Source of the DNA: Bactericera cockerelli
Taxonomy: Eukaryota > Arthropoda > Insecta > Hemiptera > Triozidae
Length of the DNA stretch: 64,000 nt
Assembly: GCA_024516035.1 (NCBI GenBank)
Contig: CM044967.1
Span: forward strand, 9,551,413 to 9,615,412
Direction: 5' to 3'
Of the stretch, positions 1 through 64,000 are shown one piece after another. Numbering within the stretch: the stretch's first letter is position 1; each line of letters opens with the position of its first letter. A program made the translations under genes and the position numbers. A model generated the notes under the pieces. The model saw only the letters and a list, made by a program, of their open reading frames with translations, searched no databases and was not told the DNA's origin.

Positions 1-371
1 ATCATGCTTCTTGGATAAGTAGAGATATCCACTGACCATGTGCAAGAAGTCGACTTAGAACTCGCGGTAGTGTGGAATTGTAGAGGATAAGCCTCCTGAG
101 GACAACTGAACTTCAAATATCCTCCAAGTGTAATAGTTTTAAATTAGTGTAGTGGTATTTAAAACTCCACACTTGTAAGTAATAGATAAATAAATATTAT
201 TCAGCATTAAATGGATAGATACAATTTCACAAGATTTAATTATATTTTTTGGATGAGTCCTTTATAATTATCACATTGACGTAAGATAATTGGTGTCACT
301 ATTCAAAATCCTCTAATATATACTACCAGCGGCCTGGTCGCTTCACCAAGCCATCACACACACACCACATA

Positions 372-690
372 TACATGAAAGCTCAAACCCTTACCTAAAA
401 CTTTCTCGCTTTAGTTATAGGTCGTCGCGACTAATTTCAAGAAAAAATGTCATTTAGGTCGAAAACCGTGGATATTTTTTGCATTACCCATCCATTTTCT
501 GTCTTACGGCGTAGCTCAAGAATGGCTCATCAGAATTCCGCGATCGATATGTCAAATGAAAGCTTAAACCCTTACCTAAAACTTTTTCGCTTTGAGTTGA
601 TAGGTCGTCGCGACAAATTTCGAGAAAAAATGTCATTGAAAAACGTGAATTTTTTTTGGGTCACCCATGCAATTTTTGTTTTTTGTCCCT
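372..690. repeat. Degenerate tandem duplication, period about 185 bp
   Basis: Two diverged copies of a block share AAACCCTTACCTAAAACTTT, ATAGGTCGTCGCGAC and GAAAAAATGTCATT, beginning near 374 and 556. The short open frame across it has no recognisable domain. The remaining 3' flank of the SPS copy, 690-1813, shows only AT-rich DNA and no clear gene. Confidence 0.6.
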
Positions 691-2509
691 ACTCAGTGTA
701 GCCTAATGCCTAGGGAGATTTAAACTAGCCTAGAAGAATTTTCTGATCCCAACAGACCAATGTGCAAAATTTCAGGTTTCGGTAAAACGGTGTGGATTTG
801 TATAAAGAACACACATACATACAGACAGCTTTCTTTCATAGATATTAGTGTACACAACAAAAAAGTTCGATTTGCTTAACACCTGTTATATTAATTTCAT
901 CCGAATCCAAATTAATCCTTAGGTCCTTTCACTACCAATACGCCCACAGCAAACCAAAAGGTCCTCTCGTTCAAATTCAAATATAATTATTAAGTATCTC
1001 CTTAAGAAAGACTAGGTTAGTATAAATAATTATATAAAATGATAACAGTCGTTAAATAGTAACTACAAATATAATTTTATTTTGTGCGAAAACTTGATGA
1101 ATAAATTTTACAGAAACTTCATTCCTTTGACATTTCTAAACGAAATTTACTCATAGGAAATCACAAGCAGCAAAATACACCACGAATTTCAAATTACGTA
1201 GATTTGAATATACAATATCACAGAACTTACTATTTAAAGTACTTTACAAAAAACATTATTATTTGCTATCTATTTTTAATTTCAAAAGGAGTCAATATTT
1301 AAATAGGAAATACAATTTATCCTAAATCATAGAAGTAAAAACTGAGATCTCTTAAAGGTTAGAATACTTCTGAAATATCTCACAGGCATTTTAATGTAAG
1401 AAATCAATTTGTGTATTTTTAAATCACCTAGCACTTATGGTTAAGGAGTTCAGAGTTCGATGGCCGTGTAATGCGTTGAGTTAAGCTCAACCTTTTCTAT
1501 TAGCGAATGCCCTCTAACACAAGGAGTGTTGAATATGAAACTCTCATACTTCGTGGGACTTTCATCAGGTTTTGTGCAATAATATACAAGGTTAATTCTG
1601 CAGGTTTTGTGTACTTCAGGTCAATACTTCGTTCCTCTTAAAGATGAGTCGATTTGCACAATTTCACAGAAATCCAGCTAAAATTCGATGTATTAGTGAC
1701 GCAACTTTGTTTCATTCGGTTTGATTTGATTTTTTTTTACACCTGAACAGAAAAAAACACACCTGATGCAAGTTTGTACACCATGAAACAATCAACATTT
1801 GTCAGAAGAACCTCTACAAAGTAATATGTATTATGGCTGGACTGTCTGGAATTACTATTTGTCTATTGCCGGACGTCACCTCTCCAATAATCCATGATAA
1901 CCCGTCCATTTCCCTGATGAAATCTGCAGCATGTTTTTCAGGCAAACAGATGAACAACCCTCCTGCAGACATGAATGAATCATAAACAATATGTTGCGCT
2001 GGTTTTTTTGTACAATAATACATTTTCTTACCACAGGACTGTTGTTAGGGCTCTACAGCTACACTGTATCTCAACATTATATTCATAGTAAATTATTGAA
2101 AATTTAGTAATGGCACTACTAGTCGCTAATAACACTATTAAAGTTTATTATTTATCCTCGACAGTTTTGATTAAATATTGAACTTTGGTTCCTAAAATCT
2201 CTTACACTGTTACAGGAATTAAATTTCATATGCAAGCATGTAATGCAATAGATGACATGATACTTATTGTTTAAAAATCGCCCCATACTCATTAATCCTT
2301 TCAAAGTTAATGTGAATAGCTGGGTAGTTTGCCAGCAAATGTAGTTTAAAACTCCCATCGTTGAAAATCATGGCCATTTTCTATGGATGTTGTTTATAGT
2401 GTAAAAAATAGCAATGAAATCTCTTCTATTCAGCAGTTGTATTTGATGTGTATTATAGATTGAAATACATTAGAAAAGACACATCAATGCGCCGACTTTA
2501 ATATTAAAA

Positions 2510-2560
2510 TTTAAAAAAAAAAAAAAAAAATAAACAATAATAAAAAAAAAAAAAAAAAAT
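2510..2560. repeat. Paired poly(A) tracts
   Basis: Two long A runs separated by TAAACAATAATA lie inside the last SPS intron. This looks like simple sequence or the tail of an old retro-insertion; I could not delimit a parent element. Confidence 0.5.
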
Positions 2561-3121
2561 CTGAATCTTTTCAATCCTTATGAACATTCCTCAGAACAAA
2601 CTAACGTTAAAAATTATCAGAAGGGGTATAAAAAACAATGAAAAGCTGAATGCTGACTCTTTTGGTTGAGTAAATTCTGGCTACCATCGTCGAGGACATA
2701 AAGCAGATAAAATAAAATGTTACAAAATTTGATCTCCTTTTTCACTTTGTCTTTCCCAAATCCTACGGCGGCATTGGTCAACCTTTTCCTCTGGATTAGG
2801 TTTTGTTTGGTTCTGGCACTTGCATTTGATGTTGGGGCAAAATAAGTTTTAATTTAAAATGAGAAAATCTTACCTGAAGTTTCAATTCCAAGTCCTTTGT
2901 TCACATTCTGATAAAATCTAGTGCCAGGATGGGATGCAATAACGCCCAAGGGATACAATATTGGAAGGTGTGTATAAAAAAGTTGACGTCTTCTGATTGA
3001 TACTTGATCAAGTTTGAAGCATGTCCTACAAGACCGTAGCCTGTAATGTCCGTGCATGCATGAGCACCATATTTTTTCATTAAGGACAGCAGCTGAAAAG
3101 TAAGTTATTTAAATAATCCTT

Positions 3122-3310
3122 TTGCCTTATTCATACTGCCTGATTAGAACCAATGAGTCCTGTTATTTTAGCAGTAAACCCAAGACGTATTATTTGTGGT
3201 GAAAATCCCAAATGGTAGTATAACTTGTCATATCCCGACTTTCAAACTTGCGACCTCTTTGGGTTACCAGAAGGTTGTACTAGATGTTATAATGTCCAGG
3301 AAGATGCAAG
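3122..3310 (-). repeat. Degenerate tRNA-headed SINE (family A) in SPS intron
   Basis: The segment matches the rc of the better copy at 62091-62313: CTGCCTGATTAGAACCAATG, TTATTTTAGCAGTAAACCCA, ATAACTTGTCATATCCCGAC and a GCGACCTCT block. It is diverged and lies entirely between the third and fourth visible SPS exons. Confidence 0.65.
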
Positions 3311-5612
3311 TAGAATTTAATTGGATATTTTTTTCCCACAATAATGATAACCATGATTTTATTTCCGTAGAGTTGAAATGGTAGGAGCACAAACCTTAAG
3401 AACATTAAATTGTGTTTTACTGTACAACATTTATCACACAAAAGTTATTCTTTAAATTAATTTTTACGAGGGGGTTGCCTAATGCTACCATGTGTTTCTA
3501 TGAATACGATTTGCTATTTTTGTTTTTTTTGTATGCTTGATTGCTATGAAAATTGTTTACCAAGTGATGAAATTTAGAAGCACTGATATAAATAAAATTC
3601 AAGTAACAAAGCACAAACCTTTCTTATTGAGAGTAGCCATGAGAGATATGGCTGAGTTTACACAGTTCTTCAGTCTTAAAGGGTCAACTTTAATGTTTTT
3701 GAGAAATATTATTTTTCTTCATTTTCCACCCAGGACCTTACTGTGACTGCCATTTGTGTTCCAAGGGGCTTTGTTAGAATAATCACATCACCTGCTTTGC
3801 TTTTTTTGGCCTAAAAAAAAAAAAATTGCTTTATTAATTTTGCTGTTGTTGTTGTGTAACTTCAATTTTAATTAAACTAACAAATTACAGTTAGCCAGAG
3901 TAGTACGGAATTCGAAATAGCATTGTCATGTTAGTTTATGTGGAATTTGAAATATGCTTTTGTTCTTCATCTTTTAGAATTACACATAATTTTATATTAC
4001 AATAGAATAGAACATTTTTCTAATTAACCTTTTGATGTCTCAAATATAATCATGAGTCTCAAAAACATACCTGATTAAAAATTGTTGCATGCAAAATTAT
4101 AGCCATGTAACATAAGAATATATAATTCCACATGTTTCCCATTTTACTATAGGGTTGTTAGGTGGTAGAAAATGCTTCTATTAACCTTGTTTGGAGATTA
4201 CCTTCTACTAAAGAATATTATTATAGAGCAGCCTAGTTTCGAAGTCGTTTTTACATAGGAATCTAGAACGTCATTGTTTGATCTTGCATGAGCTAAGCAG
4301 CTAAACTTGACTCTTTGTCTAATCTCACAACAGTCAGACTTTTGTTCTAGTATGTAACTGTAGAATTTTATGGAGTATCCAACTCAAATTTAATGAAAAT
4401 TTGATCTTGCAGTTCCTTTTTTTGTGGTAATACTTACATTATGAATTCTTCACTTGAACATACAGAAGTAACAACTCCTCCAATTGTTAACCATGGATTC
4501 AAGTTGATGGCAATTTTTGAAATGCTTACTCCAGCAATGTGAGCTTGTGCTTTGAACCCTTCAATCAACATGGGAATAATAACATTTCTTTCAATATCAG
4601 TCATAGCAGTTGAAACACCTACAATCATTTGCAGGGTGTCAATATCAGTAACACCAACTGCATAGATGTCACTTAAAACATTTGCACAAGCTATAGCACC
4701 CATAATATGTGGATGGTTTACCAGAGGGTAAAAGAAGTCAGTTGACTGAATTAAGTAAATTTGTTCCGCTCCTTTTCCAGAGAGTGGTATAATGCAGGAG
4801 TCTAGACCTGAACCTGAAAAACCAAATATGTACATATTATACACAAATTTACTGGTGATTACAACTAGCAGGCTTAGCAACAATACACCTAAGTATGTGG
4901 TACTTGAAACTTTTTTTGATAAGTTGGCATGCTAATCTGTGGCACTATTGATCCTTAGTGTTACCAACTTTCTTCACTGTTGTGAATTTTTGGACAGTAT
5001 TTTTAAGAACAATAATATCATTTTTTTTTCAACTTTTAATTTGGGTTTGACTAGTCACAACAAACATCTAGGATAAATATCATAAAAAGTTCAACTATAA
5101 AATTATAGCCCTTAACTATAGATCATTAATTTAACATTCCAGTTGCAGGTACAAATATGTAACCCACGATTTAACAGATTATTTCATAAACTCTTGATCA
5201 TATTATTTTCATAAACTCTTATACAAAAGAGTTATTTGTGACCAAATGACCAGAAAAAATGTTTATGACTTCAAGACTGGTTTCACGTTTTCACCTTATG
5301 AAGTACCTAAATTCTCACCCTCTAGAAATTGCACACTTCTTAGAAACCAAGCAAAAACTTCTTAGATTGACATTTTTTTTAGTGTTTCTAATTTTAATGG
5401 CACTATGTATCTAAATCTTTATATCTTCTAATTTAGGCTCTTTTTTATCAAAATGCCAGTTGTAGGAATAACCTATCCACATTTATTAGAAGCAGTCTCT
5501 CTTTAAAGTTTTGTATTTCACATCACACTGAGGTCAAAACTATAGGTATAGGAAAGAAGACATTAATCATCATTACCTAAGCTTTGTGAGGAGTTTGGAG
5601 CTTCATTGAATG

Positions 5613-5661
5613 TCCCTGACAGAAGTTTGGTTAAAACTATCTGGGGAACTTTGCAACCTCA
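5613..5661 (-). promoter_or_regulatory. In-frame UGA plus candidate recoding/readthrough stem-loop
   Basis: On the minus strand the TGA codon (5661-5659) is followed by 11 nt and then a hairpin at 5647-5613. Reading 5' to 3': UCCC pairs with GGGA, CAGA pairs with UCUG, AGUUU pairs with AAACU, around the loop UAACC. There is a one-base bulge on the 5' side and a three-base bulge (UCA) on the 3' side, giving 13 base pairs. Hairpins just downstream of UGA are known to promote Sec insertion or readthrough in some selenoprotein and SPS genes. The pairing is seen directly; the role is inference. The hairpin lies wholly within the exon. Confidence 0.6.
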
Positions 5662-5747
5662 TCCTATTAATCCAGCAAATTTTCTCAAACCAAACTCTTT
5701 TGTTAATGCATGATTTTCAGGATTGAAATCATCAATTTCTTTGGAAT

Positions 5748-8454
5748 CTGCAAGGCAAAAGAAAAGTTGTTAGAGAAGCTCTGATAATTTCCAGTCAACT
5801 GAAGTACCTACTTGTCATTTAATTCACATGATTGTTAAAATACAGACAAGGTACTTTCAGAGTTGAATTTGAGCATAGATTACTCATGCATGAATTGACA
5901 TGGGCATAAACTAGAAATATTTTTAGTGAGTTCAGATCATGTCTAAATATTTTGGAAGTACAAGGAGGAAGTGTAAAATGGACTGAATTTTTCAATATTA
6001 CAGTACTACTGCATGTCTGACTAGGGGACATTAACAGGTTAGCAACCAAGCTCTATTTTTTTCAATTTGCTTTAAATTTCTCTATCATCACCAAAAACAA
6101 TAACAAAACTTTATTCAAGAGTACCACTACAGAAAAAATCCAAAGGTAACATTTTGTTCCTAAGACTCCAAGCTTCCTACTCATATATGATTTGTATAGA
6201 AACAAGGGTCACAGCTGTGTATTTAAAAGGGCCAGATTTGTGTCTTTAAAGTCTGCAAAGCAACTTGTTTTTTTCCCCCCCCCCCCCCCCAATTTAAGGG
6301 ATGGTTCCATCTATTAATGTCCTTTTTTAATTATATTAACAGGCATGGCTCAATATACATGAGTACATGTATATTGGGTGACAAAGCAGGACAAGGGACA
6401 AATCTGACCCTCAATGTCATTAACCTAGCTGTTAAACAGACAGAAGACCTGTGTCTTGCTAAATGACTCCAGGGAACAGACTAGCCAACCCTAACAAGCC
6501 AGGCTAGCTTGCAGTTGTCCAGAAAGGTTAATGTCTTATAAATCTACCATGCATAAACACAGAACCACCAGGTCACAATTTACCCCACAAAACCTGGGTA
6601 ACACTAACTCGTATTCAAACTGGGTTTGGAAAATGTGGTGATATGCTGTATAAATAATGCATACATCCCTTCCCAGAAAGTAGTCAATGTGGAGTTCCAA
6701 ATCAAACAGTCCACCATATAGTTCAGGAGTGTCCTGCATCATCTTATCCTGGAGACTTTAAAAAATTCCTGCTTGCCACTGAAGATGTTATTACATACAT
6801 AAATAGCAATGACTTCAGTATATAAGTTGAGAGGTTTTTCCAAATTTATTTCATTTACATTACATTTTGTTCATTTTTATATTGTTAAAGAAAGTTTGTA
6901 ACTTACAAATGTGTAATAATAAAAAGCCATACAATCAATAAATAATGTCTTAGAAAGAAAAATCCCAAGTTCTCATGAAGGTTGATCACACATAAAAATA
7001 TGTTGTTCAGGACAGGTCAACTAAAGTTGGCTGGAGACCATCACTCCCCCATCTGTACCCATCTCTACCAGTCATTACATTATTGAATTTTTCATTCTTT
7101 TAATTTCCTTCAATAGCATTACATAACAAATGAATCATCATCCAGCCCTTGTTACATTTAAAATTCCATTATTACTAGGACCCCATCATTCCTGAGATAA
7201 TAATTACTAGGGTTTTAAGTTTTCAGAAGTTATAAATTATATTTTCATAATATATAGCTACCATGGAAGAGTTTCTTTACCTTTAATATTAATCAGTTTC
7301 AACAGCATTTTAAAGTTTTCCATTTATTTTGTATCTGGAAATATTGGAGAATAGGGAATTTAAACAAAATGCAAAGAATTAGAGATTATACAGTAGACTC
7401 TGGTAAAAATTACTGCTGCAGAAGGCATCTGGATATTTTTTAATTGCACACAAAAAAGTCATATCTCTCCACTTTATATTTAAAAAGAAGAGATGATAAG
7501 ATCAAGTTGAAAGAAATTTGAAAGCGCGCGTAAAAACGCCCCATCCCATACTCCACCATAATCAATTTTTAGTGTTTTTTTTTTATTAATTTATATTATG
7601 ATTCGATGCGTTTTTGAAAATTATAATATTAGTTAATAATATTTTTTTATCACATTTTGAACCAATTTTCAGCTTCAAGCCTGATGACCGGTTCCTCACA
7701 ATTGCCAAAAACACGAACCACCTAACCTCAAAATCAGCGTTTCGCTCGAAATACGCTTACTTTTTGCAAATTCAGGGATTGGCAAGAATATAAACAAAAT
7801 TGTGGCGGTAATTTAAAAAAAAACCTTCATTATGTGAAATTGAGGCGTATTTGGTGTTTGATCATTTGTCAGATAATTAAATATAATAATCTTTACTCTA
7901 TAGAAATAAACAACGAATTTGATTATTCAACAGGGTTCAACAAACAACCATAAACATTATTTACGAAAAATTCTCTAGAATAATTCATTTTTAATTCTCA
8001 TTAAACTATCCCTTTTTCTCTTTTACCTTACTACAGTCATTGCTTCCCAGCTTCATTTTTTTATATTTCTTCATCTGTTAACTTGCCGATGAGGGCGATG
8101 AGGTAAAGTGAAGTCGCTGAAATTAATGTTTTGGAGATCGCGCATGGCACTTGGTCTGTTTTTGTGCATAAATTTAAAATCGTCGAAATCGAATTTTGTT
8201 TCAACGAAATTCGGATCGCCCTAAAAGATTATTGCTTTAAACCTGGCGGGACGCAGTCATATATATTATATACGAATGTCAAGGAACCAAGGTCTGTCGT
8301 AATCTAGCTTGTGATCAATTGTATACTATGGACATAAAAGGAGCCTAGACATTGGTTTTGGGCGTCCATATAATCCTCTCACCACCGTGATTTAGGTATC
8401 AATACCTATCTCACGGACACGGAATTATTATTATATAATTGTATACTATTTGTA
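5748..8454. other. Upstream of the SPS copy: repeats, no identified start exon
   Basis: No confident coding exon was found. A poly(C) run of about 18 is near 6276-6293. Segments at 6400-6530 and 6960-7075 are rc copies of sequence at 33010-33290, marking a dispersed repeat. The half-unit at 8245-8305 resembles one arm of the neighbouring fold-back. The missing first SPS exon should lie somewhere here, perhaps around 8030-8060 where ATGAAGCTGG occurs on the minus strand, but no phase-compatible donor was proven. Confidence 0.5.
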
Positions 8455-8755
8455 AAATATTTTTTTTGTAATTATTACTAAGTTACGCGCGCTCTAAAAC
8501 TTTTTATATTCTTGTTGCAAATAATATTGAATGTTATAGATGGCGGCATGCAGTCATATCCGACACTGAAGGAACTAAGATTACGACAGACGATTACAAC
8601 AGACCTTTTGGTTCCTTCAATGTCGGATATGACTGCGTGCCGTTAGGTTATAATCGAGTTATTTTGCCTTAAATTACATGCCATTATATTTGCAACAATA
8701 ATAAAAAAAGTTTTAGTGCGCGTGTAAGTTTATAAAAATTACAAAATTGATTTAA
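8455..8755. mobile_element. Fold-back (long inverted repeat) element
   Basis: The two halves are imperfect reverse complements. The outer blocks ACGCGCGCTCTAAAACTTTT and AAAAGTTTTAGTGCGCGTGT pair, as do the inner blocks GCAGTCATATCCGACACTGA and TCAATGTCGGATATGACTGC near 8550-8570 and 8615-8635. No transposase is present. The arm sequence recurs as a half-copy at 8245-8305, so this is a family rather than a chance palindrome. Confidence 0.7.
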
Positions 8756-9299
8756 AAATTTATATCATAAAAATAGAACGCAAATGACTTCTGCTAGTAG
8801 TGGGATTATATTTACTCTGCGAGAAAAAAACATCTTGGTAAAAAAATCTTGTGACTGAGGTATGTATTATTAGTACCTCTTTGGTAACTTCAGCAATAAG
8901 AGTTAAAATATTTTGCCGTACCCTGTAGAAATTTCGATAAAAATTTCAAGACTTTGGTAGCTTTGGGTACATTAGCTTTTCTTGTTTTTATGCTTTCTGT
9001 TTATGTTCTTGAATTTTTAAATTTTGGCGCTTTTACTTTTTTGCTACCTTTGGCGTATTTCACAAAAAATACGCCAACTCCGTTTCGCGAGAGCAAAACT
9101 CTACTGGCGCTATCTTAAAGAATCCTTTGGAACTAACATTTTTCGAAAAACACGGTGTTTTTTTGAAGGTGAAGAACCGAGTCTGATAAACAATTCTATC
9201 AATATAACCAGAAAAATGACATTGTTGTTCAATTTTGTCAACATAAATATACAATCAGAGCAGAAGGATTATTAAATGCATCTAGGTGGCTGCTGTTTC

Positions 9300-9780
9300 A
9301 TGATCACGAAAGAAAAAAAATGAACTGGTGTGACACCGCACGACTTTCTTTATCACTCGAAAATAAGTCGAATTCCGCCACTGGCAGAACCCCATCAAGA
9401 TGAATCATAAAAAAGTAAGTCCAAGCGGGACTCCCAAAATATCGGTAAATTAAGGCCGGGTTCCAAAAAGTTCAAGATATTAAAAAAATGATCAAATCAG
9501 ACCGCCAAATCCGTATTATATTTTTATTCTGAGAAAAACCAAAATTTTCGTGATTTGTGTGGTATGTAAAATCAATTTCCATACCAAGTTTCAAATCTCT
9601 TACCGTTCTCGCGATATCGTGTTCACGGACGGACCCACGGACCAATGGCCAAAAACAACTTTTTTCGTATCCTGAGGCTATGATTATTCGTTCAGAAATG
9701 TGTAAAAATGGGTGGCCAAATTTTCAACAAATAAAATATACTTTACCGATTAACCGAACACAGTGAGGGAGCGAAGTGAC
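9300..9780. repeat. Dispersed repeat shared with 35.69-35.89 kb
   Basis: Blocks here such as CGCACGACTTTC, ATTCCGCCACTGG, AAGCGGG and CCAAAAAGTTCAAGAT reappear in the same order in an NFRKB intron at 35690-35890. No coding function is apparent. The parent element is unknown. Confidence 0.5.
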
Positions 9781-10379
9781 CACACGAAGTGAAGCTGTTT
9801 TAGTTTGGGTATTGGACGATTTGGCTTTTGTTTGTCTGTCTGTTCCGCTAAAACTCAAGATTGTTTAAATTTAGAATACTTGTTCATAGGGGTCTTAAAA
9901 TTTTAACTGATGTTTTTAGGCCGATTTAGGCCACTCGGGGCCACCATGGGGGCCGTTTTGGTGAAAATTAAAAATGATTTTTCTAATTTTATCAAATCAA
10001 GGAATGCTCTTGAAATTTTGTAGTCATTCAAAAATAAAACACTGCCAATATGGACACAATAGTTCCTCGTGATTGCTTCACATTGTATACACGTGACAAT
10101 TTTGAAATTTTATACTAAATCACTTGTATCTCCAAAACCGCTTAGTTGATTTTCTTCAAATTTGTATTCTACAATAGTAATAGAGTTTTACAGTTCACAG
10201 AAATACTAGTTATAGGATTAGGAAAGTAAAACATATTTTATTACCGTTTAGGCTCAGGCTTAAAATTGATACAATTAAATTTTGAGATTGATCGGTCGGC
10301 CTTAGGAACCTGGAGGGCTGATAAACGGCTTTTTGGAACGTTACATATTATGATAGTCCATGAGGTTCCGGACCTATCC

Positions 10380-10732
10380 TTAACACTCTCGCGACCGGCA
10401 CTTTTTTTTTTTTTTAAAGCTTTATTAGGTAGAACAAAAAATATTACAGTAGAACACAATGAAATATAAAGAAAAACAAAAAGATTAAACAAATATACAA
10501 GAAGGAAAAAAAAAAGAGAAATGTCCTACCTAAAGGGCGGGGTTATTGCCTGTGGCAATCTCTTCCACCCAACGCATTCCACCGGCGCTCTGGAGGTAGG
10601 TCGCTGCGTTTGTACCACCTGTGGCCCAACCGGTCCATTCCGTGCAGACACGTTTGTACCACCTGTGGCCCAGTCGGTCCATTCCGTGCACACACGTTTG
10701 TACCACTGGTGGTACAACCGGTCGCGAGAGTG
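10380..10732. mobile_element. TTAACAC-ended MITE carrying a 44-bp tandem array
   Basis: Perfect 15-bp terminal inverted repeats CACTCTCGCGACCGG (10384-10398) and its complement (10718-10732) bound the element. TTAA is present on the left flank (10380-10383), but the right flank reads AAAC. Inside are 44-bp tandem units starting at 10608, 10652 and 10696, each containing TTTGTACCACC. Open frames on both strands of the array are by-products of the repeat. The element is probably a non-autonomous piggyBac-like relative. Confidence 0.65.
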
Positions 10733-11314
10733 AAACAATATTTGCATTGTGTTCCCGTGACATCTTGTATAAGATAAATCATGTGTTGGATGTCGATTAC
10801 TAATTTTTCTACACTATGTCTACATGCCTAAAAATAAAATAAAAAGTATTTTCAACACTCAAAACTAGTTGTATTTTATTTTATTATAATATCTTATATT
10901 AGATATCGAAAGTGTTGTGTTCATTTTTGTTTTTTTTAAAATGTTGGTCTGTCTGTCTGTTATTTGCATTCCTACCAACGCACAAATCTCTCTCAGAAAC
11001 TAAAACCACAGAACAAATTTTAACAAAAATTTGAAGACATATAGAAAACGTAGGGCAACGACTTCGATTACTATAGACCTCTCTTTAAATAAATGTTCAT
11101 TAAAAAAAGGAGACGTAGATGGTCCCATTTTAAATTTATCAGCTTCAAAACTAGAGCATCTTGGAGGTAAAGGCCATAATAAAATTGGTAGTGTATTTAA
11201 AAAAAATAGATTTACAATTTTTTAAAGTCTCAAAAAGGATGATTGAAAATAATGGTGTGAATTTCACACAACTTGCTCTATTCCTCAAAAAAGAACTGAA
11301 AAACATTACATTGC

Positions 11315-11606
11315 TTAACACGTTCGTTACCGAACGGCCATATGTGGATGTTTTTGTGTTTTTCTTTGGGACCGAAACACACATGTGGCCATTATCAAAA
11401 TTTTAACGAGGGACCGGACATCCATATATGGCCTTTTTGAGGTAGGTTGTTAGTATTAGAACAGATATAGGATCGATTCTTGTACAAATACGATGCCAAA
11501 TATGCAAAAAAAAAAAATCATTTTGGTACCCAGGATGCAACAGCGACTTTACCGCCTGGTCCCTACGTAAAAATTGAAAAAATTGGCTTGGTAACGAACG
11601 TGTTAA
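11315..11606. mobile_element. piggyBac-like MITE flanked by TTAA
   Basis: TTAA at 11315-11318 and 11603-11606 flanks inverted termini CACGTTCGTTACC and GGTAACGAACGTG. TTAA duplications are the hallmark of piggyBac transposition. The roughly 284-bp interior has no transposase. Its edge lies 82 nt beyond the RPUSD1 stop codon, so it may form part of that gene's 3' UTR. Confidence 0.8.
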
Positions 11607-11687
11607 GAAGCAACATTACCAAATTCACATTTTTTTTCAAATAAGTTGGCACTTTTTCTCCATGTCCATCCAATCTTGAAGAGACAT

Positions 11688-14600
11688 TCACAAATTATCA
11701 AAGTTATCTTCGTCCTTTAGGTCATTGATAGTTTTCAGCTCTGTCCAATCACTCAACACTTTGGTATGAAATGGGTCCTTGGTTTTGAAGTCAAAGTTTG
11801 GAATACTTTCAACTTTTAGCCTTGAAAAAAAAAACAGAAAGAAATTAACATAAGTATTTCTAAATATACCGGAGTGCTCTGGTAAACTTAAATTTTATTT
11901 GGTCACAAGGTTAAACTGAATTGCTAGTGCATCAAGTTTTATGAGTACAAAGAAAGGCATTAAAACATTTTTAGTTTGTTATATTTGGTACATTTTATTA
12001 CAAAATGTAAGTTTTGATTAGAAACAAGAAAAAAAGGAGCAATCCAGAAGCATAAAAAAAGATGGTAGGTACATATTTGATTTTTCAATGGGTCTTAATG
12101 TACCAGATGTCTTTTTTTTCACAACTTAACAAACAACACAAGTTACTATCTGACCTGATTGTAGGGGTTTTACACTGTATAGTTTACATCTCAGTTTATT
12201 ATTATTATTATCTGACTTGGTTATAGGGTTTTAGTGAAAATTTCATACAATTATCACTACGTCCTAATGAGATCTACTGTGACCAGTTGGTTCTATTTGG
12301 TTTTAACGTCCTAATTCGAGTTATTCATGACGGGGGTTTTACCTTTCATTCACTGGGAATCGTACCAGCTACTCACATTAATCTCACCCAGCCTGCGTTG
12401 GGCCGGAAATACCAGCCTCACGTGTTCGAAACAGATTTTTTGTTAAAAAAATTCTTTCCAACCCGAGATCAAACTCAGGATCTCTGGAACACGGGCAGTT
12501 GTCACAACCATTACACCTTGGAGGCTTGCACTCAGTTAGCGAGACCAGTTGGGATTAGGCTAACTTATTCTTCAAAGTCATTTTAGGATTTACTTTACAA
12601 GTCAACTCAACAACAGTTATGTTTGACATTAGCATCATCACAACTAATTACTACTACTAAAATTCGTTTACTCTACTGTCAGACTTCTAACCTGTAAGCA
12701 TGTAACATCTGACGAGGAGGTTCCACTTCTTTTCGACGACTATAAGTGTAATCTCCTACTATTGTGTGGCCCAAGTTAGAACAATGCACACGAATCTGAT
12801 GTCTTCTCCCAGTAATAATCCTCAGGAGAACTTTTGTACAAGGATACGACATGTAGAGTCCATAGCTCAATACTAGAAGACGGGTATGAGCAGACTTAGC
12901 ATGAATGCAATTTTCATTGAATTCGGGCGAACACATTGCATTGCTAAAGTTGAGCTCTTTTCTATTGTATCCTGTAAAAAATGAGTTGTGACTAATTAAT
13001 GAGACGAAGAAACTGCACATATCGATATGCTGAACACTAGTTTATACGCGACGTGTAACGAGGAAACCGCGAGGTATAACGCCAAAATCCCGAGGAATAT
13101 CACTCAAAGTGCAATGTATGCCGTAATAAGCGAGGATAATATTTCTTCTCTCTGGCTTTTTAAAAACATGTGATAAAGTAACGAAATAAAAAAACTGTAC
13201 ACAGATTAGGACCCATACTTTGATAGTAAAGGGACTCTTTTAGTGTCATTCTTGCAGGATAAACAGAATATTGTATTAAATAAACTTACTATGTAATGCA
13301 TCAATATAACCACTTAGTCCCTAAACCTGACCTACTCATATTTTAACTATCACCTGTTCATAATCAGTCATTAATTATTAGTGATTAATAGGTACTTGGT
13401 TTTAGTTTTAGCGTAATTTAAGTTATTGCTGTTTTGGATTTTAAAAATCATAATACAGTGTTGAAATTATAGCCCTTGAGTATCTTTTCTTCAAAATGAA
13501 TAAAATCATGTGATTGAAATTATTTATTTTTTTTTTTGTGAGAAAAACTTTTACATACCTATGGGATCATGAATATCTAAAATATCTCTAGATACAATAC
13601 CCCTGACAAGGGCTAGATAGTATTTTTTCACTCTGGCTTTTTCAAAGCATGTGCACATTAGATTGCATGACTTCTTGTTCAAAGCTATCATCATCAAACC
13701 ACTGGTAGAATAGTCAAGACGGTGGGGGAAGTAGAACCCAAATTTCACATCTTTACACACTAGAGTTGGAAATTGTTTTTGCAATCTCAAATGCAGTGTA
13801 TTCTGAAAGAAATGTGAACAAACAAAATAATTATGACAAGGCTGATGAATGACTCTCTGATCATTTAGACGTTCCCAGGAGGGTCTTTTGAATAATGTGT
13901 CTATTGGGGATTTTGTTGCCTCATGATTTTAAAGGTCAATTATTTTTTCTAATGGCAAATTAAAAATATTTTTTATAATTTTCCTTTAAATTTAAAAAAA
14001 AAATTCATTGAACATTAAGCATAAAAAAAGAAAGTAAACTGCGTCCAGACCCTCCAAGGTATTTCATTAGATGGAATATTACATTGGATATGGGGATATG
14101 GTTACTAGGAGCAAGAGAAGACTTTAAAAAACTGAATTTGTTTATGAATTGTTCACATTTTGATGAGAACTATTCAATCATTTCATATTAAAAAAAGAAG
14201 AAGTAAATAGGTATTTAAAATTTAGCTCTACAAGGTCCAATAAAACTGGATTGAAAAAATAAATAAAATAAAAAAATAAAGTTACTAGTTCATACTAAAA
14301 ATTTAGACTAAAATTTGAGATGACACTTTGTTTGTTTAGTAGAATTACCAGAAACCATGTTTTCCTCAAAAAATTGTAACTAGCTCAACCAAGCACAATC
14401 CTTGGTCTTGATAAGGGTGTAGAATTTAACGTGAAGATAAAGAAGAAGATTATTGCGCATTTTGTTCAGAAAATTTGTTTTAAGTTACATTATAAATAAA
14501 ATCCCACTGCTAGTGGACCACAAGGTACCTTCACTTTATCTACATAATGATAATACCAGGGAAGCTGAAAATTTTCTCAGGGCCTTTTCTTGCTGTCTAG

Positions 14601-14874
14601 AAGTTCTGTATAAGAGAGGATTTTTTCCTGTTCAAATTTAGAATAATTTCTAACAAAAATAAAATTTCTTCATAAGATTTACCTGTTCATGAGTATCTTC
14701 ACTATTGATTAATAAATCAAAAGGTTTATTTACAACCAAATAATTTTCATTTTGGTACAAGACTTCAATTTCTTGATTCTGAGGTTGTGTAGCATCATTG
14801 TATCCAAATAAAGATTTCATGTGATGGATGATGAATAAGAAGAAATTATGAAGTGATAGGAGAATATAATCCAT
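11688..14874 (-). CDS. RPUSD1: RNA pseudouridine synthase, RPUSD1-type (RluA family)
   Basis: The protein probably isomerises uridine to pseudouridine in RNA. Four exons join in phase with GT-AG introns: 14683-14874 (ATG at 14872-14874), 13559-13802, 12692-12971 and 11688-11820 (TGA at 11688-11690). They total 849 nt, or 282 residues, against roughly 312 in human RPUSD1. Motifs in order are YLVVNKPFDLLI, the catalytic-Asp box HRLDYSTSG, ALNK, KKYYLALVRG, TGRRHQIRVHC and LGHTIVGDYTY, all typical of the RluA fold. The N-terminus is hydrophobic (DYILLSLHNFFLFIIHH), which could be a membrane anchor or targeting segment. An AG at the start of this exon (just above 14895) suggests a 5' UTR intron; a longer in-frame start at 14898 is therefore less likely. 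The last intron carries a SINE, and a TTAA MITE starts 82 nt past the stop. No frame lesions were seen. Confidence 0.9.
12265..12555 (-). repeat. tRNA-headed SINE with the body shared by the 5S-headed SINE
   Basis: On the minus strand a degenerate tRNA-like promoter region (GTGTAATGGTT, then GTTTGATCTCG) is followed by a body containing GGCTGGGTGAG, AATGTGAGTAGC and GGTAAAACCCCCGTC. The body matches the segment after the 5S head at 63013-63140. It lies in the last intron of RPUSD1. Confidence 0.65.
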
Positions 14875-15775
14875 TCTAGCATGCTGTAAGAAATCCAAAT
14901 TAAAATCAAATGGGTTTGCTAGATATTCAACACATAAATTTAGTCAATGGTTGACATTGAAATGACCATACCATTGATAACACACCAACAGCTCCAATCA
15001 GTTGATTAGTTCTATCACCCAAGCCCTAAGTGAACATTAGAGTAATGGTTATATTATTGATTATTATTGTGATTTTTTCTAGTACAATATTGATTATTAC
15101 AGTACCACAACTATTATTTAAATTTGTGTATTAACACATTAATTCTTTATGAGGTATTAGACCATCAAGAGTATTCAAGAGTAGAGGAACCAACTGTTTT
15201 TCCAAGAATGGGTACACAAACCTATTCATATTTTTGTGCTATATTGTGCCCAAAAATTGGACATAGGTTGTAATGAATATTCTATCTTCTATAAAAAGTA
15301 GAATTTCCATAGTATCATTTTTATTAGAAAATTATAATAATTACCTGATTTAACAATACATTAACCTGCCCAATTTTAAAATTGTAAAGAGGCTAACTGT
15401 GGAAATGTTCACATTGAGATTCAATGTATTTTTTTAAACTTTCTTAATCCTGTAGTAAGTAGTTGTAAAACTACAACAGCAAATGCTCTTGAAGAAGTTG
15501 AAATGCTTGAAACTTCAGTTTAACTTAATTTTTGATTGTATTAATAGTCAAAATAGAGTGAAATCAGTTAAATACAAAATGTAATTTTGATCAAATTTCA
15601 AAAGTAAAAAATTGCCGCCTAACAATAATGACACACACTGTTGCGAGCTTTCTCTTCTTTCAGCCATGGTTGCCAGAAAAAACACTAATGAGCGCCTATT
15701 ACCAAATTGATCTGATATTAGGTACAAAAGCCGTATTTTTCTTTCTAACCAAAGTGGATGCAACTGGAATAAAAT

Positions 15776-15850
15776 GAACCAAACTGGAAGCAAGTCATTT
15801 TTCTTTTGGAAGAAGAAATTTTTCCTCCTCCTACTTCCAGTTTGGTTAAC
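15776..15850. repeat. Inverted repeat with 14-bp arms
   Basis: AACCAAACTGGAAG and its complement CTTCCAGTTTGGTT form a hairpin with a pyrimidine/purine-rich spacer. Partial further copies of the arm occur just outside it. No transposase or gene was seen. Confidence 0.6.
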
Positions 15851-16130
15851 CAAAATGGAAGTAGAAAATTCTTGCTTCCAGTTCTTTTATAGGTGTCCAT
15901 TGTTTATCTTTAAAAGTACCGAAACGCATTTTTCTTTCGCGAATGTGGTGAAGTTGACCTTGGAATAAAATGGAAATATTTGGATATATCGAACATGGAA
16001 AAAAATTATCCAAAAGAAAAATACCCCTAAAGTAGGTTGATTTACTGATTAGTGATATCTCCCTTGCCTTTATCCCATATTAGCTTATGTTGCTATTGGG
16101 GTCGAAATTGTTCAACCTCATAGTTTATTT

Positions 16131-16170
16131 TTATTTTAGCTAATCACTGATAAGTGATTAGCTAAAATAA
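16131..16170. repeat. Perfect 17-bp inverted repeat, 6-base loop
   Basis: TTATTTTAGCTAATCAC is followed by the loop TGATAA and the exact complement of the arm. There is no following gene or T-run pattern to suggest a regulatory role. It could be the core of a small MITE. Confidence 0.7.
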
Positions 16171-16332
16171 TATAATATGAGTTGAGCTGTAACAAAATTA
16201 TTGAACTTCTTTTTTAGTCCTTTTTTTAGCATTCCAGAATCGAAATCTATAAGATAGGTATAAACTGTTTGAGGAATCTTCGTTCTAACTACATTCAAAT
16301 TTAAGATTAGGAAAGCAACATTTGATTTGTGT

Positions 16333-16440
16333 AGTCACCGTGGCCGAGTACTTTAGCGCACTGGATTTGCACGCACCTGGGTTCAATCCCCAGCAGAGCA
16401 GGATTAAAATTCTTAAATTTTGTTCAAGAGGGCTTGATCT
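16333..16440 (+). repeat. tRNA-headed SINE (family B)
   Basis: The sequence has A-box-like CCGTGGCCGAGTA and B-box-like GGGTTCAATCCCC, then CAGCAGAGCAGGATTAAAAT. A reverse-strand relative lies at 50045-50228. The anticodon arm is not tRNA-like enough for a working tRNA gene. Confidence 0.65.
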
Positions 16441-16484
16441 TCGCCACAAAGAAATCCTAATACAAGTACTTTAACTTACAACCG

Positions 16485-16625
16485 ACCATAGTAGCTTCAT
16501 CGATAAGCTTGTAACCTAGAGGTCGGTGGTTCAAGTCCCGGTTTCAGCGTAGATTTAATAAAGCGAGTTTGAGTAGTTGTGATATCACGAAAGTGATTAC
16601 CACAAATATGATAACTAAAAGTACT
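16485..16625 (+). repeat. tRNA-like SINE (family C, copy 1)
   Basis: A B-box-like GGTTCAAGTCCCGGT block is followed by a tail containing AAAGCGAGTTTGAG and TTGTGATATCAC. It shares this order with the copy 0.9 kb downstream and is not a complete tRNA fold. Confidence 0.6.
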
Positions 16626-17389
16626 TTAACTTACATTAAATTTGCTTTGCGTAATGTAAGAACCAGATAGGTATTTGAGAATTTGAGGCATTCGTACTCT
16701 AGGATGTGTTGGACAAGGGAAGGGCACTGGTGGGGTTTTTGAAATCATGAAAGTTACGTTGCGTAAGTATGTTTGTATGTGCTTAGTAGTGTGATTCTAT
16801 TTATGCTCAATGGTGGCTCTCTTACGATAAAATACATAATATTATGATGTACGAGTATACTTTGCAATATTGAGTTTCATTATTTGTCTCTTACCAATAA
16901 TATGCCATTTGTAGGGCCATGCAATAAAATCAGCGGCCTATAATGAGCGCTGTGTTTTTTTCCTAATAGGTAGTGTGGTATCTCTATATATTTTCTCTGG
17001 TTATTTTTCTTTTTCACTCTGATTTTTTTTACGTTATCAGCAGTAGGTAATAGTAATAGTAAATTATTTCTTAGAATTTATTCATAAAAAATACAAAGGC
17101 TGGAATTATTGCCTAAGGTAATTTCGGCAATCAAAGATATAGCTACGTGTCCCTCTTGAACATCAAAGCTGTAGGGTAGTGAAAACTGACTTTCATCCTC
17201 AAATAGAAATTCTATAAAGTTTGATGACTCAGTTGTATTTTATATTTGTATCTAACTTTTATTGACAAGATCCTCATTATAGTCATTATGGTAGACCCGA
17301 TGAGTAAATATTCACGGACGACAAAAAACTTTCATTTGATGCACTTCCTGGTAAATTGGGAAGAGTTACCTTTTATTTCTCAGCGCCAA

Positions 17390-17530
17390 TCTCAGTAACT
17401 CAATCGATGGGTCGGTGGACTCGTAACCTGATGTCGGTGGTTTGAGTCCCAAGTTCAGCAAAGATTTATAGTAAAGCAAGTTCGAGAAATTGTGACATCA
17501 CATAGTGACTGGCATAATAATGATAACTAC
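17390..17530 (+). repeat. tRNA-like SINE (family C, copy 2)
   Basis: The copy contains CAATCGATGGGTCGGTGGAC, GGTTTGAGTCCC and the tail AAAGCAAGTTCGAGAAATTG. Minus-strand relatives appear near 25340-25430 and 40855-40965. Confidence 0.6.
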
Positions 17531-20390
17531 TTTCTTATTAGAAGATTTTGCATTTATAAGTATAGATGTATTCGAAGTATTGTATAATGTATACCAACAA
17601 GAATAACGATATTTTGAAATACAAACTGATAAGCATTATTTTTATAAACAATTTCAAACAGAAAGTAGGCAGATCCTTTCTTGTCGTTATTAATTATTTT
17701 TTAACCTAAAAGCAGAGGTTTTTGGCGAAACAGCTTCCGATTTCTAAATATAGTTCTATAGATTGTTTTATCGCTATTAAGATTAGTACGAGGACCCGCG
17801 CAGGAACAGCGCAAACCTAACGGAAGTCATGACACAAAATTGTTTAAATTAGAGATTTAAAGAGGTTTTATAACACTTAAAAAATTTATAACACTTAAAC
17901 AGTTTGATTAAACTAATTAATTAGATACTATTTTTCGCTCCTGCAACAACCATAGATTAAAGTTTCCTACTTCCACAACAACGCCTGCCCTCATTTCTTT
18001 CTTGTATTATGGGTTCAAAAGTTGTTGCCAAGTTAGAACTGGTTGAAGATGAAAGTGGAAGCTCGAGGTTCAAAAAGTTTATGATGCATCGGAAGTGCGA
18101 GATTACATTAGTTTGGAATTATTGAGATCTGTTATTTCATCTGTTAAATTTCATTTTTTAAATCAATACATGGTACCTGTCATTATAATGTGTAGTTTCT
18201 TTTCAGACTGGTACTCACGTCTGAATAAGCCTGTAATTTTTTTTTTCTTCTTTTTTCGAGACAATTGTACTAATCATCAAACGAAAGGAATCATCGAACA
18301 ACTAGATAAAAGAACATTCAAACAAAACTTATACTGGTCTCATATGAAAGATAACTAAAATTCTGTCTCCTTGAATCTCCGTTGCAATCAATCCAAGTGT
18401 AGGCCTCAAAACTTACGTAAAGTCAGGAATTTCATGAATCATGGAAAGCAGAGTCAAACATTATACGAGAATCCCTTCAATAATAAGATTTGAAATGATG
18501 AAACCCAATCAAATACTGCCTGTTCTGTTAATGAAAGCCAATCAATTCCGAACGGTAAAGTTGATGGGTATGTTTTTCTATCCATGAAAATTGTTCAAAT
18601 AAGTAGAAATTATCAATTTATTTTTTATAACTATCAATTTATTTTTTATTTTATAATCTAGGCCAGATTATAAAATAGAATTACAACTAAGATAAACCCA
18701 GAGCGTCCCTAAAGTAGAACTATGATGCGCTGTGACTTGAAACTCCAACCTGGGTCTGGCTTATTTCAGATGGAATTCAATTTTATAATGATTCGGCCCT
18801 AATACTGTATTACGCTTCCGTTGTCAATGTTTTTCTGGTACAACCTGTATTGAGTTGTTACAGGTACCTTCAAATGATTACATATAACATGTATTATTAT
18901 AATATTAAGTTTCATCAACACATTTACAAATTTATTATGTAAAGAGCAGACTCAGGCCTGCTTAGGTATAATATATGTAATTTTATATGAAAACTAGGAT
19001 TCTTTTAAATTTTCACTCACCGAATTAAGTTTCGCCTAACTCGTAGGCTTGATTACGATTATTATTATTATTTTTTTTATATATAAAACTACGTATACCT
19101 AACATTTTGGATTTCTAATATGAACCTAATAACAAATAATTCAGGCCTACTTCTCGAGGCAGGCATTTTTTTTTTTTTAAATAGAAGATGTCTCCCATAA
19201 AATATGAGAATTTTCCCTTCTTGAAGGTGCTACTTCTCTGACGTGGCTGTGTCCGAGTCACGTGGCCAGCCGCAAGACCAATGTATTTTTATTTATTTAT
19301 TTAGAAACTCTTTATTAGTAGAACATACGTACATACAGATACAGACAAATAATGGTAAAAATTAAATATAAAAATATATACTTGATTTCAACTTACTTGA
19401 TTTCAAGAATTGCTTATTTTCAAGTGTTTCTTAACTGTAAATCGGTGAGAAGGTATTTAAACATAAATATGGGCTATTGCTTTCATGTTTCAATTGGTAC
19501 CTATATATCACAGCCAAAGTGTATTTATAAATCAAAATTCCAGTAGGTACAATGCAATGCACACGATTACTATGCAGGCAACTTGCATAACTGGCAGGAA
19601 CATGCCAACGTCAAGGAAACAAATTCAGCTAATCCTGCTCTTTAAAATAAGAACGCTCAACTTCTCTTACTACCTCGCATCTCAAGTTTACATTTCTCTA
19701 TCTTCCGTATCCGTACAACATGTCGCGACCTATGCCCATAACACTATATTCGTTACGACCTATGTCCGTAACACTATATACATTATTCTATCTAAATACT
19801 TGACCGTCCTCAATAATAGCAATTCAAATAATCGGTTATGTAAGCGGACATTACCACTGGCGACGGCGGGCAAACTTTTTTTTTAGAACCAGTTGTAAGC
19901 TTGAACTTTTTTAACGTATTTGTTCTATCTGTTAGCGTAGAAGTTTTTTTTTTCTAAGTTTTTTTTTTCTTTTTTAATTTGTTAATAATGTATTATTTTT
20001 TTCAAATTTTAGGTATTCGAAAATCAATAATTTACAGATAGACTCCTAAAAATAGAAATGAACTCTTTATTGACAAACTTCTAAAAATAGACAAAAACTT
20101 TTAACTTTATTTACCGATTCAATTAAGCCATCAAAAAACTCGGAATTTCCGTTTCTAATTCAAAACCCACGATTACAATTTTATAATCACATTTTTATAT
20201 CAACAGTGTATTTACGAGAAGATAAATTTTCCTGTCGCGAATATGAGGAGTGAATTGTAGTTTCTTAGGATTCAAATCAGGTGAGTGAAAGATCATTTGC
20301 AGGACAATAGGTCGAAATCAAATCCAAACAATGGTTAAGTACTGGATTTGAATAATTGTGATAAAAAGAACTTGCTTCTTGTGTTGAAAA
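17531..20390. other. AT-rich intergenic stretch, nothing recognisable
   Basis: Short open frames exist (for example 18095-18358 and 19485-19886), but none shows a known motif, plausible splice partners or coding-like composition. Simple T runs and short repeats dominate. Confidence 0.5.
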
Positions 20391-20929
20391 CTAGAACGCT
20401 AGAAATAGCTTTGAATTTATTTTGATCGATTATGGCGTCTTACCTATTTGTTTAGGGGGGTCGATGGCCACAATTTTTTCGATATCTCCAAGTTACCGTA
20501 AAAAGCCCACCCGCCGCAATCGGAATTCCGCCACAGGTGTCTTTACCATTACTTTTTGACAAAATCTTTGGGACTTGGGGTTTTGGAGGTGGTTCAGGGG
20601 GGGGGGGGGGGGGGGGGGGGTCAACTCTCATACTTTTTTTGATATATTTTTTTTGGCATTGGGCAAAAACAACCCATACAGCCATTTTCTTTATTATTTC
20701 ATATCAAAAAGTTCATGAGAGTTGACACTCCCTTAACCATACCCAAAATCCCCAAATCCAAGAGGGTTCTGTCAAAAAAGTAATTGGTAAAGCCGCCAGT
20801 AGCGGAATTCCGATTGGTGGCGGGCGGACTTTTAAGTTAACTTGGGGACATTTTTATGTATGGCCATCGACACCCTAAACTAATAGGTAAGACGCCATGA
20901 TCGATCAAAATAAATTCAAAAAGTTCTAG
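20391..20929. mobile_element. Fold-back element of about 0.54 kb with central poly(G)
   Basis: The left end CTAGAA, then TTGAATTTATTTTGATCGAT and GGCGTCTTACCTATT, is mirrored at the right by AATAGGTAAGACGCC, TCGATCAAAATAAATTCAA and TTCTAG. Pairing continues inward through GGAATTCCG and TCATGAGAGTTGA-type blocks to a G run near 20598-20620. No coding sequence is present. Mirrored open frames here are products of the palindrome. Confidence 0.75.
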
Positions 20930-21163
20930 CTGGAGCCCCCTAGGGTGAAATTAAAAAGTAATTTTTTTTTTGAAAATATTTACTTTTCTCGGATCGTATA
21001 ACTAGAAAACTTGGGAATTTCTCGTACATCTTGGGAATTTCTCAAGTAGTATAGAATCAAAATACATCAAAATTTTATTTACGGTAATTTTATTCCATAC
21101 AAAGTTTTTACAAAAATGTATCGTTCTTGAGATATACCTAAGCGAAATATTGGAAAAAAAAGC

Positions 21164-21416
21164 GCACGATTAGCTCAGTGGTTAAGCACTCGCTTGCCAT
21201 GCGGAAGGTCCCGGGTTCGATCCCCCGTGCCGACAAAAATTTGTATTCTTAATTTGGTTACAATTGTTTGTAAGGGATACCTTCCGGTGCGCTCGTGTTG
21301 ACCCAGCACCTAAATGGGAAGTATTGTGTCACTTCTCGCCCATCAGAGGGGAGGCATACTACGGGATGGGCAGGCTACAACACAGACCACAAAGGCTGTG
21401 AAACACTCATCTTAAA

Positions 21417-21451
<35 letters not shown>
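21164..21451 (+). repeat. Gly-tRNA-headed SINE with poly(A) tail
   Basis: The head carries TAGCTCAGTGGTTAAGCA (A box), an anticodon-arm-like TTGCCAT (GCC, Gly-like) and GGGTTCGATCCCCCGTGC (B box and acceptor). A unique body with CGGTGCGCTCGTGTTGACCC follows, and the element ends in about 30 A. The long body and poly(A) tail mark a SINE, not a tRNA gene. It lies 90 bp upstream of the small-gene ATG. Confidence 0.8.
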
Positions 21452-21453
<2 letters not shown>

Positions 21454-21540
21454 GGTCGTATTATTTTTTAATGTCCCTCGAATTCAAATTTCTCAAATCT
21501 AATTAAAATACATTCTTTCGCCAATAGGCCATCTACAAGG

Positions 21541-24207
21541 ATGATTAGCCGAAGCATCGTGTACCAGGCCCTGGTGTTCCTGGCAGTGAGTGGCCTAGTG
21601 CGGGCCGGGGGCCACTTCATGCGACTGGCCCTGATGGCTCTCATGGGGCTCATGGGAATGTGGCTCATGCACAAACTGGCACAGGACTATCAGCACTACT
21701 CGAGACCGGCACATGCCGCCGGCAAACTGTTGGGACTTTGGAAGCGATCCATTCCAGAACAGGTAATATTAATACCGTGGAACCTGGATATTTTTTTTTT
21801 TTTTTAGGACTTTTCCATATTGAATATTATATTTTATTGTGTTTTTAAACATGAATTGATTGATTTTTCTTTTCTTTTTTACATAACCTGGATATAATAG
21901 AAAACTCTCTATAATAGAAAAAATCTCGGGTCCCTGCGTTACCTGTTTATGTGTAATAGAGAACTGACTATGTTAGAAACCTCTTTATAATAGAATTTTT
22001 GCTTTGTCCCTTGGGTTCTATTATATCCAGGTTCGACTGTATTGCCTTATTTATATTGCCCAATGAGGACAAATGAGTTACATTATTCCAGCAGTAAGTC
22101 CAAGACATACGCTTTGACCACTGAGTTACTGAGACAGAAGATTTAAGAAAAGAAAAAGTAGTTTTTATGTTGTTGTAAATTCAATATTCCAAGTTTTAAA
22201 CTAAATTGATTGGTTTTACGGATGCCACTGATTTTAAGAAAATTAAGATAACTTTTAAGGTATTTTTACACTGCTGGTAAGAAAATTAATTTCGGCACTT
22301 TTTTATGATTTTTATACTGATTTAGATAGGTTATATAATTACGTATACACTTTAGTCTGTGACCTGACAATTTGGGTCTTTGGGGAGGGTTATTAGTTGG
22401 TTATATTTGTATTTTTTTCTTAAATTCACAGAGAAATCTTAAAAAATTGCCTGAGGCACTCTTAATGGGTTTTAGGTACTGGCTAAACTTATTTTAAAAC
22501 TTTAAAGATAAATAGTCTGCGGGAAGAGGGAACTTACATGTCTAGTGTTGAACTTACTGACCTATTTGTGTTGATTTATTTTTTTAATCCCTTAATTGCA
22601 TTTATATTTTCAGGACATCACTAAGTTTAAACTTGATCATCAAAGACAATTTGTAGACGAACACACATTTATTACTTTTGCTGAAATACTAGACTATGAC
22701 CAGTCACAGTGCGCTCGGAGACTCGTGTGTCAGATAGGGACAATGCCAAACTCTGCTCTCAATGCTCATGAGAAGACAATCATGAACATCCTTAGGTAAG
22801 AATGATCTTGGTGAACCCTCGCGCTTTACCTCTAACTTTTTTCTTGAATTCTTATATTTCGTGAATCGTCCAATTTTCATAAAAATGTATTTGTATGTCT
22901 ATTAGAAAATTAATAAATTATTTTCAATAAATTATAAAAAACACTGCCAATTATGGACACAATACTTCCTCGTGATTGTTTCACATCGTGTACACGTGTG
23001 AATTTTGAGAATTTATGGTAAATTACTTGTATCTCCAAAACGGCTCAACCGATTTTCTTCAAATTTGTTTTAAATGGTAGAAAACCGTTTTTTCTACATT
23101 CTAAATTCCACAAAAAATTCTGTATCGGCAAGTCGTGGTCCTTATTTTTGGACTTTTTTGTCCAAAATTTCGGATTTTCTTAAATATAAGAGTCAAATTA
23201 TAATTAATTAAAAAGTAAATATAAAAAGCCTGTGTAAAACAATATTATGCGTATACATACAAAATTTCATCAAAATCGGGTGTACCGTTCACGAGATATA
23301 AGCATTTCAGTAAAAAGTTAGTGGTCAGGCGCATGGTCTCTTTCACCCAGAACCGCTAGTACGAATTCAATGAATTTAAAATGGGACCATCTACAAAATG
23401 TCTCCTAGATGTGTGCAAAATTTCATCAAAATCGGTCGAGTAGTTTCCGAGATTTGCGCGTTACAAGGAATCGTTTTAACAGACCGACAGACCGACAGAC
23501 GGACACAAAACCAAATTTGCTCAGGAGGTTATGAAACGTCCAGAAATAAAAAAATTGAAATCGGAGCAAAAAAATATTTTTTTTTTACAAAAACGAACAC
23601 AATACTTCCGATTTCTAATATTAGAAATTTCTCGGAAGTAAAATATATGAAAATTGAAAATTAAGATATTTAACTTGCTGTTACAGATTTTTTTAAGATT
23701 TAAAATGCATATAAAAAAACGGTATTTTACCATGTAAAATAAATTCCAAGAGAATTGCTTGAGAAAATGATATAGTAAAAAAATCTCAGAATCTAGCGAT
23801 AATGAAAAGCGAACTTTTATTATTGCCAAGTGTATACGATGTGAAACATTAACGAGAAAGGATTGTATTCATAATTGGCTGGGTATTTTGTGCTCCTCTG
23901 AAATTTATCAACAGGAGTCCACATTGTTTTTTTTATATGAAAAATTTGATTAAACAGTAAATTATCAGAAGATTGATCCTTAATCTTTCGTTTTATTTCA
24001 TGAAAGGGTAATCACCAAAAAAGAAATTAAATAGTTGTTTTATATTTATTTGTAAACTTTCATAAAATATGGCTGTTTTGCAGGTTCAAACAAGACGATG
24101 AACCACATAATATATTTCGAACGGCTGCTGCGCTCGGAAAAAAACCAAAGACCATGAAGTCTGCAAGAACTATTTCAACAAGTGTAAACTTAGTGAACAC
24201 CAAATAG
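21541..24207 (+). CDS. Unrecognised small protein with hydrophobic N-terminus, 3 exons
   Basis: Exons 21541-21762, 22614-22795 and 24084-24207 (TAG 24205-24207) join with GT-AG introns in phases 0 and 2 and give 175 residues. Residues 1-22 look like a signal peptide (SIVYQALVFLAVSGLVRA). A second Met/Leu-rich hydrophobic stretch at about 26-47 could span a membrane. The middle exon holds the acidic segment FAEILDYDQSQ and a Cys pair in CARRLVCQIG, followed by helix-like HEKTIMNILRF. The C-terminal tail is basic and Ser/Thr-rich. The pattern resembles small secreted or membrane insect proteins with a Cys-x4-Leu-Val-Cys pair, but I cannot name the family and propose no function. Candidate poly(A) signals AATAAA are at 24348-24353 and 25209-25214. 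A SINE ends 90 bp before the ATG and may lie in the promoter or 5' UTR. Confidence 0.75.
22056..22137 (-). repeat. Fragment of tRNA-headed SINE (family A)
   Basis: The segment TTATTCCAGCAGTAAGTCCA, ATACGCTTTGACCAC and ACTGAGACAG matches the family A tail and head, with the middle deleted. It lies in intron 1 of the small 21.5-kb gene. Confidence 0.55.
23250..23515 (+). repeat. Dispersed repeat shared with 47.16-47.41 kb
   Basis: Blocks CAAAATTTCATCAAAATCGG, GTTCACGAGATATAAGCAT, AAAAAGTTAGTGGTCAG and a second AAATTTCATCAAAATC recur in the same order at 47160-47400. They end here in repeated GACCGACAGAC units. This is non-coding repeat sequence in intron 2 of the small gene. Confidence 0.6.
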
Positions 24208-27200
24208 CGAGAATCATGAAGGTGTTCTAGAACTGACTGAATTGGGTTCGACAAGACCGCGGGTAAAGATTAAAAAAAAAAAAAATCAATGTACAGTTGC
24301 CCTGCGATTTCCAAATTAAGGAAAAAATACAAGGGCGTACGTTAGTTAATAAATTAAGTAGAAAATTTCAGAGAAAAAAATACCTAAAATAATATCTATT
24401 GAAATATCTACTTGAAAAAAATAGTGGAGGGAAAAATCTTAGATTTTATATTTAAATACTTGGGTTCGAATTATAAAATAGGATTACAACAAAGAGTATG
24501 TTGTGCGCTGTGATTGGTTAAAACTCCGACTAGAGGGACTATTTATCCCTGTTTATTTCGGATCTTCCTCTTTACCGGATTCTATTTTTCAACTTTCTTG
24601 GCTGCATTTACACATATACAGTTTTATGTTGTTTTAGACACGACTAGTTGTGTGCCAGGAGTGGCTAGGGTCTTGCATTAACTTTTGAAAGTGATTCTTG
24701 TTAAATCCAATCTAATGCCTAACTAGTAGACGGAATGAACACTTCTCCAATACATTAAGACATGAATTTGGGATTATGAGCATGAGAAAGAATTGAAATT
24801 TTATTAGTAAATACGAACATTTTTCAATTTTTCTGTTGTTGTAAAGTTGTACTAACTAAGTATTCAAAACAGAGTAAATATAGCTGCGTCAGCATGACTC
24901 TGCAGAATATAAGCATCTCAACTACAATAATAGGTTTAAGTAGTTAGTTATTGTTCGATAAATAATTAATTTAGTAGGTAGTTAACTAGTAAATTCAATG
25001 CTTAGATTTATTTCTGTAAGTAGGATTATCTTATTGAAACAATTAATTATGATAATTTTGTGGCCATTATAATATATGTAAAAATTAGTAGTATCTTTAG
25101 TGATTAATGTAAATTGTATTTATACGCCACAGCGCCGCTGTCGTTTATTATTTGCTAGAAGCTAAGATATTTGTGATTATTGTAATTTGTGCAAAATAAG
25201 TTCTAACTAATAAAATTCTTTAAAATAATTTAAATTTATAGTCACCTTGAGTTTTTTTTTTGGTGTTGTGAAAAAACCGTCATTAGGTTATCATTTCTGT
25301 ATTAATTATAACAGTCATATTTGTTAATCATATTGGTCATGTCACAACGACTCAAACCCACTTTACTAAAATTTGTCGCACTTGAGACTCGAACATAGAT
25401 ACTGAGGTCGTCATGACTTACTACATTTTCTACATTATTAAGAACTAATTTGAGACTAGACTAATTTTGAAGTTTGCAGGACGATATTTTTTTCTCACGA
25501 TGAAACCTCCAAAAGATAAATTCTAGCAAAAATGCCTTTTGGATTTACTATTTTCTATTTATTAAGAGAATAGTTTCTCGTTGCATCAATATATTGTAAT
25601 AAAGAACAATCTCTTTCTTTGTTTAGAATAACATTTAATTTCTCCCATGGGTCTAATAAACATTTCTAGGCATTTTGAAAGTCTAATTAGTTGTAATACA
25701 TTCTCTTACAATTTACAGAGGAGTGTTATAAACCAAGACATATATTTACATTATTTATAACTATGCCTATTTAACCTACAGGGTGATTAAAAAGTATGTA
25801 AATACCATAACCACATATTTTATAGACACTTTTAGGTGGGGGGTCTCTGTGAAAATGCTTCCTTACGGAGTGCCACCCGACCCTTGAAGTTTAAAAAAAA
25901 ATAATTGGATATTATAATTACAAGCACTTGTGTTGTTTTGAGAGAGAAATATTCTAACTTTTTTGTGCATAGTGAAATTGTTCTAATTGAGGGAAAACAA
26001 AATTCTAAATTTAATGAATCCTCAAAAAGCTATGATCCATTTTCTTTAAAAAATTCCCTCTTGTAGCGACCCTTGAAATTTAGCTCAAACAGGTAAGGCG
26101 TAACTGAAATTATCCAATTTATTTTTCCAACTCTAGGGGCATATCACTCTGTGTTAGGAAGCACTTTCGCACTTTTTGATAGAAAATCTAACCCCATACA
26201 ATGGTCCATAAACCATGTGGTGATCTTGAAAAATTCTCAGGGGTTCCCAAATAGGTTAGATCCGTTAGATTAAGGTAATTAATGTTTAATTTGTTTGAAT
26301 AGATTTTTAATCGGAATTGAAACTTTCGAGATAAAAGCAAATTGTGGCATACGTGCATGAACAATTTTTTGAATTTATCACCGAAGTTTAAAATTGGATT
26401 TATATTTCTTTCTTACAAATTAAGCTTCATTTTTTAAGCTTGATCCATATCTCAACTTCAAATCCTATTCATATGCAAAACAAAAGTTGACCTCAATCTG
26501 ACTAAGTTGGAACCCCTGAGATTTTTTTTCCAAATAAAACTTCATCTGAAGTTTTATAACCTTTATATAAAATGAAACCTTTTATATTTTGAAAAATAAA
26601 ATAAAAAATCTTTTCAATAAAATAAAAAAAACAAATAATCTAATCTTATCTTTTCAAGCTTATCCATATCATATTATTATTATTATCTGTACTGAGAATT
26701 ATAGGGTTCAATAGAAAAACAAAAGTTGACCTTTTGGGAACCCCTAAGAAAATTTTCAAGTTTACCACTAAGGTTCCCCTACAAAATCATGAAACTCTTG
26801 TACGAATTTTTTTGAAAGATCAAATGGTTTTCAAGATATTCGAGTGTATTCTATATCTTTAGCTGTCCTGTATTAAGTGTAATGCATAACTGTTCTAATA
26901 AAAACCATGCATTCAATATACTAGGAATGTACACAACAAGAAGCAAGGTTAAAAAGTGAGTGTGTGTGTTTGTGAGTGTAGAAAATTAATAACATAATAA
27001 ATATAGCTCTAAAATTGTTATAATTTTGAATATTACAATTATTGCAAATGGAATAGAATCAGATACATTTAAGAAGAAACGCACTAATTCCGAAAATTAC
27101 ATGTCGTAATAATACATGGTACTCAAGTTACCGTTCTTAATTCGAAAAAATAAACATAATATACAAATCACGAAAAATAAATAAATCATTTTAAAATAGT

Positions 27201-27303
27201 CATTAAAAAAACTTTAAACCCGTTTTTTTATGTACCTACCTAAATTAAAATAAAAAATATCCATCACTTAAAGCAGTCTTATCTAATTCTAGATATTATA
27301 GAT
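24208..27303. other. 3' flanks of the small gene and NFRKB; repeats only
   Basis: The region includes AATAAA at 24348 and 25209 and a sequence opening with ACAGGGTGATTAAAAAGTAT at 25780. A roughly 1-kb segment rich in AAAAGTTGACC and AACCCCTGAG-like repeats follows, then plain AT-rich DNA. No additional coding exon is supported. Confidence 0.5.
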
Positions 27304-27744
27304 CTAGGAAGTCATAGAGTCACCATTGGGTTTTGTAGGAGCATTTGGTATGGGCTGTGAGGTTGCTTGAACATTTGGTGAAATAAGTCGAGCAACAACC
27401 TGCTGGCGTCCTGTAATAATACATGAACACAAATAAACAATTGGTCAAAGTAATTAAAATAATAATAATATACAGGGTGCTTATGAAACAAATGCATTTA
27501 TTTGGAAGGTCTTGACCTTCTTTAGAAGCTTTTTTATCACCACTAAGGGCCAAATTATGAATTCTGGCCTATCTCAACTCTAATAAAGCATCATAATTCG
27601 GCTATATAGTCCCTGAATACCTTTGAAAGGGATTTCTGAGCAAGTTTCATTTTTTGTACAATTCGTGGCAAAATTAAATTTGACCGCCATTTACAAACTG
27701 TAAATGATAAAAAGATGAAAGTTGTACGAAAGTATTTGTAATTG

Positions 27745-27776
<32 letters not shown>

Positions 27777-30700
27777 AAACGCAAGAGAGGTGTTTGTACA
27801 TTAAAAAAAATTGGACAGGGAAATTTAGTGTTTTGAGGAAAAGTTAAGATCACATCTCTGTTTTTACAGAGGAGGAGAGGAATTGCTCCGATTTTCCTGT
27901 CCACAAGACATTTTTATTCAGCAGGTTACGTGTGAGCAAATGCATGATGACAAGATTTTTTTTCCATTCATCAGACCAACCAATGGTCCGCTAAATATCT
28001 GCTAACCCTGAAAGCTTACCGTTTTGATTGAAAGGAATTACTTTCATTCCTTGGAGGGTTTTGATATTAAGTGTTCCACCTTGGAAATTTGATGGCAAAA
28101 ATATGGGTTGACCATTTCCCTGTTGGACAAGTGTAAGTGTACGACCATTTGTCGTTTGAAGACCTTGTGAAGCTAGAAGGACGGTAGACTGACTTGTTGG
28201 TTGGGAAAGCTGAAAAACAGAGAGCATACTCTTATGGCCGGGTCGAGATCCCCTGCTAGGTCCAAGCTCATGTAGATGTAAGGTTACGTGATGAATTTGG
28301 AGCTATGCGATTGGTGGAAATTGATCACGTGACGTTAAATCTACCCAGCATTAGTTACCTACAAGATTTATCATCTTCTAGATCTTTTCTGGTAGATTTC
28401 TGAATATAATATTTAAGAATTAAGAACGGAAGAGGGACTCCGGTAGGCGGTTTGTCAGTGAATGCGAATTGTTTTGGAATTGACCGCCTTAATATATGGT
28501 AATGTCACGTATGGATGACTTGACTATATAAAGACCAAGTGATGAATAAATAATCGAAAGTCCCTAATTAATGTTAACATTAGAACTTTGGCTTGTATTT
28601 AGAAGATCTCTAAATTTTTGGCTTGTTTGTTTGTGTTGTTTTTGTTTGGGTACGTACTTTTTACCTTAGCCCGCTTCATTATAAGATTTGATTAATAAAA
28701 TGTTATTTAAAATAATGAATTATTCATTTATACTTTGTGTAAAATCAATGGCGCAATTTCAAACATAAAATTTGCTAAGAATCATGGAAAAAGACTATAC
28801 AGGGGAATCTCACTGATGTCTTGTAATAATTATGAGTTACTTCCAACACATTTATTTCATGAATTATTTAAAAAAAACTTTTTTTTAAATTTTTTTTCCA
28901 ACTTACATCTCCTTGTTGTGATTTCCCACTCGTCAGGATGATAGAATTACCGGCTAAGCTCTTCATTCCACCATTGTGCACCATGCGAACCAACTGTGGA
29001 GCAGTGTTGGTTGTAGTGATGAATTTGTTGGGCTGTAATACAAATTAAATTTATGAATTTCAATTCCTTAATCAACAAAACTAAAAAGATTGTAAACGAC
29101 AGACAATGACTATGTTAAAAAGTAGCATTGATATAAAAGTTGTGCAAAAAAGGTTGTTGCTCTCTAAAAAATGAGATAAAAAATATTGATCTAGATTCTA
29201 GTTCAAGGATTCATACGTTTTTCTTTTGTTGCTATTTTAGCTGAATTCAGAAGTGCTTTCCTTACCTGTTGTATAACTCGATGCATCCCAGACATTGAAG
29301 TTACAAATTGAGTTCCTGCAGCCATCACCGTAGCATTTTGTTTCATTTGGTTTGTTTCACTGTTCACGAGGCTTTCATTCTTGCCACTCTTCATATGCGG
29401 TGATACATTGATCTTCTGAGTAGCAGCTTGCTGCTTGCCTGCTGTCAGCGTTTGCAACGCCTCAGAATTGCCTACTACTGTAGTATAGATTTGATTCACC
29501 TGAAGATACTGTTGGAATTGTTGTTCAACGTCTGACTGGGTAAGTGCAACCTAGAGAAAGAGGAAGTGTAGTTCACAAAAGGAATATAACGTGCTATTGT
29601 CGCTCTTAATTAACGGTAGTATAATGTAGCTCTGTGAAATAATAACTCCGGCCCTGTTTGTTCATTGACTCTTGTTCTCAGTTCATATTCTTAATAATGT
29701 TTCAGACTTGAACTAAATTTAACCGTTAATGGCTCTGCTGATTCGGTTCTCATTGATAGTTCAAAGGCAGCGAGGCGCTGAGTTAGGTTCGATTCCTGAA
29801 CAGGCCAGAACTACCTCATATAGACACGACACATACACGCACACAGTCACAGGCTGTGTTAGTGTTACGACATTACAGAAGGAATGGGAATAAGATAAAA
29901 ATAGAGATCAGTAACTAAGGAAGAAATATTAATTAAATGTTACTTAAGTAGAAGAGAACAGAATGTAACCTAAGTTGTAGAGATCATCAATCCTTTACTG
30001 ATAGCATCCAACAGGGTTGCTTGAAAGAGGGCGATGTAAGGATAGAATAAGGCACTTTGTTTCAGAGATCGATTGATGAGGATGTAGAAGGATTCGGCAT
30101 AGGAGGTGGCGTTGTGGAGAGGTTTGGAAAATATGAGCTCGTGTGATCGAATTTCTCTGGAACAATTAGAGGAATAGAAGTGATATTTATCTTGGAAGAC
30201 AGTGAGTAGTAAGGATTTTAAAAAGCAGGAATATGAGAATAGGCGTAAATTTAACCCACAACTTTATTTTTTAGGGACGTGAAGTTCTTAATGAGCTTGA
30301 GAGTCCAGAGGGTCCTGAAAACCTCGTTTGAAATATTTGTGACCTCGTCTATCCAGTTTAGCGAATAATCAAATACAATTCCGGAAAGATAGATTAACTA
30401 GCTTTCTGATACATTTTCCGTTTGCTTCTAGAAGACACTGTATTTATACTTATGAAATTTACGCAAATCTTGGTGAAACAAATTAAAATCTAAATAATTT
30501 GAAACTTACTTAGATTTATACTTACTTGAATTTTCTGACTTCCAGGTGTGCTGCTAAGGGTTTGAAGGTATTTCGTAGTAAACAATGTTTGTTGCAGAGA
30601 CTTTGCTAAATTTGCATCCACAGATTTGTCTGGAGCAAGAGTTGAAGTAGTCGGCAACAAACCTTGTGAGGTTATAGTGGATATCTGCTGACTAGAAGGT

Positions 30701-33700
30701 TTAACTTGTGTTTGTGGCATTCCTGCCATTGTTTGAGTCACAGCTTGATTTGATTGAATTGAGCTTGTCTGGATCAAGGTTTGATGGGGTTTGATGAGAA
30801 TGTTCTGTTTCACTAGCTGATCCGTAAGACCAATCACTTGATTTGCTGAGTTTACAGTGGCATATAATTTCTGCTGCTTGGACTGTTTTCCTTGAGATGG
30901 AGTAAGGCGATAACAAGCAGTTGGGGCTAGAAACAGGGATAGTTACAATGAACTTTTATTATCAACACTTCAATTTATACTTAAGTAGGCATCAATGAAG
31001 TTTACTGAGTTCATCTTAGTCATCCATTTTTCTGCACATGAAAACTCAATGCTTTAATTATTTATTTATTTTCTGTTCCTCTTTCTCCGTTCTCTTCCAA
31101 ACTTGAATACCTAGCAATATATTTTAATAATACATTTACACTTTTTAAATGAATTTTAGTATTTAGTAATAAGTGCAATGGATAGATAATAGGAAAAATA
31201 TTATAAACTGACTGTAAAAAGAAATGAGTCATTTCATTGCCATCCTAGTATTTTGGAAACATTTCAGACAAACTATTCTCAGCTCATTCTTGCCCACAGT
31301 AATTTTCAGAATGAGGCAAGGGTACTAAACATAGGAAGTTATAATAATAATGTCTTTACTGCCCGATTAGGACTAATGGGTCCTATTATTTCAGCAGTAA
31401 GCCCAAGACGTATGATTATGTGGACGTATCAAGATCCCAAAAGAGAGGATAACTTGTCATGTCCCGACTGGGTATCGAACCCGCGACCTATGGATTACCA
31501 GTTAGACGCCTTGACCAATGAGCTACCGGGACAGAAAAAGTAGACCAGCTAAGTCAGCTGTTCGAAGGCTCAAATCATTCACTGACTGCTTACGACATTT
31601 TTGCTGTGCTAGGACAACCCATTTAAATCTGAACGAGAGACCCCACCTTCTCTATTGGTTATACAACGTTACAAAAAGAACGAAAACCATAGAACAGTAT
31701 ATAAATATTCAAATTAACACACCTTTGTTCGACTGGGAAAACAAATCTTCCATGCAATATATTGGTTGACCTTGAGCATTGTGAATTTTAGCAACAACTG
31801 GTTTTGGGTTGTTACCTCCACTCGAAATTTTTCCGATGATAGGTTGTCCTTGAGGAGTCGACAATACCTTAATGAGCTGTCCACTTGACGAACCTTGTGT
31901 TACAAGTTTGGCCATAATTGGTTGATTTTTAGCATTCTTGAGGACACCTGATGAGAATAATTTTATAATGTATTATTATGGTATGGAAACCTCGGCACCA
32001 TGCTGAATTGGAATAAAAAAGGGTTCTAACAGAAAGAGTATGAATTTCAAGTTTTGTATCTTCACGCTGTATTTTCTATTTAATAATAAGTTTTAGTAAT
32101 TCAATTTTTATTTTGTGCCTAATTTATTCCAAATAAAGGTTTATTTATTTATTTTCATAGCATGAAAACACTCAGTTTTAATTTTTTTAAATCTTATCAA
32201 GTTTTATAATTATCATAATGATTATATAGGTATCTAATTTAATGTACTAGTTAAACATACATACTACCAAACATGTTTGTCGTTTTTTCCATACAACAAA
32301 ACCAAAAGAACGTGAGATAATGTTATTTTTGGCTTTGCCAGATAAAAAACAATGTATAGAGATTTTAAAAAATCAATGAATACATTATAGTAAAAAATAT
32401 ATTACCTGATTGGTTTTGGACAAGAATTTGTTGATTTTGTGATGTTCCAAAATTGGCTGAGACAAATTTACCCAGTACTTGATGTTTCACAACGGGCGAG
32501 GCGTGGACAGAAGAAGCAGGAGCACCAGGGCAAGAATTGTCAGAATTAGGCTTGTTACTACTGGTATTGAAAGAAAGTGGCAAGGACTTGGTTTCATCGT
32601 TAGTCAAAAGCACTCTCGAATTAGAACCTGCCATCAATTTCAAGACTTGACTAGTTTTGGTTGCTGCTGCAAGTAAAAATATTTAAAACCAAATAATTTT
32701 AAATTTATGAAGGAACACGATAAGACCCTCCGGATATTTCATATCAGCATCACCAAAAAGACCTTTGTCAAAAAACTCGCGAAGCCGGAAATCGACCTAG
32801 AGTGGTCGATTTCCGCCCCTGGCGATTCATAAGTACCGTTTGGAAGAATTGAAACATCTTTCTTTAATAATTCATTTTACAATGACATCCCCTAATCTGA
32901 TTATAAATTCTTGGGGGTGGTATCTTCTTCTCTGTTTCTTAATGTATGCAAATATTATTACTTATACATTTGATATCATATAAAAATGATTTACACTGAA
33001 TAACCTCCCTGCATTTGTTGTGGTTGTTGTTGTAACCAGCTTGGGTACAACTGGGGTGTATGATGGTCTCCAGCCAACTTAAGTGGAAAAGTTGGCTGAA
33101 GAACCACATATTACTACGAGTATGTGCGATCAACCATCGTGAAAACTTGGGTTATTTCTTTTCAAGCCATTAAACCCTTGGGAAACTATAAGCTGGCCTG
33201 GCTTGTTAGGGTGGGCTATTTATAGTCCTCTAGCGAGACACTGGTCATCTCACTGTTTAACGTCCCACAGCTAGACATGTACTAAGAGACTATGTCATAC
33301 ATCCACTTCTGGTGTAACAACCTTTCCCTTTAATACGGCAATTGCTTTAGATAGTTTAGATCATTATGGGGCCAATTTCTCAAATAAATGACATGGGAGG
33401 GATCCCAAATCATTAATCTCCATTTTGCATGGATATTGAGAAAGAGCTCTAACTATTTAACAACCAATGCATAACTTTAAACAGCCCTACTAGAGAATTT
33501 AAATATGAACTAGCGAAATTTTAGTACCTTGGTTTCCGACAGTTTTGTTTTGAGCTTCAGATATTACACCGCCCGCATTTGTCATTTTAGCTTGATCTTC
33601 CTGAAAATCAAAAGATATAGATATAAGTTTACAATTTTTTTAATCTATGGCAAATCAATTCATGTATTTTTCAATAACAATAATGTCCGTAATTTTACTA

Positions 33701-36700
33701 ATCTTCCTCATACTATTTTTTCATGAACACGAGACATCCTGCGTTGGCACAAGAAATAATGTTTCTTGAATAAGATATTTTTGTGCACTAAACAGGTAAA
33801 ATATTGAATTCAAATGAAATATAATACAGGGTGCGGCGCGGTAATGTCCCATTTTGAATCGCCCAGTGTGAAGCCGCACTTTTAATTAGACAAGTTCAAA
33901 CAAAGTTAGAAGATGCACAAACTACTAATTTTTTCGAATCAATTTAGCTCAGTTGTCAAAATGATTTTATCAAAGCAACAGAAAGCTTATTGCGTGGAGA
34001 GTTATTTTTTGAAAAATAAGTGTATCGTAGCAGTGCAGCGGGAGTTTCGTACGCGATCCCCGGATTTAGCTCCCTGTGATTTTTTCTTGTGGGGTTACCT
34101 CAAATCGAAAGTTTACAAAAATCGTCCAAGAACACTTGAAGAGTTAAAACACAACATTCGCCGTGAAATAGGCCGTATACCTGTCACAATGTTGGAAAAA
34201 GTAGAGCGAAACTTTAGAAATCGCCTTCAGCAGTGTATCGACAATGACGGTCGTCATTTGAATGGTGTACTCTTCAAAACTAGATAAAATGAAACCTTAC
34301 ATATTTCTAGATGATAATTTAACAACAAGCATCAGGTAAGACTGACAGCCTTTTTTTAATCGAATATTCAAAAGGGGACATTCCCGCGCCGCACCCTGTA
34401 CCTGGAAAATGGACACTTTGTAAACTTTTGTCTATTGTTTTTCTTGAACAAGTGATGGAGGCTTTTTGAAATTAAAAATAAAATTGAAAGTAACAAGAAG
34501 AAATAATATAACAATAATGTACCTTGCTGCTGGCCAATTGATTCAATTGAAGTTGCAGAGAGACTGCGTCAGAAGTCTGACTTGCAACTAAAGAGTCTAT
34601 TGAACTTGTAGTTACTCTGGATTCAGAAACAGAGTAAGGTGGCGGGGGTCCTTGCTTGATAGATGGAATAGGAGAAAGAGTGCTGGGAGTTGTTTTAGTT
34701 ACGGAACCTGAAGATGTCTCCTTTTTCTTATTTGTGAGTGTTTTCTGATTTGTGAGTGATTCCATTTCAAATTGCAACTGATGTACTTGTTCGTGACTAA
34801 CTGATTCCCCAACAAGCTGAGAAGAATTTGAATCTTGTTGCTTTACAAGGATCATCTGGCCAATTTGATTGTCACCAGAATGAGTAGTGTGACACAACAC
34901 AGTTTGTTCTTCTCCCTCTTTTTCCGATTTGTTGCGCTTTGGAAGTACGCCAGTCTTAAAGAGCAGAACTTGCTTGAGTTGATTAAGTGATGGCTGGTTT
35001 CCTGCTTTCACTAGTTGAGGTTTAGAGAATAAAAGTTGTTGAAGTTGCTTTTGTTGAGTCGGCGTTAGATTGATTTTCTTAGTACCTTGCCTTGAAGTAG
35101 AACTTACGGCAAACTGAGTAAATTGAGATACAGGAACTTGCCCTACAGATACTTTCTCTTGATAGGTATCTAGAGAATCTCCTCTATCAGAACTCTGACC
35201 TGTGCTTACTGACTGGGTTTGCATATTTTTTTGTATGGACTGTGATGAAACGATGGGTTGCTTAATAATCTGACTTAGACCTGACTCGGTGCTGAGGGAC
35301 TTATCATCTATCAAATAGACTTGTCTAGGCATACATTTTCCATCTTCATTACCTAAAATACAAAAAAAAGTGAATAACAGCTTCAAATCAGTATAAACAG
35401 AAAAGTGAGAAGTTGTATACCAAAAACAAACCTCACACGACATTTTGGTTTTTAAAAAAACGCTTAATCAAAATTCTGTCATTATTAGAAGCAAGTAAAA
35501 TTAGATTAATTTATCACAAAGCATGATTGCTATGCTCTATGCTTTGCTCTAAATCTCCTTCTTTTTTATTTTATTATTGTTTCTTTTTAATGTTCTACAA
35601 CTTTTGAACGGTTTCAGCCAGTGCTGAAATTTCAATACGCTTTTTGGATTGTTTAGGACATACAAAGAAAAATCTGGTGTAAACATCACACGACTTTCCT
35701 TATCCCCCCAAAAAAAAGTCAAATTCCGCCACTGGTAACTCAACAAATTCGTAATCAGCACCTAAAAATCATTGGATTAGATATGTTACAACCCCCATCT
35801 AGGATGAATAATAAAATACTTAGTCAAAGCGGGTCTCCCCCAAAATACCAGTAAATTTGGGCCGAGGTCCAAAAAGATCAAAAAAATGATCTTTGGCTGA
35901 CAGAGAATTTGGCTTCCTGGGCAACCGAAACAATATTCTGGGTTCCTACTGTGTCCTTGCGTAATGTATTGTAGTCTATTTTGATTGCACGCACGGTGGT
36001 CTGTGTTCGATTCCCGGTAGCGCAGGAATTTCTGCTGTGTACTTTGTTGATTGGGTACCACTCATACCTAGTGAGGAAAAATGAGTAGCTATTTGTATGA
36101 ATAGCGTCCAGTGGCGGAATTACGAGAAGGAATATATAATTATATGGTTTTTGAAAATGATGAAATTTAGAGATTCGTCATGCTGAGTTGTCCTACTACA
36201 GTTATGACACAATAACACAAAGAAAACCAATTATCTCTTTTGATTTTTTTTTCAATGTGAGAAAAATGACAGATAGTCATTGCAATGTGAATAAATACAA
36301 TTACCAACCTTTTGGTTTCAAAATCATTATAGGCTTTCTTCCATCCTGGATTAGAGAGTTCTGGGATTGTGTTTTCACAAGTACAAACGCGTGAAGATGC
36401 TATTTGTTTCTGCGCGCTGGTCTTTAACGGAGCACTCGATACGGGTATTGTTTTGACACTCTGAGAGTCAAGTTTGTGAGGAGCTTGGATACTTTGAAGA
36501 GATTCTATGCAAGCAGTAGTAGTAACTCCTGCCAGACATGATGTATAAATTGGAGGTGAAGCAGATGTTTCCAGGCTTGAGCTTGAAATCTGACACTTCT
36601 GCTGTAGTTTTTGTTGCTGCATTGCCAGTTTATTTTGTTTCTTTATCTTCATAATATGTGATCGCAAATCTGGTGTATTGTCCTTGATAGTTTTCTGTAA

Positions 36701-39700
36701 AGTTTTCTGGGATCGAGATGCAGATTCATTGGCTTTGGGTGTAGACTCGATAGGAACAGGAGGAATTCTTTGAATTGTAGACACAGGTGCGATTAAATTA
36801 CCGATTTGAGGTATCTGAAAGAGGGAGAAATATTAAATTACAGTTATAATTTTCACTGTCCTCCTGCGGTTTAATTCTTGATTATAATTTGGATACAATC
36901 ATTCCTCATCATAGGGTGGCGTCATCGTGAACGATGGTAGCCAGACTCAGCACTTCTACCACTGTCTATACAAGGAGGCTAATAATTGACAAGGGCCCCC
37001 AGAACCAAGCCAATGCTGGTCTACTCCCTGTTTATAGTCCCCCAGCCATACAATCATTAATAGAGATTAAAAAGCCTTTCTTCTAATATTATTTAAAAAA
37101 AATAGTATTAAAATTTATTTCCAAGTATGAATAGAATATTAAAATGGGATGCATTTGTGTGCTGTATGCGTTTTTTTGTTGGTGCAATAAATGTGCTGAT
37201 TTAATCAAATCAATTAATGTTGTTTCAATACAAAAAATTGCATCAATTTTTTTTTCTTCTCCATATATCATCTGTCTTAGTCCAAACTAGTCTAAATGTG
37301 TGTCTACATGATGACAGGCTTATGTGTGGATGGCTTTCATTATATTTTATTTTTTCCATTTAATTTTTTATTTGATTTTTGTGAATTATTATTGACATAA
37401 TATTAAAGTTAAGACATATGTAATTATGTTACTTTTACGCATCACAAATGTATGCAATTTTGCATTCATACATACCTCCGTAACATGAGTCTTTGCAGCT
37501 TTTCCTTTAGTTTGACCTTGGGTTTCATTATCTTTTAGTAAACGTTGCTTTCTTGTGTTTCTTCCTTGCTTTTTTCCTTGAGATTCTTTATGCAATTTTT
37601 CTGGAATGATAAATACAAAGTACATTTAGTGAATAACTTCAATTTATGTTATAGTGAGCCAATATACCTAGTAATCAAAAAGTATTGTCATTGTACAACA
37701 TGAATTTTTTTTCTAAGAACTATTAGATATTAAGTAGATCGCAGCTACTGTTTCAAAATATAATTTTTTTTTTTCTTCTTCTTCTTTTACTCTGTCTTAT
37801 CCCGCTTGAGCAGGGTCGACGTTGTTCAACCTCATGGTTGAGGTTGGTTGGTTTTGGCACATTTATTTACGGCTGGATGCTCTTCCTAACGCCGATTCTA
37901 TTTGATTTGACGTGCTGGATTAGGACGGAAGTTTTACCCTCCATTCGCTGGGAATCGTAAAAGCTACCCAGCCTACATTAACCTCACCCAGCCTGGGTAG
38001 GGCCGGAAATGCCAGCCTCACATGTAAGGAGGGAACAGAATTTTTTGTGTGAAAATTAATGTTAAATTAATACATTAAATTTAATTAAAATAATACATTA
38101 TTAATTTAACTATTGATAGTAGTAAGATATTTCTTACCAGACAAATAAAATTCTATGAGTAAGATATTTCTTACCAGTCAAATAAAATTCTATGTCTATC
38201 ATAAATTTTAAAAGTGTGAGGACTACGGTTTTAAAAACTACTTCCTTGTAATTATATTTATTTATAATATTTCCTTACCAAACTCTTGCTCAGTACGATT
38301 TCGATGCAAATAAAGCCAAATTTTTCTCTTTTGATCATATCGCACACAGGGATCAAATTCTGAATGCAGGCGGTCAAGAGCTCCACTGACGATCGTATTT
38401 AGTTCAGCATCCTTATTATTTGAGCAGAGATATTGAGAGTCCTGAAGCAACGTGCACACGTCACCTCGTGTGCCTTGACCATTTGGTAGTCTTGCTACTG
38501 CATCTCGGACTGAAAGCGAAAACAGAAAGTTTCATTTAGAAATGCTAAAACATTTTGTGTTACTCGGAGGACGTGTCCGTAATCTGTCTTACAGAAATGG
38601 CTAAAAACAACTAGTAAAAATTTCAATGCAATTAGTTGAAATGTTAAGTTTAGAAATACATAAAGGTCTGACAAACTGTAATAAATAAGAACTCCAAGTC
38701 TAACTTTATACTTCGCTTATATCTCGTGAAGCGTACACCTGAATTTGATAAATAATTGTATGTGTATTATACGTATTAGCATTTAAATAGTACATTTGTA
38801 TTTTTATTGAATAAACTATGGTTACGTTCTGATGTTAATGAAAAACCGAAAATCTGTACCAAAAGTGCAAATATAAGGTTTTCAACTTATCGATACACAA
38901 TTTTTTTTTTTTTTTTTTTAAATTTTGACTATAGGAAAACAATATTCCACCATATAAAACATATTTGGAGATACTCGAGAATTTTTGGAGATTTACTAAA
39001 AAAACCTCAGAATATAGCGACAGTGGTATTGTATAGCCAATGGTATAAATCTTAGAATATAATATCGAAAAATTTGTTCGTTTTAAAGACAATATTATCT
39101 CGATTTTCCCAAAAAAAAAAAAAAATGTTAAGGATAAAGGTGTACCAAAGATATCTTCTTTAAAAGAAAATTGGAACTTTCATTGATTATGTAGTCATTA
39201 AATCTAGTGTCACTCATTGCTACCCTTGAAAATAGTCCAAGGTTTTTGAGTTGTCTAAATTAACGAACACCTCACAAATACTTTGTAAAAGTAAAGGTTT
39301 TATAGGAATTTTGAAGTCCTGAGACCCACACCAAAAGTTAAAACCTGAAAATTACAAATATTTTAGTGTGTGTTATTACAAGTGTTTATATTTCTATTCT
39401 ATGTCTTAGAGACAATAAATTTTAATATCTGAAAATTTTACCTAGAGCCAGAATAGTTACAAAGGTAGGTCGATCTCGAGTGAGCATGGAATGGTCTCTG
39501 ACTCCTCTCCCATACGGCGCAGATTGGCTGAGGCTAAATATTCCTCTGAGAGGACCCACTACGGACTCGTAACCATGCATACGGTACACATATGGCTTGT
39601 GAGGATTGTCAAAACGCTCTTTCTCCTGGGGATGAAATAGGTTTATAGTTAGTATCGAAAAGAAAACTTGTTTAAAATAATATTATGTTAAACAGGTGTT

Positions 39701-42700
39701 TTTTACCAAGGTTATATTATTAAGCTTAGTAAAAAGGGAATGAAGAAGAGAGAAAAAAACCAGTGAGAAAAGACACAAATACAAATAGACTCAGATTTGT
39801 TTTCATACCTTAAAAAGTGAATAAATATTCGTCTTGTAAAGATCCACAATCACTACCTTTCATCAAACTTTATTATTAATGTTGTTTAAAATACTTCTAT
39901 TGTTACTATTATAAACTAAAGTTTAATTAAAATTGTTTATTGAGAAACCAATAATTTTTCCTTGGACACTTCACGTGTGAACCTTGGAAAAATTAAGTTT
40001 GATCAATAACAACGTAATACCTGTATGTGAAACGCTTTTCTTTCTTCAGGTGTGCAAGGCCGAATAGTCCAATTGGTAGGGCACCGGGGAGGTGGCGTTT
40101 GTTGTTCAACGTCTAAACCTTTAGGGACATCACCTTGGGGTGGGGTATTAATTACACTAAGACGGCTCTCATTTTTGCATTGCTTCCAGATGTTAGCCAA
40201 CTGGTTGAGGTTATTGTCCGTATCACGACCGGCTCCTATCCACTGGTAAGTATCAATGTTGCTTTTATACTCGATAAATGGTACAAAATCATCAGGTTGA
40301 TTATCTGAAATTTTTAGAAAAGCACTTAGTTAACATAAATGTTATAACTTTATTTTCAACATTGGGTAGCAGCCATTTTATTCTTATTTATTTACACTTT
40401 ATTTATTTTTACAAAACAATCATCAACAAAGAATTAATAACAATAATTTTAAAAAAACTTAGAAGTATGTACAAAGAAAAAAATAATAATAAAGATCAAT
40501 ATTTAATTTAATTACAATTGTTTTGTAATCCGGGGCGAAGTTAATGCCGTAGGCATTCTCTGCAACTTAACCCCGAACTTAACTTCAATATTTAATTTAA
40601 TTACAATTGTTTTGTAATCCGGGCGAAGTTAATGCCTTAGGCATTCTCTGCCACTTAACCCCGAACTTAACTTAGCCATTTGTTTTGGTAAACGATTAAT
40701 AATACATTCAAAAGAAGGTCGTTCTATTTAAGATTTGTCTGACTAGATATCATCATCCTTAATCAAAAGGTATGCTTCAAAACATTAAAATTGAAATTTA
40801 TGACACACAATGCAAACATAGTTTTGAAAAAAAGTTATCACATTTGTGTTAATCACATGTCATAATTACTCAACCTCGCCTTATTTTTTTCCGTACTTGA
40901 GGCTCAAACGTCCGACGTCCTCGTTAAGAGTACGCTGCCTTATCGATCGAGCTACTGAGGTCTGTCAAACAGTTTCAACTTACCGGGATATTCACCCGCT
41001 AAGAAAGCTACTGCTGGTTGTAGCAAGCTTTCCCAAGTGTTGTACGGTCCTTGTTGGTTTACATATTTTTGAGCCCACTGATGGAGGTGGGTTTTGATTT
41101 CATTCATTGTCATGCGGTGATACGAACTCGAACATATTATATCTCGAATAAGAATAAAGAGACAGTGATTTTCCAGAGGAGGGCAAGGACTGGAAAGAGA
41201 AGATATAAGTAGATTAGTGTTCTACCATTAATTTAACAACGTAATTAAAGAAAGAAATTCGATAAAAATTGTTTGAAGAGTATTTTGTCTACAAAAACAC
41301 TCTTTTGACAGAAGTATTATTGCTCTTTAAAAAGACTGCTGAACATGCTTTTTTTTTACAAACCATAGCATGAAAATTTGATCGTGTAATACTAGGAAAT
41401 GCTTTGACCATTAACTCGGTTGATGGGGACTAAGGGCAACTTCATGAAACAGGATTAAAATTAAGCTAAGCAATTTTACGTTTACACATGGAAATAAATT
41501 GGAACTTACTCATTATCAGATACTAGGTCATTATTTTCATCAAACTGAATGGGTAAGTCCATCATATTAAGTCCATCTAAATCAGACAAAGTAGCTGGCG
41601 GAAATGGCTGAAAGCCGATACACCTCTTTTTCTTAGGGTTTGGAAGAGTGACATTAGAATCATCAGAGGAAGGCCGTTTCAAATTTACTTCTAAATTTGT
41701 TAGTTTTTCTCTGCACCCTTGTTCTTCTATCAATATAGATTCTAATACTGTTGAAGTTTTTGCTTCTTCTTTGCTTTCCTTTATTTCTCCCATATTTTCT
41801 TCGAATCTGAGGTGAGGTGTCTGGGTTTCTTGACTTTGATTTATTATGACATGATCTTTTTGGGAATTCAATTTCTCCGACTTAGAAGATTCTACCAAAG
41901 AAGTAGATTCAGCATTATTTGTACTTGGTGTCTCATCACAAAATTTATTTAAGGGATAAGATTGCCAAGGATTTAAAATATTTCCTGATAACTCTAAATC
42001 TGGTAAATGAATCAACTCATTGACACTGTCGTTCAGCAGTAGATTAGTAGACCTCTGTAAAGGGCGATCTTTCTTTGAGGAATGAGTTTCAGAGTGGGAA
42101 TTTAAGTGATGTGACTCATTAGAGTCAAAGAACGGATTACTTTCTTGTAGGGAATTTGTATTACATTGAGAATCACTATTGAGTAATGGAATTGAAGGAC
42201 AAAAAGTATCATTTTTTTGTGAGATACTCTTATTATTATATGAATAGCCATTTTGTACACAGTTTGTAGCAGATAAAGTATTTGTACTAAGAGATGTTCC
42301 ATGAAGGGAATTAGAAGCAAACAGGCCATGAACTGTGGTAGGGTTAGGTACAGAAGCATTGTAAGAAGAAGTTGTTGGTAATTTCAAAGTATTCGGAAAG
42401 TGAGGAACCCCAGGTGAGTTAACAAGAAGTGGATCAAGGTCATTTAAAGGTGGTGTTGATGGAGTTTTGCTGAAACAAAAATAAAAGAGACCTTTTCAGA
42501 AACGAAACATTCTTAAGAGATATTTTTTTTGTATATACAAGATAGGTTAGTGCCCAACAGGTCTGCTTTCGTGAAACTATGACAGTGAGGAGTGCTTTTT
42601 GTCAGTTGATAACGATCAACTAGGTATGTTCGTTGATCCCCCTCCATTAAGTCTCTTTTCATTAGACAGGGAGAGAATAAGGGGAACTCATGATAGTCCT

Positions 42701-45700
42701 AGGCTGATTACGGGTAAAAATAAAAATGCAGGGAGCAATGCAAGAAACTTTTCAATTAAGCTTATGGGACCCTATTTTGACACTGAAAACGGGACATGGG
42801 AAATTTCAGCCCATTAAATTGATTTTTTTGCAATGGACAAGGAAAATAAAAATAAAAATCAGTACAACTTCAAATTGGATCACCATTTTTTCAACATTAT
42901 GAGAAGCTGTTCATAGAACTTATACATATACTATGAACTCACACATAGTACTTAGGGGTAGGGTTTCTCAGAGATTCCTGTCAACCCAATAGGAAAAATA
43001 TCAAGTCTGGAAATTTCACTCTAGCTATGGTCTAACATGTAAACTTTGAATCAAGACGCAGAAGTATTTACCTCTTCCACCACAGAGGTTGGCAATTTAC
43101 CTCATATTAAATTTCGGAAACTCAAATTTTAGTTTACAACTTACATGGTTGTTGAATTTTTACAAAAATGATTTGTAATGTCCGTGTCTTCTTGCTGTTT
43201 TGAGACTAGCATTTCATCACCAAACTCCTAAAATAAGAGATACAAAGATTTAGAACAGAAAATCTTGGAAAAGATAATATAATTAAATAATTTTATACCA
43301 ATTTTTCTTTTGGTAAGAATGTAACATGAAGAGATGAATAAAACATGGGTTTCTCATTTTATTTTTGTCTTTTTATTTATCTTACTTCATTAATTTTTAT
43401 AATGGTGCATGTCAATTTCTATACATGTAATAAAATTTAAAACTCTATTATACAAAATTCGTTAAAGGATTTTTTGTAAAACAATTCTTACAGTTTTAAA
43501 TGATTGTATGTTGGTTTCAATTTTAACTTCAGGTTCTTGAGCTGAGAGAAGGTGACCTCCACTTAACAGTTGTTGGTGTCGATGAGGTGCTTGTGTAAGA
43601 ATAGGGGATGATGATCTACTCCTAGTTCTAGGTACTAGAATCTCAGATAATTTAGTTTTGCTCGATTCCACATTAGCCTGCAACATAGTAAAAGTTATCT
43701 TCTGTCAGTTTGGGGGAAAAAAAAAACATTGAGAGAGGTGAGGGCACTCTGGCAATCTAGAAACACATTTCAATTTCAATTCTTCAAAAAAATCTTTTCT
43801 GGACGAAAAAGGATCACGTGCTCTTCTTGTCCTACCATTTTCAATTTTTAAAGCAAAATAAAGCAAAAATAATGGAATTGATTTTTACCTCAACATCAAT
43901 CATTGATTACATTAATTAATAATAGCAATGAAAATATTTTCCTCACGCACATACCTTCTTCTTTCTTGTCTGTTTCACATAGCTATACATAAGTTTGTGA
44001 AACACTTTTTCGGGGTCTTGAATTTGACAGTTGGTTAATATTGACGTTTCATTTGGAGATGTTTGAGAAGGCATTAGTGTTGGGTTCACAAAATCTAGGT
44101 CCACTTCTGACAAATCAGGAATTTTAAATAGTTCTTGATAGTTTGATGGACATTCATCTGAAATTTTTAAAAATAAAACATTAATAAAAGAAGCATAGCA
44201 AATACAATCCTGTTAACAGAAATGTGTCTTAAAATTAATCACTTTCACATCAATCAAAAGTTCCTTGTCAGGTCACTCATCTAAAGATACATTATAAAAA
44301 AATATGTCTTTTTGATGCATTTTTCTATATTCATACAAGTTTGCTGTTCGAAATGTATGCACTAACCACTTCGGAGGGAACAGAATTTTTTGTTCAATAA
44401 GGTTTATTATTATTATTTCACGGTAAATAAATAAAATTTGTTGGTCAAGGCACTAGATTTGTAAACAAGGGAATCTGTGGAGATATTACACCAAATAGAT
44501 TTTTTTATAAGACCACCTAATTATAGGCTTCTGGTATTAGAAAATTCAGACTTTGGTCTAGTGGTCAATTATGTTTACTGTCCACTAAAAGGTCAATTAT
44601 AATTTTCTCTAATTTAGAAGGAAACTATGTAACATACCTTCACTGCTGTCATCATCAGATGATGAACTAGCTCCAACATCTTCATTCACATTACGCAGTA
44701 TATCACCAAATCTGCTTTGGATTCTATTAATAGGAGGAATTAGGTCTGATTTGAAACCTGACATGTTTTTTAGTACATCAAACTTCTGTTTCCGTTGTAT
44801 CATTTTCTTCTCGTTAGTACCAGAAAGGTATGTCTGTAACATTCGATTTCTGTTTGCTATCCCTTCGACGAGGAGATTTATTTTATACTTTTTGTGGTGC
44901 ATCCTTGAAAAAAGAAATAAAATGTTACCTTCCATCTCAATACAGAGAAAAAACAAGAATGAACGTATGTGGGTGCTTGATTTGTTTAGTTGAAATGACA
45001 AGAGATAGCCAAAAAATGATGAGAGAGGTAAATTGGCAGTGTGAAAATCTTAATAATTCGATTTTCTCCTAGTTTTTTTTGGGGAAATTGTGGTAGGCAG
45101 TAGAAAGTGAAGAAATTGAAGTTTAAAATATAGTTCGTTGTAAAATGCAAAAGTGACAAACACGAGAAAAAGTTTCTTGGCCTTTATCTTTAAAAATTTA
45201 GACCAATATAAACTATTTATACACACTTACTTTTGAAGATAACTCAATGATCCTTTCAATTCTTTGGCTGTTTCTACTACATCATAATGATAGTGTCCAT
45301 CCTTCAAATTTTCAGAGAAAGCTGTTATAGGATTGGTGTCAAATGCAAAACTTTCACCTGCCAGTAGTTTTTGGAGGGTTTTCTTTTTTTCCTCAGCATT
45401 ACGCTTTGGAAACTCAGGAAGATCATTCTGTAACATTAGAATAAATAAAAATAGTGCCCTTTAATTTTATTTATTTCAGGTACAAATTCAGAGGATTTCT
45501 ATTACACTTATAAATTACTTTCTTACACTTGGTACATACAAAGATAACTCACTGTACAGTTTTTTCAACACATTGGAAGTGCTGTCTTTAGAACATAAGT
45601 ATAGCACGCTAATTTTGTTTTTCTTGATGTTGCAAAACGAGCATTTTTCTTGATAAAAAATCTCAATTGAACATTATATTAGCACTCAAAAATGTCCATT

Positions 45701-47705
45701 GTAATAATTAACAGAAGAAAAAAATCACAAACCAGGATAAGCTATTATATTCTATATCACCAGCAAACTAGCTAGTTCCCCAAAATTTAAACTCTACTCT
45801 TACAACAACATTTAATACTTATGTGGCTGTAAAATATGGTGAAAACACAGTGAATTCAGGAAAATATATACAGGGTGTCTATAAAGTCCCACCCCACCCC
45901 CCGTACCTCAATAACAGCTGAAAATATAGAAAAACGCAAAAATCCATATGCCTTAACTTTTGGAGGAATAAGTTTTAGAAGAAAAAAAAATTGGCTACAC
46001 TGCCCCAGTCAGACTGGGTATGGACCAACTCTAAAATCTTAAATGTCTTGTGGTATATTGTTTTAAAAGCCTCATTAAGAGAAGTTCATTGCATCAAATT
46101 TCAGTGAGCTACGACTTACCGTTCTCGAGATATAGGGTTGGCCGTCCTATAACTCATTTACCGTAAGTTTAAGAAAGATAAATTTTGTTGATATTAACTC
46201 CTTTTATCGAGAACTTTCGAAGAAGGTAGAACTTGATATGTTTTTCATTTTAAACTTTTTCCGGCTGACATTTGGCTGGCTGACAAAACCAACCAGAAAC
46301 GAACATCAACAGAATAGGTCAAGTTATACCTTGTTCGAAAAGTTTCAATAAATGGAGTAAATTTATCCTTCTGAAATTTACGGGTAATGACTTATAGGTC
46401 AGAACATAGGAATATTAGCCAGGACGGTCGACCTTGTATCTCCAGAACGGTTTGTCATAGCTCACTGCAATTTGTAGCAATGAACTTCTCTTATTGATTC
46501 CTCTAAACAATATGCCACAAGACTTTATGGACACCCTGATTATTTACCTAGTCTCTGACTTAAATCAGTAAAATTAATTTAAAAATAACTAAACTTACAA
46601 AAAGTTTTTCTAAATCATCTGCTGGTATGTGGTTTGTTATGTTTTCCATTGTCAATATGCTTTTAAGTAAGTGCGAATTTGTGCACAAATCAGAGGGTAA
46701 CATTAAAGTTTCGTCATTAACATGAATTGGCTCATGCAGAAGTTCTTGATTATCTGAACATTCAGAAAATGTTTCTGCTGCAGTTCGTAGTATTGGTGAG
46801 GATGATGCTTCAACAATTGATCCAGTGAGTGATGATGCAGAAACAGAACATGCAATTGGTGAGGAATCACTAGGACTCCAGCTTTCACTCTCTCCCATCA
46901 CCATACCTTGTAGGAAATCTAAGTAAAAATATAATAAATTAGTAGTACTTTTTAAATAAATTTGACAATCATAACAGTAGTAGTTGAGTAAGATTTTTTG
47001 TTATTGTTGGAAACTAAGAAATAAATTTATCAGAAAATTTCAATCATAAATAATTTACATCAATACCTAATTATAATAACATAAAAGACAAATATTAAGA
47101 AACAGAATATTTTAACAGAGTATTAAAAATGATTACAAATGCACAATTTCAAACACTAATACATATACATACAAAATTTCATCAAAATTGGGTGTACTGT
47201 TCACGAGGTATAAGCATATACGTAAGTAAAAAGTTAGTGGTCAGACACATGGTTTCTATAACCAAGAACCACTATTGCAAAGTTGACGAATTTAAAATGG
47301 TACCATCGACAATACGTCACCAATATGTGTACAAAATTTCATCAAAATCTGTTCAATGTTACAGCGTGTTTGTTAGTTCAGTCGAGTCCTGTTTCAGAGT
47401 ATGGGGGCAAACTGCTAGTACAGTCAAATCTGGATATAATAATAATTACAGTTAAAACTGGATATAATAATAATAAATACCTCCCGAATAGGTGTACAAT
47501 TACAAACTCAAGGGATCAGATATCTCTAGTATCCAGGTTTCACTTATAAAGATGTTATTTGAAGGAACTTGCACCAGGCAAATCTTCTCTAACATTGGGG
47601 TTTTGATTCCAGGTTTGATTGTACATATTACATAAAAACCTACCAATATCTCTATTTATAAAACTCACTTCAGTTCATTTCTGTTACCAACTCTTCACTT
47701 CAGTA

Positions 47706-47741
<36 letters not shown>

Positions 47742-49283
47742 GGGAGATAGGGGAAAAATCTTTTAAAGACACCCGGTTAACATGGGGAGTAGGATTTCCA
47801 CCCACTAAAAAACCTATCTCTCTCATTTATAGACAGTGTATCCGGAACCGTTACTTGAACATTACTTCAGATACACTGCCTCTTGGGCTCACCTTGGGAT
47901 AACGTCAAGGGCCCGACTGCTCTGATTTCTCATTCTCTCATCTCTTGCTTTCCCTCTCATAATCTCTCTAATTAAGCTCTCTATTCTCAGCCACTTACTC
48001 TCACTTTCTAACATTTTATCTATTATATTCTCCACACATAGTTCTTCCCCCCCATCCTCTCTGTATTTTCTTCTCTCTTCCTCGAATCTTGGGCATTGAA
48101 ATAATGTATGTTCGGGACTATCCTTTTCACTACAGTATCTACATTCTTCTGACCGTACTATTTTCATTCTAAACAAATAATTATTAAAATTTCCGTGTCC
48201 TATTATGAACTGACTTAGTTCATAAGTGAGTGACCCGTGCTGTCTAGTCCTCCACTTTTCTATATCTTTAATCAATCTTTTTGTCCATTGTCCTCTTTTT
48301 TCTTCCATTCTCCATTTCTCTTTCCATTTTTCTACTAAATTACTCTCTATTTTACGTTCTCTTTCCTTTCTCTCTTCCTCGTTATAATTCTCGTATTGAT
48401 TTAATTCATACAATTTAACTCTTTCTTCTACCATCATCTCTACAGGTAGCGATCCTGTAAGGACTTGTAAGGCTGGTGTAGATGAAGTCCTATATGCTCT
48501 CGCCATTCTCAACATAACTTTCCTCTGTACTCTTTCTACTAAATTTACATACTTATTCCACTTTATTACACTCCCCCATACAGGCACTCCATACAGTAAA
48601 CTTGAATAAACTACACTCGCTAAAATTTTCCTTTTCTCATTATCTGGACCACTTATGTTTGGCATAAGTCGGCCCAGATTTGCCGCTATTCGCTCAGACT
48701 TTTCTACTGCACTCTTTACATGAACTGCTAGCTTCAATCCTTGCTCAAAATGGACTCCCAGGTATTTCGCTGATTTCTTAGATTTTACTCTCAGATCTTC
48801 TACTTGAACCTCTATCTCTCTGCACACTCTTTTACACACTAATAACACTACCTCAGTTTTGTGTGGGGCTACTTGTAACTTGTGACATTTTAACCAACAT
48901 ATAATCTCACTCACTGCCTTATTAATATTTCTCTCTATAACTTCTTTACTCTCTCCTGTGGTCACAACTGCAACGTCATCTGCATATGCTATTATTTTTT
49001 TTAGTATACTTCAGTATACTATAACTATAATAGTGTGAAATAATTCAGTTGAGTACTTTTACAAAATATGGGCTAGTCAATTTATAGAGTGAAATGAAGG
49101 AGCCAACCAACTTCATGACCAAATATTCAGAATTTAATTATCAAGTTTAGTTGATGCTGCAAAACTGTCTACTAAATAAAACTTTCCCCAATTTTCTAAA
49201 CCAGTTTAGTTTTTTCAATAAATTTAATTTAATCATTGACACTTACCTGTTTCACAATTAATGGAGTTGGAAGCTGATGCCAT
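27304..49283 (-). CDS. NFRKB: NFRKB orthologue, INO80 chromatin-remodelling subunit (23 exons)
   Basis: NFRKB (INO80G) is a metazoan INO80 subunit that contacts and restrains the deubiquitinase UCH37 in the nucleus. Minus-strand exons: 49247-49283 (ATG), 46599-46918, 45231-45427, 44638-44903, 43955-44157, 43492-43677, 43145-43227, 41510-42469, 40984-41189, 40021-40304, 39442-39625, 38279-38509, 37476-37600, 36309-36814, 34523-35352, 33528-33600, 32406-32666, 31723-31947, 30526-30926, 29266-29550, 28907-29032, 28020-28209 and 27304-27410 (TAG). All have GT-AG borders. All junctions are phase-consistent except exon 14 to exon 15, which is one base out and may hide a small exon or another donor. 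The total is about 2,090 codons, longer than human (about 1,300). The extra length lies mainly in the Ser/Asn-rich exon 8 and the Gln/Thr/Ser-rich C-terminal third. The strongest match is exons 11-12 (PYVYRMHGYESVVGP, ARLPNGQGTR, VSGALDRLH, DPCVRYD, IWLYLHRNR). Confidence 0.93.
31338..31534 (-). repeat. tRNA-headed SINE (family A) in NFRKB intron
   Basis: On the minus strand: CTGTCCCGGTAGCTCATTGG, GGGTTCGATACCCAGTCGGG, GACATGACAAGTTATCCTC and TACTGCTGAAATAATAGGAC, ending in ATT repeats. It is near full length compared with 62091-62313. Confidence 0.75.
32930..33330. repeat. Dispersed repeat, inverted relative to 6.4-7.1 kb
   Basis: GGCTTGTTAGGGTGGGCTA, CTAGCGAGACACTGGTC and GATGGTCTCCAGCCAACTT have diverged reverse-strand counterparts at 6400-6530 and 6960-7075. 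A partial relative is at 54795-54890. The element type is not identified. Confidence 0.5.
33827..34398 (+). mobile_element. Internally deleted mariner-family element
   Basis: The TA target site (33825-33826 and 34399-34400) flanks inverted termini starting CAGGGTGCGGCGCGG that stay alike for over 30 bp. The 572-bp body keeps an open frame at 33961-34287. It joins the transposase N-terminal helix-turn-helix start (SKQQKAYCVESYFLKN) directly to the C-terminal block SPDLAPCDFFLWGYLKS. Most of the catalytic core is absent, so the product cannot be a working transposase. It lies in the NFRKB intron between exons 15 and 16. Confidence 0.88.
35930..36090 (+). repeat. Degenerate tRNA-like SINE in NFRKB intron
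   Basis: GTTCGATTCCCGGTAGCGCA (B-box-like) is followed by GGAATTTCTGCTGTGTACTT and GTGAGGAAAAATGAGTAG. This order resembles the family B tail at 50045-50228 in the reverse direction. It sits next to the unresolved exon 14 to exon 15 junction. Confidence 0.5.
37840..38050 (-). repeat. SINE copy sharing the 5S-SINE body
   Basis: On the minus strand it contains GGCTGGGTGAGGTTAATGTA, CCCAGCGAATGGAGGGTAAA and, upstream, AAAAATTCTGTTCCCTCC. The body equals that at 63013-63140. It lies in the NFRKB intron between exons 12 and 13. Confidence 0.6.
38121..38194. repeat. Tandem duplication, period 37 bp
   Basis: Two nearly identical units beginning AGTAAGATATTTCTTACCAG lie in an NFRKB intron. They differ at a few positions only. 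Confidence 0.75.
38279..41189 (-). other. NFRKB: NFRKB exons 9-12: winged-helix-like domain and conserved core
   Basis: Exon 9 encodes the helical segment ENHCLFILIRDIICSSS and the NTWESLLQPAVAFLAGEYPG block, which matches the human winged-helix-like domain (ELVLPALQYLAGE). Exon 10 supplies DDFVPFIEYK, QWIGAGRDTDNNLNQLANIW and CPTNWTIRPCTPEERKAFH. Exons 11 and 12 hold the most conserved part of the family, from the HGYESVVGP block to LYLHRNRTEQEF. Exons 9-12 are in phase without lesions. Confidence 0.88.
40497..40674. repeat. Tandem duplication, period about 89 bp
   Basis: Two copies of a unit begin CAATATTTAATTTAATTACA and contain GCGAAGTTAATGCC and CTTAACCCCGAACTTAACTT. They differ by about three substitutions and one G. 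They lie in the NFRKB intron between exons 9 and 10. Confidence 0.8.
44638..46918 (-). other. NFRKB: NFRKB exons 2-4: Ser-rich leader and DEUBAD-like domain
   Basis: Exon 2 gives a Ser-rich leader followed by SILTMENI and ADDLEKLF. Exon 3 continues with NDLPEFPKRNAEEKKKTLQ, LLAGESFAFDTNPITAFSE and LKDGHYHYDVV. Exon 4 gives KKYKINLLVEGIANRNRML, then an acidic SSSSDDDSSEG end. This aligns with the human segment LPQFPED, LFSGENFRFGNPL, LFRDGHFNPEVV and HRLLKQILASRSDLL, the DEUBAD domain that binds UCH37. Identification is by remembered family sequence; the intervening introns hold a fold-back element. Confidence 0.85.
45871..46538. mobile_element. Fold-back element with CAGGGTGTC termini
   Basis: The ends CAGGGTGTCTATAAAGTCC and GACTTTATGGACACCCTG are inverted. 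Long internal segments (46045-46260 against 46290-46520) are also reverse complements, including GAGAAGTTCATTGC and CAGTGAGCTACGAC. There is no transposase. The element lies in NFRKB intron 2. Confidence 0.75.
47710..49007 (-). mobile_element. 5'-truncated non-LTR retrotransposon (R1/Jockey-like RT fragment)
   Basis: Minus-strand translation starts at the reverse transcriptase active-site box IIAYADDVAVV near 48965-48997. It runs without a break to a stop at 47889-47891 and includes YLGVHF, VYSSLLYGVPVWG and a C-terminal Cys/His cluster (CRYCSEKDSPEHTLFQC). A short 3' UTR and a poly(A) tail, seen as the T run at 47710-47738, follow. A 13-bp direct repeat ACTTCAGTATACT flanks it (47697-47709 and 49008-49020). 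Intact frame and matching target duplication indicate a fairly young insertion into NFRKB intron 1. It lacks endonuclease and most of the RT, so it is not autonomous. Confidence 0.9.
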
Positions 49284-50044
49284 ACTAGTACCAATTCAGT
49301 AGGCAGATAAGAGCTCCCCATTTAAAAATCATGTCTGTGGTATAATCTTGATATGTCCCTATAAATTACAATTTCAGGACTTTTTTTTACAGGTAACCAT
49401 TTATATTGGTGGAGGTGAACTTTGTAATGTTGTCAGCAATTTTGGTGGTTTTATCACTTGATCCATCAATAATTTCAGTTACTATTTGTCACTACTGATA
49501 ATCTTCCTTCGGTTATTACAATGTTATCAGAAATAGGTACTTTACTTTGGTATCTTAAACTTGTTTTTTAGATATAATACCTAAATGAGATAAGAAAGTA
49601 TTTTTCTCATTCTCAAGGATTTATGGAGTACTATTTCATCTCCTACTTGATTAAATGATTAAAAGTCATTAAGATTTTAGGAATTAAATACCTAGGAATA
49701 TACTGTGAGGATACACAAATCCTGTAAAATTATTTAAAAATAAAGTGCACTGCAAAAGATGCAAAAAAATTTCAGTAGCAATCACATCACAGAGTGCACA
49801 GAGAAAAATAAAATATTTTTCTTGTTTACAAATATCATGGAGGTTGAAACAAAAGAGGGAATATTGTAACTTTAAAATGTGAGTGGTACACGACTTTCTA
49901 TTGCAACTTATTAAAATTATGTATGTATGTATGGTTTTATTTGTGGTGAAGCACAAGGCCTCTTCACATTTTTTTGTGGGTAGCGCAGCATTACTAAGAG
50001 CCTCCTGTACTTTTCGAATTATTCTATTACATTAATTTCTTTTT
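49284..50044. other. NFRKB 5' flank, no other gene seen
   Basis: Sequence upstream of the NFRKB start codon on the minus strand. I see no TATA motif that stands out and no further coding exon; the transcription start cannot be placed by eye. Confidence 0.45.
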
Positions 50045-50228
50045 ACTCTGGTAATGCCGCCACTGGTCATTACTCATACAAGTAACTACTCATTTTTCCT
50101 CACGAGGTTTGAGTGGACCCCGAACACCCAAGAACAGAGCAGAAAAAATCCTGCCCCGCTGGGGATCGAACCCAGGTCACCGTGTGTGCAATGCCTAGCG
50201 CGCTAACTCACTCTGCCACGGTGACTCC
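50045..50228 (-). repeat. tRNA-headed SINE (family B)
   Basis: On the minus strand: GTCACCGTGGCAGAGTGAGT, GCGCGCTAGGCATTGC, GGGTTCGATCCCCAGC, GGGGCAGGATTTTTTCTGC and CTCACGAGGAAAAATGAGTA. The A-box and B-box spacing is tRNA-like, but an unrelated body is attached. Confidence 0.75.
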
Positions 50229-50481
50229 TATATTAAAATTATCTTCTTTGATCTTTCATGCCTGTTGTATGGATTTTAAAAATTTCAAGAGAACATTAGA
50301 ATTTGTACTTTAGTGCGTTAATTTTATTACAATCAAATGAATCTTTTGTAACCCTAAGGAGTATGAGGCACTTTTATTTAACATTCTCTAAAGTAGGCAT
50401 AATACCGCCATAACTTTCAAAAGTATGCAATGTGCGTATTATTGGAAGCAAAATAAATATTTCCTTTTTAAAAAAGAAGCT

Positions 50482-51469
50482 TTAGGGCGGAATTAATAGA
50501 CGTTTTTATAATACCTCTGTGGCGCTAAGTCACGGATTGAATACTGTGTAAGATAGGGCAAACCGTCACTTACAAACGCCTTAAGTTATTGATGTTGTCT
50601 ATTAATTCCGACCGAAATGTTGTATCACAAACAAATTATAAGGGTTTTTCCAAGTTTTATTCATTTACTTGTTTATAACACACAACAAAGGCTTTCTAAT
50701 TTTCACTTCATCCTCTATTTATAGAGGTACACTACTTGACACCCATGGAGGTATAGGCACTGGAGGAGAAGGTCATGCCCTCATTCCAAAAACAACTCAT
50801 AATCCCCAAATCTCCCTTTCAACCATCATACAACGCACTCCGATTGTTATTTCGTTCAAATTAAGCAGAGTGCATTATGTGACAGTTGAAAATGAAAATT
50901 CGAATTCTAATTGGAATTCTATAATGGTTCGACCATCAATAACTAACTTATGTAGTAAAAGTACAGGTAATGTCTAATTAACAAATATGCATTGAAATTC
51001 CAAACTTGACGACAACATGGAACTTTAATAGCTAAGTCATTGAATATTTATAGATCACTAGCAAATGGTGACGTCATTTCATGACGTCAATTATTTCATT
51101 TAATCCCCAAACCTCCTTTTCAACTGCACTCTGATTGCGTTATTAGGGACAACACTTTTGATGGGTTATTTGAACGAAATTTGATAGTTGAAATGGAGAT
51201 TTAGGGATTTTGAGAGTGAGAGTGCTTTTTGAAATGAGGCCAGTGAGATCCCTGTGTAAGTGTACTCAATTTTCAACATGACCATCTTTTTTAACATGGC
51301 AGTCAACAGTCAAGTCAGTCGGTAAGTATAAGGTTTAGGGCGTAATTAATAGACAACATCAATAACTTAAGTCGTTGGTAAGTGTCGATTTTCCCTATCT
51401 TACACAGTACGCAATCCGTGACTTAGCACCACAGAGGTATTACAAAAACGTCTATTAATTCCACCCTTA
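50482..51469. mobile_element. About 1-kb element with ~130-bp terminal inverted repeats
   Basis: The left arm (GGCGGAATTAATAGACG, CTAAGTCACGGATTG, ACTGTGTAAGATAGGG, TAAGTTATTGATGTTGTCTA) reappears reverse-complemented at 51345-51465. Inside, a second pair of related inverted segments (CCCCAAATCTCC and its complement) is found near 50800 and 51200. The 50669-50977 open frame crosses these repeats and shows no transposase motif. Confidence 0.7.
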
Positions 51470-52434
51470 GTATTCTACATCCCAAGGACCTTGCGTGAGG
51501 CTATCCATAGTATAGAATTTCCAATAATTATTAATTCACAACCAGCCATAATAATAACTTGGTCAAAGGGCCGCACTCCCCAAGCCTAGCAGCAACGCGT
51601 CTAGTATTGCGGATAGCCTATATTATAAGGCGGTAACATAATAATGTACGTGGGATTTTTATTTTCAGTCTCATAGACTTTTCCCGAGCGAAAGGGATAA
51701 AATAAACAAGACAGGAAGGTAGTGAAATATGCAGGGCTAACATGAATACTACAGGGATGCGGCAGACTCAAGGGTGGGAATAGGTAGCCACTACACCACA
51801 CTTCCTTGCATTTTGTTTGTGGTACAACTTTACACTTCTCCTTTACATTATTTTACATTAAATATTTTATCTTTTTTTTCTCTCTCTCTCCTCCTCTGCA
51901 ACGCTTTTTGAATATTCTTTTCTCGAAGAAGGTAAGAAGTATTTTTGTTTGTACAAAAATGTAAAATGGACTCCTCTCGGAACGAATGTCTTCATATTTG
52001 TACAGAGCATAATTATCACCTGTTTCGTAATCTTCAGGTTATGAAAATGAAAAAGAAATTGGAATTTGAATTTGAAAACTGATAATGGTTTGGGCCATCA
52101 TAAAATTGACAACCACTTGCTTTCAAATATTTTAGAAACATGGAGGTTTGACCACAGTAAAAAAGAAGTTCTATTTAGGATCGTGGTAAAGGCAAAAGTG
52201 TAAAATACCATACATCTATTACGAACTTTTGAGGTGTTCGTATAAGCGATGTGGGTATAAAAAAGCAAAATAATTGAAAAATAGTCTCCATTAGGTATCA
52301 GATATTGCAGATACAGATATAAAGAAAACAGTAACATCGCCTTACTTATATTTAATTATTATTATTTTGTGGTCAATTGTCTGGGGTCGTCAAAATTTTA
52401 TTTTGTGGTCAAAAATAATATTATGTGGTCAAAA

Positions 52435-52565
52435 TCTCAAGTGGGAAGATAACTTGTCATAATCCAGCTGAGCTTCGCGTCCGCGACCTCTGGATTACAA
52501 GCATTACTCTCTATTCCTGATCGGGCAGTATAAATAAATGTCTTTTATTATTACCTCATGAGGAA
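52435..52565 (-). repeat. Degenerate tRNA-headed SINE (family A)
   Basis: GGAAGATAACTTGTCATAAT, CGCGACCTCTGGATTACAAG and CGGGCAGTATAAATAAATG match family A with internal rearrangement. Confidence 0.5.
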
Positions 52566-53031
52566 AAATGAGTGGTCTCCATTATTTATATGTATTAGTA
52601 ACCCTGTCAGCGATAAGATTATGCTGTGGTATTAGATAAAATCAAATCTCGTACTACGAGCATGAGATCCATATGAGTAGTTTGTCAAACTTTTAAGCAA
52701 CTCACATCAACCTAACGCAGCTCATTGAGTAGGGCTGTGAAACTGGGTGTGACAAAAAATACAAGTAAGATTTTTTTTGAACTTAAATTAAAATCTTGTG
52801 TTGATTTCAAAAATGTCATAAGAAATAGGGGGTGCCATTTAATATTCCAAAGCTGGCCTTGAAATGACCTTTTCAAGGTCACCCACCATTAAGTGTTCCC
52901 GAGATAAGGCAATGATCGTTGGACAGATTTTTTCTATCGTCAGTAGTTTTCGATTTATTTGAATGTCTCGTTTATAAGTGGGACAGCCTATATAGGTATT
53001 ATAGGTAATATTATGTTAGTTCTCTGACTTC

Positions 53032-53094
53032 AGCTACAGCTTATTTGTTACTTGTAAATTTTGTAATTGTTACAAGTAACAAAAAGCTGTAGCT
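53032..53094. repeat. Hairpin with ~25-bp arms (AGCTACAGCTT)
   Basis: AGCTACAGCTTATTTGTTAC pairs with GTAACAAAAAGCTGTAGCT. Neighbouring sequence to about 53170 repeats TTACAAGTAA and TTACTTG motifs, suggesting a compound fold-back. Confidence 0.6.
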
Positions 53095-54679
53095 TATCTT
53101 TTAAAATCTCTTACTTGCTTGTTCTGTATTGTTACAAGTAATCTGTTACTTGCAAAATATTGTAATCGAGTACTTTTTTGAGGTTAATCCTGCAAAATGG
53201 AATGGTCACTTTGGTTTTTTTTTTACGAAAATAATATGGTTATAAAACAATGTGATTAATTGATGACCGATATATGATCACATTCAGTCTGTCAAAAGCT
53301 CAAAAGAGTTGATTGAATGTGAAATTAGATATTCACTATAACTTTTCTAGTCCCACTCCAATTAAAGCATTGATATCTTAGTGGCGGCATTGAATTCACA
53401 ATGCCACAAATTAAAAAAAAAAAATAACAAGTGCAAATCCTCAAGGACTTTCAAGCATGCCAATCATAAACTAAAAGGTTAAAAAAAACCTGACACAAGA
53501 AGCTAATATCCAAACAATGAAACCACTTGCAAAGGTTATGTAATACTTTAATTGATGCTTACCGAAACGATTTTGATCACCCCGATAAAAAAAATGACAA
53601 TTCAATTTTATAAGTGGCAGATCATGGGTGTAATACAACAGAAAAAAAATATATAAAAAAAACATATAAAACGCAGAAAAAAACTACAATTTTTCCCTAA
53701 TTTGAAAAGAATTGAGAAAAAAAGAGCACCACTATCAAAATAAACACTCAAAGGGAGTATCGAATTTACAAATTATACACAACACGGGAATTTTTTTCGA
53801 CACATTTTTTTCCCCTTCATAAGTATTATACTACCGTTAATGCTAAAATAAATTGATAGGGTAACATTGACCTCACATTTATTAGTTATTTTATAGTTCC
53901 CATGACTGATATGTAGAGAAATAGAAATTGTGAGACACAATTTTCCAACCTGATTTTCCAAAATGTATTTGAGTTTATTTTCGCCCACTTATTTGTATTT
54001 GTATTTAAAATAAGGTTATAAATAATATGTATTTGTGAGGTAGTGGTATGCTTTTGTACTGACCTGGCTACCAAATAGGAATCATATACTCGTAATTATA
54101 GTGTCTCTACATCTTAGTGGATGATAATTTCACCTTTTGGTTGAAAATGTTTTTCTACTGTAGAATCTATAACCAAGATTTCTATTGCTGGAATTTTAGA
54201 TTTTTCTGTGGACAAAACCTTGAAAATTTTGTATTAAAAAAGATAATAAAAATCGAATAGGTACTCATTATTGTAATCGATTAATACATAATCGTAATGA
54301 AAATGATTTTTTTTTTACCATAGTTGAATCTTCAAGTCCCATTACATCAACAGCTTGCCATAAATCTTATTGCCTTTTATCACAACAGCAAATTTCCCTC
54401 GAGTTACTCGTAGGTGATTTCAGATGGGACGATACAGGGCCGGATGACGATTCCTGCGAAAGTTCATAACATTGAACAGCCAAATGTACAACTTACTTGA
54501 TTTCTATCAGAGATAACTTCGATGAGTCAGTACCTGGCATTTTCATTGGTGACCTACTATCAATCTTATTCTTAACGGTCTTGTGAAAAAGAGGTCTAGT
54601 TTTCTGTGTACCTGTGTTTACGCTAAAAATTCAGTTAGAGTTATGCTAAAAAGTCAGTTATACAAGGTTTAAAATACTG

Positions 54680-55055
54680 AATTAGGCCAGCACAAAGGAG
54701 ATCGTCATGTAAAGCTTCCACGCAGTAGTGACCTAGGTTCGAATCCAGGGCCCAGACTGAAAAAAAAAATCTTCTGTGTACTTTAGATGTTCAAGGTTCA
54801 CTCGTGAGGTGGTGTTGTTGTAGCCAGCTTATATACAGCTGGAGGTGTGAAGGTCTCTATCTAACTTTAATTGAAAAGTTGGCTTGCTCTAAGCACAGAA
54901 GAGGCTCACTATAATAATAATATCTCCTTATTTATGCTGCCCGACTATAGCAGCCAAAGCCAAACAATCATTACGTGTTCGAAATCCCAAATGGAAGGAT
55001 AACTTGTCATGTCCCTGCTGGTTTCGAACCCGCGACCTCTGGATTACCAGATTAT
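54680..55055. repeat. Cluster of SINE fragments
   Basis: A tRNA-like B box (GGTTCGAATCCAGGGC) is at 54737-54755. A piece related to 33040-33110 is at 54800-54890. A minus-strand family A fragment (GATAACTTGTCATGTCCCTG, then GCGACCTCTGGATTACCAG) is at 54940-55050. Confidence 0.55.
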
Positions 55056-58000
55056 TTAATTTATTTGAACATGGAATAGGTACAATAAAAATAAATTCTG
55101 AATTAAACACCATGTTTATACGCTTTCCGTATTTCTCGCGATTTTGCTGAATAAGAACCTCACAAACCATACCCTGGCAGAAAATATTCGGTATATGTTG
55201 TTTTGTTTTTACCTTACGTGGGTTATTGAAATACACAAGAGTTATGTTTGAAATAGAGAGCTGAATAAATTCCACATTAAAATTATAATACGAGATGTGA
55301 GTGCACAAAATGGTGTCATGTGTGGGTAATGAGATACTTGGCTTTTATATTCGAATTTTACAACTACCTTCATGCTAGGAAAAAAAAATGAAAAAAGTCG
55401 GTAGCATTAAGGACAACAAAAAAATGGGGCTGAGAATATTCTTTTCTATACCAGTGAAATACGGAACACCTTACGTCAGACCCAAACCTTAATGTACATT
55501 GTTGTCTTGTGCTTTAGCAAATAGGAGTAATATTCTTGCTCCGAAATAAAAAGAGGTACCGACCGACCTCAGTTTCTAGACCCATAAAAGGGGGCGGAAA
55601 TGTGTAACCTGGAAGTCGGCAGTTGAACAGTCCCAAGTTAAGAAAAATATATGTTTGCTTAACATACAGTGAACCGAGTTTGAGTGATTGTAATTTACAC
55701 AAAAATGACAAAAAAAAGGTAAGTATAAGAACCAACTTACTGTGAGACTTTGAGTTGATTTGAATACGTAATATCAGCTTCTTTAATAGTCTCGCTGGGG
55801 GACATTGCCTCTCTAGGGGACGTTAAATAGATACGGCACCAACCATGTCAGGCCAATTGATAATCACACAAATCGTGTGTGCCCTTAACAGGGCTGGCGT
55901 GAGGAAGGACATTCAGCCAACCTCGAACCTCGAAAACTCAAACATGAGTAAGAGGTTGTTTGTACAGAGCCAATCCTAAAAAGAGGTTTGGGAATAGGTA
56001 AAGTGCACACAGAAGACTATCAGTAATGAAACGTTTTTCTCTCGTCATATTTGAGCCTAACACCGTTTTTGGATTATCATATCGACGGAGAAAGACCATA
56101 CTGGTACATTTGTAAACAGTGTCTAGATGACAAAATCTTGAGTGAAACTCTGGACACTGGTATACAACTATACAATAATGTTATTTGAAAATACAATTTG
56201 ATTTTCATTTTAAATATATCTACCTATATTATTATTATTTCTTAAAGCCAAGGTATTAACGAAGAATATTAGAATATCCAATCTCACGTTTCTTTGTCGT
56301 ACACGGGTTAAAACTTTAAAAGCTAATTCGGTTGGGGAGTAAAGAGAGAGAAAAAGAGGGAGAGAGAGAGAAAGAGGGAGAGAGAGAGAGAGGAGAGGGA
56401 GAGAGAAGAGAGAGAGAGAGAGAAAGGATGAAGAAGAAGAAAAGAGAGGAAAAGGAAACGCAAGGATAAGGAAAGTAGAGTAGAGGTAAGAGAGGTAGAG
56501 AGGAGAGTGAGGTAATAAAGCGAAGATAGATAGAGGATTGAGGGTTTTAAATTTAAAAGCCATCAGGTATAGGCTAGAGGTCAACTCCGGGACTTGGAGC
56601 TCCCTTGCAAATCCACCTCCCTCCTTTTCGGTTTTCCTCGCTTGATGGATGATCTGAAAATGTAAATTCCCCAAAAACTAACCCGAGTAATATCCCCTCC
56701 TTTTTTCTTACTTGATAAAACTTCTCTATAAACTTTTGATTTCGAGAAGAGGAGGAGGACAAAAATGAAAACGGAATTTCAAATACCTTTTCTATGCGGT
56801 TTTTTTTCTGTCAGTTTTTAATGGATGTTGTCAGAGTTGGATATTAATGACCGAGCTTCCCAAAGTGGTCGAAACAGAAATGGCTCTCTCCCACCTTTCC
56901 CTTTCCCTTATAGTACGTACCCGCAACCAGCACTAATCATTATTAATGCTGAAAAGCATACTCGGATAGTTGTGTTTGCACCAAAGGTATTGGTTGGTGT
57001 GGTGTTGTATGTCTGTGTGCGTGAGTGTTTTTAATAGTTTTATATAAATACTTTATCTACACTGACGCGTAGGACTAATGAGTCCCTTTTGGCTAGCAGT
57101 TCAAACAAAGTCTTTATTGGTTCATTATGTGGGTGTGTCTTGGTCTGGATGTTTTTTCTGGGTCTAAGGTGTGTGTGTATGTGTCTAGCTCTCCATATCA
57201 ATCTAGACTACAAAAGAAAGACGAAAGTGGATTCGACATATTTCTAAAGATCATGATAATAAATATAATCGCTTAGGAAAGAGATAATACAAACAAAAGG
57301 TTCGAGTTTAATTTCCATAATGATATGTGGAAAAAGTGACCATTTTTGTGGCTGATGTCCTAAGTGCTCATACCCAGAATATTTGGACTCCTAAAAAATA
57401 AATATTTTTATACATGAAAACACGATTTTTTTTTTGGAAAATAAAAAATACTGAATAATATTGATTGTGTTCATAAATAATCGGAAGATTTTCACTGGGG
57501 CGTATCTATTCCACACCTATTGTTCCAGCACTCATCAGTGGAGCTCAGAAATTCAAATTCATTCCAGTAATGACCGTGGCGAAACGAAAATTTGTCTAAG
57601 CCCAGGTGACGGATAAAAAAAGGGTTTTCTGATATGCAGATGTTGCGACGGGTGAAACATTTTCAGGTAGAGAATTTTTAAAAACCATTTCCAAGTTGAT
57701 AACCCTTTTTTACTTTCTTGTACCTGTAAGGAATACTGAGTTTTGCATTTGTTTATTTATTTAATTATTTTTCAAAATTGATCTCACAGTGTTTTAGACG
57801 ACAAAATTTGAACTATTTACAGAGCATTTTGTAGCAAATTTATAGGTTTTTCTTAAACGGAACGGAAAAATCGGAGTAAAAACGCCCGGTATGGGTTTAA
57901 CAATGAAATAGTTATGTTATTTCCAAATTATCAGCGTTTCTTTAAATATTCTTCTGACATTAAAAGATATTGACCTTTTACCTTGTAAACGCTGACCAGT

Positions 58001-61000
58001 ATTAGAGGTCAAACCCCTTATAGAACAGTATTATGGTATATATTAAAAAAAACCTGTGACTTCTTTTTATTCCAAAAACAAAATTGGTGTTCAGGCGGCA
58101 TTTGGGACGTTAAGGCCATTAAGCAACGAGACATAAACTTAAACTAGGACTTTAAGGAGCTACAAACAGTGGAAATCTATGAGAAGTGCAATTGTGTCCC
58201 AGGAGAGTATTTTGAAGGAAAAAATTGAAACCATTAATTGTAAAAAACAAAAAATACTATTTTATGATTTCGGACAGACCTCGTATTCATTTTTTTTTAA
58301 TCTCATTGTACGTCAATATGCAGAAAGAGTTGTGATGTTCACACACTTTATTTTTTAGATAGTTCCTATTTTGCATTATTGAAATTGAATATTATAAAAC
58401 TTTCAATCGATACAAATTACAAACCTGCTGTCCCATCTGAAACGGTGCAATGAAATTTCATGTTTATGTGATAGTTAATTAATAGCTAAAAATCTTTATA
58501 AAATTCTCGAATTGAATAACTCACAAATAAAATAAGAGAGAAACAATTAAAATTTATTATTTTAGCGGACTGCTACGAAAATTGTAGTTGCCTTTCGGAC
58601 ACAGCATTAAAATCAATCAAGGACATTGTATTCATACATTTTTTTTTCTTTTTCTTCTTTCTGGTGAGGTTCGTTTATACTGTTTTAGAATCATTTGAAT
58701 CAAAATAAAATTATAGAATCATTTTGAAAGTCCATGTAAATGAGATGAGATAACTGTGCCTATATCTCGGACACGCAATTACTATTGTAACTATAGAGAT
58801 AGATCTCCTTGAAAACAATAGAAAAGTACCAGTGATTCTCATTTCTCAATGAATCAATTCAAAGAAATTGAAATTGAAAAGGAAAATTATTTTCCCTTTT
58901 TTTAATTATTTTTCCTTTTTGAAAGAAATTTAATTCTCGATTACCTATATTTTCAGGAACAGGGCGAGAAAGCTCATAGAAGTTTTTCTTATAACAAGTG
59001 AACCTTGCACAAGATGTTATGATTGTTATGAAAGATTGAATTTTGAAAAATTGTTGTGTGATTATAATTTATGTCGGGGTAGTTTTTTGAGTGGGCTCTG
59101 AGCGTGACCGCTATATTTAAAATGAAAATCAATGGGGAGCCTATAATTATTATTAGTATTATTATTATTTTTTTTATAAAAAAGTGACAGTGTACTATCA
59201 AATGAATTGCATTTTCCAATTTAAGAAGGGTTTCAAAAATTGGAAAATGTAAAAAGAAATAAAGAAGAAGATCACATTTATGAGAAATTAGGAAAATTAT
59301 AGATACAATGGTTCAGTAGGTCGTCACAGTAGTTCCAATGTAGGTAATTAGGTATTGCATTTAGGTCTTAGTCAGCTCATTTCTCACCTTATTTTTTATA
59401 CCATGTGACAAGTAGTAACATATGAATTGGTGGTCAAGTGGTTAAGGGGCGAGTTTGGTAATCCAGGTAGCGTATGGATCCTTTAGTTTGAATCTCACTT
59501 AATAAATGAATTTTTCCTCATTATTTTGAGTATATGATCACATAATAATAAGACTCTGAGGTTTAGGTGGTAGAAAATGCTTTGAGCATTAACTGATTTC
59601 TACCCATAATGGGACTACCTGTCCTGCGTTGACAGTCTAAATTTAATAAAGCACTACTTATACGTTACCTGGATTACCGGACTAGCGCTTGAACACTAAA
59701 GGTAGGTAACGTCTGCTGACTCTATGCTCAATTTTTATTTTTCCAAATCGACAACCCTTAGAGAATGATAAACATAATGAGATAGACATCTGGTGCATAC
59801 TTGTATACCAAGTCATATGATCACGATCTATAGCACGATCTACAGCATGGAATCGCAAAGAGTATAATTTATCAGATAAGGTCTTGTGCCTCTTGAAGAG
59901 CCCCACTTATGCAGTACATACTTGGGATAATTGGAAAGTAGGTTGTAACCTCTATCTTTAAGTTGATCTAAACTAACGCGACCAAGTCCTCGACTCTCAA
60001 CTCCCTATGCGTGTAACCCTAATCAAGCCCTTGAATATTCCAAACTTGGACAATGGCAAAATATGCATTTTTTCTTTTCCCTTTTGAAGAAGAGCTGCAC
60101 ATTTCAAGTATTATCGAGCAGGCAACCCATAGTTTTTTTTTTTGCTTGAAAAGCGAATTTGAATAAATAACTATCGAGAAATAGGGTAGAGGGTAAAAAA
60201 CGATACAAATATTTCAATACCTGGATTAAAAATATTTAAAAAAAGTTACCGAGTTCAAGTATAAACCCTTTTAAAATTAGAGATGTAGATATAATTAAAC
60301 CATTGAAAATTGTTGTAATGATTATTATTATTGGTTTTTAGAATAAGAAGAAAATAAAAAAATAAGAAAAACCCTAATAATAAGATAAGTTTTGTAGTCT
60401 GTCACAAATTATTTTAAGCATTTTGCTCATAAGTTTTAGCTCGAAAACCTTGAAAGTTTTCGTTTTTTGATTTTGTTATGCATAATCAAATCATCAAATT
60501 TTCATCAAATCAATACTACGTAAACTTTGATTTTTGATAAAATCATAGCATTTATTTTAGTATTTTGAAACCTGGAATCATCGAACTGATGCGTTCCTGG
60601 AATGAAAAATATGAACAATCTTCTCAAATCTTCCGGACTAAAATAAATATTTTCCGGGAATGATAATCAGGTAGATACCCTGAGACATCGACGGGAGAGA
60701 AGGGTTAAGTTATACAGGGCTCAATGAAATCTTTTGGCTAAAAGTAGATCTTAACGAACTAAAAAATAATAAACTTCAATATTGTGCCTAACAGATTGAA
60801 TAAAACTAATGGAAAAAAACACGAGTTCAAAGAAAAAAATGCGTTTAGAAAATTGGTCTTTGTTAAAAAAAAAAAAAAAACAATGCACTCGACTTCGACG
60901 GAAACGAAATCCCCCACATGACATCTGACACAATTACCCTATTTCTATGAAATATTCCAATGCCCAAAATATACCTAGTTTTGAGAGAAAACAATAGGTA

Positions 61001-62090
61001 TGCAACTTAATTAGAGTGAATTTATTGAGTCGGAAGCTTGTGTCTTATGGTGTTAAAAAGAAGAAATTGACAAAAGACAAAATAATTTGACAATAAAAAT
61101 TCTGTACCTATTGTGGACCCTATTTTTATCAGACCCTGTAAGCTATATCCTTTTTTAAATAAAGAGAAAAAAGTGTTATAACCTCTTTTCAATAAAAAAA
61201 AAAGGGTTTACATTCAAAGGTATATTCCATGCAGAGATGAAAATTAATTAGTCTTAGACATACCTACGTTCTCAGTTTTACTCTTCACCTCAGAGTTATC
61301 AGATCAAAATCAGCATTTTAACACCATCAGTGAATCTTGTTTCGAGTAGATAACTATTTGTTAGTTTTATACTTCCGATGATTTTTTATATTAAAAATCG
61401 GAAGTATTTTGTTTTTTTTTTCTGATTTTTACAAGTGAAACTTTTACCACTACCTGATGGTTCTTTCTGAGTTTTGCGATAAAGTGATACTGTAAGTTTT
61501 ATGCTAAATATTTACTTTGTTTTGTCAGCCTCGGAGAGTTTGTTGATTTGCCCCGTAAAAATAGTACCTAACTTATCTAGCTCGAGTTTTAGAATTAGGT
61601 GGTTTTTTTAAAGAATAAATTATAAAAGTTATATACCTTTATTAATAATAACAACAACAAAAATCTGTCATACTTAAAAGTAGATAATTACAACTGACCT
61701 TTGGACACAATTTTTTTTTTGAATCTTTACCTTCACCGATGTTTACAGACTACCACTGAAAATATTACTGTAGGTACTTCTTTTTCTTTCACTTTGCGTT
61801 TTCCCAAAACTACTTAGGGTTGGTATAGGTCAAATTTTCCTTACAGTATTTCATTGGTTGTTGTGAAATTAAGTTTGGTTGTGGCAACTCCCTACTTCCA
61901 CATTTTTGTGATGTGAGGAAGTTGCAGACCGCCCTTCCTCACACATAAACTCTGCATGGGCGCCAAATGTTTTGATGTTACATATTGACTTTTGGCCTGA
62001 CAAGGCTGTGGTAGCGTATCTGTTTACGTCCCCAGCAAGACGCTGAAAAAAATGTTGTACCTACTAGAAAGACAGAAATAGCTCTGTCTG
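55056..62090. other. Long gene-poor stretch
   Basis: I find no open frame with a recognisable protein. Notable contents are a GA-rich microsatellite at 56340-56480 and a degenerate tRNA-like repeat around 59425-59660 (GGTGGTCAAGTGGTTAAGG). Much of the rest is AT-rich simple sequence. It could hold long introns or regulatory DNA of a gene outside the window. Confidence 0.45.
56340..56480. repeat. GA-rich microsatellite
   Basis: Runs of GAGA and AGGGAGAGAG extend for about 140 bp. The 154-codon minus-strand frame across it (Ser/Leu/Pro/Phe-rich) is a by-product of the repeat. Confidence 0.85.
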
Positions 62091-62313
62091 TCCCGGTAGC
62101 TCAGTGGTAAAGGCGGCACTCTGTGAATCCACAGGTTCCAGAGGTCGTGGGTTCGAAACCCAGCCGGGACATGACAAGTTATCCTCCCATTTGGGATTTT
62201 TACCACATAATAATATGTCTTGGGCCTACTGCTGGAATAATGGGACTTTAATAGTCCTTATCGGGCAGTATAAATAAGGCGAATTATTATTATTATTAAA
62301 AAAAAAAAAAAAA
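62091..62313 (+). repeat. tRNA-headed SINE (family A), best copy
   Basis: The head has TCCCGGTAGCTCAGTGGTAA (A box) and GGGTTCGAAACCCAGCCGGG (B box and acceptor complement), so the tRNA fold is largely intact. The body ACATGACAAGTTATCCTCCC, TACTGCTGGAATAATGGGAC and CGGGCAGTATAAATAAGGCG ends in TTA repeats and poly(A). A Thr- or Lys-type tRNA origin is possible but not decided. Confidence 0.8.
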
Positions 62314-62891
62314 TTGTGGTAGATGGAAGAACTCAAAAAACATTTTCTTTTACACAAACAAATGTTATCTTTCATAACTCTTCGTGATCTGAAAACACCA
62401 AGATATAGCCTCAATACTTATGAGAGGCATTTTTGATGGTTGAGTCTAACACAAGAAGAACTTTCTAAATTCTTATCCGTCGTTCAATCTAGCAGGGAAA
62501 CTCTCCGGAAGGGACGAAACAAAGTCCAAGAGTTCACAAAGGGTTAGGGGATCGAAAAATCACCCACTTTAAAGTTTGGAGCGTAAACGAAAACCTTTGG
62601 AATTAATAGGATGGCCAATTTATACAATTTATGTCCTAAAATATTTAAGTGAAAGGAGAAGGGCAAGGAGGAAGGGATGTGGAAAAAAAGATAATAGTAA
62701 GAAGATTAAATAGATGAGCAGCGGAGGGCGGGAGATGGAAAGGAGGAAAGACTAGGGAAAGGAAGAGCAATAAAGGAAGAGAAATATGAGTAAGAGGTTA
62801 GAGGGAAAAGCGAGGGATGAGAAGGGACATGACCCTAAAGTGATTTGAGACAAGAAACGTTAGTCAACATCATGGACAAATAAATATCTTA

Positions 62892-63164
62892 GCCAGCGTT
62901 GATGGCATGTTGAATACACCGGTTCCCTTCAGAACACCGAAGTTAAGCGACATCCAGCGAGGTTAAGACTTGGATGGGTGACCATTCAAATTCTAATTCT
63001 CGTGACGCTGGCTTTTCCCGGCCCCACTCAGGCTGGGTGAGGTCAATGTGAGTAGCAGGTTTGTGAGTTTCCTGCGAATGGAGGGTAAAACCCCCGTCGT
63101 GATATGACCATGGCAGTTGAAAGCGACGTTAAACCCCACTTAAAAAAAAAAAAAAAAAAAAAAA
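62892..63164 (+). repeat. 5S rRNA-headed SINE (SINE3-type)
   Basis: Positions 62892-63012 read as a 5S rRNA derivative. The GCCAGCGT start pairs with ACGCTGGC at the end, and TTGAATACACCGGTTCCCTT, ACCGAAGTTAAGCGACATC and CTTGGATGGGTGACC match 5S helices and the internal pol III control region. A 128-bp body follows (GGCTGGGTGAGGTCAATGTG, GGAGGGTAAAACCCCCGTC), then a poly(A) tail to 63164. A 5S gene would end after about 120 nt, so this is a retroposon. Confidence 0.85.
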
Positions 63165-63256
63165 TAAATATTCTTGGGTTAAAAAAAATTCGGCTTGAAA
63201 AAACATACACCAAACAGAGAAATACTGGTATAAAATATACAGATTTCTTGCATATT

Positions 63257-63410
63257 TGCGTCGGTCTGGTAACTCAGAGGTCACGGGTTTGAAATCCTCC
63301 CTTTTGGGATTGTAACCACATACGGTTTGGACTTACTGCAGGAATAATGGGACTTCTAAGTCCTAGTTGGGCAGTATAAATTAGGCGATATTGTTATTAC
63401 AATAAAAAAA
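63257..63410 (+). repeat. Truncated tRNA-headed SINE (family A)
   Basis: It begins inside the head (GGTCTGGTAACTCAGAGGTC) and keeps GGGTTTGAAATCC, TACTGCAGGAATAATGGGAC and TTGGGCAGTATAAATTAGGC. The central anticodon region and part of the body are missing. Confidence 0.65.
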
Positions 63411-64000
63411 CAATTTATTAATAAAATATGTATAGACCGACAGTTTTTATGATTTATTTTTGTGGTAGGTAAAGACAAATATATATTGAGTTGAATATTA
63501 TGCAGGGGTTTTCTTGGTTGTCTGAAATTTAAACTTTTATTGGTTGTCTGAAATTTCGTCTGAGTTTTGAATATCTACAGGTAATTCTCTTGAACATTTA
63601 GATTTTCTTCCGTATAATTCAAGTCAGTTCAAACTTCAATGACTAATTACTGTGTTTTTAAATATTGAGTACGATAATGTATCATCATCATCATACTCCT
63701 CCGAAACTAGTTTCTCAAGGGATAAAATGTTTTCTGAAACTTCGACTCACTGGCACCATGAAGCCAGGTATATTTTTCTATATGCATATATATACCCACT
63801 TCTGCATAGAAGACAATAAAAAACTTTACACCAAATCGTAAAAAAGATATTTTTCTTTTTTTTGTTATATAATCTGCACAGGAAGCAATTGTAACTAATA
63901 CAAAAAAACTCAAGCTTAATGTGCTTGATTACGATTGATTTTGAAATAAATCCTGTTTTCATAATTATGGATAGCTATTCTATAGACAAGTTCTTAAAGT

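What the first reader, a model, noticed from the sequence alone, without database searches (positions are those of the whole stretch)
5577..5747. In-frame UGA at the selenocysteine position of an SPS-family gene
The exon reads through a conserved SPS N-terminal block with a single stop, TGA, between GLIG and GCKVPQ. This is exactly the residue that is Sec in SPS2, Thr in human SPS1 and Arg in fly SPS1. A random nonsense change would be unlikely to fall there. From memory, insects are known to keep UGA-containing SPS genes, including forms without a SECIS element. This gene belongs to SPS2 or to such a UGA-type SPS1.
Basis: partly seen in the sequence, partly recalled or inferred. Interest (0 to 1): 0.9.

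Follow-up and report, generated by a model that had tools for sequence, protein, structure and literature searches.

The report
Selenium-enzyme gene of a sap-sucking psyllid

Summary
The exon at 5577-5747 (minus strand) has one stop, TGA at 5659-5661, at the Sec position of selenophosphate synthetase. The genome looks psyllid: the closest named homologs are Diaphorina, Cacopsylla and Cyamophila.

I read the gene as SPS2 (SEPHS2), not SPS1-UGA. A separate SPS1 with arginine lies on contig C2. A tree separates the two. The readthrough hexanucleotide of SPS1-UGA is absent. tRNA-Sec, SepSecS, eEFSec and a PSTK-like ORF are present. A form-2 SECIS candidate lies about 650 nt past the stop; Rfam does not confirm it.

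Against: four single-base frame shifts break exons C and D. Homolog P0002 (268 of 275 residues identical) reads through all four. I take them as assembly errors, but a decayed copy is not excluded. The psyllid and beetle SPS2-like proteins found lack the GGQT motif, whose Gln position is listed as an ATP-phosphate contact.

A new member of a known kind. Whether insect SPS2s work without that motif is the more interesting question.

The parts
5577..5747 (-). SPS2 exon A, holding the in-frame TGA at 5659-5661 (Sec position) and GCKVPQ
   Evidence: splice sites TTGCAG / GTAATG
5659..5661 (-). TGA codon at the Sec/Cys catalytic position, followed by GGTTGC
5620..5700 (-). possible SRE-like stem-loop around the UGA (10-bp helix GAGUUUGGUU/AACCAAACUU); weak evidence
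   Evidence: -19.2 kcal/mol, z -2.00, 7 of 200 shuffles fold at least as well
4438..4813 (-). SPS2 exon B, open; Asp motifs GLD, STD and LSD kept; GGQT of other SPS replaced by KIAI
3619..3810 (-). SPS2 exon C, with two single-base frame shifts (near 3797 and 3711)
2874..3092 (-). SPS2 exon D, with two single-base frame shifts (near 3085 and 2967); TDITGYG kept
1814..1962 (-). SPS2 last coding exon, ends ...IIHITL and TAG at 1814-1816
1116..1168 (-). candidate form-2 SECIS element about 650 nt downstream of the stop (UGA of the 5' quartet at 1163)
   Evidence: not listed by Rfam

Best explanation
This is the SPS2 (SEPHS2, selenophosphate synthetase 2) gene of a psyllid. Shown here: an in-frame UGA at the Sec position, five coding exons separated by four GT-AG introns, close psyllid homologs that are uninterrupted downstream of the UGA, a separate SPS1-Arg gene, and core Sec-decoding genes in the same genome. 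Inferred: the UGA is decoded as Sec by tRNA-Sec and eEFSec, directed by a SECIS in the 3' UTR (candidate at 1116-1168), possibly helped by a stem-loop around the UGA. The enzyme then makes selenophosphate, the selenium donor for Sec, including its own. The four frame shifts in exons C and D are most likely assembly errors.
For: Single stop in exon A, exactly at the Sec codon, with canonical splice sites. Psyllid homologs by identity to the query: P0001 Diaphorina 76%, P0003 Cacopsylla 78%, P0004 Cyamophila 76%, and unnamed P0002 98%. P0002, P0003 and P0004 are 77, 81 and 80% identical to P0001. P0002-P0004 and P0121 all begin at MGAIACANVL, whose Met is the first after the UGA in the window, as expected if the stop is conserved. 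Tree: psyllid SPS2 clade apart from the SPS1 clade that holds the C2 gene. tRNA-Sec 76.6 bits with UCA anticodon. SepSecS: 7 matches spanning profile positions 1-388 of 389; three hold stops, which on reading lie past the exon ends. eEFSec domain III 100.8 bits, no stop. PSTK-like 391-aa ORF, best NCBIfam model selen_PSTK_euk at 90.3 bits but below its 382 cut-off. SECIS candidate: 0 of 1000 dinucleotide shuffles as good. [quoted passage not shown] that psyllids lie outside it is my inference.
Against: Four frame shifts in 411 nt of exons C and D. No shift was seen by eye in the exons found of SPS1 or SepSecS, so a high general error rate is not supported. Rfam lists no SECIS in the window or flank. 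A genome-wide RF00031 search found none, but only 150 of 9552 candidates were scored. The SECIS thresholds were set after seeing the candidate, its fold energy is unremarkable (z -1.50, 14 of 200 shuffles as good), a plus-strand low-complexity site scored higher in the same scan, and my positive control (SelK) failed. The GGQT motif is lost. The Diaphorina protein P0001 shows Asn in the Sec column; I could not see its codon.
Confidence: 0.8

Rival explanations
1. A decaying SPS2 pseudogene. The gene broke in this lineage or individual and the UGA is a fossil of the Sec codon.
For: Four frame shifts clustered in exons C and D; the GGQT motif is gone; none seen in the SPS1 or SepSecS exons found.
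Against: P0002, 268 of 275 residues identical, is uninterrupted across all four shifts with only 3 substitutions, whereas neutral decay would normally bring many substitutions per indel (general knowledge). No other copy was found in the assembly that P0002 could come from (matches only at C13 and C2). The motif change is shared by the 4 aligned psyllid proteins, so it is not decay of this copy. Core Sec genes persist.
Confidence: 0.12
2. A UGA-type SPS translated by readthrough with an ordinary amino acid, like the SPS1-UGA of Hymenoptera and some Paraneoptera.
For: No SECIS confirmed by Rfam; a stem-loop surrounds the UGA; loss of the ATP motif hints at altered function.
Against: SPS1-Arg is already present; the tree places the gene outside SPS1; the GGG-UG[C/U] hexanucleotide is absent; Sec machinery is present; a SECIS candidate is present.
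Confidence: 0.06
3. The TGA itself is an assembly error in a sense codon.
For: The gene does carry apparent indel errors further down; the Diaphorina model P0001 has Asn in the aligned place.
Against: It would have to fall by chance on the Sec codon; three models of named psyllids (P0003, P0004, P0121) and P0002 start downstream of it.
Confidence: 0.02

Closest known systems
Insect SPS2 / SEPHS2 (Sec-containing selenophosphate synthetase)
   Same: UGA at the Sec position, AIRS/AIRS_C fold, presence together with SPS1-Arg and Sec machinery; the same motif is missing in the SPS2-like proteins of Ignelater, Trypoxylus and Abscondita (beetles, from recall)
   Different: psyllid-specific sequence; intact frame and SECIS not proven in this assembly
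SPS1-UGA of Hymenoptera, Rhodnius and Pediculus (PMC4561486, passages)
   Same: UGA at the same codon, a structure around the UGA
   Different: no GGG-UG[C/U] hexanucleotide, not in the SPS1 clade, GGQT lost, SPS1 present separately as the Arg form
SPS1-Arg of this genome (C2:45020974-45027098)
   Same: homologous protein, shared intron position before the GIGMD/GSGLD motif
   Different: Arg (CGC) instead of UGA, intact GGQT, an extra intron inside the exon B equivalent

Membership tests
SPS2 / SEPHS2 selenoprotein | In-frame UGA at the Sec position before GCK | tested here: met
SPS2 / SEPHS2 selenoprotein | SECIS element in the 3' UTR | tested here: inconclusive
   candidate; no Rfam match
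SPS2 / SEPHS2 selenoprotein | Phylogenetic place outside SPS1 | tested here: met
   with the long-branch caution printed by the tool
SPS2 / SEPHS2 selenoprotein | Genome decodes Sec (tRNA-Sec, SepSecS, eEFSec, PSTK, SBP2) | tested here: met
   tRNA-Sec, SepSecS and eEFSec found; PSTK-like only; SBP2 not searched
SPS2 / SEPHS2 selenoprotein | Intact open reading frame apart from the UGA | tested here: not met
   four frame shifts in this assembly; uninterrupted in the near-identical P0002 downstream of the UGA. The filing as SPS2 rests on reading these as assembly errors.
SPS2 / SEPHS2 selenoprotein | SelD catalytic and ATP-site residues | tested here: inconclusive
   Lys of GCK and Asp motifs kept; Gln of GGQT lost
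SPS2 / SEPHS2 selenoprotein | Makes selenophosphate | not testable with these tools
   needs an enzyme assay
SPS1-UGA | GGG-UG[C/U] hexanucleotide after UGA | tested here: not met
   GGTTGC
SPS1-UGA | Membership of the insect SPS1 clade | tested here: not met

The most novel reading that the evidence does not exclude
Psyllid SPS2 is the only UGA-type SPS found in a genome with Sec machinery, yet it lacks the GGQT loop whose Gln position is listed among the ATP-phosphate contacts. Insect SPS2s that lost this loop would then make selenophosphate with a remodelled ATP site, perhaps in a mixed dimer in which SPS1-Arg supplies the missing contact.
Probability: 0.2. Interest if true: 0.55.

Novelty: new member of a known kind. 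Interest (0 to 1): 0.3.

Why it matters
It adds a psyllid to the insects whose SPS2 keeps the Sec codon, beside the lineage (scale insects, phylloxera, aphids) in which selenoproteins were lost. It also shows how such a gene is truncated in databases: four records (P0002, P0003, P0004, P0121) start downstream of the UGA. The loss of the GGQT loop in psyllid and beetle SPS2-like proteins makes a concrete biochemical question testable: can such an enzyme still make selenophosphate?

Tried and rejected
Pseudogene: my first reading, from the four frame shifts and the lost GGQT motif. I gave it up as the leading view when P0002 proved uninterrupted and the motif change proved shared by the psyllid proteins.

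Selenoprotein-less genome: rejected on tRNA-Sec, SepSecS and eEFSec.

Two AIRS hits on C1: repeated gene fragments whose translation does not read as SPS; I took them for GART, from recall.

Rfam SECIS over the own genome: empty but barely informative (150 of 9552 candidates scored). SelK as a positive control for the SECIS scan: one exon found at C5:2330645, but its last exon was not located in 9 kb, so the control failed and the scan's sensitivity is unknown.

Literature: searches (psyllid with selenoprotein; SEPHS2 with Diaphorina citri; SPS2 with ATP loop) were read as listings. From them I looked at passages of PMC7376646, PMC6780682, PMC12775102 and PMC7595633. The two psyllid transcriptome papers name other proteins (Sel1, Selenoprotein F) and do not contain 'selenophosphate'. 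I saw no description of this gene, but did not open the other listed papers. Fig. 7 of PMC7376646 may include psyllids; only its legend is held.

Full report
What is there. The gene lies on the minus strand. Five coding exons, 5577-5747, 4438-4813, 3619-3810, 2874-3092 and 1814-1962, all have AG acceptors; the first four have GT donors and the last ends at a TAG. Together they give 1,107 nt. The reported exon has one in-frame stop, TGA at 5659-5661, exactly before GCKVPQ. An upstream first exon was not looked for.

Which organism. The closest named homologs are psyllid: Diaphorina citri, Cacopsylla melanoneura and Cyamophila willieti. P0002, from the unnamed source 'lgn' (I take it to be Logan contigs of public reads, from recall), matches the window at 268 of 275 residues. 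The assembly is 565 Mb. PMC12203342 (passages) quotes 567 Mb for Bactericera cockerelli, so that species is a guess.

Which paralog. Searches of the whole genome with an exon B protein and with P0002 found only two SPS loci: this one and one on C2. The C2 gene has Arg (CGC) at the Sec position and an intact GGQT. A 42-row tree puts the C2 gene in the insect SPS1 clade and the window gene with psyllid homologs (100/100), then a Schistocerca paralog (97/90). The tool warns that long branches meet there. The hexanucleotide after the UGA is GGTTGC, not the GGG-UG[C/U] said to be ultraconserved in SPS1-UGA (PMC4561486, passages). I therefore read it as SPS2.

Can the genome decode Sec? tRNA-Sec scores 76.6 bits against a cut-off of 47, with anticodon UCA. 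SepSecS has 7 matches spanning 1-388 of 389 positions; two of the 7 are below the cut-off and three contain stops, which on reading the frames lie past the exon ends. eEFSec domain III scores 100.8 bits with no stop. A 391-aa open frame matches eukaryotic PSTK at 90.3 bits, below that model's cut-off of 382. SBP2 was not searched. [quoted passage not shown] I infer that psyllids fall outside. The passages do not name psyllids in that context.

SECIS. A pattern scan found a form-2 candidate at about 1116-1168, some 650 nt after the stop; it is the best minus-strand hit in the window, though one plus-strand low-complexity site scores higher. None of 1000 dinucleotide shuffles of window 1-1852 held one as good, but the thresholds were set after the candidate was seen. 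An earlier, cruder scan ranked it below several others. Its folding energy is not unusual (z -1.50, 14 of 200 shuffles as good). Rfam did not list it, and the whole-genome Rfam search scored too few candidates to count. The SECIS remains a candidate. The UGA sits in a stem-loop of -19.2 kcal/mol (z -2.00, 7 of 200 shuffles as good).

Frame shifts. Against P0002 the window shows 3 substitutions and 4 shifts of frame, two in exon C and two in exon D. A decaying gene normally gathers more substitutions than indels, so I favour assembly error. The clustering is odd, since the SPS1 and SepSecS exons found showed none by eye. The two views cannot be separated without reads.

Is the UGA conserved? 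Psyllid-like records P0002, P0003, P0004 and P0121 all begin at MGAIACANVL; in the window that Met is the first after the UGA. This fits a conserved stop. Diaphorina P0001 extends to ...LLKINGCKVPQ with Asn in the place of Sec.

The lost motif. Of 244 proteins listed lack GG[QHE][TS]. They are 5 psyllid-like SPS2 records (Diaphorina twice), 4 from Ignelater, Trypoxylus, Abscondita and Lamprigera (beetles, from recall; the Lamprigera model looks chimeric and its motif region was not checked), 9 unnamed ones, of which 8 or more were in the tree beside the beetles, and 3 other deviants (P0048, P0080, P0088). Two of the three searches were seeded with motif-less queries and all lists were capped at 120, so 21 of 244 is not a frequency. 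Schistocerca keeps GGHT. In the tree the psyllid and beetle groups are apart, so one loss or two cannot be told. I recall that Drosophila SPS2 also lacks the motif; no call showed it. In the Leishmania structure 5l16 the Gln of this motif falls at residue 173 by my count on the alignment. PMC7595633 (passages) lists residue 173 among ATP-phosphate contacts, though it prints Glu. Psyllids have Ala there, while the Lys of GCK and the Asp motifs are kept.

Verdict. It is a new member of a known kind. The open question is whether insect SPS2s without GGQT are active.

Noticed in passing
window 4438-4813; P0001-P0004, P0124, P0207, P0210: The GGQT ATP-site motif of SelD is missing from psyllid SPS2s and from beetle SPS2-like proteins, but kept (as GGHT) in a Schistocerca paralog.
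   Followed up: partly
P0204 and P0005 (unnamed sources): Two SPS proteins carry Trp at the Sec position (RGWGCKVPQ, KGWGCKVPQ), one base from UGA; a real UGG or a UGA read as Trp by the source cannot be told apart. One search counted 4 such proteins in all.
   Followed up: no
window 12682-13928, minus strand: Pseudouridine synthase exons, PF00849, near the SPS2 gene.
   Followed up: no
window 38265-38531, minus strand: NFRKB second winged-helix domain, 125.5 bits.
   Followed up: no
window 47892-49010, minus strand: 373-aa open frame with a reverse transcriptase match (PF00078, 33.8 bits); probably a retroelement fragment.
   Followed up: no
window 62892-63013, plus strand: Full-length 5S rRNA match, 63.7 bits.
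   Followed up: no
C10, C4, C5, C11, C631 and C682 of G000: 14 further tRNA-Sec-like matches of 27.5-46.3 bits, all below the 47-bit cut-off; possibly ordinary tRNAs or tRNA-derived repeats.
   Followed up: no
L052 (C5:2329500-2338500): SelK-like exon; its last exon, where Sec or Cys would lie, was not found in 9 kb.
   Followed up: partly
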